Origin: CAVYHJ01 sp963768165 [NCBI: uncultured bacterium]
GTDB lineage: Bacteria > UBP4 > UBA4092
NCBI GenBank assembly: GCA_963768165.1
Contig: CAVYHJ010000026.1
Coordinates: 62,001-126,000 of the forward strand
Reading direction: 5' to 3'
DNA length: 64,000 nt
How positions within the stretch are numbered: the first letter of the stretch is position 1; each line of letters opens with the position of its first letter. The notes beneath the pieces were generated by a model. That model ran no database searches. It saw only the letters and a list, made by a program, of their open reading frames with translations, and was not told where the DNA came from. Shown in pieces: positions 1 to 64,000 of the stretch. The position numbers were made by a program, and so were the translations under genes.

Positions 1-1935
1 TCGCTTCATCCCTATCGCGGGGATGCGCCGGAGAATGGGAATAGTCTGATTACGCAGTTGCAGAAAGCGAATGAGTTGTTGAAGAAATATAAAAAGCCCA
101 TGCATATATGGATGACGGAAATGGGTTATCCAACGCATAAAGGACCAAACGGTCATTCCGAGGAAGAGCAGGCGGATTATCTGACCCGTTGTTATTTGGA
201 GACCCTTTCGACAGGACTGGTGGATTCTTTTTTCTGGTATTGGCTGGGTCCCGATGGCCCGGATGAGACCTATAGTGAAGACCGGTTTGGATTGGTACGA
301 CAGGACGAGTCTCTCAAATCTTCCTATTATGCCTATCAAACTCTGACTAAAAATTTAACCGGTGCCGCCTATGCAGGCCAATTAAAGTTTAAGGATGATA
401 ATCTGCGGGCATACCAGTTCCATCCCAAAGAGAATGGAAAAGAAATTATTACCGCAGTATGGAATATTCGGGAAACAACGCCCATCGCTTTTGAAACCAA
501 ATCAGCGACAGTTGATCTTATGGATAAAAAGGGAAATCAAACAAAATACTGGACGTATGAAAATAATTTCACATTGAGTGTATCGGAATCTCCGTATTGG
601 TTGGTAAGTAAAGAGAATCTTATCCCGACTGAAAAGAGAATGATTCAATTTGATAAAACAAAACTCCTAACTTCGCCGGGAGGACGCAGAGCGATACAAG
701 TCAAATTAAATAAAGATGTAACAAAAGCCATAACTGGTAAAACCAGCTTGCTTAACAAGATAACATTTGATTCAGATCCTGTAGAATTACAGACCGAACC
801 GGCACAGATGTTTTTACTGAATCCTAGATCTCCGCTTTATGGGAACGGTACGATATTTTATATCATGGTTTCACAAATTCATCCGCCGGAATCAGGAAGT
901 GTAACTGCTACGTTGGTTATCGGAGGGCGTCCGCGAGGATTTGTGAGAGCGAATTTAAAAATCAATCCACCGGTTCGCGCTTGGATAAGGCCTTTTTTGC
1001 AAGACTCCACTGGGAAGGAAGGATTTAATGTTTATCTCCAAAACTTGTCAGAGGATACGGTATCGGGCGAAATATTGGTTTCATCAGATGCGGATATATT
1101 ACTGGACCAACCAACCCGTTCATTCGAGAATCTTATTACCGGGGATACCTCTGTGATTCCGATTCATATTGTGGACAAAGGAGAAGCGCCGGAGGATACT
1201 TTGTTTTCAATTGGAGTGGAAATTTTATTGCCGGGAATGGATGCTATGAGTGTCCAAAGGTCTATAGATTATTTAACGTGTGTAAAAGCAAAAACAAAAG
1301 TAATGCTGGATGGGAAATTAAATGAATGGGAACATGCCAACTTTATTGAGATGGGGAAGCCGGAACAAATAACGGTAGGAAAGGATAATTATCGTGGACC
1401 GGAGGATTACGATGGGGCTGTATATACCATGTGGGATGAGAAGAATTTTTATATTGCGGCAGTAGTGGTGGATGATACGATCAGTTCGTTGATAGACCCC
1501 GGGCCGAATTTGTATTTTAGCGATGGGTTGGAGGTTTTCTTTGATACAGATGCCAACGGAAACTTGAGCGACCATCAATATGGAGCAAACGATTTTCATT
1601 ACGGATTTTTCGATACACCGAAAGGGCCGGTGGTCTGGCGGTGGTCACCCGGGAACCAACTGTCTCCCAATGCGAAAATATGTTGGTTTCGGAGAACTGA
1701 CTTGGGTCCGGAAGGAAAGTCTCTTGGATATATCATGGAAGGGAGTATCCCATTTTCGGAATTAGGGATTACTCCGAAAGTGGGGGAATTGATAGGATTT
1801 ACCATCGCTGCAGATGATAGCGACACATTGGAAATCGTTGATTTATCTTCACGAGATAAACAATTTACTTGGGCTGGTGATAAGTTCAACTATACCGATC
1901 CTTCTAAATTTGGCTTTCTTTTTCTGAAGGAATGA
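1..1935 (+). CDS. Secreted glycoside hydrolase (TIM barrel, clan A-like) with C-terminal CBM9/DOMON-like domain, 5' partial
   Basis: The reading frame is open from base 1, so the N-terminus lies upstream; 644 codons are visible. The first ~110 residues look like the last strands of a GH39/GH5-type barrel: WMTEMGYPT carries a plausible catalytic Glu at bases 118-120, and FFWYWLGPDGPDE follows. A middle region of beta-rich sequence resembles Ig-like or NEW-type domains. The last ~215 residues (from VMLDGKLNEWEH, near base 1300) have the pattern of family 9 carbohydrate-binding/DOMON-like domains, including AVYTMWDEKNFYIAAVVVDD and a DGLEVFFD block. It probably degrades an external polysaccharide. 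Substrate and GH family are not decidable from this piece. Confidence 0.75.
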   Translation, partial: SLHPYRGDAPENGNSLITQLQKANELLKKYKKPMHIWMTEMGYPTHKGPNGHSEEEQADYLTRCYLETLSTGLVDSFFWYWLGPDGPDETYSEDRFGLVRQDESLKSSYYAYQTLTKNLTGAAYAGQLKFKDDNLRAYQFHPKENGKEIITAVWNIRETTPIAFETKSATVDLMDKKGNQTKYWTYENNFTLSVSESPYWLVSKENLIPTEKRMIQFDKTKLLTSPGGRRAIQVKLNKDVTKAITGKTSLLNKITFDSDPVELQTEPAQMFLLNPRSPLYGNGTIFYIMVSQIHPPESGSVTATLVIGGRPRGFVRANLKINPPVRAWIRPFLQDSTGKEGFNVYLQNLSEDTVSGEILVSSDADILLDQPTRSFENLITGDTSVIPIHIVDKGEAPEDTLFSIGVEILLPGMDAMSVQRSIDYLTCVKAKTKVMLDGKLNEWEHANFIEMGKPEQITVGKDNYRGPEDYDGAVYTMWDEKNFYIAAVVVDDTISSLIDPGPNLYFSDGLEVFFDTDANGNLSDHQYGANDFHYGFFDTPKGPVVWRWSPGNQLSPNAKICWFRRTDLGPEGKSLGYIMEGSIPFSELGITPKVGELIGFTIAADDSDTLEIVDLSSRDKQFTWAGDKFNYTDPSKFGFLFLKE

Positions 1936-2009
1936 TCCCGGTGATGGGGTGATTTTATAGGAGGATATTGCAAAAGTTAGAATATTATTCTTAAATAGAG
2001 GGTGAATCT

Positions 2010-2375
2010 ATGGACAACCGAAGACACAATCGAGTAAATATTGATGTTCCGATTATCGTTCAAGGAACTGATTTACAAGGGAAAGAGTTTGAGGAAGAGA
2101 CTTTTACCCTTAATATTAGTGCTTCGGGAGCCTATTTTGTTTCTACTCATGAATATAACAAGCTAAAAATTGTAACAGTTACTATCCATTTGATTTATCC
2201 TTTGGGAGATATTGTCAAACCGGGTGATTATACATCCAAGGCTAAAATTATCAGATTGGATCATGTTGTCAAGGCAGAAGATGGTAAACTGAAAAAACAA
2301 AATGTTGCCATTCAATTTATGGGTATTTTGGGAGTGAACACTAGCCGAGACGTATGGGCTGATGTGCGGGATTAA
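2010..2375 (+). CDS. PilZ-domain c-di-GMP receptor protein
   Basis: A 121-residue single-domain protein. The N-terminal RRHNRV supplies the arginine-rich c-di-GMP motif (RxxxR) and NISASGAYF, about 35 residues later, supplies the D/NxSxxG motif; together these define PilZ. An AGAGGGTGA ribosome site precedes the ATG. There is no fused output domain, so it probably acts by binding a partner. A GGDEF diguanylate cyclase with intact motifs occurs in the same window (22862-24310), so the second messenger can be made. The target process is unknown; surface polysaccharide or pili are guesses from context. Confidence 0.85.
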   Translation: MDNRRHNRVNIDVPIIVQGTDLQGKEFEEETFTLNISASGAYFVSTHEYNKLKIVTVTIHLIYPLGDIVKPGDYTSKAKIIRLDHVVKAEDGKLKKQNVAIQFMGILGVNTSRDVWADVRD

Positions 2376-2445
2376 AAAATCGTTTATAATGTAATCTAAG
2401 GAAAAATCCTTCAATCCAAGAAAAAACACGTAAAGGACGTCAAAA

Positions 2446-3513
2446 ATGGTACGGATAGGAATATTAGGTTCTGCCAGTTATACAGGAGGAGAATTGTTAC
2501 GTCTCCTGCTTAATCACCCTGAAGCCGAGATAAGTTATCTGGAATCTTCCAGCAACGCCGGGAAACGGGTTGACCAGGTGCATAGGATATTGAAAGGCCT
2601 GATGGACTTGGAACTAAAACAATATGATATCCAGGAAATTGTAAAATCTTGCGATATAGTCTTTGTGTGCCGGTCATCGGGTGATTCCATCAAATATGTT
2701 ACGGAACTGATGAATCAATCGGAGGATATTAAGATTATTGATTTAGGGGGAGATTTTCGATTAAAAGACCCTCAACTATATCCGCAATGGTATAAGTTTG
2801 AACATACCCAACCGCAGTTATTATCCAAAGCGGTATTGGGTATAGCGGAGCTTTATACAGAAGAAATCAAGTCGGCTCGATTGGTATCCAACCCCGGATG
2901 TTACGCGACAAGTGTTATTTTGGCGTTGGTTCCATTATTAGCGGAAAAGACCATTGACCCCAATTCAATATTGATATCAGCATATTCCGGTATATCCGGT
3001 GCAGGAAGGAAATACAAGGAGGGATTCAATCATTTTCTCGACCTTTATGGGAATGCTCATGCTTACCGGGTAGGCACTCACCAACATACTCCGGAAATCG
3101 AGCAGGAATTGAGTGTTTTTGCAGGAGAAAAGGTAGTGACCACCTTTATTCCCCATGTATTACCAATTGACAAGGGAATTTTGGCAACGATTTGGGCAAA
3201 ACCTATTGTTGGGAAAACCTTAAATGAGCATTATGCGGCATATGATAAATTCTATCAAAACAAACCTTTTATCCGGATACGGGGGAAAGGGGATTTTCCT
3301 CAAATAGTAGATGTGGTTAATACTAATTTTTGTGATTTGGGATTGGATTATGACGCGAGAACCAATTCATTAATTATTTTCTCTGCAGAAGATAACGCCA
3401 TCAAAGGTGCCAGCGGGCAAGCGATTCAAAACATGAATCTGATGTGCGGTCTCCCGGAATCGTTAGGATTACCACTGACCTGTAGACGACAGATCCCGAT
3501 ACATCGGGAATAA
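2446..3513 (+). CDS. argC: N-acetyl-gamma-glutamyl-phosphate reductase
   Basis: Catalyses the NADPH-dependent reduction of N-acetyl-glutamyl phosphate in arginine (ornithine) synthesis. The N-terminal Rossmann motif is GILGSASYTGGELLRLL; the catalytic cysteine is in VSNPGCYATS (about residue 150), and the family HQHTPEIEQEL block follows. Length (355 aa) is normal. The last codons contain a short palindrome of a dispersed repeat family (3494-3509), so the C-terminal tail RRQIPIHRE is probably repeat-derived. The next gene starts 1 base after the stop, implying cotranscription. No other arg gene is in the window. Confidence 0.95.
   Translation: MVRIGILGSASYTGGELLRLLLNHPEAEISYLESSSNAGKRVDQVHRILKGLMDLELKQYDIQEIVKSCDIVFVCRSSGDSIKYVTELMNQSEDIKIIDLGGDFRLKDPQLYPQWYKFEHTQPQLLSKAVLGIAELYTEEIKSARLVSNPGCYATSVILALVPLLAEKTIDPNSILISAYSGISGAGRKYKEGFNHFLDLYGNAHAYRVGTHQHTPEIEQELSVFAGEKVVTTFIPHVLPIDKGILATIWAKPIVGKTLNEHYAAYDKFYQNKPFIRIRGKGDFPQIVDVVNTNFCDLGLDYDARTNSLIIFSAEDNAIKGASGQAIQNMNLMCGLPESLGLPLTCRRQIPIHRE
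3494..3509. repeat. REP-like palindrome TCCCGAT-AC-ATCGGGA inside the argC 3' end
   Basis: A perfect 7-bp inverted repeat with a 2-base centre. It belongs to a dispersed family (core ATTCCCGATGC or its complement) also seen at 9031, 10050-10084, 37532, 58125 and 58192. Here it lies inside the coding region of argC. Confidence 0.7.
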
Positions 3514-3514
3514 T

Positions 3515-4597
3515 ATGTGGATAAATATATATGTCTTTCTCTTTGTCCTGTCTTTTGTGGTGTCATCTATCCTGACCCGTTTAAGCCGTTCACTGGCAAT
3601 TCGGTTAAATATTGTAGATCAGCCGGGAAAACGGAAAATCCATCAGGTTTCCAAACCTTATTTAGGCGGGCTGGCTATTTATCTAACCATGACTCTAGTA
3701 CTGGGACTTGGAGTAATCACCGCGCTTTATTTTTTGCCCAATAATCCAAACTTACCTCGTGAAGTTTTGGCGTACCTTCCCAACGTGCGGAAAGTTCTCC
3801 CCAAAATTATAGGTTTGTTAGTTGGAGGAACATTTATTTTTGTATTGGGACTGTGGGACGATATCAAACGATTGAGTCCCTTACAGAAACTCATTGGACA
3901 GATTGTTGGTGCTATTTTAGTTGTGTGGTGTGGAATTCGTTTGGATTTATATTTGAACAATCATTGGGTCAGCGGATTATTAACTGTGGTTTGGATTGTA
4001 GCCATTACTAATTCGTTTAACTTGATGGATAATATGGATGGGTTGTCAGCAGGGGTAGCCGGGATCGCTACGCTCTTGTTTATCTGGTACTCGTATCAAG
4101 CGGGACATACATATATGCTGCTCATTTTAATTGTTTTTTTAGGAAGTATCCTAGGGTTCCTTCCCTATAATTTTTCCCCTTCAACCATATTTATGGGAGA
4201 CGCCGGAAGTATGTTCTTAGGATTCCAATTGGGGGCTTTAACAGTCTTAAACAGTTATGCCTCCCAAGATGCACCAACTCATTTAGCCGTCATGCTTCCC
4301 TTTTTTGTGTTAAGCGTGCCACTTTTTGATACAATCACGGTAATGGCAATTCGTATTAAAAACAGGAAACCGATTTATCAGGGGGACACCAATCATTTCT
4401 CTCATCGCTTGGTTGCTTTGGGGATGACTCAACGGCAAGCGGTGTTGTGTATTTACCTGGTAACTTTTTGTACGGGAACCGGTGCATTGTTGTTAAGAAA
4501 ATTGGAATTTAGAGAGTCGTTATTGATTTTTGCCCAGATGGTCGCTTTTTTTGCCATTATAGTCATTTTGGAATTTACAGGAAGACATAAGAAATAA
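3515..4597 (+). CDS. Undecaprenyl-phosphate sugar-1-phosphate transferase (WecA/TagO/MraY family)
   Basis: A polytopic membrane enzyme of 360 aa that moves a sugar-1-phosphate from a UDP-sugar onto undecaprenyl phosphate, the first membrane step of many surface glycans. Family motifs are in order: LWDDIKRLSPLQK (Asp-rich loop), NSFNLMDNMDGLSAG, FMGDAGSMFLGF and the cytoplasmic GDTNHFSHRL loop. The GDTNHFSHRL form fits the GlcNAc/polyprenyl (WecA/TagO) branch better than MraY, which carries HHH in this loop. It starts 1 bp after argC. Several glycosyltransferases and flippase-like genes in the window could use its product. Confidence 0.88.
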   Translation: MWINIYVFLFVLSFVVSSILTRLSRSLAIRLNIVDQPGKRKIHQVSKPYLGGLAIYLTMTLVLGLGVITALYFLPNNPNLPREVLAYLPNVRKVLPKIIGLLVGGTFIFVLGLWDDIKRLSPLQKLIGQIVGAILVVWCGIRLDLYLNNHWVSGLLTVVWIVAITNSFNLMDNMDGLSAGVAGIATLLFIWYSYQAGHTYMLLILIVFLGSILGFLPYNFSPSTIFMGDAGSMFLGFQLGALTVLNSYASQDAPTHLAVMLPFFVLSVPLFDTITVMAIRIKNRKPIYQGDTNHFSHRLVALGMTQRQAVLCIYLVTFCTGTGALLLRKLEFRESLLIFAQMVAFFAIIVILEFTGRHKK

Positions 4598-4688
4598 ATT
4601 TATAGCAATATGGAATATTATTATTGCTTGAGTTGGGTGGTATAATTAAAGTAAATTCTTGCCTGCATTGAGAATTAAAATATTTTCT

Positions 4689-4717
4689 TTGACAAGTGCT
4701 TTTAATGGTGCTAATAT
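4689..4717 (+). promoter_or_regulatory. Sigma70-type promoter for the putative small RNA
   Basis: TTGACA at 4689-4694 and TAATAT at 4712-4717, separated by exactly 17 bp. There is no reading frame immediately downstream; the transcript would run from about 4724 into the terminator at 4846-4888. Confidence 0.7.
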
Positions 4718-4723
4718 AAAAGC

Positions 4724-4888
4724 GTTAAATCAAAGAATACTACAAACAAAAACTAGCATTAAAAACTGATAGCAATAGGGGAAAAATATCCAATGCACCA
4801 GCCAAAGCAGTGACCCAGTGTCACCACCTCTGTCTGCTGTCACAAAGGGCGATTCAAGAGCATCCAGCTTACGAATCGCTCTTTTTTT
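4724..4888 (+). ncRNA. Putative small non-coding RNA (about 165 nt), family not recognised
   Basis: The segment lies between its own near-consensus promoter and an intrinsic terminator, and a separate promoter (4909-4937) serves the next gene, so it looks like a self-contained transcription unit. Foldable elements are visible: GCATT (4756-4760) with AATGC (4792-4796); GTGAC (4810-4814) with GTCAC (4820-4824) around loop CCAGT; GCAG (4807) with CTGC (4834-4837). No convincing ORF is present. I compared it by eye with 6S, SRP, tmRNA, GEMM, SAM, glycine and cobalamin patterns and found no match. It could also be a leader RNA of the next gene, but the terminator and second promoter argue against that. 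Confidence 0.55.
4846..4888 (+). terminator. Intrinsic terminator of the small RNA
   Basis: AGGGCGATTC (4846-4855) pairs with GAATCGCTCT (4873-4882) as a 10-bp stem with one G-U pair, followed by seven Ts (4882-4888). Confidence 0.8.
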
Positions 4889-4908
4889 ATATCATTTTTT
4901 TAAAATGC

Positions 4909-4937
4909 TTTACATCTTCCATTACCCTGTGTATAAT
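4909..4937 (+). promoter_or_regulatory. Sigma70-type promoter for the small membrane protein gene
   Basis: TTTACA (4909-4914), a 17-bp spacer and TATAAT (4932-4937). It lies just after the terminator of the small RNA and about 50 bp before the ATG at 4988. Confidence 0.7.
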
Positions 4938-4987
4938 TTGAACGTATTTTATTACAATAGATGAAAAGAAGGAGAGGTGAGGATTTT

Positions 4988-5230
4988 ATGTCTATAGGAG
5001 TCTTAATTGTCTTAGAATTAGCTTTAATATTAGTCGCCTTGGGATTTTTGTTATCCAGCCAATCGAATTCGATGGTTTCCAACGTTGTGGCAGCAGTTAT
5101 CATATTACTGGGTGTATGTTTTCTTATTTATGCATATTCCAAGAGTACCACCCTTCCGACCAAAGAGGTCCCCACTTTTGGCTTATTGAATCATGTCCAT
5201 GATGGAGAACAACGTTGGAGAATTGGTTAA
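4988..5230 (+). CDS. Small two-helix membrane protein, unknown function
   Basis: An 80-residue protein. I choose the ATG at 4988 because AAGGAGAGGTGA (4969-4980) is an excellent ribosome site for it; an in-frame ATG at 4961 lies upstream of that site. Two hydrophobic stretches (residues ~3-22 and ~32-52) are followed by a short polar tail. It has its own promoter. Its last bases overlap the convergent glycosyltransferase gene by 4 bp. No family is recognised. Confidence 0.65.
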   Translation: MSIGVLIVLELALILVALGFLLSSQSNSMVSNVVAAVIILLGVCFLIYAYSKSTTLPTKEVPTFGLLNHVHDGEQRWRIG

Positions 5231-6363
5231 TGTTCAAGGTAAGCGGATTTTACCTTGGCAGCCATAATTTGAGCGGTAAATTCACGTTCCACGCGTTGGC
5301 GTGCGAAATCACCCAATTGGTATGCCAAGGGAGGTTCGTTAAGGAATCTCTGAATAGCGGAAGATAAGTCTTCAACGGAACCGGATTTTACGATTAATCC
5401 GGTTTTGTTATTTTGGTTCACATAGGGTACTCCCGTATTCAAATTAGTACTAATGACGGGTTTGCCACAAGCGTGGGCTTCCAATTGTACTACTCCATAC
5501 GCTTCACTGCGGTGGGTGGCAGGCAAACAGAATACATCGCAGGCGTGATAATAAGCGGGTAAATCGTTATCGGAAATCTCTCCTAGAAAATGAATTTTCT
5601 TTTGTAGTTGCAATTGATTGACCAAATCTTTAAATTGTTGTTCCTCGCCGGACACGGGAGACGTCCCGATAATCAATAACTGTATTTCTTCCAGAGATTT
5701 CATGGCGTGTATCAAAACGGGCAAACCTTTGTAATACCGCAATCGTCCTACAAATAGGAGCAGAAGTTTGCAGGGATATTGTTCTCTTATTCTTGCAGCA
5801 TTTTGTTTCACCTCTTCCGTTAAAGTAAACCGCTGGGTTTCTATTCCCAAAGGAACGATTCGGCATTTCTCTTTGAATTTTTGAAGGGTAGGGGAGCTTG
5901 CAAGGTAATTAGGAGAAGTCACAAGGATGTGACTCGCTTTGGTTAGAAAGCGATATAAGAAAGGGCGGTAAAGGGGTAATACAGCAGCTTGGCGGACAAT
6001 ATCGCTATGATAGGTGACTACCAATTTCCCGGGGCTTCCCGCAATTAGGTAAGCCAGTTCTGCGGTAGGATTGGGATGATGGAAATGATAAATATCCGCG
6101 TTGAATTTCTTAATCCAACGATGGAAGGTAGGAGTAATCGGCGCGGAAGATATTCTACCCCATTGGCCGACCTTGGTGATTTGAATCCCGTCTATGATTT
6201 CCGTTTCGGTTTTAGAATTATGGTTGGCGACCAAGACGTTAATCTGAAATTCAGATTTTAGATATTTGCACAGCAGGTTGATATGAGTCTCGATACCCCC
6301 CGGTACCGGAGGATAATAATCTTTATATACATGGAGGACTTTCAAAGGATTATACCGAATCAA
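5227..6363 (-). CDS. Glycosyltransferase, GT4 family (GT-B fold)
   Basis: A 378-residue retaining glycosyltransferase. N-terminal VPGGIETHINLL (about residues 19-30) is the acceptor-side signature, and EAYGVVQLEAHACGKPV near residue 290 is the Ex7E nucleotide-sugar motif. LLLFVGRLRYYKGL marks the start of the C-terminal Rossmann domain. The start codon appears to be TTG, at 6363 or 6345; no ATG fits. It overlaps the 3' end of ribF by 14 bp, suggesting cotranscription although the functions are unrelated. Likely role is a cytosolic step in cell-surface glycan assembly; donor and acceptor are not predictable. Confidence 0.88.
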   Translation of the reverse strand: MIRYNPLKVLHVYKDYYPPVPGGIETHINLLCKYLKSEFQINVLVANHNSKTETEIIDGIQITKVGQWGRISSAPITPTFHRWIKKFNADIYHFHHPNPTAELAYLIAGSPGKLVVTYHSDIVRQAAVLPLYRPFLYRFLTKASHILVTSPNYLASSPTLQKFKEKCRIVPLGIETQRFTLTEEVKQNAARIREQYPCKLLLLFVGRLRYYKGLPVLIHAMKSLEEIQLLIIGTSPVSGEEQQFKDLVNQLQLQKKIHFLGEISDNDLPAYYHACDVFCLPATHRSEAYGVVQLEAHACGKPVISTNLNTGVPYVNQNNKTGLIVKSGSVEDLSSAIQRFLNEPPLAYQLGDFARQRVEREFTAQIMAAKVKSAYLEH

Positions 6364-7285
6364 ATATTTTATGAGCCAGCAATTCGTCTTGGTGGATTTG
6401 TTCCTTCAGAGAATCCACTGAATCAAACTTCACTTCATCTCTAATTTTCTGAATAAAGAAAATTTTTAATTGTTTGCCATAAATATCTTCGTTAAATTGG
6501 AACAAGTGAACTTCTACACTGGGTCCAGCTTCGGGGAAAGAAGGGCGTTGGCCGATATTCATAATCCCCTGATGGGTGCTATTACCGATTTGAACTTTAA
6601 CGGCATAGACCCCGCGTCCCAGGATAACTTCATGCTCCGTCAACAGGTTCGCCGTGGGAAATCCCAGTGTTCGTCCACGCCGCTGGCCTTCGATCACTTT
6701 ACCAGAAATGGAATGAGGGCGCCCCAGGAGTTTATTAGCAAAGGAGACTTCCCCAGAAAGTAAAAGTTCACGAATGGAACTACTGCTCACGGTTCTATTT
6801 TCTACTTGAATGGGTAAAACTTCATTTATAGTAAACCCGGCAGAGGCACCCAGATTACGGAGTAAATCCACATTACCGGAAGCGCCTTTTCCAAAATTAT
6901 GATCGTGACCGACGATAATTTCATTAACGTGTAGCCATTTACATAGTTCCTGTTTGACAAAGGTATCTGCCGGTGTTTTGGAGAATTCCAGAGTAAAGGT
7001 TTCATTGACCAAAATATCAATCCCAAATTGTTCAATCAAGGCGATTTTCTCGTCAGCTTGAATCAACAAAGGAGGCGCCTCTTCTGGTTTAAGAACTTTT
7101 AAGGGATGGTCTTCAAAAGTATAAACAAGGGATTGCCCTGCGGGATATTTTTTTGAGCGCTGCACAGTTTTCCTGAGGATTGACTGATGGGCAATGTGTA
7201 CCCCGTCAAAAACACCGACGGTCAAAACGGTGGGGTGTTTCTGGTATTCTGCGGGTAAATCTGACAAATGTCGAATGATAAGCAC
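6350..7285 (-). CDS. ribF: Bifunctional riboflavin kinase / FAD synthetase
   Basis: Makes FMN and then FAD from riboflavin. The N-terminal nucleotidyltransferase half has TVGVFDGVHIAHQSIL (His-x-x-His-type ATP site) and EIIVGHDHNFGKG. The C-terminal kinase half has GRPHSISGKVIEGQRRG followed by TLGFPTANL. The protein is 311 aa, typical for the family. Start is GTG at 7285. An acylphosphatase gene lies 57 bp upstream on the same strand and a GT4 gene overlaps the 3' end. No FMN riboswitch is visible upstream. Confidence 0.95.
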   Translation of the reverse strand: MLIIRHLSDLPAEYQKHPTVLTVGVFDGVHIAHQSILRKTVQRSKKYPAGQSLVYTFEDHPLKVLKPEEAPPLLIQADEKIALIEQFGIDILVNETFTLEFSKTPADTFVKQELCKWLHVNEIIVGHDHNFGKGASGNVDLLRNLGASAGFTINEVLPIQVENRTVSSSSIRELLLSGEVSFANKLLGRPHSISGKVIEGQRRGRTLGFPTANLLTEHEVILGRGVYAVKVQIGNSTHQGIMNIGQRPSFPEAGPSVEVHLFQFNEDIYGKQLKIFFIQKIRDEVKFDSVDSLKEQIHQDELLAHKIFDSV

Positions 7286-7341
7286 TGGTGTAAATCATAG
7301 TGGGCAATTGAAAAACCGTCAACCCCATAAGAAACACGGGG

Positions 7342-7626
7342 TCAGTAGGTGATAAAGAATGAATCATAAAGGCGGGTGGGATTTTGCCAATGAACTTCGA
7401 CATCGGTAATCTGTGCCGATCGGGGGCCTTCCCATAATTTAGCAATATAATTTTCCAGTTGATCTTTCGACCCTTGTGCCAGAGTTTCCACGTCTCCATT
7501 GGACAGATTTCGCACCCAGCCATGCACACTCAATTTCTCGGCACAGCGTTCCGCGTAAAAGCGAAATCCCACGCCTTGCACCCATCCTTTGACAACGGCA
7601 CGTATTTCCAGGGTCTTTTCCGGCAT
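7342..7626 (-). CDS. acyP: Acylphosphatase
   Basis: A 94-residue hydrolase of carboxyl phosphates. KGWVQGVGFRFYAE gives the phosphate loop with the catalytic Arg, and GWVRNLSNGDVE gives the catalytic Asn. The ferredoxin-like fold length is normal. It is first in a minus-strand run with ribF and the GT4 gene, and divergent from the aminotransferase at 7688 with only 61 bp between them, which must hold both promoters. Confidence 0.93.
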   Translation of the reverse strand: MPEKTLEIRAVVKGWVQGVGFRFYAERCAEKLSVHGWVRNLSNGDVETLAQGSKDQLENYIAKLWEGPRSAQITDVEVHWQNPTRLYDSFFITY

Positions 7627-7687
7627 AGGATGATTTTATTTCAAAGGTTTGGTTTTGTCGAGAGAGTTAAGGTAAGATGACGATAAT

Positions 7688-8875
7688 ATGTTTTCAAAAA
7701 GAACCCAGTGGGATTTAACAAAAAATAAATTAACCCTGTTGTTGGAAAAGAAACGAGCGGCTGGGGATAAGATAATTGATCTGACAGTCTCCAATCCAAC
7801 TCAATGTCAAATACAATATCCTGAAAAAGAAATTCTTGCTGCCTTTCAGAAATCAAGCAATCTGCTTTATGAACCGCATCCTAAAGGATTGCTTTCTGCG
7901 AGAAATGCCATAAAAGATTACTATCAAGAAAAAGGAGTAAGTATAAATCCTGAACAGTTGTTTTTGACTGCCAGTACGAGTGAAGGCTATTCGTTTCTAT
8001 TTCGTTTATTGGCGAATGCGGGGGATAGTATGTTAATTCCCCGTCCCAGTTATCCGTTGTTTCAGATGTTGGCAGAAATTAATGATGTGGAGTTGCAGCC
8101 CTACAATTTGATTTATAATGACGGCTGGGAGACTGATTTTGAGAGTATAGAAAGGACTATTTCTCACCGGACAAAGGGGATTATCCTGGTTAATCCAAAT
8201 AATCCAACGGGGTCGTTTATTAAAAAGAAAGAATACCAGAGACTTATCCATATCTGCCGGGAACATCATTTGGTGATTATTAGCGATGAAGTATTTTCGG
8301 ATTACGCTTTTGACCACGCCAGCTCCTCCGGTAGAGACGTAACATGTTACGTCTCTACAATGATTAAGGAGGGGGATATAGAGGATGGTATTTTATCCTT
8401 TACCCTGAATGGTATATCCAAAATGTTAGGGTTGCCCCAAATGAAGTTGGGATGGATTTACGTCAACGGAGAAGAGAAGATGGTAAAAGAGGCGGTTTCT
8501 CGTATGGAAATTATTGCTGATGCGTATCTGTCGGTAGGCACACCGGTTCAACAGGCATTGCCGGAGTTATTGAAATTAAGAAAAGGGATTCAAAAAGAAA
8601 TCCTGCAACGGGTTTTGAGTAATTGGGACTATTTGAAAAAGGAAGTTTCGCAGAAGGGGTTATTCCAATGTCTCCATGTCGAAGGCGGATGGTATGGCGT
8701 AGTGCGGATACCCGAGGATATGGACGAAGAAAAGTTTATATTGAAATTACTGGATAAACAAAATATCCTGATTCATCCCGGGTATTTTTTTGATTTTCAA
8801 GAGAATGGCTATTTGGTTTTGAGTTTACTCCCTCCCGAAACGATTTTTCAACAGGCGGTTCAAGAGATTAAATAA
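7688..8875 (+). CDS. PLP-dependent aminotransferase, class I/II, with a repeat-derived insertion
   Basis: A fold-type I aminotransferase of 395 aa. VNPNNPTGSF (Asn contacting PLP), IISDEVFSDYAF (Asp/Tyr) and LNGISKMLGLPQMKLGW (Schiff-base Lys) are all present, so it should be active. Between the YAF loop and the lysine motif the protein carries an extra segment; 8331-8358 within it is a perfect 28-bp palindrome that translates in frame as GRDVTCYVST. This looks like a REP/MITE insertion tolerated in a surface loop. Substrate is not predictable; alanine- or aspartate-type keto acids are usual for the family. Confidence 0.85.
   Translation: MFSKRTQWDLTKNKLTLLLEKKRAAGDKIIDLTVSNPTQCQIQYPEKEILAAFQKSSNLLYEPHPKGLLSARNAIKDYYQEKGVSINPEQLFLTASTSEGYSFLFRLLANAGDSMLIPRPSYPLFQMLAEINDVELQPYNLIYNDGWETDFESIERTISHRTKGIILVNPNNPTGSFIKKKEYQRLIHICREHHLVIISDEVFSDYAFDHASSSGRDVTCYVSTMIKEGDIEDGILSFTLNGISKMLGLPQMKLGWIYVNGEEKMVKEAVSRMEIIADAYLSVGTPVQQALPELLKLRKGIQKEILQRVLSNWDYLKKEVSQKGLFQCLHVEGGWYGVVRIPEDMDEEKFILKLLDKQNILIHPGYFFDFQENGYLVLSLLPPETIFQQAVQEIK
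8331..8358. repeat. Perfect 28-bp palindrome inside a coding region (REP/MITE-like)
   Basis: Left arm GTAGAGACGTAACA and its exact complement. From memory, palindromes starting GTAGAGACG and ending CGTCTCTAC are dispersed in several environmental bacterial genomes. It maintains the reading frame of the aminotransferase. Confidence 0.75.
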
Positions 8876-9030
8876 GACGAATGAGCGATAGGAGTTTGTT
8901 AAATAGTTAAATGTGTTAAATAGGAATATACTGAATCAGCAAAGTATATATTTTGGAGGAAATGTTGGTTTAGAACTGAATCTCACGGTGTAACAGGGAA
9001 AGTATAGGGAATACCGCAAAAAATACTCAA

Positions 9031-9047
9031 ATTCCCGATGCATAGAA
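9031..9047. repeat. Dispersed repeat copy (ATTCCCGATGCATAGAA)
   Basis: This 17-mer occurs again, identically, at 58192-58208. Its core is half of the TCCCGATGCATCGGGA palindrome family. Confidence 0.6.
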
Positions 9048-9074
9048 CCTTCATAATCCCATTTGCTCGAAGCC

Positions 9075-9173
9075 GCCTAGCGTCCAGAGCTCAAGCATGC
9101 GGGGCTGATGACGTAGTCCGCGATAGCGGAACTGGAGACCCCATCCTGCGTCGCCTGTAGCGATTTGTTAGGC
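9075..9173 (-). repeat. attC-like recombination site of an integron gene cassette
   Basis: Read on the minus strand, GCCTAAC (R'', 9173-9167) lies 7 bases past the stop of the cassette gene. L'' GCTACAGGC can pair with L' GCTTGAGC with one extrahelical A and one G-U pair. The far end is GCTAGGC (R', 9081-9075), which differs from the GTTRRRY consensus at the second base. The centre can fold further (TCCGC with GCGGA around 9117-9129). Length 99 bp is typical. The mutated R' triplet may make the site inactive. Confidence 0.72.
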
Positions 9174-9180
9174 GACGACT

Positions 9181-9609
9181 TTATGTTCTACCCGTCCTTT
9201 TTTGTCCGACAAAGCCCCCAAGCCACCCCAACCCCACAACGATTAGAAAGAAAACCAAGTTATGCAAACCAAGCCGCCCACCAAAAGCCAGTGTCACCGC
9301 CAAACTCAACAAACCAGCTAGAATACCAATGAAAAGACCGTGAATGATACTGGCCTTCTCGGCTCTCCGAGCAACGATGATGGCCACAACCAACGTCAGC
9401 GACATCTCAAGCCACGGCATCAACTTGGGACTGACCCTCGTGGCAAATTGGTTAATGGAATTTTGGTCGGGAGCGCCCCGAGCCTGAAAAGCCAAGACAA
9501 ATGCATAGACGGCAATAACGACCATCAGGACAAGAAAACTCACCACAATAACTGCAACCGCTGCACCGAGGACGCGAAGCCATCGGATATTCGATAATGA
9601 ATAGTTCAT
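9181..9609 (-). CDS. Cassette-encoded membrane protein, unknown function
   Basis: A 142-residue protein starting at the ATG at 9609 (MNYSLSNIRWL); the longer frame to 9690 runs back through the upstream attC-like site and is unlikely to be used. About four hydrophobic helices are visible, starting with AAVAVIVVSFLVLMVVIAVY and ending in a GLGWLGGF segment before a basic tail. Base composition is visibly richer in G+C than the flanks. Gene plus trailing attC-like site has the exact layout of an integron cassette: short leader from GTTAAGC, ORF, stop, R'' within 10 bp. Family unknown. Confidence 0.7.
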   Translation of the reverse strand: MNYSLSNIRWLRVLGAAVAVIVVSFLVLMVVIAVYAFVLAFQARGAPDQNSINQFATRVSPKLMPWLEMSLTLVVAIIVARRAEKASIIHGLFIGILAGLLSLAVTLAFGGRLGLHNLVFFLIVVGLGWLGGFVGQKRTGRT

Positions 9610-9632
9610 TCGTGTTACACTTTCCCCGATTC

Positions 9633-9702
9633 GCTTAACGTAGAAAGCTGAGCCACAGCCGACTTGCGACAGCGGAACGGCCTGCACCAACGGCGGTTGG
9701 CT
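9633..9702 (-). repeat. Second attC-like site at the 5' boundary of the cassette
   Basis: On the minus strand it ends in GTTAAGC (9639-9633), a full match to the integron core GTTRRRY, 23 bp before the cassette ATG. Upstream, CAGGCCG can pair with CGGCTG leaving an extrahelical G, as in L''/L' of attC, and the other end reads AGCCAAC (one mismatch to RYYYAAC). It shares GTTCCGCT with the first site at a similar internal position. Confidence 0.55.
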
Positions 9703-10197
9703 TTAGTGACTTTCCCACTTTCTTCGTAAGTGTATCAGTCCAAAAAAGGTTATAATGTTTCCAATACAGATGAAGTTTTATTATGAAATACTTGGGATTG
9801 ATTTACGGATACGATGTCGCGGGTTACAGTAAATTGACTTCTATTCTTACATATCATAGCGATATATAATAATGAGGGAACAAGAGAGTGTCAAGGTGGC
9901 ACGTTTTGGTAGTTTAAAAGACTGGATACCCTCTCCCCAATCCACGGTCCCCAATTGCTTGAGGACAAGTTTCTCGAGGACTATTGAGGACTTCGGGTGT
10001 GACAATAGAAAAGAATTTTTCCCTTATTTCAAATATATGAAGAGTGGCAGCATCGGGAATAGGTGGAGCAAAAGTTCCCGATGCATCTTATGAGAGAAAC
10101 AATGAACCGGGGATTCGGTGAGAAATGAAAAAATAAAAATAGAAAAGCGAGATTGCCACACCTTCGGTTCAGAATGACAAAATTTTTAAAAATATGG
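9703..10197. other. Non-coding stretch with degenerate repeats, no gene supported
   Basis: No reading frame here looks real. It contains three short direct GAGGAC units around 9960-9995, an inverted repeat at 10050-10084, and near 10150-10180 a string ending TTCAGAATGACAAA that resembles the arm of the CATTCTGAG repeat seen at 34501. It may be decayed mobile DNA. Confidence 0.5.
10050..10084. repeat. Inverted repeat GCATCGGGAA / TTCCCGATGC
   Basis: Perfect 10-bp arms (10050-10059 and 10075-10084) with a 15-base centre; the fullest member of the TCCCGATGC family in the window. Confidence 0.75.
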
Positions 10198-10200
10198 TCT

Positions 10201-10460
10201 TGACAAAGAGGAACTTGAGTTAGAATAATATAGTTTCAAGTTTAAGGTTTAAAGTTTAAAGTTAAAAAGTACTAATTCCCCTGATATAATTTGAGTTTTA
10301 AATTTTGAATTAAAAAGGGAAAAAGGGCTAAAGCCTGGAAACCCTTGACTAAAGTCAGGTAGAAAAAGTAGATATTTCCAACCTTAATATTATCGATTCT
10401 CTATAAGGCAGGGATGAAGGAGATCGATCTCGTTCATCCCAACTCCGTTTATCTTCCGTA
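10201..10460. repeat. Intergenic repeat block, copy A (matches 37668-37946)
   Basis: Two conserved sub-blocks flank a variable middle. Block 1 (from TTGACAAA, 10202) contains a heptad tract (10233-10267) and ends near a TATAATTTGAGTTTT string. Block 2 (about 10395-10455) includes CTCTATAAGGCA followed by a 30-bp near-palindrome at 10411-10440 (left arm GGGATGAAGGAGATC). Between them GGCTAAAGCC and TGACTAAAGTCA form two small hairpins. Confidence 0.75.
10233..10267 (+). repeat. Heptameric repeat tract (GTTTCAA/GTTTAAA type)
   Basis: Five 7-mers in register: GTTTCAA, GTTTAAG, GTTTAAA, GTTTAAA, GTTAAAA. Other members on the same strand are at 12017-12051, 31584-31618, 37703-37730 and 39834-39868. 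A different heptad (ATTATGA/ATTTTGA) occurs around 10672-10704. Confidence 0.8.
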
Positions 10461-10586
10461 CTTGTTCCGTATTTGCTCCACTACTACTACGTCTTGTGTT
10501 CGGCTTACGGAAGGATAAAGACCTGATGAGGTTTGGATAGGTATCAGACCGGTAAGGAAGCATTTTAGGGTGTAACCGGAAGGAAA

Positions 10587-10663
10587 TGGTCGGGGCGACT
10601 GGATTTGAACCAGCGGCCTCACGGTCCCGAACCGTGCGCGCTAGCCAGCTGCGCCACGCCCCG
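10587..10663 (-). tRNA. tRNA-Pro (anticodon CGG)
   Basis: On the minus strand CGGGGCG...CGCCCCG closes the acceptor stem. The anticodon arm CACGG/CCGTG encloses loop TTCGGGA with anticodon CGG, reading CCG. The T arm contains GGTTCAAATCC. Discriminator A at 10590 is followed by an encoded CCA (10589-10587). Confidence 0.95.
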
Positions 10664-10873
10664 ACAAGACATAATTATAAATTATGAATTTTGAATTATG
10701 AATTACGCGTTAAGGATAGAATTATAGCACGGAGTGAAGAATCGGAGAAACGGCGAATCGGCGAAGGGGCGAGAATTTAAAGACCAAAGGGTTCAATCGA
10801 AGAATCATTGAGAGCGCACAGTAATGAATAAATCAATTGTTTCAATCCCCGATATTCAATTGGAAATCTGCCA

Positions 10874-11623
10874 TTATTTTAAATTCCATTTGCGAATAGT
10901 CACCAGGGATTTATGGTGGGTGAGGTCGAGATGTAAAGGAGTCACGGAAATATAGTTTTCTTGGATAGCGCGAAAGTCCGTCCCTGGTTCATTTTTGAAG
11001 GCAGGTTCTTCTCCGCCAATCCAATAATAGGAACGACCGCGCGGATCGGTTTTTTCAATGAGTTTATCCCGATAAATGCGTTTCCCTTGAGAGACAACTT
11101 GCACGCCTTTGATTTTCTTGGCGGGAACCGCCGGTATATTAACATTCAAAAGAGTATCTTTCGGTAAACCATTTTTAAGAATTTGTTGGGCAACTTGTTT
11201 GGCGAATTCTCCCGCGGGTTTAAAATTTAATTCGGTTCTGCCTGCTAAGGAAATGGCGAATGAGGGGATGCCGAGTAACGTCCCTTCAATCGCCGCAGAG
11301 ACCGTGCCGGAGTAGGTGATATCGTCACCAAGATTGGGTCCTCGGTTAATTCCCGAAACAACCAAATCAGGTTTGGTTTTCAGGAAACCGAGAACACCCA
11401 TCATGACACAATCGGTGGGAGTTCCGCTGATGGCAAAGGTATGAGAATCAATGCGGTCAGCACGCAAGGGGTGATTGAGAGTGAGGGAATGACCCACCGC
11501 AGACCGTTCCCGATCGGGTGCAAGGACATAGACTTCCCCCACGGATTGCAAAGCCTTCGCCAGCGCCTTGATACCGGGCGATTGGATTCCGTCATCATTG
11601 GTAACTAAGATTAATGGTTTCAT
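10874..11623 (-). CDS. surE: 5'/3'-nucleotidase SurE
   Basis: Metal-dependent phosphatase acting on nucleoside monophosphates. The N-terminal LVTNDDGIQSPGI binds the metal (adjacent Asp pair), and SGINRGPNLGDDITYSGTV is the second family signature with Asn and Ser ligands. 249 aa is standard. It stands alone on the minus strand, divergent from the cobalamin riboswitch operon. Confidence 0.95.
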   Translation of the reverse strand: MKPLILVTNDDGIQSPGIKALAKALQSVGEVYVLAPDRERSAVGHSLTLNHPLRADRIDSHTFAISGTPTDCVMMGVLGFLKTKPDLVVSGINRGPNLGDDITYSGTVSAAIEGTLLGIPSFAISLAGRTELNFKPAGEFAKQVAQQILKNGLPKDTLLNVNIPAVPAKKIKGVQVVSQGKRIYRDKLIEKTDPRGRSYYWIGGEEPAFKNEPGTDFRAIQENYISVTPLHLDLTHHKSLVTIRKWNLK

Positions 11624-11698
11624 ACGGGATTTGTTATTCTAAATTAGAATAGAGATTATATGATAATGCCGATTATTTGGATAGTCACAAGAATTTTC

Positions 11699-11727
11699 TT
11701 GACAATAGATAGTGGGTTTGGTAATGT
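11699..11727 (+). promoter_or_regulatory. Promoter of the cobalamin-riboswitch operon
   Basis: TTGACA (11699-11704), 17-bp spacer, TAATGT (11722-11727), directly upstream of the riboswitch aptamer. Confidence 0.65.
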
Positions 11728-11739
11728 AGAATTTGTAAA

Positions 11740-11976
11740 TTTTATGTGGGTGTTAGGGAAGATGGTGAGAATCCATCACGGTCCCGCCACTGTAAGGGGC
11801 GACGAAACCCGTAGAAGGTCACTTCACGAAAAGTCGTGAGGGAAGACACGGGAAGTAGAATGAACCCCAAGTCAGGAAACCTGCCCGCATAACATAATCT
11901 AGTGACCCTTCGTAGAAGGGGGTCGAGGATAGGCACGACGCAAAATCCCCACCCTTGGAAAAACGAGGGGTGAGGT
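11740..11976 (+). promoter_or_regulatory. Cobalamin (AdoCbl) riboswitch with expression platform
   Basis: Contains the conserved GCCACTG (11786-11792) and the B12 box AGTCAGGAAACCTGCC (11870-11885), preceded by the GGTG...ATCC-type P3 region. Downstream, 11946-11956 (TCCCCACCCTT) can pair with AGGGGTGAGG (11966-11975), followed by TTTTATTTTG. That right arm is also the likely ribosome site of the first gene, so B12 could act by terminating transcription or by hiding the ribosome site. It controls the following uptake operon. Confidence 0.95.
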
Positions 11977-11988
11977 TTTATTTTGCGT

Positions 11989-12915
11989 ATGCGACGGACA
12001 TACAGATTAAAAAATAGTTTAAAGTTTCAGGTTCAAGGTTTAAAGTTCCTTTACCTTATTCCTTTTATATTATTGTTTTTTCCCTCCTTGATTTTTGGCA
12101 ATCCAGTTTTTACGGATGCGTTAGGCCGGCAAGTTTCTCCTAAAGTCTATCCCCCCCAACGAATTATTTCATTGGCACCCAATATTACCGAGATTCTGTA
12201 TGCGATAGGTGCGCAGGATCAACTGGTCGCCGTCACGGATTATTGTAAATATCCGCCGGAAGCACGGCAAAAAGAAAAAATCGGCGGGTTTATCAATCCC
12301 AATTTGGAGAAGATTGTTTCACTCAATCCCGATTTGGTGATTGTGACGGCGGATAGTCCGCAAGATAAATTATTCGGTCAATTGGAAAGATTGCGAATTC
12401 CAGTGTTTGTGATAAATCCAGGGAGCTTGAACGAAACGTTTCAAACAATTTCTCAGATTGGTGAAGTTTGCGGTAGAAAAGAAAATGCCGAAAAAATAAA
12501 TGTTTCTTTGAGACAACGGGTTGCGAAAATCGAAGAAAAAATAAAAAGTGCGTTGAGACCCAAAGTATTGCTCCTCTGGTCGGAAGACCCGTTAATCACG
12601 GCTGGGAAAGATACTTTTACCGACGATTTGATCCAATTGGCGGGTGGAATCAATATCGCGCATGATTCCAATATCAAATATCCCAAGTATAGTATGGAAG
12701 AAATCCTGCGGCGAAAACCGGATATTATTATCACCACATCCATGGATGAAAAATCCGCTTTGTGGGAACGGTGGAAAACGTGGACAGAAATTCCTGCGGT
12801 TAAAAATAAACGTATTTGTTCCATGAGTTGCGATTTCATCGCACGTCCCGCTCCTTCTATTGTGGACGGGTTGGAACAATTAGTAAAAGTGATTCACCCG
12901 GAACTTTATAAATAA
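11989..12915 (+). CDS. btuF: Cobalamin ABC transporter, periplasmic substrate-binding protein
   Basis: Captures cobalamin or cobinamide outside the inner membrane. VYPPQRIISLAPNITEILYAIG and VAVTDYCKYPPEA are typical of the BtuF/FecB type-III fold, and LNPDLVIVT marks the interdomain helix region. A signal-peptide-like stretch (LIPFILLFFPSLIFG) is preceded by an unusual SLKFQVQGLKF encoded by a heptad repeat (12017-12051). ATG 11989 is preferred over TTG 11983. 308 aa. It lies directly under the cobalamin riboswitch and 2 bp before the permease gene, which fixes the substrate assignment. Confidence 0.9.
   Translation: MRRTYRLKNSLKFQVQGLKFLYLIPFILLFFPSLIFGNPVFTDALGRQVSPKVYPPQRIISLAPNITEILYAIGAQDQLVAVTDYCKYPPEARQKEKIGGFINPNLEKIVSLNPDLVIVTADSPQDKLFGQLERLRIPVFVINPGSLNETFQTISQIGEVCGRKENAEKINVSLRQRVAKIEEKIKSALRPKVLLLWSEDPLITAGKDTFTDDLIQLAGGINIAHDSNIKYPKYSMEEILRRKPDIIITTSMDEKSALWERWKTWTEIPAVKNKRICSMSCDFIARPAPSIVDGLEQLVKVIHPELYK
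12017..12051 (+). repeat. Heptameric repeat tract within the btuF signal-peptide region
   Basis: Units GTTTAAA, GTTTCAG, GTTCAAG, GTTTAAA, GTTCCTT; same family as the intergenic tracts but translated as SLKFQVQGLKF. Confidence 0.75.
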
Positions 12916-12917
12916 TT

Positions 12918-13976
12918 ATGAATAATACAAAAAATATCTCTATTCCATTTCGGAAATGGCTTTTTATGATGGGAATCATGATTATGGTACTGATTGCAGT
13001 AATGTCCATATGTACCGCCATCGGCTCTGTTTCCATCAGTCCGGTGACTTCGTTCAAGATAATTACCCAGCGTTTTTTGGGATTCCCCTGGAAAGTGGAT
13101 TGGCAGGATATGGAGCGTACAATTCTATTGGATATTCGTTTTCCGAGAGTGATGGAAGCCGCGTTGGTTGGGTTTGCACTTGCATCCGCCGGAGTAATTT
13201 ATCAAACATTATTACGCAATCCGTTGGCAGATCCTTTCATTATCGGAGTGAGTTCAGGCGCAGCCGTTGGCGCGATCGTGGCAATGGCGTTACGGATACC
13301 GCAAACTTTTCTGGGTGTAGGTGGTATCCCATTTTTTGCGTTTCTTGGCGGGCTTGTCACGATTTTTATTATATTATCCTTTGCGCAAACCCGGGGACGG
13401 ATTCATGCCCATACTTTACTGTTAGCTGGTGTCATTGTGAACGCTTTCTTTTCTGCCATCATCATGTTTATTGCATCCGTGATTGATGCCAGCCGGATTC
13501 AATCATATATGCTATGGATGATCGGTCATTTGGATGTGACAGAACCGAAATTATTATGGATTGTAGGAATCCATGTTTTGATTGGCTTCATCATTTTACT
13601 GCTATATAGCCGGCATCTTAATGTAATGAGTTTTGGTGAAGAAACCGCGCAACAATTAGGCGTAGATGTGGAAAGAACGAAAAAGATTGTCTTTATTGCC
13701 GCGTCATTGATTGCTGGGGCTGTGGTGAGTATTAGCGGGATTATCGGGTTTATTGGTTTAATGATTCCGCATATTATACGGTTTTTGGTAGGTTCAGATC
13801 ACCGGATTTTAATTCCATGTTCAGCATTGGGAGGAGCCATCTTTTTGGTTCTCGCAGATACTATAGCGCGAACAGTTCTCGCGCCCACGGAAATTCCAGT
13901 TGGGGTTATTACAGCATTATGCGGAGCGCCCTTTTTCTTATACTTATTGCGCAGCCGAAAATGGAGAACCTTGTAA
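12918..13976 (+). CDS. btuC: Cobalamin ABC transporter permease (FecCD family)
   Basis: A 352-aa inner-membrane permease with about ten helices. Family signatures include RFPRVMEAALVGFALASAG, NPLADPFIIGVSSGAAVGA and the C-terminal GIIGFIGLMIPHIIRFLVG coupling region that contacts the ATPase. It starts 2 bp after btuF and ends 1 bp before the ATPase gene, so the three form a typical translationally linked transporter. Confidence 0.93.
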   Translation: MNNTKNISIPFRKWLFMMGIMIMVLIAVMSICTAIGSVSISPVTSFKIITQRFLGFPWKVDWQDMERTILLDIRFPRVMEAALVGFALASAGVIYQTLLRNPLADPFIIGVSSGAAVGAIVAMALRIPQTFLGVGGIPFFAFLGGLVTIFIILSFAQTRGRIHAHTLLLAGVIVNAFFSAIIMFIASVIDASRIQSYMLWMIGHLDVTEPKLLWIVGIHVLIGFIILLLYSRHLNVMSFGEETAQQLGVDVERTKKIVFIAASLIAGAVVSISGIIGFIGLMIPHIIRFLVGSDHRILIPCSALGGAIFLVLADTIARTVLAPTEIPVGVITALCGAPFFLYLLRSRKWRTL

Positions 13977-13977
13977 T

Positions 13978-14775
13978 ATGACAGATTTAATGGCCATAGA
14001 AAATATTTCTTTTAATTACGAGGAATCACCGATCTTACAAGATGTTACTTTAACGATTCGGAGTGGGGAAGTTTTAGGAATTATCGGGCCAAATGGGTCG
14101 GGAAAAACGACACTATTACGGTTATTGACAGGAATCCTCCATCCAAGACAGGGAAGAATTTTGTTGGAAGGGAAGGATCTTAAGCAGTGGAAACGGAAAG
14201 AGTTGACGACCCGGATTGCTGTGGTTCCGCAGGATACCTATATTCCGTTTACCTATACCGTATCGGAAATCGTGTTGATGGGCAGAACGCCCTATCTGCA
14301 TCTTTTGGAAGTTGAAAGCAAACATGACTTTGAAATTGCAGGACAGATGATGCAATTGACAGATACGCTGGAATTTTCCGACCGTTATTTTGACGCGTTA
14401 AGCGGGGGAGAAAAACAGCGGGTGCTGATTGCGCGTGCCTTGGTTCAGGAGCCGGACATTTTATTACTCGATGAACCGACGGCGCATTTGGATATTAATC
14501 ATCAGATTGATATTTTGAATCTAGTCAAAAAACTGAACCGGGAGAAACAGGTCGCCGTGGTTTTGGTAACGCACGATTTAAACACGGCTTCGTTATATAC
14601 AGATAGGCTGATGTTGTTGTCGAAAGGGCAACGAGTCGCGTTGGGAGTACCGGCGGAAGTCATCACTCAAGATAATATTCGGAATGTTTATGGCACGGAG
14701 GTTTTGATTCACCGGCATCCCACGTCCGGTGTCCCGCAAGTCATTTTACCTATGGAAGGATTGGTTACAAAATGA
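13978..14775 (+). CDS. btuD: Cobalamin ABC transporter ATP-binding protein
   Basis: Energises the BtuFC importer. Walker A is GPNGSGKTTLL (about residue 37), the Q-loop lies in VVPQDTYIPF, the signature motif is LSGGEKQRV, Walker B is ILLLDEPTAHLD and the H-loop is VTHDLN. The start is set at ATG 13978, 1 base after the permease stop; the longer open frame runs through btuC. 265 aa. Its stop overlaps the next start as ATGA. Confidence 0.93.
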   Translation: MTDLMAIENISFNYEESPILQDVTLTIRSGEVLGIIGPNGSGKTTLLRLLTGILHPRQGRILLEGKDLKQWKRKELTTRIAVVPQDTYIPFTYTVSEIVLMGRTPYLHLLEVESKHDFEIAGQMMQLTDTLEFSDRYFDALSGGEKQRVLIARALVQEPDILLLDEPTAHLDINHQIDILNLVKKLNREKQVAVVLVTHDLNTASLYTDRLMLLSKGQRVALGVPAEVITQDNIRNVYGTEVLIHRHPTSGVPQVILPMEGLVTK

Positions 14776-15545
14776 AAAAAGAGAAAGCAATATTTAATTG
14801 GAGCGGAGGCAAAGATTCTTCGTTAACACTTTATAAAGTAAGCCAAACTGGTGAGTACGATATTTTATGTTTACTGACCAGTGTGAATGAACAACATCGG
14901 AGAATTTCAATGCACGGAGTCCGGATTGAATTATTACGGCAGCAGGCGAAAAGTCTTGAATTGCCTTTAGTGGAAATGCAAATAACCGAAATGGCCACTA
15001 TGCAGGACTATGAAAGGGTAATGAAAGCTACTTTGACAGGTTTAAAACAAAGAGGAGCCGCGGTTTCGATTTTCGGGGATATTTTTTTGGAAGACCTTCG
15101 CCGATACCGTGAGAAGAAATTGGCGGAATTGGATTTGAAAGGAGTTTTTCCGATATGGAAGATTCCCACATCTCAACTGGTTAGAGAGTTTATTGACTTG
15201 GGATTCAAATCCATCCTTACCTGTGTCAATGAACAATATTTGGATAAAAGTTTCGCGGGAAGATTGATAGACAATGATTTTTTGAAAGACCTGCCGGAGA
15301 ATGTTGACCCCTGCGGCGAGAATGGCGAATTTCATACGTTTACGTTTGACGGCCCAATTTTTAAAGTACCCATTCAATTTGAATTAGGTGAAAAAGTATA
15401 CAGGAAATACACTCCAATAAGTGAAATAAATTCTTCGCAACATGACCGTGACAATAAGAATGTTTCGGAGCCTTTTCAATATGGATTTTGGTATTGCGAT
15501 TTAGTACCGAGCGAGAATATTCAGGCAAATAAGGAGGTAAAGTAA
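14772..15545 (+). CDS. DUF71/COG2102 PP-loop ATPase (diphthine-ammonia ligase family), probable B12 salvage role
   Basis: Adenine nucleotide alpha-hydrolase-like protein of 257 aa. NWSGGKDSSLTLYK is the PP-loop; EMQITEMATMQDYERVM, FGDIFLEDLR and DPCGENGEFHTFTFDGP are conserved in the family. Eukaryotic and archaeal relatives (Dph6) make diphthamide, a modification bacteria lack; a bacterial subgroup has been predicted from genome context to act in B12 salvage. Here the gene overlaps btuD by 4 bp under a cobalamin riboswitch, which supports that prediction strongly. The reaction is unknown; an ATP-dependent amidation or ligation on a corrinoid precursor is inference. Confidence 0.85.
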   Translation: MKKEKAIFNWSGGKDSSLTLYKVSQTGEYDILCLLTSVNEQHRRISMHGVRIELLRQQAKSLELPLVEMQITEMATMQDYERVMKATLTGLKQRGAAVSIFGDIFLEDLRRYREKKLAELDLKGVFPIWKIPTSQLVREFIDLGFKSILTCVNEQYLDKSFAGRLIDNDFLKDLPENVDPCGENGEFHTFTFDGPIFKVPIQFELGEKVYRKYTPISEINSSQHDRDNKNVSEPFQYGFWYCDLVPSENIQANKEVK

Positions 15546-15597
15546 TAGATAAACGCTATTGCATTATCTCCAAATAAATCAATCACTTAATAACTCT

Positions 15598-15626
15598 TTG
15601 ACATTTGTCGAAAGGTTAAATAAAAC
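15598..15626 (+). promoter_or_regulatory. Promoter-like sequence upstream of the secreted-protein operon
   Basis: TTGACA (15598-15603), 17-bp spacer, TAAAAC (15621-15626). A small stem CTCAG/CTGAG follows in the leader. Confidence 0.5.
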
Positions 15627-15709
15627 TCTCAGTTAGCTGAGTTTCGAATTCTAGAGAAATTATAAGACTCGGCTATTCCACAGAGACCCATAATTAAAGG
15701 AGTTAGATT

Positions 15710-15772
15710 ATGTTTAGTACAAAAAAATACAGAAAGGGCAAATATGAAAAGAATAATAAAGATGGTTTTTAG
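15710..15772 (+). CDS. Possible 20-codon leader ORF overlapping the next gene
   Basis: AAAGGAG lies 7 bases before an ATG that opens a 20-residue frame (MFSTKKYRKGKY...) and stops inside the next gene, whose own ribosome site is weaker. It may couple translation to the main gene. It contains A7 (15721-15727): loss of one A would instead join this start in frame to the secreted protein. Weak evidence. Confidence 0.3.
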   Translation: MFSTKKYRKGKYEKNNKDGF

Positions 15773-16553
15773 TTTGGTGGTTTTTAGTTGTGCCCTGCAG
15801 ATGGTATTAGCAACAGCAGGCGGATGGACAGAAAATTTTAATTCAAATCCAACGATTCGCGGTTGGAGTTATTCGGGAGTGACACCTCCATTAATAAGTT
15901 GGAGTTCGACTGCTGACAATCTGCAATGCACATGGGATAGTAGTACGAGCTTAAGCCGATATGGTCGAGGAGTGAATTTTGATTTTACATTGGATCAAAA
16001 TCACAGTTTCAATTTGCAGTTTGATGTGACGTTTAGTTATTTTTCAGTTTTTTCAGCGTTCGATTATACCAATTATCCTATAACCATCGGGTTATATAAT
16101 TCTGCAAGTACAGGAAATAGCAAAACTAATGCACCGTATGCACCAGATATTATTGAATGGGAATATTATTTAGGCAGTCCCAATTATTTGGGCTTTTTAG
16201 TTAATGATGTGAATGCAGATTACTCAACGTGTAGTGAGTATTCTTTTATAGAACCTTCAGGATACACATTGCAAACGTCCACCACATACCACATAATCTT
16301 GAACTATGACGGAGCGAGTCAGAATATGACTTTTAGCATGAATGCCAACGGGAATTCCTATTTTGCTTCTACGACTTTAAATTTATGCGGTGTTCAATTT
16401 AGCGTGGACCAATTTGCTGTTACGAGTTGGTTTGATGATAACCCGGTTGGTTTTGGCGGACCTGCGCCATTTCGTGCGATAGGAACCGTGGATAATGTTC
16501 AGCTTACTTATCCGACTTCGGTGGAACCGGGAATGTGGATGAGATTGGAATAA
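15744..16553 (+). CDS. Secreted beta-sandwich protein, unknown function
   Basis: 269 aa with a clear signal peptide (MKRIIKMVFSLVVFSCALQMVLATA, split here only by cleavage near A25). The mature part is rich in Trp, Ser, Asn and aromatic residues and begins GGWTENFNSNPTIRGWSYSG, a pattern seen in LamG/concanavalin-like jelly-roll domains. It is first in a three-gene set with a beta-propeller protein and a pseudopilin. No catalytic residues are evident; a carbohydrate-binding or structural role is a guess. Confidence 0.6.
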   Translation: MKRIIKMVFSLVVFSCALQMVLATAGGWTENFNSNPTIRGWSYSGVTPPLISWSSTADNLQCTWDSSTSLSRYGRGVNFDFTLDQNHSFNLQFDVTFSYFSVFSAFDYTNYPITIGLYNSASTGNSKTNAPYAPDIIEWEYYLGSPNYLGFLVNDVNADYSTCSEYSFIEPSGYTLQTSTTYHIILNYDGASQNMTFSMNANGNSYFASTTLNLCGVQFSVDQFAVTSWFDDNPVGFGGPAPFRAIGTVDNVQLTYPTSVEPGMWMRLE

Positions 16554-16559
16554 TTGCGT

Positions 16560-17834
16560 ATGTTTTCGTATCAAAGAACAATTGTTATTTTTATAATGTG
16601 CTTGACGGTACTCCTGGCAAATTATGCCGGGAGTACCGGCTATTGGCTATCGGAACAAAATGTCAGCCAGAGTTCGAGCGATTCTCTTTTATCCAAAACC
16701 GGATTCGGAAGTAATCATACAGGAATCGCCGTGGATAGTTCTGGAAATCCGCACGCTGTCTGGTTTAGCGGATCACCCAGCGCGATTTATTATTCACGGA
16801 AAACTGGAAACGCCTGGCTACCGTCGGTAACGATCACAGTGGCGACAGCCATGGCGCTCTTTCCCTCTCTTGCCATTGATACCAATAATCGTTTGCATTT
16901 GGTTTGGCACGATTACAGAAATGCTATTAATCAAATTAACGGTATCGAGATTTACTATAATACGACAACGGTCGACGGACTTTGGAATAACGAAACCCGT
17001 TTGACTTATAAACAAGACGTGAATAATACCAATGGGGATAATAGTTATTTTCCGACCATTGTTGTAGACCCTAAAAATGATCTCAATGTACTTTGGTACG
17101 ATTTTCATTGGAATGGGTATCGTCCTGACTTGGCGTATATGACAGCGACCAGCGGGTTTTCGTGGAATACCACACAGAGTATTGACAGTGATCGCATCAC
17201 CTTTACTACATTGTATGAATCACCCATACCCGATTTATGCACGGATACCGCCAGCAATATTCATGTGGTCTGGTTTAGCGACAGTACCGGGAACCTGGGG
17301 ATTTATTACAAGATGAAATCGGCGATTACCGGATTATGGAGCGCGGATACATTAATCAGTAATTCCACTGCATCAGCAATTGATCCGGCGATTGTTTCGG
17401 ATTCAAGAAATAATCTTTATGTTTTTTGGTCGGACTCGCGGAATGGGAATTACGCCATCTATATGAAAGAATATTCAGTGGACAGTCATGCCTGGCTTCC
17501 TGATCAGCAATTGAGCAATGGTTCAGGCTCATCTAATCATCCTGCGGCAACCGTGGATAAACAAAATAATATTCACCTCGTTTGGGATGATAACCGAAAC
17601 GGTTATTTACAGATCTTCTATAAGAAATTCGATGCATCTTCTCAAAGCTGGTTATCGGATGTTGCCATATCTACAGGAACGGCAAGCTCGCAATATCCGA
17701 GTATTGTGGCAGATTCTTTTGGAAACGTTCATGTTCTCTGGCAGGACAGCCGAACGGGAAATCAACAAATCTTTTATCGAATGCAATCCAATGTGACCGG
17801 TATAGAGAAAAAGTTTTGGGATGTGTATGAATAA
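16560..17834 (+). CDS. Secreted seven-repeat beta-propeller protein
   Basis: 424 aa from ATG 16560 (a TTG 6 bases earlier is possible). An N-terminal hydrophobic signal is followed by seven repeats of about 55-60 residues, each with an NxxHxVW-like core: DSSGNPHAVWF, DTNNRLHLVWHD, DPKNDLNVLWYD, DTASNIHVVWFSD, DSRNNLYVFWSD, DKQNNIHLVWDD and DSFGNVHVLWQD. That spacing predicts a seven-bladed propeller similar to sialidase/BNR-type folds. The gene lies 6 bp after the jelly-roll protein and overlaps the pseudopilin start. An extracellular binding role is likely; catalysis cannot be judged. Confidence 0.75.
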   Translation: MFSYQRTIVIFIMCLTVLLANYAGSTGYWLSEQNVSQSSSDSLLSKTGFGSNHTGIAVDSSGNPHAVWFSGSPSAIYYSRKTGNAWLPSVTITVATAMALFPSLAIDTNNRLHLVWHDYRNAINQINGIEIYYNTTTVDGLWNNETRLTYKQDVNNTNGDNSYFPTIVVDPKNDLNVLWYDFHWNGYRPDLAYMTATSGFSWNTTQSIDSDRITFTTLYESPIPDLCTDTASNIHVVWFSDSTGNLGIYYKMKSAITGLWSADTLISNSTASAIDPAIVSDSRNNLYVFWSDSRNGNYAIYMKEYSVDSHAWLPDQQLSNGSGSSNHPAATVDKQNNIHLVWDDNRNGYLQIFYKKFDASSQSWLSDVAISTGTASSQYPSIVADSFGNVHVLWQDSRTGNQQIFYRMQSNVTGIEKKFWDVYE

Positions 17835-18447
17835 AATTCAAAACTCTTTTGGATTTACTTTAGCGGAATTACTGGTGGTGGTTTCCATCATTTCTATCCT
17901 GTCCTTGATTGGAATCGCAAATTACCGCGATGCCATTGCACGCTCGGAACAGTCGGAATGTGTGGAAAATTTGCATGTATTGGGGACAGCGTTAAGCGCA
18001 TACGCAACGGATTATAATGCCTATCCTTATTCGGACGATTCCGGAGATCAAAATCGAGTCACAGTGTTCGGTCAGGGTTCAGCGGGCAATGGCTATTGGG
18101 ATTCTGTGCCGATGAGTTTATATTATTTAGGTTATGTCACAGATCCGAAAGTTTTTTGGTGTCCGACACTTTATAAACGATATCCCGGACGCCGGCAATA
18201 TTTGCGTTATGCCATGAATGGATCGGCATTGGATACTGGCGGGCCAAGAATTACTCCCGGGGAATCGGGAAATAATTGGTTGGCTGCCTGCTTGTATGTG
18301 AATTCTCAATGGGATCCTCAAGATAGTCTCCCCTGGCCTCATGGCGATAATAACGACAAGGAAAATGTGCTGATGGCGACCGGACAGGTTAGAACATTAA
18401 CTCCTCCGTGGAATTCAGATTTTGATGACCCAACGGTGAATCAATAA
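17827..18447 (+). CDS. Type IV pilin-like / type II secretion pseudopilin with H-x-DG-type C-terminus
   Basis: The N-terminus MNKIQNSFG-FTLAELLVVVSI is a class III prepilin signal: cleavage after Gly, Glu at +5, then a hydrophobic helix. The C-terminus HGDNNDKENVLMATGQVRTL resembles the H-x9-DG pilin-like proteins common in planctomycetes and related lineages, with the usual ADG replaced by ATG (Ala-Thr-Gly). ATG 17827 gives a 9-residue leader; ATG 17821 is also possible. It overlaps the propeller gene by 8 bp, so this secreted set may be displayed on or exported by a pseudopilus. Confidence 0.82.
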   Translation: MNKIQNSFGFTLAELLVVVSIISILSLIGIANYRDAIARSEQSECVENLHVLGTALSAYATDYNAYPYSDDSGDQNRVTVFGQGSAGNGYWDSVPMSLYYLGYVTDPKVFWCPTLYKRYPGRRQYLRYAMNGSALDTGGPRITPGESGNNWLAACLYVNSQWDPQDSLPWPHGDNNDKENVLMATGQVRTLTPPWNSDFDDPTVNQ

Positions 18448-18449
18448 TG

Positions 18450-19187
18450 TTATTTTTTCTTAGTTGCTTTCTTGTTTTCGCGGGATTTTACGAAAAAGAA
18501 AAACGGATCATCGAGGCGTAACGTATCCGGCGCATAAAACGGTTGTCCATATTTGGTGCCTATTAATGCACCGTAATATCTCCCATAAATTTCTAAAAAC
18601 CTAGGTGCCTTACGTTTCGATTTGTTTTGACCGAATTGGGATTTATGCTGGGCTATTGCTTGTTCTGCAACAGGCAGTTCATCATCTACCGAAACAATAA
18701 ACGTAGATCTTTCATGAGGCGATACGTAATAATACAAAATTTTCTTGATGGAATGCGGTTCCCCTTCCGCTGGAAATTTCTGCAGGTGGGCGAAATTAGC
18801 GGCATGAGTAACCAAATGACCGCAAGCGATATGATCCGCGTGACCGCGCCCGCGCCCCGGTTCAATTCCAAAATAGGGCGCTAAAATGAGTTTGGGTCTG
18901 TATTTTCGTATAATCCCTGCCACGGCTACTCGATTTTCGAAATTATCTTCCAACCGGCAATCACCCATATTATAAATGTTGACTACATCCACTCTCAATA
19001 TCTTCGCCGCATTTTCGGTTTCTTTTCTGCGGATTTCCGGTGTTCCTTTTCCCATATCCCCCTCCGTCAACGCGATAAAACCGGTTTTGTAACCCAATTT
19101 TTTCATTTTCACCAAAAAGGCACCTGTCCCTATTTCACAATCATCGGGGTGCGGACCAAAAGTTAGGATATCCAATTCAACTGTCAT
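18450..19187 (-). CDS. PIG-L family N-acetylglucosaminyl deacetylase (BshB1-like)
   Basis: Zinc-dependent deacetylase of 245 aa. LTFGPHPDDCEIGTGAF carries the His-Asp-Asp catalytic triad and GRGHADHIACG carries the second zinc histidine. TEGDMGKGTPEIRRKE matches the bacillithiol-pathway enzyme BshB1, which deacetylates GlcNAc-malate. The bacillithiol partners bshA and bshC are not in the window, so bacillithiol synthesis is only suggested; a surface-sugar deacetylase is the alternative. Convergent with the pseudopilin gene (2-bp gap). Confidence 0.82.
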   Translation of the reverse strand: MTVELDILTFGPHPDDCEIGTGAFLVKMKKLGYKTGFIALTEGDMGKGTPEIRRKETENAAKILRVDVVNIYNMGDCRLEDNFENRVAVAGIIRKYRPKLILAPYFGIEPGRGRGHADHIACGHLVTHAANFAHLQKFPAEGEPHSIKKILYYYVSPHERSTFIVSVDDELPVAEQAIAQHKSQFGQNKSKRKAPRFLEIYGRYYGALIGTKYGQPFYAPDTLRLDDPFFFFVKSRENKKATKKK

Positions 19188-19270
19188 AATTTAAAATTCC
19201 TCCTGCTTTAAATTGTTCTATTCCATTATGTCCAAATCTCCAGTAGCTGTCCAGTGGGATATTTTAAAAA

Positions 19271-19676
19271 TTTCAGAGTCGCACCGGACGACTTTGAAAT
19301 AACTCCCTTAAAATCAATCCTCTAATTAAATCGTCTATACTGAAGACACATTTTTTTGAAACGGTGTTTGAGCGGAATTGAAAATTTCAATTCCACTCAA
19401 TCTCCATTCCAAATGCCAAATTGGCACGCTTGGGATTCCCATGAGATGGTGGGATAAGTGTCGCTTAGAGCGACACTTATTCATTCTTTTCGCGAATTTC
19501 TGAATTTATTGTCTGCAAGGAGGGCATTTTTTAAGATGGACGGCGTCCACTTTGAAAATGACGAATAGTTAGATGAAACTGTGGACAGTGTCCAGAGTTT
19601 TTCAAACTCTACATGGCAGACTTTAAAGGGATATTGATTTTATTATAGTTAGCAAAGTCGTCATTATCGACTTTGC
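19271..19676. repeat. Cluster of nine short inverted repeats in an intergenic region
   Basis: The 660-bp gap between the deacetylase and the histidine kinase holds no gene but is full of dyads: TTTCAGAGTCG...CGACTTTGAAA (19271-19298), GGAATTGAAA-A-TTTCAATTCC (around 19374-19394), TGCCAAATTGGCA (19414), TGGGA-T-TCCCA (19431), 12-bp arms ATAAGTGTCGCT...AGCGACACTTAT (19454-19480), TGGAC-GGC-GTCCA (19537), TGGAC-AGT-GTCCA (19582), AGAGTTT-TTC-AAACTCT (19594) and GCAAAGTCG...CGACTTTGC (19652-19676). None has a clear terminator T-run. They could be operator sites, REP-like units or a structured RNA. Confidence 0.7.
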
Positions 19677-19846
19677 TCCGACACCCTCGCCAGAATCAAG
19701 TGATTTTCCATATCCCAACTATAGATTTATCCTCGAAGGTTTTTGTCGCGGAACCAACTTCCTTTATAGGTCAAGTGTAGTTAAAACTGGAAAAAAAGTT
19801 GAAAATGTATTAAACTTCTACTGAGTTCTTGAAGGGAATGATCCCT

Positions 19847-21940
19847 ATGCCGGGAATTATTGAAGTTCAAGATAAACAGAATAAAACAAGTGTCAACCAT
19901 ATGATCGAGGCGCGGCCGGTATTGATTGGTAGAAGTCCTGCGTGCGATATTGTCCTAGATGCAGTAGAAGTTTCTCGCCGCCACTGCATGTTTGAATCAC
20001 GCAGCGGACAGTTCTGGGTAGTGGATTTAGCCAGTGCCAATGGGACATTTATTAATTCCGTTCAGGTTAAAGAAAAGAAACTTGAAGATGGAGATATTCT
20101 AACCATTGGGAAAAACAGTCGTTGGCAAGTTCGATTTTCAGCTAGTGGAATTTCTCATGCGGAAGAAACCAAAGTTCCCAAAGAGGTTTTTTCTGATGAT
20201 ACAACCCAGAAAGCAACTATTGAAAAACCGATTACCCAATCCCGTGCTTTTCTTGATGACACACCATCCGAACATACGGTAACTGGAAAAAATCGTGATA
20301 CTACCGCCTACCGGTCACAAAACCAATTAAATATCCTATTTCGAATTGGCAGGATCATGATGTCTTCTTTAGACTTGGAACGATTATTGGAATTAATGAT
20401 GGAAGAAATCATGTCTATATTACCTGGAGATAGGGGCTGTGTCGTTTTTGCAGAAGATCAACCCGGTTCGGAGCATCCGGCGTTGACCATCAAAGCATAT
20501 AAACAACGTTCTTCCATACCCAAGGCATTGCATCCTGAATTACATTTGAGTCGAACTATTGTACGACGGGCGATGAACCAGCAAATGGCATTATTATTAA
20601 CCGATTTGGATACAGATTCTGAATTTCACACTACCGATACTATTATTAAAAGAGGTATACGCTCGTCTATTTGTGCTCCCATCAAAGGAAAGGATCGAAT
20701 GTTGGGTGTCATTTATCTGGACTCTCAATCCGGGTCAGATACTTTTACGGAAAAAGATTTGGATTTGTTGACAGCAATTGCCAACCAAGCAGGGATTGCC
20801 GTGGAGAACGCTTTACTTTGGGAAAAAATGCGCCGGTATAGCGAGGAATTGGAGCAGGAAGTTAGTCAGAGAACGGCAGAAATCGCTTTTGAACGGAACC
20901 GTCTTCGTGCCATATTGCAATGTATGGGAGAAGGAATCGTGGTTTCCGATCCGCAGGATCAGGTAAATTTGATGAATCCAGCAGCGGAGAGAATTTTGAA
21001 TGTCAAGCCCGAAGATACATTATCGGGAGATATCCTTTCTTGGTATCCGCAGGAGGTTCATTCTGTCGCTATCCAGTTACTAAATCGTGTAAAGAATGTG
21101 TTATCGCCTGAAACTTTGTCCGAGGAACTTCGCGTCATGGTGGGTAATAAACATGTTCGCCTAAATTTAGCTCCTATTCGAGATGAACAAGATAAATATT
21201 TGGGAATGGTTATAGCGAATCAGGATATTACCAAAGAAGTGGAAGTGGAACAGATGAAAGCGGATTTTATTTCCATGTTAACGCATGATTTAAAGAATCC
21301 ATTGACGGTCATTATTAGTTCTTCTCAATTAATCATAAAAGGGTATCTTGGTCCTATTGATTTGAAAACTGAAGACCAAATCAAGGCAATTTATCGAAAT
21401 GGCCAAACCATGTTAGAGCTGGTGAATAATTTTCTAGACGTGTCTAAAATTGAAGCGGGTCGAATGTCCATTGGAAAACATCCCCTATCTATTGCGGATT
21501 TAATAGATAATGTCGTACAGAATTTCCAAATGCAAGCCACGGAATTGGGAATTGATTTGATAAAGGAAGTGGATCGAAATTTACCAGTGATAACAGGGGA
21601 TCCCTTCCAGATGGAACGGGTTTTGAGTAATCTCGTCAGCAATGCAATTAAATTTACGTCGCGTCCAGGTATGGTCATTGTTAAAACCAAAGTTGTTTCC
21701 GATTATTTACAAATATCCGTTTCCGATTCAGGGCAGGGGATTCCCAAAGATGAACTTCCTCATTTGTTTAATCGGTATTTTCGTACCAAAAATGTAGAAG
21801 GAAAAGTCAAGGGAACAGGATTGGGACTTTATATTGTTAAATCCATCGTAGAAGCACATAATGGTAAAGTCGAAGTTCAGAGCGAGGCGGGTAAAGGAAC
21901 CACCTTTGACATCATTCTTCCGAGTGCAAGTTCTCCGTAG
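19847..21940 (+). CDS. FHA-GAF-PAS sensor histidine kinase
   Basis: About 697 aa, no transmembrane segment seen, so probably cytosolic. An N-terminal FHA domain (LIGRSPACDIVLD, SRRHC, ANGTFINS) binds phosphothreonine. A GAF domain (~160-320), a coiled segment and a PAS domain (~345-460) follow. The kinase core has the H-box SMLTHDLKNPLTVI, N-box NLVSNAIKF and G-boxes DSGQGIPKDELPHLF and GTGLGLYIVKS. Start ATG 19847 is favoured by GAAGGGA 9 bases upstream; ATG 19838 and TTG 19829 are alternatives. No response regulator is adjacent. FHA suggests cross-talk with Ser/Thr kinases. Confidence 0.9.
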   Translation: MPGIIEVQDKQNKTSVNHMIEARPVLIGRSPACDIVLDAVEVSRRHCMFESRSGQFWVVDLASANGTFINSVQVKEKKLEDGDILTIGKNSRWQVRFSASGISHAEETKVPKEVFSDDTTQKATIEKPITQSRAFLDDTPSEHTVTGKNRDTTAYRSQNQLNILFRIGRIMMSSLDLERLLELMMEEIMSILPGDRGCVVFAEDQPGSEHPALTIKAYKQRSSIPKALHPELHLSRTIVRRAMNQQMALLLTDLDTDSEFHTTDTIIKRGIRSSICAPIKGKDRMLGVIYLDSQSGSDTFTEKDLDLLTAIANQAGIAVENALLWEKMRRYSEELEQEVSQRTAEIAFERNRLRAILQCMGEGIVVSDPQDQVNLMNPAAERILNVKPEDTLSGDILSWYPQEVHSVAIQLLNRVKNVLSPETLSEELRVMVGNKHVRLNLAPIRDEQDKYLGMVIANQDITKEVEVEQMKADFISMLTHDLKNPLTVIISSSQLIIKGYLGPIDLKTEDQIKAIYRNGQTMLELVNNFLDVSKIEAGRMSIGKHPLSIADLIDNVVQNFQMQATELGIDLIKEVDRNLPVITGDPFQMERVLSNLVSNAIKFTSRPGMVIVKTKVVSDYLQISVSDSGQGIPKDELPHLFNRYFRTKNVEGKVKGTGLGLYIVKSIVEAHNGKVEVQSEAGKGTTFDIILPSASSP

Positions 21941-22063
21941 GGATCGAATTAACAAAATCTTTTCTTGCGTTTTCGTTGGGATATTGTTATTCTACAAAAA
22001 GTATATTTTTTGCCAGATGCAGAATAAAAAAAACACAAGTTCAATTGAAGTTATGGGGGTACA

Positions 22064-22858
22064 ATGGCTACGTTCGTAGTGAGTCCCTTCAAGATGTCGA
22101 TGTTTCGACAATGTCCCCAGAAATATAAATTTCAATATATTGACAAACTGGCCAGCCAATTTCGTATACCCCGTCCGTATCTTACTATGGGACAACATGT
22201 CCATTCCGCATTACGAGACTTTTTTCTGATTCAACCAGTGGAAGCACGGACGCTGGAGATATTGCACAATTTATTACGAAAACATTGGCGAACTGACCGG
22301 CAAGGATTTGAATCCATTGAAGAAGAAAAAAAATGGGGAGAAAAGGCACTAGGGTTATTGGGAAAATTTTTTAACACTCAAAATATAGCCATTACCCCGT
22401 TCAAAGTGGAAGAGTCGTATGAAGTTCAATTAAATTCCGATTTGACCCTTATGGGGAAAATTGATCGGTTGGACGAAATGGAAGATGGTTCTTTAAAAAT
22501 TATTGATTATAAAACCGGGAAACAACCTGCTGATAGTGAACTGTTTTTGAAAGATGATTTGCAATTGATAGCCTATGTCTGTATAGTAACGAAAAAATTG
22601 AATCGTTTAGTGAATAAAGCTTCTTGTTTATATTTGGATACTAACGACATGATTACTTTGACTCCTACTCCGGAGATTCTGGAAAATGGATTAAGCCGCA
22701 TCAAACAGGTCATTGATTCCATTCAGATGGAAAGAGAATTTTCGCCCAATCCCAATCGCCTATGTTCCTTTTGTGACTATTTAAGTATCTGCCCCGCGCG
22801 GGAGCAGATTGAAACATCTGAATTTTCGATGATTTCTGAAGAAGAATTGCCTTTTTAA
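22064..22858 (+). CDS. RecB/Cas4-like PD-(D/E)XK nuclease with Fe-S cysteines
   Basis: 264 aa. MGQHVHSALRDF provides the motif I histidine, MGKIDRLDE the motif II Asp, and LKIIDYKTGKQ the DxK. FRQCPQKYKFQY near the N-terminus and CSFCDYLSICP near the C-terminus give four cysteines as in the iron-sulfur clamp of AddB/Cas4 nucleases. No helicase, Cas gene or CRISPR array is nearby, so it is a stand-alone PDDEXK_1 protein of unknown target. It lies between a histidine kinase and a diguanylate cyclase and starts 4 bp before the latter. Confidence 0.85.
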   Translation: MATFVVSPFKMSMFRQCPQKYKFQYIDKLASQFRIPRPYLTMGQHVHSALRDFFLIQPVEARTLEILHNLLRKHWRTDRQGFESIEEEKKWGEKALGLLGKFFNTQNIAITPFKVEESYEVQLNSDLTLMGKIDRLDEMEDGSLKIIDYKTGKQPADSELFLKDDLQLIAYVCIVTKKLNRLVNKASCLYLDTNDMITLTPTPEILENGLSRIKQVIDSIQMEREFSPNPNRLCSFCDYLSICPAREQIETSEFSMISEEELPF

Positions 22859-22861
22859 ATT

Positions 22862-24310
22862 ATGAACCGAACTGCTATCACTTGTGGATTCATTATTTTA
22901 ATTTTGTGGGGTACATTTTCCGGTATTTATCTCGGTTATCATGAATATTTTGTAGGAAACCTGCCAGAGATTTTATATTTTCAATTATTTTTACTTCCAA
23001 TCTTGGTTACTGCATTGTTTTGGCCATGGTGGAGTGTATGGATTATAGGCTTTATTTCCGCTACAATCGTATTAGGATTACGTTATTATGTCTCTCTCCA
23101 ATTATTCAATTTTTCCTATGTGTTTTGGTCTCCGGGTTTGCTTATCTTTTTACAGAGTTTTTGTATTGGTTTGGTAATCTTGGATAAAGAGCAAAGAATT
23201 CGGCAGTTAAGAGACGAATTGATACATCAGATTTCCGATCTAAACCGGCAACGGACACAATTCAATAAATCCGATTTACTTCTCGATAATATTCAAAAAA
23301 ATAATTTAAAGCTTTCTTCCATGATTATGAATTTAACCACACACTCGCGAGTGATTAACGAGAAATTAAGCGCCCCAGAAATAATCAAAACCGGAATAGA
23401 AGCAATTCATAAGTTAATTAATCCTGATTATTGTGCGATTTATATGGTACCTCCAAAATATGCGATGTTGGTGCTTGCAGAAGAATATGGTACCCCCTTG
23501 GAAGTTCCCCTACCTAATGAGATCGCTTTCGGTCAGGGACTTTTGGGACGTGTCGCCGAACGACAGCAAACTATAAGAAAAGAAGATTCCTATATTGTGG
23601 GCTCAGATTTGAATGGCCAATCACCCCGCGCTATTACCGTGGCTATTCCTGTTGCTTTCCTGCATAAAGTATTAGGCGTTATTTATTTTGAAAAAAGTGC
23701 GGCTGTACGAGATGAATTATTTATCCTGGAAACTCTAGCCGCATTTATCGGTATGGCTTTGCATAATGCGGAAGTAGTACAGGAAAAGCAAATGGAAGCG
23801 ATGACTGACGGGTTAACCAAATTATATAATCATGAATATTTTCTAGGACGGTTAAAAGATGCCGTTGCGGCTTCTATAAGATACCGGCACACATTAAGTT
23901 TGATTATGCTGGATGTGGATCATTTCAAACATTATAATGACACCAACGGACATCAAATGGGAGATATTGTTTTAGAAGAAGTCGCAAAAATCATCAAAAA
24001 CAATGTTCGAGGAGCGGATATTTCCGCACGGTACGGAGGTGAAGAGTTTGCGATTATTCTTCCCGATACGGATGTCCATGGTGCGGAAAAAGTAGCGGAT
24101 AAAATCCGGATAACGATTTCAGAGTATTATTTTTCAAACCGGGAATCTCAGCCTCTTGGGAAGATAACCTGCAGTATGGGGGTCGGGAGCATGAATAGTA
24201 AAATCTCTTCTGCGGAAGAGTTAATCGAAATTGCAGACCAGGCATTGTATCGAGCGAAGAATAATGGAAGAAATCGGGTGGAATTGGCAAAAGAAGAAAT
24301 CACTTCGTAG
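22862..24310 (+). CDS. Membrane-bound GAF-GGDEF diguanylate cyclase
   Basis: 482 aa: about four N-terminal hydrophobic segments (to ~110), a coiled coil (~120-150), a GAF domain (~165-300) and a GGDEF domain (~310-475). MTDGLTKLYNHEYF opens the catalytic domain, DVDHFKHYNDTNGH holds the metal site, and ARYGGEEF is the active site. RGAD lies five residues before it, a complete RxxD inhibitory site, so product feedback is expected. It makes c-di-GMP; the PilZ protein at 2010-2375 is a possible reader. Convergent overlap of 11 bp with hisA. Confidence 0.93.
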   Translation: MNRTAITCGFIILILWGTFSGIYLGYHEYFVGNLPEILYFQLFLLPILVTALFWPWWSVWIIGFISATIVLGLRYYVSLQLFNFSYVFWSPGLLIFLQSFCIGLVILDKEQRIRQLRDELIHQISDLNRQRTQFNKSDLLLDNIQKNNLKLSSMIMNLTTHSRVINEKLSAPEIIKTGIEAIHKLINPDYCAIYMVPPKYAMLVLAEEYGTPLEVPLPNEIAFGQGLLGRVAERQQTIRKEDSYIVGSDLNGQSPRAITVAIPVAFLHKVLGVIYFEKSAAVRDELFILETLAAFIGMALHNAEVVQEKQMEAMTDGLTKLYNHEYFLGRLKDAVAASIRYRHTLSLIMLDVDHFKHYNDTNGHQMGDIVLEEVAKIIKNNVRGADISARYGGEEFAIILPDTDVHGAEKVADKIRITISEYYFSNRESQPLGKITCSMGVGSMNSKISSAEELIEIADQALYRAKNNGRNRVELAKEEITS

Positions 24311-25025
24311 CCAAGCGAATTGCATCCAGTAAAGATATTCTTTTGTCGTATAGCGCTTTCCCAACAATTATACCGATAATATTCGAACTGCCTAGGTTTA
24401 TTAAATTTTTAATATCTTCTAATTTTGATATGCCTCCGGAAGCGATTACAGATACGTGGGTATTTTTAGAAAATTCCTTAATTCCTTGAAGGTTGGGTCC
24501 GACGAGTGCACCATCTCTTGAAATATCTGTATAGATGAATATTTTAACTCCCTTGTCGGTTAAGCGTTTAGCAAGTTCAATGATGGATAATTCAGTTGTC
24601 TCTGTCCATCCTTTTATAGCCACTTTTCCATCACGACCATCAATTCCTACAATAATCTTGTCCGGAAAAAGGCGGCACGCTTCACTGACAAAATCAGATG
24701 TTTCGTATGCCGCGGTTCCCAAAACAACTCTAGAAACTCCTTTGGAAATCACCAAATCAATTGTTTTAAGGTTTCTGATACCGCCGCCAAGTTCCACTGG
24801 GATTGAAAGGGTAGATGCGATTTGACCAATGATCTCCAAGTGAATCGGCTTACCCTCTTTGGCTCCATTCAGGTCTACCAGATGTAGAAATTTTGCACCT
24901 TGTTTTACCCATTCTTGAGCCACTGCGATAGGATCGGTATTATATTCTGTTTTCTGGGAATAATCACCTTGATGTAGTCGGACACATTTTCCATCCAAAA
25001 TATCAATTGCCGGAATGATCTCCAT
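24300..25025 (-). CDS. hisA: Phosphoribosylformimino-5-aminoimidazole carboxamide ribotide isomerase
   Basis: Amadori rearrangement step of histidine synthesis. IPAIDILDGKCVRLHQGD contains the catalytic Asp, VDLNGAKEG follows, and YTDISRDGALVGPN contains the second catalytic Asp. 241 aa, (beta-alpha)8 barrel. It follows hisH by 2 bp. hisF, the usual partner of hisH, is not in the window. Confidence 0.95.
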   Translation of the reverse strand: MEIIPAIDILDGKCVRLHQGDYSQKTEYNTDPIAVAQEWVKQGAKFLHLVDLNGAKEGKPIHLEIIGQIASTLSIPVELGGGIRNLKTIDLVISKGVSRVVLGTAAYETSDFVSEACRLFPDKIIVGIDGRDGKVAIKGWTETTELSIIELAKRLTDKGVKIFIYTDISRDGALVGPNLQGIKEFSKNTHVSVIASGGISKLEDIKNLINLGSSNIIGIIVGKALYDKRISLLDAIRLATK

Positions 25026-25027
25026 GG

Positions 25028-25639
25028 TTATTGCAACTTCCCGAAATTAGTTAGAATTTGCAATCCAACTTTCTGGCTTTTTTCCGGATGAAATTGAGTG
25101 GCGATAATATTCTCTTTCCAAATCATCGACGTGTATTCTCCACCATAATCCGTAGTGATGGCAATGACCGATGTATCTTGGGGACGAACATAATATGAAT
25201 GGTCAAAATAGGCATAATTATTGTTAGAAATACCTTCCATGATGACGCCCTGCTTTTTTAAAATTAACTGGTTCCATCCAATATGAGGTATTTTCATTTT
25301 TCCGATAAAACGGACAACATCTCCCGGAATAATATTCAATCCCGCATAAGTTCCATTCTCATAACTGGTCGTCATCAATAATTGCAACCCAAGACAAATC
25401 CCTAAAAATGGCTTGCCGGATTCAATGGCTTTGATTACTTCCCCTGTGAGTTTATTTTCTTCCAGACAACGTTTGGCATCGCAAAATGCCCCTTGTCCGG
25501 GGACGACCACGTGTGTCGCGTCTCTAATTTTTTGCGGAACTTGGGTGATTTCCGCATCGTAACCCACCCGTTCAATAGCCTTCTGGACAGAACGCAAATT
25601 CCCCATTCCATAATCAACGATGGCGATCCGTGGTTTCAT
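25028..25639 (-). CDS. hisH: Imidazole glycerol phosphate synthase, glutaminase subunit
   Basis: Supplies ammonia to HisF. IVDYGMGNLRSV at the N-terminus, the nucleophile in FLGICLGLQLL, and the catalytic His/Glu in TQFHPEKSQ are all present. 203 aa. Forms a two-gene unit with hisA; hisC and hisD are 17 kb away on the other strand, so the pathway is scattered. Confidence 0.95.
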   Translation of the reverse strand: MKPRIAIVDYGMGNLRSVQKAIERVGYDAEITQVPQKIRDATHVVVPGQGAFCDAKRCLEENKLTGEVIKAIESGKPFLGICLGLQLLMTTSYENGTYAGLNIIPGDVVRFIGKMKIPHIGWNQLILKKQGVIMEGISNNNYAYFDHSYYVRPQDTSVIAITTDYGGEYTSMIWKENIIATQFHPEKSQKVGLQILTNFGKLQ

Positions 25640-25763
25640 ATTAATTCTCCCGAATTTCTATTTTCTTCACTTTACGAATAAAATCCAGTGTAAAGATCAT
25701 AGCATTGGATGATATTTATGATTCACTTTAAATATAAATTATAACATTGTTTTAGGATTTCCC

Positions 25764-25793
25764 TTGACGAAACCAATAGTTTTTGAGTATTGT
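25764..25793 (+). promoter_or_regulatory. Possible promoter of aroA
   Basis: TTGACG (25764-25769), 18-bp spacer, TATTGT (25788-25793). The -10 match is only moderate. Confidence 0.35.
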
Positions 25794-25807
25794 CATTAGG
25801 AGAATAT

Positions 25808-27097
25808 ATGCAAAAATTAACCATACGACCCATCAATCATGGATTAAAAGGTGAAATCTCTGTTCCTGGAGATAAATCCATATCCCATCGCGCGATTATG
25901 TTCGGCTCTATTGCCCAAGGGAAAACTGTAATCACTAATTTTCTCAATGCCGAAGATTGTTTACGTACCGCTAAAACATTCCAAGCAATGGGTATCGAAA
26001 TTGAAGGTTTGGGAACCGATAAAGTTATTGTGAACGGAAAAGGATTGGATGGATTACAGGAGCCCAAACAAGTTCTCGATTTAGGAAACTCAGGAACGAG
26101 TATTCGTTTAATGACGGGTCTCCTTGCTGGACAAAAATTCTTCAGTGTATTGACCGGCGATAAATCTATTTGTCTTCGTCCTATGAATCGTGTAATCGCT
26201 CCGTTATCTCAAATGGGTGCGAGTATCATTGGGAGAGATAATAATAAATTTCCGCCGTTGGCCGTGCAGGGTAGCAAGCTCAAAGGGATTCATTATAATT
26301 CTCCCATTGCAAGTGCACAGGTGAAATCCTGTGTTTTACTGGCGGGGCTTTATGCCTCCGGAACGACTGCTGTTACAGAACCTACCTTGTCCCGTGACCA
26401 TACAGAACGCATGTTAAAATATTTTGGGGGTTCCCTGGAACAAAAAGGTCTCACGGTCAAATTGAAAAGCGGCCAACGATTACGCGGACGAAAAGTTGCC
26501 GTCCCGGGAGATATTTCTTCCGCGGCATTCTTTCTCGTCGCTTCGATGATTGTCCCTGACTCTGAAATGATAATTAAAAACGTTGGCATCAATCCCACTC
26601 GTACCGGGATACTCGATGCTCTTCAATTTATGGGAGCTAAACTCAAATTCTTAAATAAAAAGGAACGCAACTGGGAGCCTATTTCTGATATCCAAGTAAA
26701 ACACACCCCTTTACGAGCTATGGAGTTTTCTAAGAATATGATTCCAAGAATAATTGATGAAATCCCCATTCTTGCGGTCTTGGCAACACAAATCAAAGGG
26801 AACACGGTCATCCGGGATGCCGCGGAGTTACGGGTCAAAGAAACTGACCGTATCAAAGCGATTGTGACCGAATTAAATAAAATGGGCGCTAGTGTGGATG
26901 AATTAAAAGACGGGTTGGTCGTTTATGGTCCCACACATCTCGTAGGAACAAAAGTTCAGAGTTATGGGGACCATCGCATGGCGATGGCATTAGCTATCGC
27001 GGGATTAATTGCCGAAGGTGAAACGGTAATTGAAGACACCGAATGTATCGATACCTCATTTCCTACATTTACAAAGTTATTAGATGAATTAACATAG
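25808..27097 (+). CDS. aroA: 3-phosphoshikimate 1-carboxyvinyltransferase (EPSP synthase)
   Basis: Sixth step of the shikimate pathway. VPGDKSISHRAIMFG binds PEP and shikimate phosphate; LGNSGTSIRLMTG, PTLSRDHTERML, ELRVKETDRI and SYGDHRMAMALAIAG are family motifs. AGGAG lies 5 bases before ATG 25808, so the upstream TTG at 25790 is discarded; 429 aa. Followed by cmk and plsC, a common aroA-cmk arrangement. LGNSGTS rather than LGNAGTA at the glyphosate-site loop points to the class II type, as an inference from memory. Confidence 0.95.
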   Translation: MQKLTIRPINHGLKGEISVPGDKSISHRAIMFGSIAQGKTVITNFLNAEDCLRTAKTFQAMGIEIEGLGTDKVIVNGKGLDGLQEPKQVLDLGNSGTSIRLMTGLLAGQKFFSVLTGDKSICLRPMNRVIAPLSQMGASIIGRDNNKFPPLAVQGSKLKGIHYNSPIASAQVKSCVLLAGLYASGTTAVTEPTLSRDHTERMLKYFGGSLEQKGLTVKLKSGQRLRGRKVAVPGDISSAAFFLVASMIVPDSEMIIKNVGINPTRTGILDALQFMGAKLKFLNKKERNWEPISDIQVKHTPLRAMEFSKNMIPRIIDEIPILAVLATQIKGNTVIRDAAELRVKETDRIKAIVTELNKMGASVDELKDGLVVYGPTHLVGTKVQSYGDHRMAMALAIAGLIAEGETVIEDTECIDTSFPTFTKLLDELT

Positions 27098-27193
27098 ATA
27101 GAAAACAGAGCTTAATCCCGTCAAATATGTTAAAGTTAACTCTTCTATTTTTTATCAATTAATTTTATAAAGCAGCAATACAAAGGAATAAAC

Positions 27194-27847
27194 ATGGTCA
27201 TTGCAGTGGACGGTCCGGCAGGGTCGGGGAAAAGTACGGTTGCGCGTGTCTTGGCGAATAAAATACACTACAGCTATGTAGACAGTGGCGCTATGTACCG
27301 TGCCGTCGCATTGCAAGCGTTGCGGGAAAAGATTGATTTAACCGATGAGTCGGAGTTATCCCGAATGTTTCATGACATGGATATCTCTCAGAAATTTGAA
27401 GATGATAAGTTTCGGATATATAACATGGGCGAAGACATCACGGATGAAATCCGAGCCCCGGAAGTGAGTGCTGTGGTTTCTATTGCCGCGGCACATCCCT
27501 CCATTCGTTATCATGTCACCGCGGTACTGCATGTCTGGGGTTCCGGGGGAAGTATCGTAATTGAAGGCCGGGATATCGGCACATATGTATTCCCGAATGC
27601 AGATCATAAATTTTATATAGATGCCAGTCCGCGAATCCGTGCCGAAAGACGTTTTTCTGAATTGAAAGAAAAAGGGTATACCGGCACGGTTGAAGACGTG
27701 GAAAAAGACATTATCAAACGGGATGAACTGGATAAAACCCGTGAATTAGCTCCATTAAAAATTGCCAAAGATGCGGAAGTTATTGACACGTCGAATATGA
27801 CCATTGACCAAGTAGTCAATCATATCTGCCAGCGCATCGGGAAATAA
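27194..27847 (+). CDS. cmk: Cytidylate kinase
   Basis: Phosphorylates CMP and dCMP. IAVDGPAGSGKSTVARVLA is the P-loop, YVDSGAMYRAVAL binds the nucleotide, and IVIEGRDIGTYVFP and the lid region RAERRFSEL follow. 217 aa. It starts 96 bp after aroA and 7 bp before plsC. Confidence 0.95.
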   Translation: MVIAVDGPAGSGKSTVARVLANKIHYSYVDSGAMYRAVALQALREKIDLTDESELSRMFHDMDISQKFEDDKFRIYNMGEDITDEIRAPEVSAVVSIAAAHPSIRYHVTAVLHVWGSGGSIVIEGRDIGTYVFPNADHKFYIDASPRIRAERRFSELKEKGYTGTVEDVEKDIIKRDELDKTRELAPLKIAKDAEVIDTSNMTIDQVVNHICQRIGK

Positions 27848-27854
27848 TCACGTA

Positions 27855-28502
27855 ATGCAATACCTTGCCAATAACAAAGAGTTGCCTAATACCAATATGT
27901 TCTATGCTTTTATCCGTTTTCTGGTTTGGCTGATTGGTAAAATTTATTTTCGGCTTTCTTCCTCCGGTCAGGAATATATTCCCAAACAAGGCGCGGTGAT
28001 TTTAGCCACCAGCCATCGCAGTTTCGTAGATCCTCCGATGGTCGCAGGTATGTGTCCTCGTCAGATTTATTTTATGGCACGCCACGATCTCTTTACAATT
28101 CCCATATTTGGCGGGCTTATCAGACGCTTGCATGCCTATCCAGTCCATCGCGGAGAATTCGACCGCCATGCTATCAAATTAACTTTTGATGTTTTAAAAG
28201 AAGGTCAGGTGGTCATGATATTCCCTGAAGGCACCCGGACAAAAGACGGTCTCTTGCAACCCGCTTTTCCCGGCGTAGGTTTCATTGTCCATAAAGCCAA
28301 AGTGCCAGTTATTCCCTGTTATCTGGAAGGGTCCTATGAAACCTTCCCCAGCCATATCAAATTTCCAAAACCGGGGAAAATCATCGTCCGTTATGGGCCC
28401 GTCATTGAATTCTCCCATTATTATGCCCAACCTGGAAACAAAGAAATTTACCAATCCATTGCTTCAGAAATCATGTTCAATATATCCAAATTAATCCCAT
28501 AA
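27855..28502 (+). CDS. plsC: 1-acyl-sn-glycerol-3-phosphate acyltransferase
   Basis: Makes phosphatidic acid at the membrane. SHRSFVDPPMV is the HX4D catalytic motif and FPEGTRTKDG the acceptor-binding motif. An N-terminal hydrophobic segment (FIRFLVWLIGKIYF) anchors it. 215 aa from ATG 27855; a start at the second ATG (MFYAF) would lose 14 residues. Cotranscribed with cmk. Confidence 0.9.
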   Translation: MQYLANNKELPNTNMFYAFIRFLVWLIGKIYFRLSSSGQEYIPKQGAVILATSHRSFVDPPMVAGMCPRQIYFMARHDLFTIPIFGGLIRRLHAYPVHRGEFDRHAIKLTFDVLKEGQVVMIFPEGTRTKDGLLQPAFPGVGFIVHKAKVPVIPCYLEGSYETFPSHIKFPKPGKIIVRYGPVIEFSHYYAQPGNKEIYQSIASEIMFNISKLIP

Positions 28503-28725
28503 TAAATAGCCAAGTATGAATGGCAAGTAATAACGCAAGTCTCATTTAGACATACCAAGTACTGAAGATGTCAATATCAAATCAAAAGGGTGCTTTGATT
28601 GTCAAATGTCCTTTTAGCCTTCTCCGAATGGGAGAATTGTTAGGATTCCTCATCTTGTATTGGATAAGACTGCCTATTGTCCTTTTTCCAAAGAAAGAGT
28701 AAAATAAGGATTGAGAAAAGAAATT

Positions 28726-29217
28726 ATGTCACTTGGAAAGTTACTTAAATTATTAATCATATTTGTAATTATCGGTGGTGGAGTTTATTTTGCGTGGGAT
28801 CCCATTCACGATTTTTTCGTCCAGATTAATCCTAAAAATCCAAAAGCAGCGGAAAATATTGCAGGGAAAATGGGCGCATCGGTGGATCAAGCGGCTGCGG
28901 GGTTTACCGGCCAGACACAGGTTGGCGCATTGCAACGCACTAAAGCAAAAATCACGGATGCAGATTTGGTAACCATTCGAAACGCGATGGAGATGTATCG
29001 AGTGGATCACAACGGTCAATTGCCGAAAGATTTAAAAGAATTGGTCAAATCGGGGGTATTAAGCGGAAATCAACCATTAAAAGACCCGTGGGGAAATGAA
29101 TATGATTCCAAAGTGGTGGGAGACCATTTTTATATCATTTCCGCGGGACCCGACGGAATCAAAGGTACGGCGGATGATCAAACGATTGATCTGTCTGGCG
29201 CTCAAGTACAACAATAA
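28726..29217 (+). CDS. Membrane-anchored protein with GspG-like C-terminal domain
   Basis: 163 aa from ATG 28726 (a TTG at 28711 is possible). One N-terminal membrane helix (LLKLLIIFVIIGGGVYFAW) without a prepilin site is followed by a linker and a domain like the C-terminal half of major pseudopilin GspG: LVTIRNAMEMYRVDHNGQLP, KDPWGNEYDSK and SAGPDGIKGTADD (calcium-site-like). So it resembles a pseudopilin whose helix has been replaced by an ordinary anchor. Role unknown; possibly tied to the secretion system served by the pseudopilin at 17827. Confidence 0.75.
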   Translation: MSLGKLLKLLIIFVIIGGGVYFAWDPIHDFFVQINPKNPKAAENIAGKMGASVDQAAAGFTGQTQVGALQRTKAKITDADLVTIRNAMEMYRVDHNGQLPKDLKELVKSGVLSGNQPLKDPWGNEYDSKVVGDHFYIISAGPDGIKGTADDQTIDLSGAQVQQ

Positions 29218-29251
29218 TCAAATTATTTTTCTTCTTCGCCAATACCCATTT

Positions 29252-30790
29252 TTAAATTTGTTGCTGTCGTTGTTTATCCAATTGTCGGTTTAATTTTTGT
29301 CTACGTTTCAGTGCATAGACTCTCGCCAATGCTTTATTATGTAATTTCATGTACGGGTCGCGAATAACATCCGTGTTATCTGCATGGCGACGGTAATAAT
29401 AACATACCGCGTGAACTTTACCGATATCATATTTTTCAGAAATCTTTAAATTCAAATCATAATCTTCACCAAAATTTCCGAATTCCTTTTCATCAAATCC
29501 GCCAAATTCATTCAAGATGATTTCTCGATGATAGACACGCAACGCGCCAGCTCCCCCGACCCGCAATAAATTATTTCTATCGTATTCCAAGTGATCAATG
29601 GTTCCCAAATCGGGAATTATATTACTTTGCTCATCTATCAACTGGTAATAGGAAATCGCCAAGACGGACTTGGGATGCGTCTCTAAATAGTCCACCATAT
29701 TCTTCAAACAATCGGGCGCGTATTCATCATCTGAATCCAACTGGGCATAGTATTTTCCTTTGGCGGCCTTCAATCCTTTGTTTAACGAATTTGCAATCAC
29801 ATTAACCGTGTTCTTAATAAGTCGAATTCGTTTATCTTTCTTACAATAAGCTTCAACGGCTTCGATACTTCCATCCTTAGAGCCGTTATCTACCACCACA
29901 ATTTCAAAATCTTGATAGGATTGGCTCAGTACACTGTCAATTGCCTTGCCGACATATTTCACTCGGTTATAACAGGGGATAATCACACTTACGGTAACCG
30001 GCCAATTTTTATTTTGGGGATATTTTACCTCTTCATTGTCTTTGTAAAGATATGCCCTCCGCCGACGTAACATGTTTTTGCAGGCACGTTCCAATTCAAA
30101 GGATCTGTCCTTATTTTCAAAAAGATAAGTAAACGCACCCAATTTCCCGGCTTCCTTGGTATGCAATTTAGCTGCCAGAGACGTTTCGACCGGTTTGGTG
30201 GAATAATCGTATAATGACTTTTTAATATGCGCAATGGAATAAGAGTCATCCAGTTTCAAACGCAGGTCATATTCTTCGACATGGGAAAATGTTTCGTCAT
30301 ATCGCCCGACCTTATCCAAATATTCAATGCGGTATATTCGGACATGACCGTAATCCCAATTCTCTGACGTGTCCCCTTCATGGTCATAAAGTTCTTTTTT
30401 AATTTTATCCCCTTTTTCATTACTTTCCGTATAATCCGAAAAAGCCATGGCACATTTCGAATCTCGATATAGGATATTCAAAAATTCAGCTACCGTATCG
30501 ATATGGTAGGTAACCCCGTAGGGATAATTCAAAAGGTATGGAGATTTTGCCGATTCAATCGCAAAATTCATCATAGCCGCATTATTCTTAAATTGCTTTG
30601 TCCAATAGTAAATCCGGGGATCGGATTTTGCCAATTTGGTATCTTGAGCAATATTGCGTTCATCTTCCGCACGAGTATCCAAAATTATCAGTTCGATTTC
30701 ATCTATAGTTTGATGTAAAGCGTTTTTAATGATTTTCTCGTCCAATTTCTGCCCAGAACAAAAGGGCATTATTATACTTGCTTTTTGCAT
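29252..30790 (-). CDS. Two-domain GT2 glycosyltransferase
   Basis: 512 aa with two GT-A domains. The N-terminal one (SIIMPFCSGQKLDEKI, then LLNYPYG) is degenerate, without a clear DxD. The C-terminal one (from ~265) is canonical: SVIIPCYNRVKYVGKAIDSV, VVVDNGSKDGS, AQLDSDDEYAPDC (DxD) and FGNFGEDYDLNLK. Probably an inverting transferase for surface glycan, with the first domain regulatory or accepting. It is alone on the minus strand, facing the GspG-like gene. Confidence 0.88.
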   Translation of the reverse strand: MQKASIIMPFCSGQKLDEKIIKNALHQTIDEIELIILDTRAEDERNIAQDTKLAKSDPRIYYWTKQFKNNAAMMNFAIESAKSPYLLNYPYGVTYHIDTVAEFLNILYRDSKCAMAFSDYTESNEKGDKIKKELYDHEGDTSENWDYGHVRIYRIEYLDKVGRYDETFSHVEEYDLRLKLDDSYSIAHIKKSLYDYSTKPVETSLAAKLHTKEAGKLGAFTYLFENKDRSFELERACKNMLRRRRAYLYKDNEEVKYPQNKNWPVTVSVIIPCYNRVKYVGKAIDSVLSQSYQDFEIVVVDNGSKDGSIEAVEAYCKKDKRIRLIKNTVNVIANSLNKGLKAAKGKYYAQLDSDDEYAPDCLKNMVDYLETHPKSVLAISYYQLIDEQSNIIPDLGTIDHLEYDRNNLLRVGGAGALRVYHREIILNEFGGFDEKEFGNFGEDYDLNLKISEKYDIGKVHAVCYYYRRHADNTDVIRDPYMKLHNKALARVYALKRRQKLNRQLDKQRQQQI

Positions 30791-30954
30791 CTTTTCATCC
30801 TTTTAATGATATTTAGATTATGAAAGTTTTAAAATTAAATCCGGCAGAAACATTATACTGTTACCCATATCCAAAAACAAGGGAGAAAAAACACGAAGTG
30901 AACCGACGGCATTGACTTATAATTTTGCTTCTTTTCCCTATATAATAGACAGCA

Positions 30955-31578
30955 ATGACCATGGATATTTCACCGAGGACACAATTCGCCAAACGTAAAG
31001 TTTGGGCTAATCGGATTGTCTTTATGGGGAAAACGTTTATCCTAATGGCGGTATTATGTTTGTCCTATATGTTATGGAGTATTCATGCAGGATATATAGC
31101 GACGCCCGAAGAAAAATTATCAATCGGGGAGGGGATTTTGCCATTTCAGTTGGTTGCGGGATATTCCATATCTTTTGCGAGCGACGGGTTGTTGTCGAAA
31201 ATTGTCATATTGGATAATAGTAGCACTGGACAAAGGATTGTGTTAAACCGGGTCTATTGGCGAAAAGAAAGAACACCGGAAGGGTTTACCACCAAGTTTA
31301 ATCATCCCCAACAGATTGTGAAATTGCGGAGGTCCACTTTTACGGGATTAGAGAATCCGAGAGTAATTTCTTTTGGAAAGTTTCAAAGCCATTCTCAGGA
31401 GATAGTATATGCGATTGTGGAAACAAAAACTGAAATAGGAATTAAAAAGGGAGCGATTTATTGTCTGTATTGTCCAAGCAGTAGAAAAAGCTTTTTCGTG
31501 GAGAGTACAGCACCGGTGGCGGCTTTTTCCGAAAAGGATGTAACGGATTTTGTGGAGAGCTTAACCCCATGCCATTAA
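30955..31578 (+). CDS. Single-pass membrane protein, unknown function
   Basis: 207 aa: a cytosolic basic N-terminus, one helix (FILMAVLCLSYMLWSIHAG) and a soluble outer domain with GQRIVLNRVYWRKE and several beta strands. I do not recognise a family; the YWR-containing outer domain loosely recalls EpsI-type proteins. TATAAT at 30941-30946 puts the transcription start close to the ATG at 30955, so the message may be nearly leaderless. An intrinsic terminator follows at 31715-31745. Confidence 0.6.
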   Translation: MTMDISPRTQFAKRKVWANRIVFMGKTFILMAVLCLSYMLWSIHAGYIATPEEKLSIGEGILPFQLVAGYSISFASDGLLSKIVILDNSSTGQRIVLNRVYWRKERTPEGFTTKFNHPQQIVKLRRSTFTGLENPRVISFGKFQSHSQEIVYAIVETKTEIGIKKGAIYCLYCPSSRKSFFVESTAPVAAFSEKDVTDFVESLTPCH

Positions 31579-31583
31579 GAATA

Positions 31584-31618
31584 GTTTAAAGTTTCGGGTT
31601 TCAAGTTTAAAGTTATAT
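31584..31618 (+). repeat. Heptameric repeat tract
   Basis: GTTTAAA, GTTTCGG, GTTTCAA, GTTTAAA, GTTATAT in register, starting 6 bases after a stop codon. Confidence 0.75.
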
Positions 31619-31714
31619 AATTGTGCAGAATGGTTCCTTAAAAAGGAGGAGATTTTAATCCTTCACGGGAGAAGATGATTGTGAAAAATTACAACGATTG
31701 GACATTCAAAAAAT

Positions 31715-31745
31715 AAGGGTGGAAGAGAATTCTTTCACCCTTTTT
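31715..31745 (+). terminator. Intrinsic terminator
   Basis: AGGGTGGAAGA pairs with TCTTTCACCCT (11 bp with one G-U) around loop GAAT, followed by TTTTTC. It can serve the gene ending at 31578. Confidence 0.75.
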
Positions 31746-31775
31746 CTTTCGGTATGATGATGAGGAGATTGATTC

Positions 31776-32216
31776 TCAATCCCGTTTTTCTTTGGGTGTT
31801 TCAAGAGTTACTTTTTTCATAACATCGCCCACTTTGATTTTTTGAACAATATCCATTCCTTCGGTAACTTGTCCGAAAACAGTGTATTGTCCATCGAGAT
31901 GAGTGGGAGTTCCCAAGCAGATATAAAATTGGCTGTCAGCACTATTAGGATTCTGTGCACGTGCCATTGCAACAGTTCCGGGAATATGTTTCCGTTGATT
32001 AAATTCCGCCGGTAAGTTCAGTCCCGAACCACCGGTTCCATTACCTTTGGGATCGCCTCCTTGAACTACAAAACCGGGCACAACGCGATGAAACGTTAAC
32101 CCGTCATAAAATTTCTTCTGAATTAGTTCTGTAATCCTGGCTACAGTCTTGGGGGCACTGTCGGGGTACATCTCAAATTTAACAATTCCTCCATTGGACA
32201 TTTCAATAATTACCAT
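31776..32216 (-). CDS. Cyclophilin-type peptidyl-prolyl isomerase, cytosolic
   Basis: 146 aa. GLTFHRVVPGFVVQGGDPKG holds the catalytic Arg, MARAQNPNSADSQFYIC the Gln/Phe pocket and HLDGQYTVFGQVTEGMD the C-terminal signature. No signal peptide. AAGGAGAGTGT precedes the ATG. It is a paralogue of the upstream gene (32416-33075), and if that gene uses its frameshifted extension the spacing is only 17 bp. Confidence 0.93.
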   Translation of the reverse strand: MVIIEMSNGGIVKFEMYPDSAPKTVARITELIQKKFYDGLTFHRVVPGFVVQGGDPKGNGTGGSGLNLPAEFNQRKHIPGTVAMARAQNPNSADSQFYICLGTPTHLDGQYTVFGQVTEGMDIVQKIKVGDVMKKVTLETPKEKRD

Positions 32217-32233
32217 ACACTCTCCTTACCGTT

Positions 32234-32444
32234 TTATTTATCCCATGGCAGGTCGGGATGTTTTTGGACAATATAATCGTACCTGTCCGTCCGCGTTCCT
32301 GTCATTTCATTGAATAAAGGCGTTCCTCCGGGATACATGGTGCCTTGGCGATCGCCATATTTGTTGAGATCGTTTCTAGTGATCCAATCATCGATTTTCT
32401 TTTTTTCACTATCTGTTAGTTCTGTTTTGTTAGAGTTTTTTTTT
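32234..32444 (-). other. Possible frameshift-encoded C-terminal extension of the upstream cyclophilin
   Basis: Downstream of A9 (T9 on the plus strand, 32436-32444) the -1 frame stays open for about 70 codons to TAA at 32234-32236. It encodes a well-behaved sequence including KKKIDDWITRNDLNKYGD, GGTPLFNEMTG and KHPDLPWDK. There is no start codon of its own with a ribosome site. Either transcriptional slippage or -1 frameshifting at A9 makes a longer cyclophilin, or a one-base indel (natural or assembly) split one gene. Confidence 0.6.
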
Positions 32445-33075
32445 GATCCGGCAGTTGGACAGTCATTTTCTTAATTTTATCTCCCTGGTGGATTTTATCC
32501 ACAACATCCATTCCTTGAATTACCTGACCAAAAACGGTATATTGTCCGTCCAGATGGGGTTGATCACCAAAACAAATATAAAACTGACTATCGGCACTAT
32601 TCGGATCTTGAGTGCGTGCCATGGCAACCGTTCCACGAACATGTTTTCGGGCATTGAATTCTGCCGGAATATTTACTCCGGAACCTCCGGTGCCTGTCCC
32701 CGACGGGTCGCCGCCTTGCGCCATAAATCCAGGTATAACACGGTGGAAAGTAACGGCATTGTTGAGAATGGCAGTTGTTGATTGCCCACTGGGTATTAAT
32801 AACCAGGTTACCTTACGTGGCACTGGATTATAAAATCCCTTTTGAATTAATTCAGTGATATGTGCAACGGTTTTGGGCGCGGTATCAGGATACATTTCAA
32901 ATTTGATAATCCCCCCATTTTCCATTTCGATTGTTGCTATAGGCAATGTGCTTTTCTGACTTTTACCGGTTTTTGTAGAAGTCGTAGAATCTGATTTTGT
33001 AGTCTGACAACTCCCTGTGGTAACGAAAACAGCACAGGTGATTATTGCAAGACTCGCTAATAATGATTTATTCAT
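32416..33075 (-). CDS. Exported cyclophilin-type peptidyl-prolyl isomerase, probable lipoprotein
   Basis: 219 aa from ATG 33075, which has a strong AAAGGAGG site; the longer frame to 33135 is not used. Signal sequence SLLASLAIITCAVFVTTGSC-Q ends in a weak lipobox, then a Ser/Thr/Lys linker. Catalytic motifs TFHRVIPGFMAQGGDPSG, MARTQDPNSADSQFYIC and HLDGQYTVFGQV are intact. Compared with its neighbour it has an insertion of about 25 residues (NPVPRKVTWLLIPSGQ...) just before TFHRV. The stop follows A9; see the adjacent extension entry. Confidence 0.88.
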   Translation of the reverse strand: MNKSLLASLAIITCAVFVTTGSCQTTKSDSTTSTKTGKSQKSTLPIATIEMENGGIIKFEMYPDTAPKTVAHITELIQKGFYNPVPRKVTWLLIPSGQSTTAILNNAVTFHRVIPGFMAQGGDPSGTGTGGSGVNIPAEFNARKHVRGTVAMARTQDPNSADSQFYICFGDQPHLDGQYTVFGQVIQGMDVVDKIHQGDKIKKMTVQLPDQKKTLTKQN

Positions 33076-33135
33076 TTTTCCTCCTTTGTAAGAAAATGAT
33101 TTTTCTATTTTACAGAGACCTTGAATAAAAAGCAA

Positions 33136-33488
33136 TTTTTAAAGCATCTACAATAGATCTAAAAATTAATTGTTAATAAAATATATTACAAAATTATAAA
33201 ATACTCCCAAGAACCGAGATAAAAGCGGTCTTTTCCCATCTTGGGTGATAGCTACCATTTAAATCACTCTATCGTATTCCTATTTCATTTTGGGAAAATA
33301 CCGGATTTATTTTGTATTCAAATAGCCACAAAGTGTGTCAGCTTTTACCCTAACCAAGCTTTTTCGTTATACTAATTCTTATATTTGTTTAAAAATTAAT
33401 GCTTTCAAGTCCCAAAAAAAATGGTATAGTGTTTGCGGATTAGGCATTATGTAGAATTGGTAGAATATTTGTATTGAAAGGGTAAAGG
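33136..33488. other. Intergenic region, probable ddl promoter, nothing else recognised
   Basis: AT-rich, no ORF. TTTCAA (33403-33408), 16-bp spacer, TATAGT (33425-33430) could drive ddl. CCCAAGA (from 33208) and TCTTGGG (near 33240) form a loose dyad. Confidence 0.4.
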
Positions 33489-34508
33489 ATGAAAAAAGCA
33501 AAAATAAATGTAGCGGTTATTATGGGCGGGCGTACTGCCGAACATGAAGTCTCACTGAATAGTGGGATTATGGTGGTCAAGTCATTGGATAAGAACAAGT
33601 ATAACGTGATGCCGGTTATTATCCAGAAAAGTGGTTTATGGAAAATGGCAGGAAAAGTTTATCGTCCCGGTGCCGCATTAGACCAACTCATCAAGAAAAA
33701 AGTGGATGTTGTATTTTTAGCAATGCATGGTCCCTATGGGGAAGACGGTACAATTCAGGGCTTATTGGAGATGGCAGATATTCCATACACAGGGTCAAAT
33801 GTTTTAGCCAGTAGTCTTTCAATGAATAAAATCAAGACTTTAGAAATGTATGAGTATTATGGATTGCGAACACCGAAACGGGTAACCTTCACACGATGGG
33901 ATTGGCCAAAAAAGAAAGATGAAATCACTAAGAAGATCAAAAGCAAGCTGGGGATTCCCTGTGTTATTAAACCTGTGCAACTGGGTTCCAGTGTCGCGAC
34001 ATTTATTGTGAAGAAAGAAAAAGATATGGCGCATGCTATTCAAGAAGTCATTAAAAGGGATGTCGCGGGATTGGCTGAAGAATATATTCAGGGAGATGAG
34101 CTGACCTGCGCGGTACTGGGTGGAAATCCCGGAGAAGAACCTACGGCACTTTCTCCAACTCAAATTATACCCAAAGCCAGCACCTTCTTCGATTACAAAG
34201 CCAAGTATACTCCCGGAGCCTCGAATGAAATTACTCCTGCACCTATAGGCAGGAAATTAACAAAAGAAGTGCAAGCCATTGCCGTAAAGGCGCATAAGAT
34301 TTTGGGATGCGGAAGTATGTCCCGGACAGATATGATGATTCGGCAGGGGAAGATATATTTATTGGAGACCAATACTATTCCCGGAATGACAGAAACCAGT
34401 CTCTATCCACAAGCGGCACGCGCGGCAGGGATGACACTATCCGAATTGTATGACAAAGTCATTCAACTTGCTTTACTCTATCATCGTGCCAGTATTTCGT
34501 CATTCTGA
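33489..34508 (+). CDS. ddl: D-alanine--D-alanine ligase
   Basis: ATP-grasp enzyme of peptidoglycan precursor synthesis, 339 aa. MGGRTAEHEVSLNSG is the N-terminal signature, AMHGPYGEDGTIQG and YTGSNVLASSLSMNK follow, VIKPVQLGSSVATFIV binds ATP and LLETNTIPGMTETSLYP binds Mg and substrate. The stop codon is supplied by a MITE-like hairpin that begins at 34498, so the last residues (SISSF) may be repeat-derived. Stands alone between promoter-like TATAGT and the repeat/IS cluster. Confidence 0.93.
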   Translation: MKKAKINVAVIMGGRTAEHEVSLNSGIMVVKSLDKNKYNVMPVIIQKSGLWKMAGKVYRPGAALDQLIKKKVDVVFLAMHGPYGEDGTIQGLLEMADIPYTGSNVLASSLSMNKIKTLEMYEYYGLRTPKRVTFTRWDWPKKKDEITKKIKSKLGIPCVIKPVQLGSSVATFIVKKEKDMAHAIQEVIKRDVAGLAEEYIQGDELTCAVLGGNPGEEPTALSPTQIIPKASTFFDYKAKYTPGASNEITPAPIGRKLTKEVQAIAVKAHKILGCGSMSRTDMMIRQGKIYLLETNTIPGMTETSLYPQAARAAGMTLSELYDKVIQLALLYHRASISSF

Positions 34509-34589
34509 GCGTAGCGAAGAATCCCTACCTAAAGTCGTTTTACATCAGGTAGAACACAGGGATTCTTCGTCGCTTCGCTCCTCAGAATG
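34498..34589. repeat. MITE-like hairpin element interrupted by the IS
   Basis: Left arm CGTCATTCTGAGCGTAGCGA (34499-34518) and right arm ending CGCTCCTCAGAATG (34576-34589) are near-complementary; inner GAATCCCTACCT and AGGTAG/GGGATTC also pair. The outermost AC of the right arm lies beyond the IS at 35701, so the element originally ended CAGAATGAC. Elements beginning GTCATTCTGAG are, from memory, dispersed in many bacterial genomes. Confidence 0.8.
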
Positions 34590-35693
34590 GGATTAATAGC
34601 AAAAAGGTATTGCTAATTAGATAGAAAAAATGTTTTTCAAAGATTACTTGGGACATAAATAAGTATACCATTGGAAATAGGTCTTTCGGAAACGCTTTGC
34701 GAGTCCTCGATGTTGCCGATATCTTTGCTTGAGACGAGAATAATATCCTTCCAACGCATTCGTGGAGGTTGGGATGAGAGGGTCTTGAAAATAATAGAAC
34801 ATATTCGGCAGAGCGGAAAGCAACATACTCCGTGCCCGTTTAAGATCACTAAAGACCCAGCCGGATTCCGGGGCTTGATGGATGGCTTGACCAAAGCGTT
34901 CTTCCCATTGTTGAATCTGACCCGGGAAATCCTCTTTTTGTTGCAAAGAACGAATGGACATCACTTGGAGAAAAATCTGCCGAAGATGTTTGGCATCGGT
35001 TCTCTTGGGATTCCGACGACACCAACTCAATCCTTGACGTTGCACATGAACCAAACAACGTTGAATGAAGATCTGTGGCCAAAGAGTCTTTAAAACCCTT
35101 GTCAAATGCGGGTTCCCATCAATGGTCGCGCTAATCGGACAAAGTCCCTGATCCCGCAGAAATGTACAAAATCGGGTTACATCCCGGAGGCCTTCGCTCA
35201 GACCATAGGCACTATAAAAGACTCTATACTCCGGAGCGTGCATGACACTCAACAGACCCCGGCGATTTTCCAAAAACGTTCCATCCAGTAAGACATACCG
35301 ACATTCTGAAACGGATAGGCTTTCTACCGGAGCCCGCTCCAACCAATACCGCACCGTCTGCCGTACATAATAGCGACTATGACCACTCTGCGCGGATAAT
35401 TGCCGTAGCGTATATCCTTCGATAATCCAGCGTTTAAACCATATCTTTTGTCGAAGGAACTTACTCGCGACATTCTTCCATCCATACGTCGTACCACATC
35501 TTTTACACAGCCATCTTTGCTTCCCATGACGACTTCTTCCATTCTTTTTAACCTGCGCAGAATCACATTGGGGACAGTGTTTTTTAAACGCATCGTACCT
35601 CCATTTATAACCGCTCTCATAAATACTACCGATAATACCGCACCAGTTATGGATCGGTATACATTCCCAGCAATACCTTTTTACTATTAATCC
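34590..35693 (-). mobile_element. IS256-superfamily insertion sequence, 1104 bp, with 25-bp terminal repeats and 7-bp target duplication
   Basis: Terminal inverted repeats at 34590-34614 and 35669-35693 match at 24 of 25 positions (outer bases GGATTAATAG). Direct repeat CAGAATG flanks the element at 34583-34589 and 35694-35700. It carries one transposase gene on the minus strand. Inserted into the right end of the CATTCTGAG hairpin. Confidence 0.92.
34644..35593 (-). CDS. Transposase (IS256-like, IS1249-type zinc-ribbon), probably made by -1 frameshift
   Basis: Zinc ribbon CPQCDSAQVKKNG...WLCKRCG, then a DDE core: VLLDGTFLENRRGLLSV, SATIDGNPHLTRVL with QRCLVHVQRQ, and STNALEGYYSRLKQRYRQH with the catalytic Glu. 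The frame holding these motifs has no ATG, GTG or TTG inside the IS upstream of the ribbon, and further upstream it runs out past the IS end at 35693. An ATG at 35593, preceded by GGAGGT, lies in the neighbouring frame and reaches A_AAA_AAC (35585-35579) within 4 codons; a -1 shift there leads exactly into HCPQC. Alternatively the copy has lost one A and is inactive. Confidence 0.75.
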
Positions 35694-35777
35694 CAGAATG
35701 ACAGATACGTGGTATTTCCTCCTCAAGTCAGCGTAAAATCTCTCCTTGTAGTATTATAATAGTCAAGAAAAACGCTG

Positions 35778-36779
35778 ATGATAAAAAGAATTATACATTA
35801 TTCCTTCATACTTGGTTTTCTCATTATAGTCTGGCTTTTGTGGCATTTGGATTTTAGAGAGACCCTGCATATCTTTAAAACCATTCAACTTGATTTTCTA
35901 GTGGGAGGGTTATTATTTACCGTCGCAGAATTAGCGTTTAAAGCGTGGAAATTGCAGAAAGTCGTCAATATCCTGACGCCGATTTCATTTTTTGAGGCAA
36001 TGAAGATTTATTTAATAGGGTTACCTTATGGCGCGGTGACTCCGGGGAAAGTCGGGGATGTTGTGAAATTATATACCTTGCGCCAAAAGACCAACTTGCC
36101 CCGCACAGATTGTGTAGCACTGGGATTGGTAGAACGGTTACTGGAAATGATTGCGCTGGTGGGGTTGGCGGGAGTAGGGGTATTTGTTTTACTGGGGCAT
36201 TTGTCTGAGAAACAGTTTTATTCCTTGTTGATTGCCGTAGTGTTACTTTTTGTATTGATGTTCCTGATGTTAAACCAAAAGCTGGTGCGATTTCTTTTGC
36301 GTCCTATCTTTTATCTCGTTGTACCGGAGGATAAACAACATAAACCGCGCGCCTTGTTTTATGAATTCTATGGTGGAATCGAGAAAATGACTAAAGACAA
36401 ATGGACTATGTCAGTCGGATTATTTTTTTGTATCCTGGGTTGGCTGGCGAGTTCGTTCCGCACATATTTATTTGCCTTAGGAGTCGGAATTTTTGTCATG
36501 AACTGGTATCAATGCCTGTTTTTGATTCCTTTGGTGACGGTGGTTGAATTAATCCCCATCTCCTTATTGGGTATCGGAACTCGTGACCTCGCCTTGATTT
36601 CCATATTAACCATGATGGGCGCGTCCCACGATGTGGTTCGCCCGCAAGCGATAACGTTATCCTTCCTTATGTTGGTTGTGGGTGGTATTCCGCCGGCACT
36701 GGTGGGTTATGCCGTTGCCATTAAAGAGCACGTTAGTTGGAAAGATGTGGATAAAGAAATGAAAGAAGAGAATTCTTAA
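35778..36779 (+). CDS. Lysylphosphatidylglycerol synthase TM-type flippase-like membrane protein
   Basis: 333 aa, about eight helices. KIYLIGLPYGAVTPGKVGDVVKLY and ELIPISLLGIGTRDLALISIL are the conserved loops of the AglD/YbhN/LPG_synthase_TM family. There is no C-terminal synthase domain, so it is the membrane module only; such proteins are often near lipid-linked sugar genes, as here. Function probably lipid or glycan translocation, not proven. Confidence 0.85.
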   Translation: MIKRIIHYSFILGFLIIVWLLWHLDFRETLHIFKTIQLDFLVGGLLFTVAELAFKAWKLQKVVNILTPISFFEAMKIYLIGLPYGAVTPGKVGDVVKLYTLRQKTNLPRTDCVALGLVERLLEMIALVGLAGVGVFVLLGHLSEKQFYSLLIAVVLLFVLMFLMLNQKLVRFLLRPIFYLVVPEDKQHKPRALFYEFYGGIEKMTKDKWTMSVGLFFCILGWLASSFRTYLFALGVGIFVMNWYQCLFLIPLVTVVELIPISLLGIGTRDLALISILTMMGASHDVVRPQAITLSFLMLVVGGIPPALVGYAVAIKEHVSWKDVDKEMKEENS

Positions 36780-36880
36780 TTATGAGACATTCGACTAGGA
36801 ATAACTGCTTTTAGAAATCAATGGTATGCTTTCATTACTTGGATTTTTTAAAAGAATCTTTATACAATTCTAACAGTGTT

Positions 36881-37435
36881 TTACGTATGAGTATCCCTAG
36901 TTTTTTTTTCATTAAGAGTATTGTTATATTCACTAAGCTGATTAGAAAGTTCAGTCTCATTGTTATCCACTTCTTTTCTATTTATCCATGAATCCCGAAT
37001 ATCCTTTCCATTAAACCACAAGTGAATACAAAAGAATCCTAAAGAAAGAAAACAAAGAATAATGGCTAAACAAACATCAATAAAAGAAAGTAAAGAATAT
37101 AGGGAACAACATTTTATATAAAAAATAGCATTGTTGGTAATTTTCTCTTGAGAATTTAAACATACGGATTCTAATATTCTCACAGATAAACAAATTATGA
37201 AAAATGCAAGAAATAATTCAACGATAGAATAAATTATTAACAATAAATAATTGCGCTTTATTTTTTTGCAATAGTCGTCAATATTATTTCCTTCTTTTGA
37301 CTTTTTTGACGGGTCATACTTTTTTCCAATCCATTCTTTAATTTCTTTTTCGGGAACAGTTTTTAGATAATAGATAGCTGCCGCAACAATCCCTATAAGC
37401 GTAAATGGACCTGAACCGTCAAATGGATTAGACAT
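36881..37435 (-). CDS. Hypothetical membrane protein, AT-rich
   Basis: 184 aa, about four hydrophobic segments (FTLIGIVAAAIYYL, LLLIIYSIVELFLAFFIICL, and two more), with Cys-rich and Lys/Asn-rich stretches and a polar C-terminal tail. Codon use is clearly more AT-rich than neighbours, suggesting recent acquisition. TTGACA (37488-37483 on the minus strand) lies 50 bp upstream of the ATG. No family recognised. Confidence 0.6.
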   Translation of the reverse strand: MSNPFDGSGPFTLIGIVAAAIYYLKTVPEKEIKEWIGKKYDPSKKSKEGNNIDDYCKKIKRNYLLLIIYSIVELFLAFFIICLSVRILESVCLNSQEKITNNAIFYIKCCSLYSLLSFIDVCLAIILCFLSLGFFCIHLWFNGKDIRDSWINRKEVDNNETELSNQLSEYNNTLNEKKTRDTHT

Positions 37436-37531
37436 TGAGACCGACTCCTTTAACTGATTAATCTATATTATAATATTATATTTGTCAAGGTGACGTAACA
37501 TTTACTTTTTAATGCATTAGGAATTTGCAGT

Positions 37532-37542
37532 ATTCCCGATGC
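37532..37542. repeat. Dispersed repeat core ATTCCCGATGC
   Basis: Partial member of the TCCCGATGCATCGGGA family. Confidence 0.45.
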
Positions 37543-37667
37543 CCCTCTATCCCCGAATTATTTTCTCTCTGATCCATTCTTTTTTGTTAGGCAGTACTCT
37601 TTTGGAGTAGTTAAGAGGGTAGGGATGTGCATTGCAATTCGTGATGAAGATTAGGATAGTTTTAGAA

Positions 37668-37946
37668 GTTGACAAACGGAGAAATTGGTATAAAATTAGA
37701 TAGTTTCAAGTTTCAGGTTTAAAGTTAAAAGCACCAATTTCCCTGCTATAATTTAAGTTTTTAATTTAACAAAAGACGAAATTGGTTTGGTGATAGAATA
37801 CCCTGTTTAGGGTATGGGAAGGGTGGTTTTTATGGATTTTAGTGAGAAACCCACCTGATATTTGCGAGTCTAGTATAATCAATCCTCTATAAGGCAGGGA
37901 TGAAGGAGATCGATCTCCTTCATCCCAACTCCGCTTCTTCTCCGTA
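37668..37946. repeat. Intergenic repeat block, copy B, with a perfect 30-bp palindrome
   Basis: Matches 10201-10460 in order: TTGACAAA start, heptad tract (37703-37730), TATAATTTAAG string, then a variable middle, then CTCTATAAGGCA with a 30-bp perfect palindrome at 37897-37926 (left arm GGGATGAAGGAGATC). No ORF in it is believable. TTGACA (37668) with TAAAAT 16 bp later could be a promoter. Confidence 0.75.
37703..37730 (+). repeat. Heptameric repeat tract
   Basis: GTTTCAA, GTTTCAG, GTTTAAA, GTTAAAA, inside repeat block B. Confidence 0.75.
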
Positions 37947-38039
37947 TTATCTTCGCTTCAGGTTCGCATTAATTTCGTATAAGATTCGATGTAAATCCAG
38001 ATATAAATCACTAATAAGAGGCAAGGAATTGTGTATAAG

Positions 38040-38102
38040 CTTATTTTTTGTAATACTCCACAGTTTTTTCAATAAATTCGAGGAAACGGTCGGCGGTTTT
38101 GT
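38040..38102 (-). pseudogene. Duplicated 3' end fragment of a GT4 glycosyltransferase gene
   Basis: Encodes KTADRFLEFIEKTVEYYKK and a stop, nearly the same as the end of the intact gene at 38672-39808 (KTADRFLEFIQKTVEYYQGKK). A 32-base core, 38071-38102, is identical to 38708-38739. Similarity stops abruptly after it. The two copies are direct repeats flanking the toxin-antitoxin pair. Confidence 0.85.
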
Positions 38103-38144
38103 TTCTATAAAAAATCTTTATGATATAATGGATAAAAGGCGAAA

Positions 38145-38429
38145 ATGGAATTTGAATGGGATAAGGAGAAAGCAAAAAAGAATGACAGAAAACATAAGGT
38201 GTCATTTGATGAAGCGGTAACTGTATTTTATGATCCGTTATCGGCAACTTTCGATGACCCAGACCATTCGGTTGACGAACAAAGATTCATAACCGTGGGT
38301 TATTCTTCTCGCGGGCATTTGCTGGTGGTCTCACATACCGAGAGAGGCAAAGCTGTACGAATTATCAGTGCGCGTTATACATCCGCTCAAGAAAGGAAAC
38401 GACATGAAAACGAAAGCAAAAAGAAATAA
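38145..38429 (+). CDS. brnT: BrnT-family ribonuclease toxin (DUF497)
   Basis: 94 aa. MEFEWDKEKAKKNDRKHKVSFDEA, broken here by family convention after KHKV, is the DUF497 N-terminus; FDDPDHS, RFITVGYSSRGHLLVVSH and RIISARYTSAQERKRHE complete it, with the His and Arg residues used for RNA cleavage in BrnT. TATAAT at 38124-38129 lies 15 bp before the ATG, giving a very short leader. It overlaps the antitoxin by 26 bp. Confidence 0.88.
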   Translation: MEFEWDKEKAKKNDRKHKVSFDEAVTVFYDPLSATFDDPDHSVDEQRFITVGYSSRGHLLVVSHTERGKAVRIISARYTSAQERKRHENESKKK

Positions 38430-38661
38430 TGATGAATTACTCCCCGAATATAACTTTGACTATTCAAAAGGTGTTCGTGGAAAATATTATAATCGCATTT
38501 TAGCCGAGGGAGCCAACGTTGTCATACTTGAGCCGGATGTGGCTAAAGTATTTGTTAATTCTGCCGTCGTAAATGATGCCTTGCGGTCATTGCTTGATTT
38601 GACAAAAAATACCCAGCGACTAACAAAGCATTCCAGCGGGCGGACAATTGCCCGCCGCTGA
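38404..38661 (+). CDS. BrnA/CopG-type antitoxin partner
   Basis: 85 aa from ATG 38404 within the toxin 3' end. NFDYSKGVRGKYYNRILAEG followed by NVVILEPDVAKVF and NDALRSLLDL matches short antitoxins that pair with DUF497 toxins. The last residues (TKHSSGRTIARR) are encoded by the attC-like stem at 38618-38663, so the native end was probably replaced by read-through into the site. Neutralises and autoregulates the toxin, by family analogy. Confidence 0.8.
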   Translation: MKTKAKRNNDELLPEYNFDYSKGVRGKYYNRILAEGANVVILEPDVAKVFVNSAVVNDALRSLLDLTKNTQRLTKHSSGRTIARR

Positions 38662-38663
38662 GA
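38618..38663 (+). repeat. Truncated attC-like site at the end of the toxin-antitoxin cassette
   Basis: GACTAAC (38618-38624, one mismatch to RYYYAAC), then CAGCGGGCGG (38634-38643) pairing with CCGCCGCTG (38652-38660) with one extrahelical G, as in L''/L'. The expected GTTRRRY end is missing; sequence passes directly into the glycosyltransferase 3' end. Confidence 0.6.
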
Positions 38664-38671
38664 TCAACCCC

Positions 38672-39808
38672 TTATTTTTTCCCTTGATAATACTCTACCG
38701 TTTTTTGAATAAATTCGAGGAAACGGTCGGCGGTTTTGTCCCAGTTAAAGGTGTTTGCCCATTCGATGGAACCTTGTTCGAGTTTTTGGCGTAAATCTGG
38801 GGAGGTAAAGATTTGTTTGATTTTGTCGGTGAGTTGGTCAATATTGCCGTGTTCCACGAGAAAGCCGGTTTTCTGGTCAACGACGGCTTCCCGCAAGCCC
38901 GGGGAGTTGCTGGCGATGACAGGAGTCCCGCAGGCGTTGGCTTCAATGGCGGTCAATCCCCACCCTTCTTTGACGGAGTTATAGAGCACGACCTGGGATT
39001 TTTGGAGTATCTCGACTTTGGTTTTATCGTCCACGAATCCCCAAAATTTGACATTCTTTTCCAACCCTTTATCCTTTGCCATTTTTTGAAGATTAGATAA
39101 ATTATCACCGCGACCGACTATGTGATAAATGATATCCGGGAATTGGGGACGCAAGCGTTCGACCGCGAGGATGCCGTATTCAATAAATTTATAACGTTTA
39201 ATGCGACCCACGAAACATAAGGAATGGGGAGTTTTCATGGCGTCATTTGCAGCAGGACGATATAAATCATGGTTTAAAGCGATATAGACCACGTGTATTT
39301 TGTTAGCGGAGATTCCGCGATTCACCAGGTCTTCTTTGGTACTTTCAGAATAGGTCATGTAATAGGGGACATGGCGGTAGCCCCAGGGGATGAAACGTTC
39401 CATCAACCAGACGTACGCGGCAGCGGGAAAGGGGGCTTCTTCAAATGCTGTAGTGCCGAATAAATGGGGAACGAGCGCCAATACGGGTATTTTGGTATAG
39501 AACGGAAAAAAGAAGGGAATTTTATCGATACCTTCGATAATGACGTCATACTTATTTTTTTCAAGATGATTTTTGAAATAACTGGGAGCGACCCCATTAA
39601 AATTCCATTTATTACCCACCCGGATCATGTGCGCGCCATCCATGATTTGGGTATTGCTGGCGCCTTTGTATTTGGAGGTCAGGTAATCTATTTGATGCCC
39701 TTGCGCAGACAGGCGTTTATAGACTTCCTGCAAGACGACTTCCGCCCCTCCGGCCTCCGGATGGACATAGTCCCTATACTCCACGTGCAATATTTTGTAT
39801 GATTTCAT
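38672..39808 (-). CDS. Glycosyltransferase, GT4 family
   Basis: 378 aa. N-terminal HPEAGGAEVVLQEVYKRL is the acceptor-side motif; CFVGRIKRYKF starts the donor domain and EGWGLTAIEANACGTPVIAS is the Ex7E motif. HYFPF-type loops and YYMTYSESTKEDLV are common in GT4. Head-to-head with two GT2 genes at 39951, forming a small glycan locus. Its 3' end is duplicated at 38040-38102. Confidence 0.9.
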   Translation of the reverse strand: MKSYKILHVEYRDYVHPEAGGAEVVLQEVYKRLSAQGHQIDYLTSKYKGASNTQIMDGAHMIRVGNKWNFNGVAPSYFKNHLEKNKYDVIIEGIDKIPFFFPFYTKIPVLALVPHLFGTTAFEEAPFPAAAYVWLMERFIPWGYRHVPYYMTYSESTKEDLVNRGISANKIHVVYIALNHDLYRPAANDAMKTPHSLCFVGRIKRYKFIEYGILAVERLRPQFPDIIYHIVGRGDNLSNLQKMAKDKGLEKNVKFWGFVDDKTKVEILQKSQVVLYNSVKEGWGLTAIEANACGTPVIASNSPGLREAVVDQKTGFLVEHGNIDQLTDKIKQIFTSPDLRQKLEQGSIEWANTFNWDKTADRFLEFIQKTVEYYQGKK

Positions 39809-39833
39809 AAGTCAAACATCATATCGTAAAAAA

Positions 39834-39868
39834 GTGTCAAGTTCCATGTTCCAAGTTTCAAGTTAAAG
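39834..39868 (+). repeat. Heptameric repeat tract
   Basis: GTGTCAA, GTTCCAT, GTTCCAA, GTTTCAA, GTTAAAG in register, between two divergent glycosyltransferase genes. Confidence 0.7.
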
Positions 39869-39950
39869 GTGTTATATCTTAAACTATCTTCTTTATTATT
39901 ATAGTTTAGGATAAAATACTAACCAACTGATTTAATATCTGTTACTGAAT

Positions 39951-40697
39951 ATGATTAAAACAACCGGAAAAATATCTATAATAATGCCCGCGTATAACGA
40001 GGAAGTACATATTTATGAAAATATCCTCGAAACGAAAAAGGTATTTGAAGAAGACGGGACACCTTATGAGATTATCGTTTCTGACGACGGAAGCAAAGAT
40101 AAAACGTTTGAACGGGCGCAAAAAGTGGAAAAGGAATTTCCGAATGTTATTGCCGTGCAGAATCCCGTGAATTTGGGGAAGGGGCAGGCTTTGCGGGAAG
40201 GTTTTGCGAAAGCAACGGGGGATTATATAGTATTTCTGGATAGTGATTTGGATTTACACCCCAGTCAAATCCATTTGCTGTTTGATATTATGGAAAAGGA
40301 AAAAGCCGATGTGGTGATCGGGTCCAAACGCCATCCACAATCTCAAGTAAATTATCCTAGCGACCGCAAAGTCATTTCCAACGGGTATTTTTTTCTGGTG
40401 AAGTTGATGTTTGGATTACCCATTCGTGACACGCAAACGGGTTTAAAACTTTTTAAATATGAAGTATTAAAGAAAGTATTTCCAAGGATATTGGTAAAAC
40501 GGTTTGCGTTTGACTTGGAGATGCTCGCCGTGGCGCACCATTATGGATACAAGATCGCCGAAGCGCCGGTGGTAGTACATCACCGCTGGAAATTCGGGAG
40601 GATTGGTTTTAAGCCAATTTGGGAAACATGGTGGGATACGATGGCGGTCTTTTACCGAATGAAAATTTTGAAATATTACGATAAAGGCAAAGAATGA
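39951..40697 (+). CDS. GT2 glycosyltransferase, dolichyl/polyprenyl-phosphate mannose synthase-like
   Basis: 248 aa. SIIMPAYNEEVHIYENI, IIVSDDGSKDKTFE, VFLDSDLDLHPSQ (DxD) and VIGSKRHPQS with RDTQTGLKLFK match DPM1-type enzymes that load a sugar onto a polyprenyl phosphate. No membrane helices at the C-terminus. It overlaps the next gene by 4 bp. The polytopic GT87/YfhO/PMT-like proteins in the window are possible users of such a donor. Confidence 0.9.
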   Translation: MIKTTGKISIIMPAYNEEVHIYENILETKKVFEEDGTPYEIIVSDDGSKDKTFERAQKVEKEFPNVIAVQNPVNLGKGQALREGFAKATGDYIVFLDSDLDLHPSQIHLLFDIMEKEKADVVIGSKRHPQSQVNYPSDRKVISNGYFFLVKLMFGLPIRDTQTGLKLFKYEVLKKVFPRILVKRFAFDLEMLAVAHHYGYKIAEAPVVVHHRWKFGRIGFKPIWETWWDTMAVFYRMKILKYYDKGKE

Positions 40698-41710
40698 ATC
40701 AACCGAAAGTTTCTATTGTTATCGCGGTAGGAAAATGGAATAAGAATCTGGATGAATGTCTCACATACTGCCGTAAGTTAGATTATCCCAATTTGGAAAT
40801 CATCGTTTTACCGGATGAATATTCCGGGATTTCACCGGATAAAGTGACTATCCTTCCCACCGGATTTACGTCTCCCGGCAATAAACGGGATATTGGAGCA
40901 AAAAATGCGAAAGGTGAAATCATTGCATTTTTGGATGACGACACCTTTCCCGTGGCAGATTGGTTATCCAAAGCAGTGGATATTTTTATTAAAGATTCCA
41001 ATGTTGGTGCTGTGGGAGGACCCGCAGTCACTCCAGCGAATGATAACTTAAGCCAGCAAGCGAGCGGGTTGGTGTATAGTTCCTGGCTGGTAGGCGGAAC
41101 CTATCGTTACCGATATGTCCCGCAAGCGAGACGAGAAGTGGACGATTATCCAACCTGTAATTTATTGGTGCGGAAAGATGTCTTTGATTCATTGGGTGGG
41201 TTTGATACACATTTTTGGCCGGGAGAGGACACCAAACTCTGCTTGGAAATTACCAAGAAATTGAACAAAAAAATTATTTATGATCCCGGAGTTTTGGTCT
41301 ATCATCACCGGCGAAAATTATTTCGCCCTCATCTAAAGCAGGTCTGGAATTATGGATTGCATCGCGGGTATTTTGTAAAGCGATTTCCTGAAACATCCTT
41401 ACGGCTGGCGTATTTTCTACCGTCAATATGGGCATTGGGAGTACTTTTCGGATGGTTGGGGTTTTTTATTTATCCCATTCTAGGGTATATTTATTTAAGT
41501 ATTTTGTGCCTTTATTTGGTTGGTGCTTTAGGCACGGCGCTATTCGTAGATATTTCAGAAGCCGATATTGCGAAAACAGCACATTATGATTTTAACTCAC
41601 GTGTAACATTGCGCTGGAATGTATTCTGGGGATTGCTGGTGACCCATTTCGTATACGGGTTGTGGTTTATCCGCGGATTACTGGTTTCCCGATTGCCGGA
41701 AGAATCGTGA
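40694..41710 (+). CDS. GT2 glycosyltransferase with C-terminal membrane helices
   Basis: 338 aa. SIVIAVGKWNKNLDECL, AFLDDDTFPVADW (DxD) and WPGEDTKLCLEITKKL form the GT-A domain (~1-230). FLPSIWALGVLFGWLGFFIY and further hydrophobic segments give two or three C-terminal helices. Cotranscribed with the DPM-like gene, so both probably act on the same glycan at the inner membrane. Confidence 0.88.
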   Translation: MNQPKVSIVIAVGKWNKNLDECLTYCRKLDYPNLEIIVLPDEYSGISPDKVTILPTGFTSPGNKRDIGAKNAKGEIIAFLDDDTFPVADWLSKAVDIFIKDSNVGAVGGPAVTPANDNLSQQASGLVYSSWLVGGTYRYRYVPQARREVDDYPTCNLLVRKDVFDSLGGFDTHFWPGEDTKLCLEITKKLNKKIIYDPGVLVYHHRRKLFRPHLKQVWNYGLHRGYFVKRFPETSLRLAYFLPSIWALGVLFGWLGFFIYPILGYIYLSILCLYLVGALGTALFVDISEADIAKTAHYDFNSRVTLRWNVFWGLLVTHFVYGLWFIRGLLVSRLPEES

Positions 41711-41729
41711 AACAATTTTAGGAGAGAAA

Positions 41730-42257
41730 ATGTTAAAAACGTATCAGGGTATTAAACCGAATATTGGCAAGGATGTGTTCATCGCAGAGACAGCCGTTTT
41801 AATCGGTGATGTGCGTGTCGGTGCTCATGCCAGTATTTGGTATAACACGGTTATTCGTGCCGACTTGACTCGAATTGAGATTGGAGCTTATTCGAATATT
41901 CAGGATGGCACGGTAATACATCTCGAAAAAGATCATCCATGTATTATTGGACAATACGTAACAGTCGGACACATGGCGATGCTCCATGGATGTGTGATTG
42001 AAGACGATTGTATGATAGGGATGAATGCGGTTATACTCACCGGTGCAAAAATTGGGAAAAGTTCTATTATCGCCGCCGGGGCATTGATTCCGGAAGGGAA
42101 AATCATTCCGGAAAAATCATTGGTCATGGGGATGCCGGGAAAAGTCGTGCGTCAGGTAACAGAAGAAGATTTTACCGGTCGGCAGGGCGCGCTGAATTAT
42201 GTGAAATATTCTCAATCCTATTTAATACCGGCCAAAAAGGTAAAAAGTGAAAGGTAA
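41730..42257 (+). CDS. Gamma-carbonic anhydrase-like hexapeptide-repeat protein
   Basis: 175 aa left-handed beta-helix (repeats of IGxxx-type hexapeptides). Metal ligands are likely in VIHLEKDHP and TVGHMAMLHGC. IWYNTVIRADLTRIEIGAYSN, cut here for length, is the start of the family core with the Arg-Asp pair. It forms trimers and may hydrate CO2, but many members show no activity. 20 bp after a glycosyltransferase and 4 bp before hisD. Confidence 0.9.
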   Translation: MLKTYQGIKPNIGKDVFIAETAVLIGDVRVGAHASIWYNTVIRADLTRIEIGAYSNIQDGTVIHLEKDHPCIIGQYVTVGHMAMLHGCVIEDDCMIGMNAVILTGAKIGKSSIIAAGALIPEGKIIPEKSLVMGMPGKVVRQVTEEDFTGRQGALNYVKYSQSYLIPAKKVKSER

Positions 42258-42261
42258 ATAA

Positions 42262-43548
42262 ATGAAAATATTAGATATTCAGAAAGATAGAATTGATATA
42301 GAACTTATCATCTCACCCAATGATACACGCAATAGAGAAATTGAACAAAGCGTATCAGAAATTCTAACGTACGTCAGGGACTACGGAGATAAGGCGTTAT
42401 TCGAATTAACGGCTCGATTCGATAAGGTAAGAATTAATCCAGGCGATATAAAAGTTGTTCCCAAGGAGATAAAAGAAGCCTATAAAAAAATTGATAAGAA
42501 ATTTTTGGCAACGGCGAAGTCCGCCATAAAGAATATTACCGAATATCACAAACATCAGTTCCGTGAGACAAAAACTTATCGTAGACCTGACGGAACTACT
42601 TTATCTCAACGGATTCGGCCTTTTAAACGGGTAGGGATGTATGTCCCGGGAGGAGCGGCGCCGTTGGCATCGTCTCTTTTAATGTGCGCGATACCGGCAA
42701 AAGTGGCGGGAGTATCTGAAATGGTTTTGGCAACACCGCCAGATTCCACAGGGGAAATAAATCCCTATATTCTCGTCTGTGCCGACTTGGTGGGCATTCA
42801 GGATATATATAAAGTGGGCGGAGCCCAGGCAATTGGCGCGTTGGCTTATGGGACGGGAACCATTCCTAAGGTAGATAAAATTGTCGGGCCGGGTAATGCG
42901 TATGTTGTGGAAGCGAAACGACAAGTATTTGGAATCGTGGATATTGATTTACTTCCCGGACCCAGCGAAATATTGGTCATCGCCGATGACACAGCGAAAC
43001 CCGCATGGGTAGCGGCAGATTTATTATCCCAAGCGGAACATACCGGCAATGAAAGAGTGATTCTCCTCACACCGTCAAAAACATTAGCAGCTGCGGTCGT
43101 GGAAGAACTTTCCCTTCAAGTGAATCGTCTACCACGCAGGCAACAAGCCGGGGATTCTTTGAAAACAGGCGGGGCGGTGATTCTGACAAAGAATTTAGAA
43201 GAATGTATCGAACTGGCAAATCGGATTGCGCCGGAACATTTGGAAATACATACAAAAAATCCAAGGAAGGTTGCAGATAAAATCACCTCCGTCGGCGCTA
43301 TTTTTATAGGGTCATGGACTCCTGAACCTATTGGTGATTACATTGCAGGTACCAATCACATTTTACCGACGGGGGGAACCGCCCGCATGTTTTCCGGTTT
43401 AAATGTGGACGAATTTATCAAGAAAACCAATATTGTCGAATATACGGAAAAAGGATTTAAGAAGGTCGCCAACGCGGCTATCCATTTTGCGGAAATCGAA
43501 CAATTAGGCGCTCACGCGGAATCTGTCAGAATAAGATTGAAAAAGTAG
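42262..43548 (+). CDS. hisD: Histidinol dehydrogenase
   Basis: Final two oxidations of histidine synthesis, zinc- and NAD-dependent, 428 aa. KVGGAQAIGALAYGTGTIP, VDLLPGPSE-type loop DIDLLPGPSEILVIAD, LLSQAEHTGNERVIL (zinc Gln/His) and NRIAPEHLEIH are present. Pairs with hisC 25 bp downstream; separated from hisA-hisH. Confidence 0.95.
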   Translation: MKILDIQKDRIDIELIISPNDTRNREIEQSVSEILTYVRDYGDKALFELTARFDKVRINPGDIKVVPKEIKEAYKKIDKKFLATAKSAIKNITEYHKHQFRETKTYRRPDGTTLSQRIRPFKRVGMYVPGGAAPLASSLLMCAIPAKVAGVSEMVLATPPDSTGEINPYILVCADLVGIQDIYKVGGAQAIGALAYGTGTIPKVDKIVGPGNAYVVEAKRQVFGIVDIDLLPGPSEILVIADDTAKPAWVAADLLSQAEHTGNERVILLTPSKTLAAAVVEELSLQVNRLPRRQQAGDSLKTGGAVILTKNLEECIELANRIAPEHLEIHTKNPRKVADKITSVGAIFIGSWTPEPIGDYIAGTNHILPTGGTARMFSGLNVDEFIKKTNIVEYTEKGFKKVANAAIHFAEIEQLGAHAESVRIRLKK

Positions 43549-43573
43549 GAGGGGAATTCGTTCCCAACTATTC

Positions 43574-44623
43574 ATGAAAAATTACCTCAAGAAATCTTTG
43601 CAGAAATTTGATGCCTATATCCCTGGTGAACAACCCCAGGAATCTGGTTGGATAAAACTAAATACCAATGAAAATCCTTATCCACCTTCACCTAAGGTGG
43701 TGCAGGCATTAAAGAGAGCCGCTGGCGACCCGCTCAATTTGTATCCCGACCCTGTCTGTCTCGATTTGCGTAAAACTATTTCAAAATTATATAACGTTCC
43801 TGTGGAGCATACTATTGTGTGTAACGGGTCGGATGAAACCTTGCGAATGATCCTGGAAACTTTTTTGGAAAAAGGGGATAAAGTTGTTTATCCGTACCCC
43901 TCTTATCCGCTTTACAAAACTCTCACGGAAATTCATGGCGGGAAATCATTGGTTGTCCCGCTAACCAATGATTATGATTTGCCGAATTGGAATAAATCAT
44001 GGCAGGGGAAAATCCTTTTTATCGCCAATCCTAATTCACCCACGGGGGGAGGATTTTCCAATAAAAAGATCGCCCGTATTTGTGAACAATTCAAAGGGAT
44101 TGTGGTTCTCGATGAAGCCTATGTGGATTTTGCAGAGTCGTCTGGGCTGTCTTTATTATCCAAATACTCCAATTTAATTATCGGTCGAACGGTCTCGAAG
44201 TCATATTCTCTCGCGGGAATGAGAGTGGGTTTTGCGATGGCATCCAAGGAGTTGATTGCGTCACTTTATCTCACCAAGGATTCTTACAACGTGAACCGGA
44301 TTAGCCAAATCGCTGCCAAAGCAGCTTTAGAAGACCGGGTATATTTTCAACAAACGCGAAAAAAGATTATTCAAACGAGAACCCGGCTTATCACGGAATT
44401 GGCAAATCTGGGATTTACCGTCTATAAATCCGATGCTAATTTTGTATTTGCCAGTCCTCCCGATAAAAATGGGAAATCACTCTTTCAATATCTTAAAAAA
44501 AAGAAAATCCTTGTCCGGTTCTGGGATTTACCCCGGTTACGCCATGCCGTACGAGTCACCATCGGAACCGATAAGGAGATAGATTCTCTTATCAACGAAA
44601 TCAAAAAGAAAATAAAGTCTTAG
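43574..44623 (+). CDS. hisC: Histidinol-phosphate aminotransferase
   Basis: 349 aa PLP enzyme. KLNTNENPYPPSPKVVQALK is the N-terminal signature, NPNSPTGG the cofactor Asn, LDEAYVDFA the Asp/Tyr and RTVSKSYSLAGMRVGFA the Schiff-base Lys. Uses glutamate to make histidinol phosphate. Translated from ATG 43574 close behind hisD. Confidence 0.94.
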   Translation: MKNYLKKSLQKFDAYIPGEQPQESGWIKLNTNENPYPPSPKVVQALKRAAGDPLNLYPDPVCLDLRKTISKLYNVPVEHTIVCNGSDETLRMILETFLEKGDKVVYPYPSYPLYKTLTEIHGGKSLVVPLTNDYDLPNWNKSWQGKILFIANPNSPTGGGFSNKKIARICEQFKGIVVLDEAYVDFAESSGLSLLSKYSNLIIGRTVSKSYSLAGMRVGFAMASKELIASLYLTKDSYNVNRISQIAAKAALEDRVYFQQTRKKIIQTRTRLITELANLGFTVYKSDANFVFASPPDKNGKSLFQYLKKKKILVRFWDLPRLRHAVRVTIGTDKEIDSLINEIKKKIKS

Positions 44624-44656
44624 ACGAAGGTGTCCACCCCAAAAGCCCTCAAATTT

Positions 44657-45325
44657 ATGCAATCCAAAGATATTATTCGAAAAGAAAAAGAGTTTTATGA
44701 TAATTTCGCCAAGCGCTATGAAGAAAAATGGCTGGCTCTTCCTGAATGGCAGCCACTGCTAAAACAAGAAGAAGAAATCCTGGGAAAATATTTGATTCAG
44801 CCGGGCGATTTGGTGGACATCGGTTGTGGGACAGGACGAATTGTCATTCCTTACGCGAAAAAGGGATTCCACTGCACCGGTATTGATATTTCCGAATCCA
44901 TGTTATCCATTGCGCGAAATCGGGCAAAAGAACAAAATCTTACTATCCAATTTTTGTGTCAGGATGCCGTCGAGTTTTCCTTACCTATCGCAAGTTTTGA
45001 TACTGCTCTCGTGATTTTCGATATGTTATCCATCATTCCGGGGGATGAATCGAGAACCAAATTACTGCGCAATCTCCATCACTCTCTTCGTTCCCAAGGC
45101 CTGTTATTTTCTTCGGTCTGGACATATTCCAAAACGATAGATGTAATTTTGAATGAAGAGGGAACCCTTCTCCCCAGCCGCTTTTGGAAAGTCGAAGACA
45201 TAATAAATCTTATCAACAAGTGCGGGTTTAAAAGTATTGAAACCCGTTCCGCCGCACAACCTAATCATTGCCGGGAGATCAATGATCATGTTCTTTTTCA
45301 ATCCTTTGTTTTCAAAAAGGTATAG
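44657..45325 (+). CDS. SAM-dependent methyltransferase, class I
   Basis: 222 aa from ATG 44657 (a GTG at 44630 would add 9 residues; neither has a clear ribosome site). LVDIGCGTGRIVIPYAKKG is motif I, GIDISESMLSIARNRAKEQ motif II and DTALVIFDMLSII motif III. Substrate is not predictable. It follows hisC by 33 bp. Its stop lies in the left arm of a perfect 11-bp hairpin (45321-45350). Confidence 0.85.
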   Translation: MQSKDIIRKEKEFYDNFAKRYEEKWLALPEWQPLLKQEEEILGKYLIQPGDLVDIGCGTGRIVIPYAKKGFHCTGIDISESMLSIARNRAKEQNLTIQFLCQDAVEFSLPIASFDTALVIFDMLSIIPGDESRTKLLRNLHHSLRSQGLLFSSVWTYSKTIDVILNEEGTLLPSRFWKVEDIINLINKCGFKSIETRSAAQPNHCREINDHVLFQSFVFKKV

Positions 45326-45350
45326 GTAATCTTTTTCTCGATTACCTATA
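45321..45350. repeat. Hairpin with perfect 11-bp arms at the methyltransferase stop
   Basis: TATAGGTAATC and GATTACCTATA around an 8-base T-rich loop. No T-run follows, so it is not a standard terminator; it may stabilise the mRNA end or act as a bidirectional stop. Confidence 0.65.
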
Positions 45351-45475
45351 GTATCCCCACCGATAAGCGACCTAATTGTCTTTCAGATGTAGCTTGCAAA
45401 AGAGCATGTATAGTATAATTAAAATGAACTAAAAGAGAGTATATCTTACATATAGATCGGTAGGAATGAGTTCGT

Positions 45476-46102
45476 ATGAAAAAAATCCCAACATTATTAT
45501 CTATAGTTAAAACTTTTCTATTCCTATATTCTTTTGTATTCACCTGCGGATTTTCATTCTGCCAGACAGCAGACGCTGGAAGTCAATTGATTGATACGAC
45601 ACAACTTAATCCCGCAACCATCCATGTCTCTACGAACAGCAAGATAAAATATGTATATGATTATTCGTTACAGAGAAACTATGCAAATGCCACTACTAAT
45701 GATATGCATTTTTCTCCAACAAATATCAATGATTACAATATCTCAACAGCGTATTTTGGCGATTCCAACGTATTCACTCAAATTACATTTAACATTTCCA
45801 GTGGTTTACAAAGAAGCGGTCCGGGACCATTTCCCTATTCCGTCGTCTATCAATATCCTTCAAGCGGACAAACATGGATGGCGTTTATCCCGTCGTACGA
45901 TTCAACCAGTGCCTATAACAGTAATTACGGCGGTATAGTTGCATTAAATAAGTCAGGATCGGTGGGGATTCCATTAAGTGTTCAGACAACCTGGAGTCTT
46001 ATTACGATAAACGGAATACCCGGTTATTATGTACGTCAAGCGATTAATGTCTATACCGATCAATCCATAACATTACCTTATTTCGATGCTATTTCCCCGT
46101 AG
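45476..46102 (+). CDS. Secreted protein, unknown function
   Basis: 208 aa. Signal peptide MKKIPTLLSIVKTFLFLYSF then VFTCGFSFCQTADA with probable cleavage after ADA. The mature part is rich in Ser, Thr, Tyr and Asn with no catalytic motif visible; the style resembles the secreted protein at 15744. No family recognised. Confidence 0.55.
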   Translation: MKKIPTLLSIVKTFLFLYSFVFTCGFSFCQTADAGSQLIDTTQLNPATIHVSTNSKIKYVYDYSLQRNYANATTNDMHFSPTNINDYNISTAYFGDSNVFTQITFNISSGLQRSGPGPFPYSVVYQYPSSGQTWMAFIPSYDSTSAYNSNYGGIVALNKSGSVGIPLSVQTTWSLITINGIPGYYVRQAINVYTDQSITLPYFDAISP

Positions 46103-46437
46103 TATTTATACTTTTAATGTACCGGCGAATGATTCGATAAAAATTCATTAATGCATAGTGAATTTGAATGTTTGTAATGGTATTCCAATACATTCTTATT
46201 TCTGGATTCCTCTTTTCAGTGGATTAATAACTACTTCACCGCGCACGTGTCATTTTCCAACTTGACTGGATAATTAGACTTCCACGACAATTTAGTATAT
46301 GGTTCTTGGGCTTTAGCACATGAGTGGTTTGTGCATTTTTCTATTGGGAAAAGAATTGAATTAAGGTAGAATCTACTATCGAAAGTTGGTTCAACATCAA
46401 AAAAATAATTAAGTAATTTCTTATATTGGAGGTAATC
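46103..46437. other. Intergenic region, nothing recognised
   Basis: AT-rich, no convincing ORF, RNA or strong dyad. TGGAGGT near the end is the ribosome site of the next gene. Confidence 0.5.
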
Positions 46438-47064
46438 ATGGAAATCGATGAAATAGATGCGTTGGAATTAAAAGAAAAAGCGGCCGAGTTACATGAGAAA
46501 AAAGAGGAGGAAGAACACCGCCAGGAGCATCGCTTGAATATGCGGGTGGCGCTAACTATCGCTTTGTTGGCGACTTTCATGGGCATTTGCAAAGTCAAAA
46601 ACGACAGTATTATTCAGACCATGCAAAAGGTGCAAGCGGACAAATTGGATTCTTGGGCTTGGTATCAAAGCCGCCATATCCGGGCAGATATTTTCCATGC
46701 CACGGCGGTGCAATTGCAATTGAGTGCCAAAACCATGCCCGCCATGAGAAAAGACTATGAAGAGCAGGCGGCGGCATATGAAAACATGGCTAAAAAAGAA
46801 GAATCCAAAATGACCGAACAGCAAAAACAAGGCGAGGAAGCTCAGAAAACGTATGATGAACTCCATGAACGCAATGACCAATTCGATATGACGGAAGCCG
46901 GGTTGACCATCGCGATCGCTATTCTCGCCATCACTTCTCTAACCCAGTTGGTATGGATGTACTGGCTCTCTCTCATCCCTGCGGGTTTCGGCATCCTCAT
47001 CGGACTCTCCGGCTTATTTCACTGGGCAATCCGTCCCGAATGGCTTATAAAAATCCTGTCGTAA
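46438..47064 (+). CDS. DUF4337 membrane protein
   Basis: 208 aa from ATG 46438 (TGGAGGT upstream). An acidic, Glu/Lys-rich N-terminus with HEKKEEEEHRQEHRLNMRVA leads into one helix (ALTIALLATFMGICKV); a long coiled-coil follows (KDYEEQAAAYENMAKKEESK region), then two C-terminal helices. DSWAWYQSRHIRADIF is diagnostic of DUF4337. Function unknown. Confidence 0.88.
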   Translation: MEIDEIDALELKEKAAELHEKKEEEEHRQEHRLNMRVALTIALLATFMGICKVKNDSIIQTMQKVQADKLDSWAWYQSRHIRADIFHATAVQLQLSAKTMPAMRKDYEEQAAAYENMAKKEESKMTEQQKQGEEAQKTYDELHERNDQFDMTEAGLTIAIAILAITSLTQLVWMYWLSLIPAGFGILIGLSGLFHWAIRPEWLIKILS

Positions 47065-47082
47065 TAAGAAAATGAATTATTT

Positions 47083-48354
47083 CTACAGGATTGATTTGTT
47101 ATCATGTTCTGTGAATGGGAATTTCCATAAATAAAATCCCCAGACAAAATAAGCGAAAAGCAGACTAAAATAGCCAATTAAATATTCGCAAGCTAACCGA
47201 ATATAACCGATGAAGTTAAGAAAATAACTGCTTTTGTCAGGAATAGAATAGACCTGTTCAAAGAATAAATTGGAAGGGTATGAAAATATAAGAGAGACAA
47301 TAAACATTGCATAATAAACTGTTTTAGAAGTCATTTTTGACATTAAATAATAGGTGGGCACAATTAATAAAATATATGAGTAAGGTTTAAAACGGGGAAG
47401 AATCAATGCGTAGGTTAGGCACATAAAAAAAACAAGGACCTTTTTATAATCTTTGTGATTTTCATATTTTAAAAATGATTTCAGAAAGAACCGGATAGTA
47501 ATAGCGAGAATGGTAATTACTACAAAAACATAAACTGCTTGTAGATAATTCAGCGGTATCGACATTCCAGTCTTGATTCGATTTATGTTTATAAATATCC
47601 AAATATCCATTATTAAAGAAGGAGTACTAGGATTGATCCGACCTCCTTCAAAACTTTCCTTAACGGCTTTGACATTATTAGAAAATCCTTGATACAGTTC
47701 AGGGAAAAGTACATAGGATATTAAAAACAATCCTGCCAAACATAAGCAAGTGCCTCCGAAATAATCCCAGCGGTATTTATCTTTTGTAAACCAAAGCAAA
47801 AGTAAAAAGAAAGCCGGTGTAATTTTGAATACACATGACATAACAATAAATAAGCAAAACAAGAAAAGTTTGTCCTTTAAAAAAAGATAAAAGGCAATCC
47901 ATAATAAGAATTGTTCCAAAATGCTAATATTTCCCGTTCGCAAATCCCAGAAAATAGCACTATTAAATGCGACTAAACAAAAAAATAAAAATAAGTTGTC
48001 CGGTAAGGGGGATAAAAATTCTTTCATCCATAGATAAACAAGCCCCAACAGGAGAATACATTTAAAAAAAATGAAAATATAAAAGGCTGTTGTAAAATTT
48101 ACCAGGGTAAAGGGAAGGAAAATTGCCAAAACGAAAGGAGGATAAACAAAATAATGGATATTCATATCTTTAGATACCATTACCAAAGTTCTTATATCAT
48201 ATGGATTTAATCCAGCCGCATGAGCCAATGCGCCATAATAATAACTTTTAAAATCCCATTGATATACCGTTGGGTTTAGAATAATGTATAACATTATCAT
48301 CCAACAGATCATAGATAAGATGATGACCGTTTTATCGAATGAATTTTTAAACAT
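47083..48354 (-). CDS. Polytopic GT-C glycosyltransferase (GT87/DUF2029-like)
   Basis: About 423 aa from ATG 48354 (the frame extends 7 codons upstream). Roughly ten helices; QWDFKSYYYGALAHAAGLNPYD in the first outer loop holds the acidic residue used by GT-C enzymes, and YPPFVLAIFLPFTLVN follows. The GLNPYD/YPP combination is typical of GT87 polyprenyl-phosphate-sugar-dependent mannosyltransferases. The DPM-like enzyme at 39951 could supply its donor. Confidence 0.8.
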   Translation of the reverse strand: MFKNSFDKTVIILSMICWMIMLYIILNPTVYQWDFKSYYYGALAHAAGLNPYDIRTLVMVSKDMNIHYFVYPPFVLAIFLPFTLVNFTTAFYIFIFFKCILLLGLVYLWMKEFLSPLPDNLFLFFCLVAFNSAIFWDLRTGNISILEQFLLWIAFYLFLKDKLFLFCLFIVMSCVFKITPAFFLLLLWFTKDKYRWDYFGGTCLCLAGLFLISYVLFPELYQGFSNNVKAVKESFEGGRINPSTPSLIMDIWIFININRIKTGMSIPLNYLQAVYVFVVITILAITIRFFLKSFLKYENHKDYKKVLVFFMCLTYALILPRFKPYSYILLIVPTYYLMSKMTSKTVYYAMFIVSLIFSYPSNLFFEQVYSIPDKSSYFLNFIGYIRLACEYLIGYFSLLFAYFVWGFYLWKFPFTEHDNKSIL

Positions 48355-48490
48355 TATAGTGGATGATTCTAGCACATGGATTTCTAGAAAAGAATTATTT
48401 CCACTTTAAAATATTCTGCGATTCAGTATTTATGGGTTTTGTTTGATTTGTCGTAACGGAATTTATAATTCTGAAAAAGGAAGGAGCTGA

Positions 48491-49207
48491 TTAATTGGCA
48501 TTGGCGTGCGCGCCTTTTTGCAATTGTTTGCGAATATCCATATAGATATCAAAATAATGCCAGGCAGGAGGCGCATCCGCAGGTTGGTGATGGTCGGGGA
48601 GAAGAATTAGATTCCCAGTGGACAGGAGAACTTTCTTTACTTCCGGATTCTGATTTATTTTTGCCCAACTGGCGCGAACAATGAGCTTATAGTGGTCACC
48701 TTTTTCATTTGTTTGGTATTCCATTTTTTCCCCTTGATAGGTGACCCAGTTAATATTCATTATTTTCATATTCTCTTTTGCCAAAGCACCTGCGGCATTG
48801 GCTTGAAATGAGGTCATCTGAGAAACCTGTTCGCGCGTGTATTTCCAGATAATACCGGGAAATTTGGCGCGTGGGTCACCCGGCCCTTCGGGATATAACA
48901 TCATTTGCCAAAAACCTTCCAGACTGGTATAGCGTTTCCCATCCAAGGTAAAAGGTGTAGCGGCAAAATTGGATAATAATCCCAGTTCATTTCTTTTTGA
49001 CAAAATCACTTCGCCGGGTCTTGCTTCTTGAGGAAGCACTTCCCACCAGGCGGCTTGCTCTTTCGGTACGGGTGTCCACCAATGTGAGGGATAAAGGAAT
49101 TTCTTTGTTATTTCAATATTTTTTTGGGAGGTTGAACAACTGATGCAAAGAATAACAAATAATAATATAATCCCAATGCTTGGTTTTTTTCTTTTGAAAG
49201 AATCCAT
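48491..49207 (-). CDS. NADAR-domain (YbiA-like) protein with lipoprotein signal
   Basis: 238 aa from ATG 49207. KPSIGIILLFVILCISC-S is a lipoprotein signal peptide. The rest has NADAR features: LGLLSNFAATPFTLDGKRYT, SLEGFWQMMLYPE, a middle MTSFQANAAGALAKENMKI and VLLSTGNLILLP. NADAR proteins act on ADP-ribose or riboflavin-type N-glycosides in the cytosol, so an exported, membrane-tethered version is unusual. It lies 60 bp downstream of the GHMP kinase on the same strand. Confidence 0.75.
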   Translation of the reverse strand: MDSFKRKKPSIGIILLFVILCISCSTSQKNIEITKKFLYPSHWWTPVPKEQAAWWEVLPQEARPGEVILSKRNELGLLSNFAATPFTLDGKRYTSLEGFWQMMLYPEGPGDPRAKFPGIIWKYTREQVSQMTSFQANAAGALAKENMKIMNINWVTYQGEKMEYQTNEKGDHYKLIVRASWAKINQNPEVKKVLLSTGNLILLPDHHQPADAPPAWHYFDIYMDIRKQLQKGAHANAN

Positions 49208-49269
49208 AAGTATAATTAGATTCCATCTATTAGACGATAATACATTTATCAATCATCAAAATCCGGGTT

Positions 49270-50262
49270 CTAAATTACCGGTTGAAAAGCCCGATAACCG
49301 TAACCGCGTAACGCTTCCAAAACGTGGTTCATTTTCTGCAGGTCACAAGTGCCGACGATCGTACCCCCTGAGCCAGCGAATTTAGCATAAGCACCTGCCT
49401 GTCGTGCCCGTTCCACCATAATTGCATGGTGGGGATTGAGTTTGACCAAACTTGAGCGGATATCGTAATTTTCATTCATCAAAGGACCGATTTCATTTCC
49501 CCGTCCTGATTTTAACAAATCGCGAGTCTTGCGTGCCAATGCCGTTTGCTGTTGAATTCCATTAAGCACTGCCGGGTCTCGTGCCAAAAACCGTTCGCGC
49601 AGATTGGAATGAAATACTTCGGTCCCTTCACTGGAAGTCTCATTAATCGCCACAAAAAGCGGTGGAAGAGATTTTGGATCAAGTCGTTCAACTTCCAATC
49701 GACCGTTTTCTTTGACTTCATAAAAGGTCAGGCCTTCGAAAACTTCCGAAACACGGTCAATAGGTCCTGCAGGAATTTTTAAGTTATCAGTTTCTGTACG
49801 AAGTACTATATCCACTTGATCCAGCAAGGGGATTTGAAGATTCGCATGTTCCATCAGAACTCGTAGAGTCGAAGTCAGTAGAGCGGTGGATCCGCCCAAT
49901 CCTACTCGTGTCGGAATAATCGTTTTCCAGGAAAGTGTAAAGTTCTCGATATCTATTTTTTCTCCCCGATCTCTATAATAGTGAACCAGTCGGTGAATTA
50001 GAGCCAAAATCAGTCTACGTGCTCCATAATATCCAATGGTATGAATCGTATGAAGAAGTGCATCGAGATTTTTCCAATCGGGTTGTTCTTCCACAGGTTC
50101 AATGAAACGAATCTTTTTGGAAGGTTCAAGAGTAGCTTCCGCCCAAAGGTCTTGTATGGTTACGGCCAATGCCGACCCTCCCAAGGCGTCCGTGGGATTT
50201 CCCATTAATCCCAAACGGGCATAGGCTTTTCGAGTAATATGTTTATCTTTAAAGTTTTTCAC
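49270..50262 (-). CDS. GHMP-family sugar kinase (glucuronokinase/heptokinase-like)
   Basis: 330 aa. ARLGLMGNPTDALGG opens the family, PTRVGLGGSTALLTSTLR is the ATP-binding PxxxGLGSS-type motif, IPAGPIDRVSEVFEG is a specificity loop and AKFAGSGGTIVGTC is motif 3. Phosphorylates a sugar or sugar acid; glucuronokinase-like proteins keep the GNPTD opening. Probably feeds nucleotide-sugar synthesis for the nearby glycosyltransferases. Confidence 0.82.
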   Translation of the reverse strand: MKNFKDKHITRKAYARLGLMGNPTDALGGSALAVTIQDLWAEATLEPSKKIRFIEPVEEQPDWKNLDALLHTIHTIGYYGARRLILALIHRLVHYYRDRGEKIDIENFTLSWKTIIPTRVGLGGSTALLTSTLRVLMEHANLQIPLLDQVDIVLRTETDNLKIPAGPIDRVSEVFEGLTFYEVKENGRLEVERLDPKSLPPLFVAINETSSEGTEVFHSNLRERFLARDPAVLNGIQQQTALARKTRDLLKSGRGNEIGPLMNENYDIRSSLVKLNPHHAIMVERARQAGAYAKFAGSGGTIVGTCDLQKMNHVLEALRGYGYRAFQPVI

Positions 50263-50457
50263 ATTTCTAATATGTTTCGATTACTTGTAAAACGTTTCCG
50301 GTAATGCCCAAGGTTGTTATTGCAATTCTTCATAATAACTGACAGACGAATAAGAAAGAGTTTCAATTTTATATTTTCTTTTTGCAAATTACAAAATCAA
50401 ATACCCAAATTTTCAGAATCGTTGTAAAGGAAAATTATAACATAATCATTTAGCGCA

Positions 50458-51843
50458 TTAATGCCTGAGGAGTATAAAGCGTAAGATAGTTCCTATTTTC
50501 TCCGGGACGTGAGTGAATTGGTTTTTAGCCACTTCAATCAAAGAGACCGATTGAGTATGGCTGACCATTCCGAAAACGAATTGTGTCATAAAACCGATAT
50601 TCCAAAGAATGAGAAAGCCAATAACTAGATACAGTATTCGCATGGATATCTTTTGCGAGACAATCTCGAAAAACATTGCCAACCCTAAAATGAATATTGG
50701 AAGGCAATCCAATAATCTTCGATAACCGAACGAAGACCCGCACCACCAATTGGTGGGCACGGCATTTATGTATACCTGTAATAGAAATACTATTAAAAGA
50801 TATAATGTGATACGGGTTTCTTTTTTAAATAAGAATATCAATCCTACCATAGAGAATACAAATATCGGTGTCCATGTGAATAGCCCATGCCTGGAGGAAA
50901 ATAGTATGGATAACAATTGGGGATTTAGCCAATGCATCGTTTCATTTCCCATAGGGATTAAAAGGAATGAACCATACACAATTTTCCAAATTATCATTTG
51001 TGGCAGGAATCCGAATAGAAATCCAAATCCGAGAAAGAGTAGAAAACTCAATTTACGGTATTGTTTAACAAGGATTATATCGAGCGATGGGAGAACTAAA
51101 AAAAGAACATTTTGCCAGCGGACCAAACTGATGATACCACCGAAAATTCCGAGGATTAGAATACGAATACTATTTACATCATTTCGCCAGGAAATCCAGC
51201 AATAGATAAATAAAGTGATTACAAAGATTGAAAGGACATGCGCCATTGTCGGCACCAAATACATATAATAGATCAGAGGACTGGAAAACCAGATGGCAAC
51301 CGTTGAAAAAAACGCCGATTTTGGAGAGACAAAAATGTTCGTGAAACGATACGATATTAACAATCCTAAAATTCCATACAATGTAGTTCCCAACGTAACG
51401 GGGAGGACATAATACAAGGAATATCCGTCTGCCACATTGCCCGCACCAAACGCTTGAGCGGTCAATGCCAAAACATGTCCTATTAAAAAAAAAGGCAGCC
51501 ATAATATAGCCGGTCCAAAAGATGTGCGATTTGGCGTATGCCCTGTAATGGTCTTGGGTTCGTCTGGTAAAAATAATCCTTCTTCGTCGTAAGCGGGAAT
51601 GTATTCTGTAACCCCATGTAATTTTTGGAGAAAAGAACCTTTTTTCTGTCGGAATTGTTCTTGATAATGTTGGAATTCATTTTCAAATTGCAAATTATTG
51701 TTAATAATGATGGAGTGCAGTTGAGAGTAATAAGCAATTCCATCGCTATTGACCCACGGCTGGAGCAAGGGCAGAGTTACAATATAAATGAGCAGGAGCC
51801 AGCGAACCTGCGAAGATGTGTTATGCCAAATATTTCGTATCAT
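50458..51843 (-). CDS. Polytopic membrane protein, GT-C glycosyltransferase-like
   Basis: 461 aa with ten or more hydrophobic helices. The first outer loop WVNSDGIAYYSQLHSIIINN holds an acidic residue in the position used by PMT/ArnT-type enzymes, and HTPNRTSFGPAILWLPFFL is an outer-loop motif seen in related transferases. No soluble domain. Probably transfers a sugar from a polyprenyl carrier. Head-to-head with a zinc-finger membrane protein gene at 51908. Confidence 0.7.
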   Translation of the reverse strand: MIRNIWHNTSSQVRWLLLIYIVTLPLLQPWVNSDGIAYYSQLHSIIINNNLQFENEFQHYQEQFRQKKGSFLQKLHGVTEYIPAYDEEGLFLPDEPKTITGHTPNRTSFGPAILWLPFFLIGHVLALTAQAFGAGNVADGYSLYYVLPVTLGTTLYGILGLLISYRFTNIFVSPKSAFFSTVAIWFSSPLIYYMYLVPTMAHVLSIFVITLFIYCWISWRNDVNSIRILILGIFGGIISLVRWQNVLFLVLPSLDIILVKQYRKLSFLLFLGFGFLFGFLPQMIIWKIVYGSFLLIPMGNETMHWLNPQLLSILFSSRHGLFTWTPIFVFSMVGLIFLFKKETRITLYLLIVFLLQVYINAVPTNWWCGSSFGYRRLLDCLPIFILGLAMFFEIVSQKISMRILYLVIGFLILWNIGFMTQFVFGMVSHTQSVSLIEVAKNQFTHVPEKIGTILRFILLRH

Positions 51844-51907
51844 TCAAATCACGGTTGAGTGTTGAGATAAAAGATTATATACTAAAAATTAAAAATGAGT
51901 GACAAAT

Positions 51908-52396
51908 ATGTCGGAAGAGTTGCCAGATAAAAAATTGGCGAACTGTTATCGCCATGCGGAAGTGGAAGCCGTGGGTGCGTGTCTTGCCTGCGGAAAACCG
52001 CTTTGTAAAAACTGCGGTGAGTGGTTTAAAGGAAGATTTTATTGTGTTTCTTGTTACGCTACGGTTGAAATTATGCACGCTCAAGCGGAATCGCCCCAAT
52101 TACAAAATCTCCAATGGCATCAGCAACCAGGGAATATAATTGCATTACTTTTTGTATCGTTCTGTTTGATACTTCCCGGATTTTACCTGCTGTATAAACA
52201 CAAGATTATTTATGGGGTTGTTCTGCTCGCTTTGGGATGGATTATTCAAGGGATTGCCGTTCTTTTGATTCGTAATAGTCAGGCATTGACACGAGAAGTT
52301 AAACGGTTTTTTATTGCTTTTCTCTACATTTCCTTGGTTGCGGTAGTACTTGTCACAGTCTTTTTTTATTGTATAAGACGATTAGGTTTTATTTGA
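51908..52396 (+). CDS. B-box-type zinc finger membrane protein
   Basis: 162 aa from ATG 51908. CYRHAEVEAVGACLACGKPL then CKNCGEWFKGRFYCVSCY forms a zinc-binding B-box-like N-terminus; two hydrophobic helices (IIALLFVSFCLILPGFYLLY and VLLALGWIIQGIAVLLI) and a third at the C-terminus follow. Proteins with this layout are common in environmental bacteria and uncharacterised. Confidence 0.8.
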   Translation: MSEELPDKKLANCYRHAEVEAVGACLACGKPLCKNCGEWFKGRFYCVSCYATVEIMHAQAESPQLQNLQWHQQPGNIIALLFVSFCLILPGFYLLYKHKIIYGVVLLALGWIIQGIAVLLIRNSQALTREVKRFFIAFLYISLVAVVLVTVFFYCIRRLGFI

Positions 52397-52521
52397 ATTG
52401 GGTAGTAGAAAGGAGTTTGGAAATCCATAAAGAACACTTCAATCCTAATACAAAAACAATTCAAGATTATACTTTAATATGTTGCAATAACTTTAGTATT
52501 ATCAATGGTATAATTAAAATA

Positions 52522-53616
52522 TCACAAAAAGTTCCTGTGGGATGGTGGATTGTAGATGAACCAGGGTTTTCCGATAATTTTATTGCGGGGAATAACAGAA
52601 GATTTTTGCCAATTTTCCTCATCCCGAATGGAAGCATTGTGATGGGAAGCCTCGCCTAATATACCGAAAAATTTGTCATGGAGTGTATCTCCAGGTTGGG
52701 GAACGACAGATTGCAGGATGAAATAACTGTCGGAAGGCAATTTAATTTTTAGAAATCCGGGCATGGATGTTGTAACCAGTGGATAATTTTTTTGGGGGAG
52801 CGGATTTCCATTGATAGAAATATTCCCGTCATGGAATTCCACAGTTTCTCCGGGGAGCCCGATAATGCGTTCTATAAAATTATCCTGTCCAATGATAAAT
52901 AGATTTCCTTGACTGTCTTCTGCTGAAAAAGAATGCGGTTGATAAAAGACAATATCCCCGCGTTGGGGTGTATGGAACCAATAAGTACAACGGTTGACAC
53001 AAATCCTGTCGCCATTTTCGAAATAAGGGCTCAACGAATCGTTGTTAATATTGATTAGTTGAAACAGACCGTGAGAATACCATTGTAACATCAGGAGCGT
53101 GAATCCCATTAGGAAAAGTCCGTAAAAAAACAAACTAAAGTATTGGCGTTTGCTGACGGAACTGCGTTGGTTTTTGATGACAGCGGTGGAAAACGCGTCC
53201 ATAAATGCAATGATGATTACTCCGCAGGTAGCATACATAAACCAGTTGGAGATATCCTGTTTGATGAAAGCGATAAATAACGTGACTAAGGTAATAAAGG
53301 AAATGAGAAAAGGGATCGCCTTAAAAATTTGACCATTGTAGATTTGACCCATGCCGGGGATAACAGAAAACCAAGCCGCCAGCCATGGCCGTTTCAGGAA
53401 TTGATACTGATGGTTAAGGAACTGAATGGAACGTACCAGAGTGTCTCTGATGAGTTGAAAACGCAGAGTCGTATTTTTAATGGCGTGAAACTGTGCGTGG
53501 TCTTCATCAAGATGGGTATCAATTTTTAAATCTTCCAATGCAATCAAGGGAGATTTGCAATGGAAACAAACTTTGTTTGATTCGGGATTATGGATTCCAC
53601 ATTTACGACAAAGCAT
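52522..53616 (-). CDS. Zinc-ribbon membrane protein with signal-peptidase-I-like domain lacking the catalytic lysine
   Basis: 364 aa. N-terminal double CxxC ribbon (MLCRKCGIHNPESNKVCFHC), then hydrophobic helices (~85-185) with GMGQIYNGQIFKAIPFLIS, then an S26-like domain. INNDSLSPYFENGDRICVN keeps the nucleophile Ser, and RGDIVFYQP and IIGLPGETVEF keep the fold, but the residue before RIIGLPG is Glu (FIERIIGLPG) where signal peptidases have Lys, and the GDN-x-x-x-S-x-DSR box is replaced. Likely a pseudo-enzyme or altered protease. It is last in the Ycf46 operon (27-bp gap). Confidence 0.78.
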   Translation of the reverse strand: MLCRKCGIHNPESNKVCFHCKSPLIALEDLKIDTHLDEDHAQFHAIKNTTLRFQLIRDTLVRSIQFLNHQYQFLKRPWLAAWFSVIPGMGQIYNGQIFKAIPFLISFITLVTLFIAFIKQDISNWFMYATCGVIIIAFMDAFSTAVIKNQRSSVSKRQYFSLFFYGLFLMGFTLLMLQWYSHGLFQLININNDSLSPYFENGDRICVNRCTYWFHTPQRGDIVFYQPHSFSAEDSQGNLFIIGQDNFIERIIGLPGETVEFHDGNISINGNPLPQKNYPLVTTSMPGFLKIKLPSDSYFILQSVVPQPGDTLHDKFFGILGEASHHNASIRDEENWQKSSVIPRNKIIGKPWFIYNPPSHRNFL

Positions 53617-53643
53617 CGGGCAAGAAGTAAAGAATAATATGTT

Positions 53644-53886
53644 TTAATGTTTCTTTTTTTGGTTAAGTTTTGTATGGTCAGGAGAGACAATGCCGACTTT
53701 TGGATCGGGATCATAGCGGTTGGCGCGTAGTTTCACTTCATCCTCTTTTAATTTACCGATCATCTGAGTCAGGAGTTCGACATATTCAACGACATGAGCA
53801 CCGGCAATATCTTTGAAGGTAACCTTCACTTCACCGGTGGATGTAATTTCAATATTGAATTCTTCTTTGGGCATAAAAAATCTCAA
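53644..53886 (-). CDS. DUF2997-family small protein
   Basis: 80 aa. KEEFNIEITSTGEVKVTFKD then AGAHVVEYVELLTQMIGKL and NRYDPDPKVGI match DUF2997, a tiny protein that accompanies Ycf46/DUF1257 genes in cyanobacteria and other bacteria. The usual central Cys is Val here. ATG 53886 overlaps the TPR gene stop as ATGA with GGAG 5 bases upstream. Function unknown. Confidence 0.75.
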   Translation of the reverse strand: MRFFMPKEEFNIEITSTGEVKVTFKDIAGAHVVEYVELLTQMIGKLKEDEVKLRANRYDPDPKVGIVSPDHTKLNQKKKH

Positions 53887-54677
53887 CTCCGAAATGGACT
53901 AACCACCCAATAGAACAAACGATAAATCCATTTGGTACGTTTTGCTTTGGTCAATGCCTTGTCTGCGGGCTTGTATCGCGGATCAATTTCGAGTGCCTGT
54001 TGAAAACATTTAATCGCTCGTGGGAAGAACCCTAAATTCTGGCAGCATAATCCCAATTGGAGCCAGAGAAATGGATTGGAACTATTGAGTGCTGTTGCTT
54101 CGGAAAAATAATGCTGAGCGCGGGAATATTGTTTTCTTTCCATATACGCCCAGCCAACTAATTGAAAAATAAACCAATCATCTTTACTCATCTCGATGGC
54201 TTTGTTAAAACAAAACTCGGAATTTTTTCCATGTTTGGATAGAAAAACCTGACCGCGCGCCAACCAGACGTACGCCGTGGGTGATTTTTGTTCCATGGAT
54301 AAATCCGATATCGCGACAGATTGTTTTACCTGTCCGAGTTTACAATAGACCACCGCCTTGGCAGCGAGCAATTCGGTTTCACTGGGAAATATTTCCAAGG
54401 CTTTATTGACCCAGACATGAGCTTCCCTGTATTCTCTCAAATCAATCAACGCTCGTATCTGGCCGACCCAGGCAGGGACGAGAGTATTATCAATTCCCAG
54501 TGCGCGGGAATAATAGCGCAGGGCTTTTTCAAAATCTCCCTTGCGATAGAACTCGTTGGCCTGCTGGAGATAATAATCCTGATCATATCCCTCCTCAATA
54601 GGCGTAGTCTTCTCAAGCAATTCTTTGGAGTTTTGCTTGTTTTTATCATCTAGTTCAAGTTTTGAAAACCGTCCCAT
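53883..54677 (-). CDS. TPR-repeat protein of the Ycf46 operon
   Basis: 264 aa, no signal peptide. About six 34-residue TPR units from residue ~33: YYLQQANEFYRKGDFEKALR, VWVNKALEIFP, FQLVGWAYMERKQYSRAQHY and LGLCCQNLGFFPRAIKCFQQ are clear. The last ~25 residues are basic and aromatic (TKWIYRLFYWVVSPFRS), perhaps membrane-touching. Sits between the DUF1257-like and DUF2997 genes with 7-bp and -4-bp spacing, so it is probably a scaffold for that system. Confidence 0.88.
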   Translation of the reverse strand: MGRFSKLELDDKNKQNSKELLEKTTPIEEGYDQDYYLQQANEFYRKGDFEKALRYYSRALGIDNTLVPAWVGQIRALIDLREYREAHVWVNKALEIFPSETELLAAKAVVYCKLGQVKQSVAISDLSMEQKSPTAYVWLARGQVFLSKHGKNSEFCFNKAIEMSKDDWFIFQLVGWAYMERKQYSRAQHYFSEATALNSSNPFLWLQLGLCCQNLGFFPRAIKCFQQALEIDPRYKPADKALTKAKRTKWIYRLFYWVVSPFRS

Positions 54678-54684
54678 AGATTAT

Positions 54685-55152
54685 TTACCGCCATCTTCGG
54701 ATTTGTAAATGAATAGAATCTTTTTCATCGGTATGTTCATTGACAACCGAAAATCCTTTTTCAGGGAGTTCTTTAGTGATTTTATTATAGACATATTGTT
54801 TTATAATTTCCTGAGCAAATTGATTTCCAATTTCACGGAGTTGTATTTGAGTTCTCGGTCCCCAAACTTTGATTTTACATTTCCCGCGGATATCTACTTG
54901 AATTCCCAAGGTAATATCTTCTTTTGTGAACAATACTTCGGTTTCGGAGTCTAAGGATTGCGAAATGACGCCCGTATTGGGGAGTACTAATTCAACTGTA
55001 TTGGTTTTATTTTGGACTGCTACACGATTAAAATTTTCTTTAGGAAAGGCGCCATACCCCAGAACCCCTGCGACCGTTGAGAAAAGGGGTACTAATGCCG
55101 GCCACGAGCTTGCGATTGCGGGAAGTAAAATAAATATGCCGCCAAGAGCCAT
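54685..55152 (-). CDS. DUF1257 (Ycf35)-like protein with an N-terminal membrane segment
   Basis: 155 aa. The C-terminal half (IGNQFAQEIIKQYVYNKITK, then GFSVVNEHTDEKDSIHLQIR) follows the DUF1257/Ycf35 pattern, in which a tyrosine helix is followed by GF-x-V-x-E-E and a final R-R-W. The N-terminus is different from the family: GIFILLPAIASSWPALVPLF is hydrophobic and could anchor it in the membrane. It lies 11 bp after the Ycf46 gene, its usual partner. Function unknown. Confidence 0.65.
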   Translation of the reverse strand: MALGGIFILLPAIASSWPALVPLFSTVAGVLGYGAFPKENFNRVAVQNKTNTVELVLPNTGVISQSLDSETEVLFTKEDITLGIQVDIRGKCKIKVWGPRTQIQLREIGNQFAQEIIKQYVYNKITKELPEKGFSVVNEHTDEKDSIHLQIRRWR

Positions 55153-55163
55153 AAAAATAATCC

Positions 55164-56720
55164 TTATTTCAATTCAATATGTCGTTTGGATTCTCCCAAT
55201 TGTAGTTCAATATTAAGTGTAGCACGCCGTGCACGCCCTTCCGCCCAATGCCGCAATCCGTCAATTTCTTCTTTCATGGTTCGGGAAAGAGGCGAGGTTT
55301 GTTTGATACTATTCAAAAGCATTTCCGTTGCCAAAGGTTTTTTAGCTTCAAAGGCATCGTAGAGTCCGCTGATGACGACCTGTTCTAATTCCGCTCCAGA
55401 GAATCCTTCGGATTCTTTGGAAAGAATATCCAAATCGAATTCTTCGGGAAGGTGGTTACGTTTGGCTAAATGAATTTTCAAGATGTCAACGCGTTCATTA
55501 AAATTAGGCAAGTCCACAAAGAAAATTTCATCAAATCGTCCTTTACGCAAAAGTTCCGGCGGGAGTTGGGTAATATTATTGGCGGTGGCAATGACGAAAA
55601 CTGGTGCGGTTTTTTCCTGCAGCCAGGTAGTGAAACTGCCAAGTACCCGAGACGTCGTTCCCGCGTCTGAAAAGGAAGAACTTTGAACACCGGAGAACGC
55701 CTTATCAATTTCATCTATCCAGAGAATTGTAGGGGAAACAGATTCGGCAATTTTAATGGCACGCCGGACGTTATCTTCCGACGACCCGACGAGACTGCTG
55801 AATAATCGTCCCATGTCCAATCGCAAAAGTGGTACGCGCCATAATTGAGAAACCGCTTTGGCGCAGAGACTTTTCCCACAGCCTTGCACTCCGATAAATA
55901 AAACCCCTTTGGGTGCGGGTAATCCGAAAGCACGGGCTTGCTCGGAAAACGCCAGATTACGTTTGCGTAACCATTCTTTGACTTCCGTCAATCCGCCGAC
56001 ATCTTCGAATTGTTCTGTCGCGGCGTAATATTCCAATAACCCGGATTTGCGGATAATTTGTTGTTTTTCGGAAAAGATTATAGGTATATTGTCAGCGTCA
56101 AGTTTCCCGCTCAACACCAAACTTTTGGCAAAAACATTTTCAGCTTCTTTCAAAGTCAATCCCAGCGCTGCATGTAAAATTTGTTCTCGCATCTGTGGAT
56201 CGTCTTTGATTCTGATATCGGGGCTTCCTTTCACATCTTGGATGACATGGTTGAGTAATTCGTTCAAATCGTCCATGGTCGGCAAATCGAAATCCATCAC
56301 CGTAATATCTTTTTCTAATTCCGCCGGCAATCGTAGTATGGGAGCCACAAGGACAAGAGTTTTATAACTGTTTCTCAGGTAATTGGACACTTCGCGCAAT
56401 TTTCTCCGCACGCTCGGTTCGTCAATGTAGGCGTGAAAATCTTTGAAAAGAAAAATAGCGGGTTCCAGCAATTCGATGACATTTTCCAGAGCCAACAGCG
56501 GATCTTTGGACGGTGCATTTTTATATTTTTGCGATTGGGCGGATGCGCCATAGGGAAGCAATCCTTGATTGATGGTCCAGGTATAAATTTTTTTATCCCG
56601 TTGTTTGGCAATATCCAGCAGGACTTTTTCAACGCGGTCTTCTTCCCATGTTACCGTATAGAGAATAGGATACCGCGCCCGGATTAGAACCTCGATTTCT
56701 TTAATTTGCTCTTTTGACAT
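55164..56720 (-). CDS. Ycf46-type AAA+ ATPase
   Basis: 518 aa from ATG 56720 (the frame opens 7 codons earlier at 56741). N-terminal domain (~1-220) begins [20 protein letters not shown], a Ycf46 hallmark, with [12 protein letters not shown]. The AAA core has Walker [18 protein letters not shown], Walker [12 protein letters not shown], sensor 1 ATANNI and the arginine region [16 protein letters not shown]. Ycf46 is conserved in cyanobacteria and plastids and linked to photosynthesis regulation there, but its biochemical role is unknown. First gene of a five-gene minus-strand operon. Confidence 0.9.
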
Positions 56721-56741
56721 AGTGTTTACTGATTTTACCAT

Positions 56742-56770
56742 AGCCTATCCATCACTTTCATAATTGTCAA
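56742..56770 (-). promoter_or_regulatory. Possible promoter of the Ycf46 operon
   Basis: On the minus strand TTGACA (56770-56765), 17-bp spacer, TAGGCT (56747-56742). It places the transcript start near 56735, which favours the ATG at 56720. Confidence 0.5.
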
Positions 56771-56995
56771 GTGGTGAACTTATTCTCTCTAATATGATAG
56801 AGACGTTTCAGAAGCTAAAAAGGTTTAGTCCTGTTCTCTTTCTTCTTACCCGAAGGTCTCTAACTGAGGGATAATGGCTCGGTGAGACACCTTCGCATAA
56901 GTATTGGACTAATAAGAAATTGAAATCAGGACACGCCAACGCCGGAGGAAGGTTGCAGTTCCCTGGTACAAAGGCTAGAATTCAAATTAATATTT

Positions 56996-58096
56996 ATGCG
57001 TATTCAACGATTGGAATTGCACAATTTTCGTAATTATCGAGACCTAGTGTTGTCTTTGGAAAAGCAAATGATTGTTTTTCTGGGGAATAACGCCCAAGGG
57101 AAAACCAATTTGCTGGAATCCATTTATATGGCAGCGATGGGCAAATCCCATCACACTAATCAGGACTCGGATTTGATTCAATGGAATGAGCCTGCGGGAA
57201 TTATCCGGCTGGACTTTGAGTCCCGGCAAATGGCGCATCAAATTGAGATTTCGGTTACCCCCTCCGAGAAACGCATTAAAAAAGACGGGAAGATGATTTC
57301 CAAAAGGTCGGAGTTATTCGGCCACCTGGCGATGGTTCTTTTTACACCGGATGATTTATCGTTGATTAAAGGGGAACCGTCTCTCCGGCGCAGATTTTTG
57401 GATTTGGAAATTTCGCAGACCCGTCCTGTCTACCTGCACGCTCTCCAGAGATATTATCGCGCGTTAAAACAAAGAAATATTTCCATCCGCAATGTGTTGG
57501 CGAAAAAAGCGGGGTTGGATTTGATTCATGCATGGGACGACCAATTAGTTGAATTTGGCTCTCAGATTATGGTGGAAAGAGACAAGACTGTCGTTCGGCT
57601 CAATGAATTACTCGCGGAAATTTATCCGAAAATTACCGGCAATTCTGATACTCTTCAATTAACATATCAGGTATCATTTCCGTTTCAAGCGACAGATTCC
57701 CTACCATTATTATTTTCAAAGAAATTGGTGGAATCGCAAAAAGAAGAACTGGCGCGGGGAATTACTTTGATCGGTCCACAAAGGGATGATATTAAAATCC
57801 TTCTGAATGAGCATGAACTAAAATCCTTTGGTTCTCAGGGGGAACAACGCACGGTAGTCCTCGCACTCAAATTGGCGGAAATTGAATTCATTACCAAAGA
57901 ACTGGGCGAACCGCCCATCGTCGCCCTCGATGATTTCATGTCGGAATTGGACGACCACCACATCACCTGTCTCTTGAATTCCCTAACCCCTGACACACAA
58001 ACTTTCATCACCGGGATTCATAAATTACCCGTTCAGTTTCAAACGCAAAATATTCAGTATTACCAAATTAAAAATGGAGAAGTTAATAAAGTTTAA
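56996..58096 (+). CDS. recF: DNA replication and repair protein RecF
   Basis: 366 aa SMC-like ATPase loading RecA at gaps. MRIQRLELHNFRNYRDLVL, Walker A FLGNNAQGKTNLLESIY, GPQRDDIKILLN, signature SFGSQGEQRTVVLALKLAE and Walker B PIVALDDFMSELD are all in place. It stands apart from dnaA, dnaN and gyrB, which are not in the window, so this is not evidence for the origin. Confidence 0.95.
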   Translation: MRIQRLELHNFRNYRDLVLSLEKQMIVFLGNNAQGKTNLLESIYMAAMGKSHHTNQDSDLIQWNEPAGIIRLDFESRQMAHQIEISVTPSEKRIKKDGKMISKRSELFGHLAMVLFTPDDLSLIKGEPSLRRRFLDLEISQTRPVYLHALQRYYRALKQRNISIRNVLAKKAGLDLIHAWDDQLVEFGSQIMVERDKTVVRLNELLAEIYPKITGNSDTLQLTYQVSFPFQATDSLPLLFSKKLVESQKEELARGITLIGPQRDDIKILLNEHELKSFGSQGEQRTVVLALKLAEIEFITKELGEPPIVALDDFMSELDDHHITCLLNSLTPDTQTFITGIHKLPVQFQTQNIQYYQIKNGEVNKV

Positions 58097-58124
58097 GGAT
58101 GCATCATGTACTTTTACTTCACCT

Positions 58125-58208
58125 ATTCCCGATGCTGTATTATTTATTTCTATAAAGTTGAAAACGTCGGGAAATCCGTAAAGAGTATTTTATTCCCGAT
58201 GCATAGAA
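58125..58208. repeat. Two direct copies of the TCCCGATGC repeat
   Basis: ATTCCCGATGC at 58125-58135 and ATTCCCGATGCATAGAA at 58192-58208, with a diverged CGTCGGGAA between them (around 58165). The second is identical to 9031-9047. Confidence 0.6.
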
Positions 58209-58209
58209 T

Positions 58210-60588
58210 CTAAAGATGTTTATCTTTTAACAGAATATAACCGATTCCTAAAATGGCAGCCGTCAGTAGTGAAATAATCCATCCAAGCGTAAAAGATAGG
58301 GGACGATATTCAAAAACCACTTCATGATTTCCTGAAGGGACTTCAACTGCGCGAAATGTATCCATTGCTCTATAGATGGGTATGGGATGGTTATCGATGG
58401 ATGCTTTCCAACCGGGGAAATAGGTATCACTCAGAAAAAGATAACCGGATTGGCTTGAATGGGTTTTTAGCATAACCAGGTTTGGTTCATACGTTTCAAT
58501 TGTTGCAGTAGTACCTGATGACACAATATTTTTAAATTGAAGAATGTTGATATTTTTCCCGAGCTCGTTATTTTGCATTTCCAAATCTGAATAATTTACA
58601 ATAAAAGCATGGGGTAACCTGTTTATATTTTCGTAAATTTTAATAACTTTATTTTGGTATGCGACAACAAATCCACGATGGTCTGGAACCGGCGTTTGGA
58701 TATCTGTAATTAGGTATTTTACTCCCAACAAGTCTAATGCAAAGGGATTGGTACTGTTAATTAAAACAAGACTTCCCCAGAGAGCCACCTTATCAAACCT
58801 TTTTCCCAGCCAGGAATCATATGATTTCACCCGCATGGGATCGTAACCGCGAATATCTTGAATTCCGAATATTTTATTTACTTCAGGCATGAAAATCCAA
58901 CCTACCCCTGCAACCCTTTCATCCTGCAGATTATTTTGAAGAAATCGAATAGGTTCGACGGATGGATAAATATCTTGGAGGAGAACCGTCGGATTAATAT
59001 TGATACCAAAATAAAACATTTCAATAATCGTTAAACCTAAAAGAGAATGATGGGAATAACGTAATTTGATTCTATCCGTTATAAAACCGGTTGTTATCAG
59101 TAGAAATAGAAAAATTAGAATGGTCGGGAAAATCATTGAACGGTCTATAGAAATACGATGAGGATGCAGAAAAGACCAATTATTTGACAAGATTAAAATG
59201 AGAGGAATGAACAGGATGATAATTATTCCCAGGTTCCGACAAAAAGAAATAGTATATTCACGTAAATTCGATTCGGAGTCCGGATGATAGAAAAGAGTAT
59301 TCCATCCAAATCCCGCAAGAATACTGCCGGAAAAACAGACAATGAGACTAAATCGTTCGTTCACGGCATAGCGAAAAATAGGCAATAAATTTATTATATT
59401 AAAAAATGGCAGCCACAAAGATATACCTAAAGTAAGAAATAGAAGGGAAAAAAAGAATACCATGGTCGTGAGATGTTTTTTTATTATCCATGTTCGACTT
59501 TTGGAAAAAAACAGAAAGAAAGAAAATGTTACAAGAAGAAATGGAATAATGCCGATATAAAAATTATGTAAAAGAACATCTTGATTGGGATACCAACTAG
59601 TAATATCATTTGGATATCTAAAAATAGCTGGAAATATAAATGTTATAAATGTTCCCACTTTAAGCAGGAAGTCATGCCAGTTTCCCAAAATGAATGGGAC
59701 ATCCAATGGATAATGAAGTTGTGTTCGTTCACTATATTGAGAACTTTGCACCAGGTATTCCAGAAATGGGATTAATTGTATTCCTGCAAATAAAAAACCA
59801 ATAATTCCTGCTAGGGTATAACTGCTCAATAAAATGAAAATCTCTTTGACATTCTTAAGGGTATGGAATCTTTGAAGAGTTCTTACGATGAAAAATAGTG
59901 TTATGGTGGCCAGGATATGTAATGAAGTCTCAATATGCCCCGCAAGGAATTGGAAACCTATTGTAATTGAAAATAATGCAAATGTACGAAAAGAGGGGTT
60001 GGAAACCATTTTTTCTATAAATAGAAAGAGAAAAGGCAACCAGCATGCAACACCTGCTTGAGGGTGACCCAACCAAGGGACCATGAAACCGCAAAAAATA
60101 AAAGAGAGAGCACTGAAAAAACTCGCAGTAGTAGATAATCCAATTGAACGGCAGAATAAATAAGTACCCAACCCGGCAATGAATAATCGTGAGATTGCTA
60201 TAAAAATAGTTTGTTGGAATATAGGAAAACAAAAGATCGCGAAGAAATTTATCGGATCAAATAGGGCGGATTGCAGATTTCCTATAAAGGGTTTACCACA
60301 GCTATTATAAGGGTCCCAGAGAGGTAAGATGCCTTTGTGGATAGATTGGGTAGCATAAATGCGCCACGGGATGAAGGAATAAGTTTGATCAAGTATATGC
60401 CAATTTTTCGAATGATTTTGGTAATTGACTGGTTTATAGGTTTCCCAAAACTTATCGCCATAAAAAACATTATCCGATGGAATAAGCACTTCGCCCAGAA
60501 ATACGCTTTTAAAAAAGAAACTGACTAATACTATGATTAAAAGAAGTACAACCCATCCAATTTCCTTTTTATCAGGTTGTACCGGCAT
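58210..60588 (-). CDS. YfhO-family membrane protein
   Basis: 792 aa, about 12-13 helices plus a C-terminal soluble domain. DNVFYGDKFWETYKPVN and FIPWRIYATQSIHKGILPLW, DPYNSCGKPFIGN in the first outer loop and SDTYFPGWKASIDNHPIPIY near the C-terminus are YfhO signatures; GYLFLSD and EVVFEYRP complete it. In Gram-positives YfhO glycosylates lipoteichoic acid from a lipid-linked sugar; here a similar extracytoplasmic transfer is inferred. 4 bp after the aspartase gene. Confidence 0.88.
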   Translation of the reverse strand: MPVQPDKKEIGWVVLLLIIVLVSFFFKSVFLGEVLIPSDNVFYGDKFWETYKPVNYQNHSKNWHILDQTYSFIPWRIYATQSIHKGILPLWDPYNSCGKPFIGNLQSALFDPINFFAIFCFPIFQQTIFIAISRLFIAGLGTYLFCRSIGLSTTASFFSALSFIFCGFMVPWLGHPQAGVACWLPFLFLFIEKMVSNPSFRTFALFSITIGFQFLAGHIETSLHILATITLFFIVRTLQRFHTLKNVKEIFILLSSYTLAGIIGFLFAGIQLIPFLEYLVQSSQYSERTQLHYPLDVPFILGNWHDFLLKVGTFITFIFPAIFRYPNDITSWYPNQDVLLHNFYIGIIPFLLVTFSFFLFFSKSRTWIIKKHLTTMVFFFSLLFLTLGISLWLPFFNIINLLPIFRYAVNERFSLIVCFSGSILAGFGWNTLFYHPDSESNLREYTISFCRNLGIIIILFIPLILILSNNWSFLHPHRISIDRSMIFPTILIFLFLLITTGFITDRIKLRYSHHSLLGLTIIEMFYFGININPTVLLQDIYPSVEPIRFLQNNLQDERVAGVGWIFMPEVNKIFGIQDIRGYDPMRVKSYDSWLGKRFDKVALWGSLVLINSTNPFALDLLGVKYLITDIQTPVPDHRGFVVAYQNKVIKIYENINRLPHAFIVNYSDLEMQNNELGKNINILQFKNIVSSGTTATIETYEPNLVMLKTHSSQSGYLFLSDTYFPGWKASIDNHPIPIYRAMDTFRAVEVPSGNHEVVFEYRPLSFTLGWIISLLTAAILGIGYILLKDKHL

Positions 60589-60592
60589 GGAA

Positions 60593-61999
60593 TTAGCCGC
60601 CGCCCATTTTAGTGCCGGGGATTCCGGGCTCCGTCATGGCGCGCCATTGGAGGATTTCCGCGACACGTTTCTTGGTCATATATCCTTTTTCGACGATCAG
60701 ATCAGGGATGGTTTTACCGGTCTTGAGAGATTCTTTGGCAACTTCCGCGGCTTTTTCGTAACCGATATAAGCGTTAAATGCAGTGACCGCAGAAAGGCTC
60801 TTTTTGGCATAATCCAGACAACGCTCTTGATTGGCTGTGATTCCTTGGATACAACGGGTAGTAAACACTTTTAAGGAATTATTCAGAATATCCAACACGT
60901 GGCATAAATCAAACGCGATTAAGGGCATCATAACATTGAGTTCCATTTGGCCGGCTTGAGTGGCCATCATGATGGCGGTATCAAAGCCAATAACCTGGAA
61001 ACAGACCATATTCAACATTTCTGCCATTACGGGATTTACTTTTCCCGGCATGATACTCGACCCCGGCTGGACAGGAGGAAGTAAAATTTCCGCCAAACCC
61101 GTACCCGGACCGGAAGCTAATAATCGAAGATCATTGGCAATCCGTGAAAGGTCAACGGCCAGATTTCGCAAGGTGGCGGACAAAATGAGAGCCGGGCGAA
61201 TGGATTGCATGGCTTCAAAATAATTTTCTGACATTGTAAGATTTTCATTGATTTCTTTACTTAATTCTTTAGCCATAAGCTCTCGATATTTAGGATGAGT
61301 ATTTAATCCGGAACCCACAGCTGTTCCACCAATGCCCAATTCTTTAAGAGATTCCGCCGCATGTTGTATTTCCTTTTTATGTTTCTCAATGGATTTCGCA
61401 TAGGCGCTAAATTCCTGACCCAGCCGAACAGGAGTCGCGTCTTGCAAATGCGTTCGGCCTGATTTCACGTAATCGTCAAACTCTATGGCTTTCTCTTCCA
61501 GAGCCTTTTGCAAAGCATCGAGGGTAGGGTAAAAAGGTTTTAGAAGTTGCAGAGAAGACAACCTGATAGCAGTCGGGATGACATCATTGGTGGATTGCGC
61601 CATATTCACATGGTCATTGGGGTGGCAAAGTTTGTAATGGCCTTTTTTCCCTCCCAAAAGTTCGATGGCACGGTTGGCAAGCACTTCATTGGTATTCATG
61701 TTATGGGAAGTCCCAGCGCCTGCCTGATAAATGTCTACAACAAATTGATCTTGCAATTTGCCAGACAAGATTTCATTTGCAGCTTTCACTATAGCTTCCG
61801 ATTTTTCCTTGTCGAGTAATCCGAGTTGCAGATTAACTTTGGCGGCGGCTTTCTTAATTTGAACTGTAGCTTTGATAAATACTGGATGGGCGTGAATTCC
61901 GCTGATGGGGAAATTTTCTACCGCCCGATAAGTTTGTACCCCGTAATAAACATCATCGGGTATTTCTTTGGTACCTAATGAATCTTTTTCAATTCGCAT
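60593..61999 (-). CDS. aspA: Aspartate ammonia-lyase (or class II fumarase)
   Basis: 468 aa from ATG 61999 (GAGGAG 8 bases upstream). Signature loop GSSIMPGKVNPVMAEMLNMV holds the catalytic Ser; GAGTSHNMNTNEVLANRA and HPNDHVNMAQSTNDVIPTA bind substrate. YYGVQTYRAVENFPISG and the NPVMAE/CFQVIG version of the loop fit aspartase better than FumC (NPTQCE), but the families are close. It would interconvert aspartate and fumarate plus ammonia. Probably cotranscribed with yfhO-like gene. Confidence 0.85.
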   Translation of the reverse strand: MRIEKDSLGTKEIPDDVYYGVQTYRAVENFPISGIHAHPVFIKATVQIKKAAAKVNLQLGLLDKEKSEAIVKAANEILSGKLQDQFVVDIYQAGAGTSHNMNTNEVLANRAIELLGGKKGHYKLCHPNDHVNMAQSTNDVIPTAIRLSSLQLLKPFYPTLDALQKALEEKAIEFDDYVKSGRTHLQDATPVRLGQEFSAYAKSIEKHKKEIQHAAESLKELGIGGTAVGSGLNTHPKYRELMAKELSKEINENLTMSENYFEAMQSIRPALILSATLRNLAVDLSRIANDLRLLASGPGTGLAEILLPPVQPGSSIMPGKVNPVMAEMLNMVCFQVIGFDTAIMMATQAGQMELNVMMPLIAFDLCHVLDILNNSLKVFTTRCIQGITANQERCLDYAKKSLSAVTAFNAYIGYEKAAEVAKESLKTGKTIPDLIVEKGYMTKKRVAEILQWRAMTEPGIPGTKMGGG

Positions 62000-62089
62000 G
62001 CGAGACACTCCTCTTTTCAATAAAAATGGTGATAGGTCAATTTATGGAAAAATTATACCACATAGGATTCTAAGGGTAGGGAATAAATC

Positions 62090-62126
62090 AAAAAAAGACA
62101 GAATATTTAGTAAATATCCTGTCTTT
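62090..62126 (-). terminator. Intrinsic terminator of the ferredoxin gene
   Basis: On the minus strand AAAGACAG and ATATTT pair with AAATAT and CTGTCTTT (one mismatch between the two stems), followed by a run of Ts. It lies 28 bp after the ferredoxin stop. Confidence 0.8.
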
Positions 62127-62153
62127 ATAACCGTTTTAAATTTAGTTTTAAGA

Positions 62154-62387
62154 TTAGACGCCGTCAGTTCCAATGGCTTCTACAGGACATTGTTCCTTGG
62201 CATCTTTACATTGTAGAATTTCTTCCTCACCATCGGGTTGTTTATACACAATATCATGGTCGCCTTGGTCGGATTCTTTGAAATTCTTCGGTGCCACTTC
62301 CATGCATAGATTGCAGAAAATACAACTTTTATCTACATAATAATTTCCGGGAATACTATCTTCCCATTTTTCGGCTACATTCGCCAT
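62154..62387 (-). CDS. Single-cluster [4Fe-4S] ferredoxin
   Basis: 77 aa. CIFCNLCMEVAP gives three ligands (the first three Cys of a CxxCxxC motif) and QCPVEAIG gives the fourth Cys-Pro, with an extra Cys in LQCKDAKEQC. This is the one-cluster type seen in Thermotoga and clostridial relatives. AAGGAGGAAGG precedes the ATG. Partner unknown; no oxidoreductase is adjacent. Confidence 0.9.
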   Translation of the reverse strand: MANVAEKWEDSIPGNYYVDKSCIFCNLCMEVAPKNFKESDQGDHDIVYKQPDGEEEILQCKDAKEQCPVEAIGTDGV

Positions 62388-62627
62388 TACCTTCCTCCTT
62401 GATTACATCTCTATATAATATCTTAATATATGATTACTTTACCTCCTATAATAATAAACCAATTTGGTCAGGAATTCAAGGGAAGATTCCCAAGGATTGT
62501 TTTTTGAATAAAATAATCGAATAAATCAAGCACAAATCTCTCGGTTTATTGCGTAACCCCTAATTTTACGATAAAATATTTAAAGGGAATAGATAACCTT
62601 TAAGAAAAATTTGTGTTGAGGTGAGGA

Positions 62628-63929
62628 ATGAACGTTAAAGTATTGAAGGTAGAAGACGCGGAAAATTGTCGGAAGAAATTAGAATTGGAAATATCCAACG
62701 ATGAAGTAATTAATAAAGTTAAAGAGCTATTTGATGAATTGCAGAAATCTGCGGCGATACCGGGGTTTCGACCTGGTCATGTCCCACGGAAAATATTAGA
62801 AACACGCTATTCAAAAAAAGTGCGGGCGCAAGCGATAGAAGATTTACTTCCGACGGCGTATGATCAGGCCGTGAAAGAACAAAAATATGATCCCATCGGT
62901 ACTCCTTATGTCACCGATATCAAAGCGGATCTGGATCAACCGGTACAGTTTAAAGTGGAGTTTGAAATTAAACCGGAAGTGAAACTTGGTGAGTACACGG
63001 GTATTCCGGTCAAGAAAAAAACAGTCGAAGTGACGGATGATGAGGTGGAAAAAGTTATTCAAAATTTGCAGAACCAACATGCAACATTGACCCCTGTCGC
63101 AGACCGTTCTGCGAAAGAAGGGGATTTTGTAAACATTGATTTTGTTGGCAGGGTTGACGGTAAAAAGTTTAAAGGGGGCGAAGGCAAAGATGTTCAGGTG
63201 GAACTTGGGAAAAAGCAATTCCTTCCTGAATTTGAAAATGCCGTGGTTGGAAAAGACATAGGTTCAAGTTTTGTGGTTCCCGTTACATTTCCAGCAGATT
63301 ATCATGCCAAGGATCTAGCGGGAAAACAAGCAAACTTTGATATATCCCTAAAGGAAATTAAAGAAAAACAACTACCCCCTATTGATGATGAATTAGCGAA
63401 AGATTTTAAGTTTGAATCATTGGCGCAAATGAAAGAAAAAATTAAGGCCGATTCTTTGGCACATAAGGAAGACCATGAAAAAGAACATTTGAAAGACCAA
63501 ATTGTTGAGGCGTTGGTGTCCCAGACTGAGTTGGATGTTCCGGGATCTATGATTGACCATCATAGCCGGGATATTTTTCGTAGAAACGAGACCCGTCTAA
63601 AGGAATATGGATTAACCCATGAGCAAACGGGGACAACCAAAGAACAGGCCGAAAAAGATAGTGTGGATGCGGCGAAAAAACAACTGAAAGCATCATTTAT
63701 CCTGGATGCGATTGCCGATAAAGAAAAAATTGTAGTGAGCGATGAGGAAGTGGAAGAGGCGGTTAAAAATATTGCCGTACAGAATAGGATGGACCCGGTG
63801 AGATATAGAGATATTCTGGTCGGTCAAAAGAAACTGGATTCCTTACGGGATCAATTACGCGACGATAAAGTGTTAAACCTTTTATTGGAAAAAGCCAAAA
63901 TAGAAACAGATTTAGAAAAGGAGAAATAG
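62628..63929 (+). CDS. tig: Trigger factor
   Basis: 433 aa ribosome-bound chaperone with peptidyl-prolyl isomerase activity. N-terminal IPGFRPGHVPRKILETRY is the ribosome-binding signature, the FKBP-like domain (~150-245) starts EGDFVNIDFVGRVDGKKF, and a helical C-terminal chaperone domain follows. Immediately upstream of clpP (1-bp gap), the standard tig-clpP order. Confidence 0.95.
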   Translation: MNVKVLKVEDAENCRKKLELEISNDEVINKVKELFDELQKSAAIPGFRPGHVPRKILETRYSKKVRAQAIEDLLPTAYDQAVKEQKYDPIGTPYVTDIKADLDQPVQFKVEFEIKPEVKLGEYTGIPVKKKTVEVTDDEVEKVIQNLQNQHATLTPVADRSAKEGDFVNIDFVGRVDGKKFKGGEGKDVQVELGKKQFLPEFENAVVGKDIGSSFVVPVTFPADYHAKDLAGKQANFDISLKEIKEKQLPPIDDELAKDFKFESLAQMKEKIKADSLAHKEDHEKEHLKDQIVEALVSQTELDVPGSMIDHHSRDIFRRNETRLKEYGLTHEQTGTTKEQAEKDSVDAAKKQLKASFILDAIADKEKIVVSDEEVEEAVKNIAVQNRMDPVRYRDILVGQKKLDSLRDQLRDDKVLNLLLEKAKIETDLEKEK

Positions 63930-63930
63930 C

Positions 63931-64000
63931 ATGGCATTAATACCGATGGTTGTTGAACAGTCCACCCGCGGGGAACGGGCGTATGATATTTATTCCCGCT
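63931..64000 (+). CDS. clpP: ATP-dependent Clp protease proteolytic subunit, 3' partial
   Basis: Only 23 codons are visible before the window ends. MALIPMVVEQSTRGERAYDI is a typical ClpP N-terminus, and the tig-clpP order supports it. AAAAGGAG precedes the ATG. Confidence 0.92.
   Translation, partial: MALIPMVVEQSTRGERAYDIYSR

What the first reader, a model, noticed from the sequence alone, without database searches (positions are those of the whole stretch)
52522..56770. Ycf46-Ycf35-TPR-DUF2997 operon with a signal-peptidase-like partner
Five minus-strand genes with spacings of 11, 7, -4 and 27 bp link an AAA+ ATPase known mainly from cyanobacteria and plastids to DUF1257-like, TPR, DUF2997 and a zinc-ribbon membrane protein. 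The biochemical role of this ATPase system is undescribed; a TPR scaffold and a membrane pseudo-protease give new hints that it may act on membrane or exported proteins.
Basis: partly seen in the sequence, partly recalled or inferred. Interest (0 to 1): 0.8.

Follow-up and report, generated by a model that had tools for sequence, protein, structure and literature searches.

The report
Peptide-tagged partners of Ycf46-type ATPase
The five-gene cluster is real and recurs in distant bacteria, and comparing it turned up a short shared peptide (RFxxLE) on the ends of both the motor ATPase and several otherwise unrelated partner proteins, which suggests how this poorly understood protein-remodelling machine may pick its partners.

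Summary
The operon is as described: five minus-strand genes, gaps 11, 7, -4 and 27 bp. The same five families recur together in Planctomycetota and a Chloroflexi MAG, so the stated refutation fails. The S26-like protein is a pseudo-peptidase: its catalytic Lys is Glu, and none of nine operon homologues aligned has that Lys. The ATPase is predicted to be a tandem-AAA, Cdc48/p97-like motor with a dead first ring. The main result is new: the TPR protein starts MGRFSKLELDD, and RFxxLE recurs at the termini of unrelated Ycf46-linked proteins. With the tag left out of the query, 8 of 8 TPR orthologues carry it (six already seen) against 0 of 22 other TPR proteins, and 12 of 12 members of an unnamed myxobacterial family carry it (one in the query). 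The ATPase's C-terminus carries a similar motif in 66 of 81 loci with DUF1257/DUF2997 nearby and 1 of 78 without; phylogeny-corrected tests agree in direction but are weak. What reads the tag is open: six draft genomes have tags but no DUF1257/DUF2997 match (that search does miss some), pointing to the ATPase itself. Membrane or exported clients remain inference.

The parts
55164..56741 (-). Ycf46-type AAA+ ATPase; ATG at 56720 likely start; no Walker A seen in residues 1-235, AAA domain with Walker A at residues 280-410
   Evidence: 47-60% identical to relatives; homologue model matches p97 D1-D2
55167..55187 (-). C-terminal tail KRHIELK, the LE-type motif that goes with DUF1257/DUF2997
   Evidence: sequence
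54685..55152 (-). DUF1257 (Ycf35)-like protein
   Evidence: (20.8 bits, below cut-off), phmmer to neighbours of relatives, alignment
53883..54677 (-). TPR protein
54651..54671 (-). N-terminal tag RFSKLEL of the TPR protein
   Evidence: sequence; conserved in the TPR orthologues examined
53886..53945 (-). basic amphipathic-looking C-terminal stretch (KWIYRLFYWVVSPFRS) of the TPR protein, possibly membrane-binding (inference, not tested)
   Evidence: one search list of TPR C-termini
53644..53886 (-). DUF2997-like protein; lacks the Cys that 99 of 104 non-redundant DUF2997 sequences keep
52522..53616 (-). zinc-ribbon, membrane, signal-peptidase-I-like protein
53557..53610 (-). CxxC...CxxC zinc ribbon of the S26-like protein
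   Evidence: sequence; weak Pfam matches
52870..52872 (-). Glu in place of the catalytic Lys (FIERIIGLPGE against FIKRIIGLPGE)

Best explanation
The operon encodes a small bacterial Cdc48/p97-like remodelling machine. The Ycf46-type ATPase is a ring motor whose first AAA domain is catalytically dead and whose second is active. It recognises dedicated partners through a short terminal peptide, consensus RFxxLE[LFI], which the TPR protein carries at its N-terminus. Where DUF1257 and DUF2997 are present, the ATPase carries a similar peptide at its own C-terminus, so the DUF1257-DUF2997 module most likely governs whether tail or partner occupies a common peptide-binding site. In this genome the TPR protein (basic C-terminus) and the membrane-bound S26-like pseudo-peptidase would bring the motor to membrane or exported proteins. 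Shown by sequence: gene set, recurrence, the tag, the tail-DUF association, loss of the S26 Lys. Predicted: tandem-AAA fold. Inferred: that the tag is a binding peptide, who reads it, and the membrane clients.
For: Tag in unrelated families near the ATPase: TPR, SNF2 helicase, NHL propeller, zinc-ribbon proteins, an unnamed family. Searched without the tag: TPR orthologues 8 of 8 (six already seen) against 0 of 22 other TPR proteins; unnamed family 12 of 12 (11 by regex, one RFSMLDWD; one was in the query). All 17 TPR orthologues carry it (L009 just upstream in frame). Tail: planctomycete set 9 of 13 with DUF1257, 0 of 40 without; myxobacterial/Chloroflexota set 13 of 15 against 6 of 24; pooled with the discovery set, 66 of 81 with DUF1257 or DUF2997 against 1 of 78. 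Where the tail is a full tag (6 genomes), its first residue (R or G) equals that of the partner's tag in 6 of 6. Fold: homologue model aligns to p97 D1-D2 over 452 residues, Z 27.5, rmsd 8.8; D2 alone Z 26.6, rmsd 2.7.
Against: AlphaFold of tail + DUF1257 + DUF2997 folded both domains but left the tail under pLDDT 50, so docking there is not supported. Six draft genomes have RF-tagged partners near the ATPase but no PF06868 or PF11211 match (G004, G005, G014, G015, G027, G032), so DUF1257/DUF2997 may not be needed; but PF06868 also missed G017, whose locus L023 holds a DUF1257 relative, so absences are not firm. On the tree, tail and DUF genes changed the same way in 3.1 of 8 (either DUF) or 4.9 of 14 (DUF1257) independent pairs on average, opposite in 0.0, median p 0.25 and 0.06. 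15 of 81 ATPases with a DUF neighbour lack the tail by my regex. The E/D letter of tag and tail agrees in 15 of 18 genomes but disagrees in G502, G538 and G563, not more than chance would allow. In the planctomycete set the tag excess over ORFs is modest (10 of 586 against 2 of 745, p 0.007). No client is known.
Confidence: 0.55

Rival explanations
1. DUF1257 and/or DUF2997 are themselves the peptide readers: adaptors that hold the ATPase by its C-terminal tail (as PUB/PUL domains hold p97's tail, recalled) and hold clients by the same motif.
For: The tail is nearly confined to loci with these genes (66 of 81 against 1 of 78); the genes are usually close to the ATPase.
Against: AF2 did not dock the tail on the two domains; six draft genomes have tagged partners but no match to either domain (that search has misses).
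Confidence: 0.35
2. The tag is a degron: tagged proteins are substrates that the ATPase unfolds, perhaps for a protease.
For: Terminal, transferable, short tags are how several AAA+ unfoldases choose substrates (recalled). A Rhomboid-family gene lies upstream in L005-L007 (L006 43 bits, L007 24 bits, cut-off 22.6).
Against: Tagged proteins are conserved operon partners rather than many proteins: MxRFxxLE in 7 genomes gave 10 places (reversed controls 7), of which only the operon TPR gene is a tagged partner. The rhomboid-like proteins seem by eye to lack the GxSG serine motif; I made no systematic search for proteases.
Confidence: 0.15
3. The RFxxLE matches are coincidence plus common descent: one TPR family and one unnamed family happen to have conserved ends.
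For: Most tag counts come from two families; the phylogeny-corrected association of tail and DUF genes is weak; the S26-like C-terminal matches proved to align with ordinary signal peptidases; E/D letters of tag and tail disagree in 3 of 18 genomes.
Against: The motif is at N-termini in some families and C-termini in others, in SNF2, NHL and zinc-ribbon proteins as well, and in ATPase tails; two of the three opposite-strand 'background' hits are themselves members of the unnamed tagged family (L034, L058); reversed motif 2 against 10 in the operon zone.
Confidence: 0.15
4. A defence or stress operon of the IetAS kind.
For: The ATPase matches PADLOC IetA (6e-24) and NCBIfam IteA_antiphage (71 bits).
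Against: Far below the NCBIfam cut-off (510); no protease family among the nine window proteins scanned except the S26-like one; the match covers the common AAA domain; recF-like and fumarase genes flank it.
Confidence: 0.03

Closest known systems
Ycf46 (Slr0374) of cyanobacteria and red-algal plastids
   Same: ATPase 47-49% identical to the cyanobacterial proteins; DUF1257 downstream in those loci; cyanobacterial tail EYQR[LM]EF is of the same LE type
   Different: No TPR/S26-like partner cluster was seen beside the cyanobacterial ATPases; DUF2997 sits with a DUF1257 copy and a ferredoxin
Cdc48/p97/VCP unfoldases
   Same: Tandem AAA predicted over p97 residues 210-763; peptide-bearing partners and a C-terminal docking tail are also p97 traits (recalled)
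   Different: First AAA domain has no Walker A; no residues left for a p97-type N-domain; different peptides
Vps4 with ESCRT-III MIM1 peptides
   Same: A related AAA motor and terminal peptides with an R-hydrophobic-x-x-L core (recalled); Vps4 AAA domain matches the model at Z 25-26
   Different: No MIT domain or ESCRT-III family among the Pfam matches above cut-off
Signal peptidase I (S26)
   Same: Fold family, TIGR02227 above cut-off
   Different: Catalytic Lys lost; N-terminal zinc ribbon and extra hydrophobic segments
fed7-ycf35-DUF2997 cluster of Synechocystis
   Same: DUF1257 and DUF2997 adjacent (PMC4284462, one passage read)
   Different: Ferredoxin instead of TPR/S26-like; no ATPase in the cluster as described there

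Membership tests
Ycf46 family | full-length similarity to cyanobacterial Ycf46 including the N-terminal half | tested here: met
   the cyanobacterial loci among L043-L080 match residues from about 14 to 499-511 at 47-49% identity; alignment of 15
Cdc48/p97 | two tandem AAA domains | tested here: met
   predicted only: AF2 model of homologue L160, aligned to p97 210-763, Z 27.5, 452 residues, rmsd 8.8
Cdc48/p97 | nucleotide-binding first AAA domain (Walker A) | tested here: not met
   no GxxxxGK[ST] in residues 1-235 of the window protein (read by eye); Pfam AAA only at 280-410
Cdc48/p97 | CDC48 family model score | tested here: not met
   TIGR01243 120.8 bits, cut-off 802.65
DUF1257 (PF06868) | score above Pfam gathering cut-off | tested here: not met
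   20.8 against 22.2 bits; homologues in the genomes of L006, L007 and L010 are above it
DUF2997 (PF11211) | score above Pfam gathering cut-off | tested here: not met
   17.7 against 24.1 bits
DUF2997 (PF11211) | conserved Cys | tested here: not met
   Val in the window; Cys in 99 of 104 non-redundant sequences
Signal peptidase I | Ser-Lys catalytic dyad | tested here: not met
   Ser kept, Lys replaced by Glu in the window; no Lys at that column in any of 9 operon homologues; both present in 2 cyanobacterial controls
IetAS defence system | IetA above cut-off | tested here: not met
   71 bits against 510
known solved fold for DUF1257-DUF2997 | significant structural match | tested here: inconclusive
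   no Foldseek hit at E<=1e-3; VIA best Z 9.3, 86 residues, rmsd 3.0, to spermine synthase; whole model only, domains not searched alone

The most novel reading that the evidence does not exclude
Bacteria and some archaea have a Cdc48-like, tandem-AAA motor family whose partner network is written in a single short peptide code: RFxxLE[LFI] at the end of each partner and a variant on the motor's own tail, regulated by the DUF1257-DUF2997 module; ATPase paralogues without these genes carry other tail words (NPFI, FFxxW-like), i.e. separate partner codes.
Probability: 0.45. Interest if true: 0.85.

Novelty: new variant of a known kind. Interest (0 to 1): 0.7.

Why it matters
Ycf46, Ycf35 (DUF1257) and DUF2997 are conserved in cyanobacteria and partly in plastids, and I found no described biochemical role in the papers seen. 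A short peptide that ties the ATPase to named partners turns that into directly testable questions: which component binds it, what fails when it is changed, and which other proteins carry it. It also suggests that tandem-AAA, Cdc48-like machines with peptide-coded partners are widespread in bacteria.

Tried and rejected
S26-like C-terminal 'RFGSIE' (L009, L012) first looked like tags; one search shows they align with the ordinary C-terminus of cyanobacterial signal peptidases (NRLGSLD), so I dropped that family. They are among the 38 same-strand places but not among the 15 called genes, which on recount are 9 TPR genes (one, L011, by a different internal match), 3 zinc-ribbon, 2 SNF2 and the Treponema protein.

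Cluster 2 mixed true DUF1257 genes with alternative-frame ORFs inside the ATPase (L003, L008, L016, L017, L027, L028, L033, L036, L038, L041, L057, L064 and parts of others); removed by hand before building the DUF1257 HMM (47 sequences kept).

The apparent fusion of the unnamed family with the ATPase in L114 has no tag and is probably a frameshift; not used. Genome-wide tag: 10 places in 7 genomes, reversed controls 7; one was a tagged operon TPR gene. Tail docking on DUF1257/DUF2997: not seen. Whether the tag of L160 docks on its ATPase could not be read: the tool gives pLDDT only (helix 148-165, block mean 85, next block 50). Structure and PDB sequence searches with DUF1257-DUF2997 gave no clear match. 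E/D covariation of tag and tail looked striking in L171/L172, but a recount over 18 genomes gives 15 agreements and 3 disagreements, so I no longer lean on it and lowered the main confidence from 0.6 to 0.55 and the novel case from 0.5 to 0.45.

Dropped rows: 7 of 60 loci with under 1000 bp downstream and no DUF1257 (L159, L163, L183, L184, L186, L188, L192; L159 has the tail), 1 of 40 (L253, which has the tail).

Cyanobacterial ferredoxins beside DUF2997: the first regex found none; a corrected one found 21 in 21 of 30 loci, all with an EPELGG-type N-terminal repeat (one confirmed as Fer4_13). The LE core resembles the tag but spacing differs, so it is only noted.

Literature: searches for ycf46 (32 papers, 30 listed), DUF1257/DUF2997 (3), slr0374/slr1699/Ycf35 (36, 25 listed), and combinations with short linear motif (0), contractile injection system (0), slr0374+AAA (1), tetratricopeptide (1), unfoldase/Cdc48 (269 for two of three terms, 8 listed, none with Ycf46) showed no title or abstract start describing this peptide or operon. 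Passages of PMC4284462, PMC13131479, PMC5940233, PMC7496141, PMC7283877 and PMC5874918 were read; for all others only listings were seen. Jiang et al. 2015 itself was not read.
Full report
WHAT IS THERE. The five genes are confirmed with gaps of 11, 7, -4 and 27 bp. Family searches give AAA, DUF1257 (20.8 bits, cut-off 22.2), TPR, DUF2997 (17.7 bits, cut-off 24.1) and Peptidase_S26 with an N-terminal zinc ribbon. The operon ends before a convergent plus-strand gene (51899-52396) and starts divergently from a RecF/SMC_N-type gene (56996-58096).

RECURRENCE. In planctomycete loci the common order is radical-SAM gene, ATPase, DUF1257, DUF2997, zinc-ribbon/S26-like gene, TPR gene, PilT-like ATPase (Pfam for L006: Radical_SAM 1e-9, T2SSE 1e-45, Peptidase_S26 1e-7). 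A Chloroflexi MAG (L011) has ATPase, DUF1257, TPR, DUF2997, S26-like, T2SSE. An Ozemobacteraceae MAG, reached through its DUF1257, has ATPase, DUF1257, TPR, DUF2997 in the window's order, then a contig-end fragment that resembles the PilT-like gene but is not confirmed by Pfam (L122). The genome of the Sumerlaeota locus L001 has DUF1257 next to a tagged TPR gene elsewhere (L123). That genome is also the closest of 15 tested by fumarase (63% identity, 11 of 15 matched), so the window may come from Sumerlaeota or a neighbour; not settled.

THE PSEUDO-PEPTIDASE. Aligned with two cyanobacterial signal peptidases, the window protein keeps the Ser position (NDSL) but has FIERIIGLPGE where the active enzymes have FIKRIIGLPGE; none of the nine other operon proteins has Lys there.

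THE TAG. The window TPR protein begins MGRFSKLELDD. In 81 loci a scan for RF..[LI]E anywhere in ORFs found 49 places, 38 on the ATPase's strand. Near a terminus of called genes it occurs in 15 of 247 operon-zone genes and 3 of 701 others, p 4.6e-7. The 15 are 9 TPR genes, 3 zinc-ribbon proteins (two copies each; L013, L018, L022), 2 SNF2 helicases (L033, L042) and a Treponema protein ending NDRFSNLEL (L029); homologues are counted separately, and the L011 match is not its tag. Of the 3 others, two (L034, L058) turned out to belong to the tagged unnamed family below and only L041 is true background. Among uncalled ORFs near the ATPase: NHL propellers (L019, L020), a zinc-ribbon-like protein by eye (L049), L077, and SNF2-cluster ORFs L038 and L055, where the motif is terminal only if the ORF start is too long. 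The Treponema locus holds a T4 gp19-type tube gene.

In 60 further planctomycete-phylum loci, not used to find the motif, the operon zone has 10 of 586 ORFs against 2 of 745 elsewhere (p 0.007); the reversed motif gives 2 and 1, a swapped one 0 and 2. The 10 are 4 TPR, 2 SNF2 (L180, L181), L160 (167 aa, ending TRFKSLELD) and three unassigned ORFs. In 40 further loci (34 Myxococcota, 6 Chloroflexota) with [ED] allowed there were 3 places, all on the ATPase's strand: L218, L224 (zinc-ribbon-like, below cut-off) and L221, which looks accidental.

L160's protein founds an unnamed family. Its N-terminal part alone, tag excluded, hit 12 of 140 myxobacterial-phylum genomes; all 12 end in the tag (11 by regex; L263 has RFSMLDWD); one of them (G520) was in the query alignment. 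The window TPR protein without its first 19 residues hit 28 of 246 planctomycete-phylum genomes at 41 places; 30 were given loci: the 8 orthologues (E 5e-34 or better) all have an N-terminal tag, the 22 weaker TPR proteins none. Of the 8, six were already known from L006, L017 or the 60 loci; G091 is a close relative of one of them, so G164 is the only quite new one. In one search, 16 of 17 TPR orthologues show it in the called ORF; the 17th (L009) reads IARFDKLELPEDED just upstream in frame; L011 reads EIDRFKFLELPDE likewise. Most TPR C-termini listed there are short and basic with hydrophobic residues, which I read as membrane-binding; not tested.

THE ATPASE TAIL. The window ATPase ends KRHIELK; many planctomycete ones RRKIEL; cyanobacterial ones EYQR[LM]EF; some myxobacterial ones RFRNLEMGDT, GFRGLELEDA or GFRDLEL, which are full tags. 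With the regex [LIM]E[LIFVMYW].{0,5} at the end and DUF1257 by HMM within 3.5 kb on the same strand: first independent set, 60 loci of which 53 counted, 9 of 13 with DUF1257 and 0 of 40 without, p 1.6e-7; second, 40 loci of which 39 counted, 13 of 15 and 6 of 24, p 2.4e-4. Five of the six exceptions have DUF2997 nearby, so I widened the rule afterwards to DUF1257 or DUF2997 and E or D: pooled with the discovery loci over 159 non-redundant ATPases (193 loci, 185 with an ATPase, 174 with usable ends), 66 of 81 against 1 of 78. Shared ancestry inflates this: on a FastTree tree without the tail, each trait changes 14 times; in independent pairs the two go the same way 3.1 of 8 times (4.9 of 14 for DUF1257 alone), opposite 0.0 on average, with median p 0.25 and 0.06.

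Do tag and tail change together? Where the ATPase tail is a full tag, its first residue matches that of the unnamed protein's tag in 6 of 6 genomes (G in G492, G512, L063; R in G502, G472, G542); these are related lineages. The E/D letter agrees in 15 of 18 genomes, including D in both in L171 and L172, but disagrees in G502, G538 and G563, so this is weak.

WHO READS IT. Six draft genomes have a tagged partner near the ATPase but no PF06868 or PF11211 match. PF06868 also found nothing in G017, where phmmer shows a DUF1257 relative (L023), so absence is not firm. Taken at face value, the only shared component is the ATPase, which is why the best explanation puts the site there and treats the tail as a competitor under DUF1257-DUF2997 control. 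A read-through model of tail + DUF1257 + DUF2997 (L216) has 170 of 288 residues at pLDDT 90 or more and leaves the tail under 50. The tool gives no coordinates, so contacts could not be inspected. The two domains have no clear solved relative.

THE MOTOR. A model of L160's two proteins (window ATPase 52% identical to it) aligns over residues 218-711 with p97 210-763 (Z 27.5, 452 residues, rmsd 8.8) and its second half with the p97 D2 domain (Z 26.6, 267 residues, rmsd 2.7). The window protein has a Walker A (GVQGCGKS) only in the second half. So it is predicted to be a tandem-AAA motor with a dead first ring.

MECHANISM AND PRIOR WORK. Remodelling of membrane or exported proteins is suggested by the membrane S26-like partner, the TPR C-terminus, the PilT-like and rhomboid-like genes in relatives, and by the reduced extracellular carbonic anhydrase activity in a Synechocystis Ycf46 mutant (Jiang et al. 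2015 as cited in PMC7496141). None of this is shown for the window. Literature searches in the held library list no paper on this peptide; the library lacks most subscription journals.

Noticed in passing
L190, L193, L194, L239-L241, L243; L236, L237, L242, L244, L248; L198-L200, L202: ATPase paralogues without DUF1257 end in other short words: NPFI(P)-like, FFxxW-like, and GR[FY]xR[VL]ARIK-like. Possibly separate partner codes.
   Followed up: no
L005:6283-6942, L006:1725-2408, L007:6242-6907: Rhomboid-family gene upstream of the radical-SAM gene and ATPase; by eye no GxSG serine, and L006 ends SRFADLD (L005 GFVDID, L007 AFVDVD). A derlin-like partner of a Cdc48-like motor would be striking.
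   Followed up: partly
L297-L317 (cyanobacteria): 21 ferredoxins beside DUF2997 have an N-terminal EPELGG-type repeat, two copies in 18 by count.
   Followed up: partly
L029, L118, L193, L197: DUF2997 near a Fer4_12/Radical_SAM gene (L029, L193, L197); in the Treponema MAG the ATPase and the DUF1257 gene lie in loci with phage-type tube or sheath genes.
   Followed up: partly
53644-53886: The window DUF2997 lacks the Cys kept by 99 of 104 relatives; no radical-SAM family was among the nine window proteins scanned.
   Followed up: partly
L006:8020-9105, L011:12460-13506: A T2SSE (PilT-like) ATPase follows in planctomycetes and L011; none of the nine window proteins scanned is one.
   Followed up: no
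51899-52396 +: Convergent gene with a B-box-like zinc finger (weak, below cut-off) and hydrophobic segments.
   Followed up: no
48491-49252 and 49270-50262 -: NADAR/Phage_30_3-like protein (below cut-offs) and a GHMP-family kinase next to each other.
   Followed up: no
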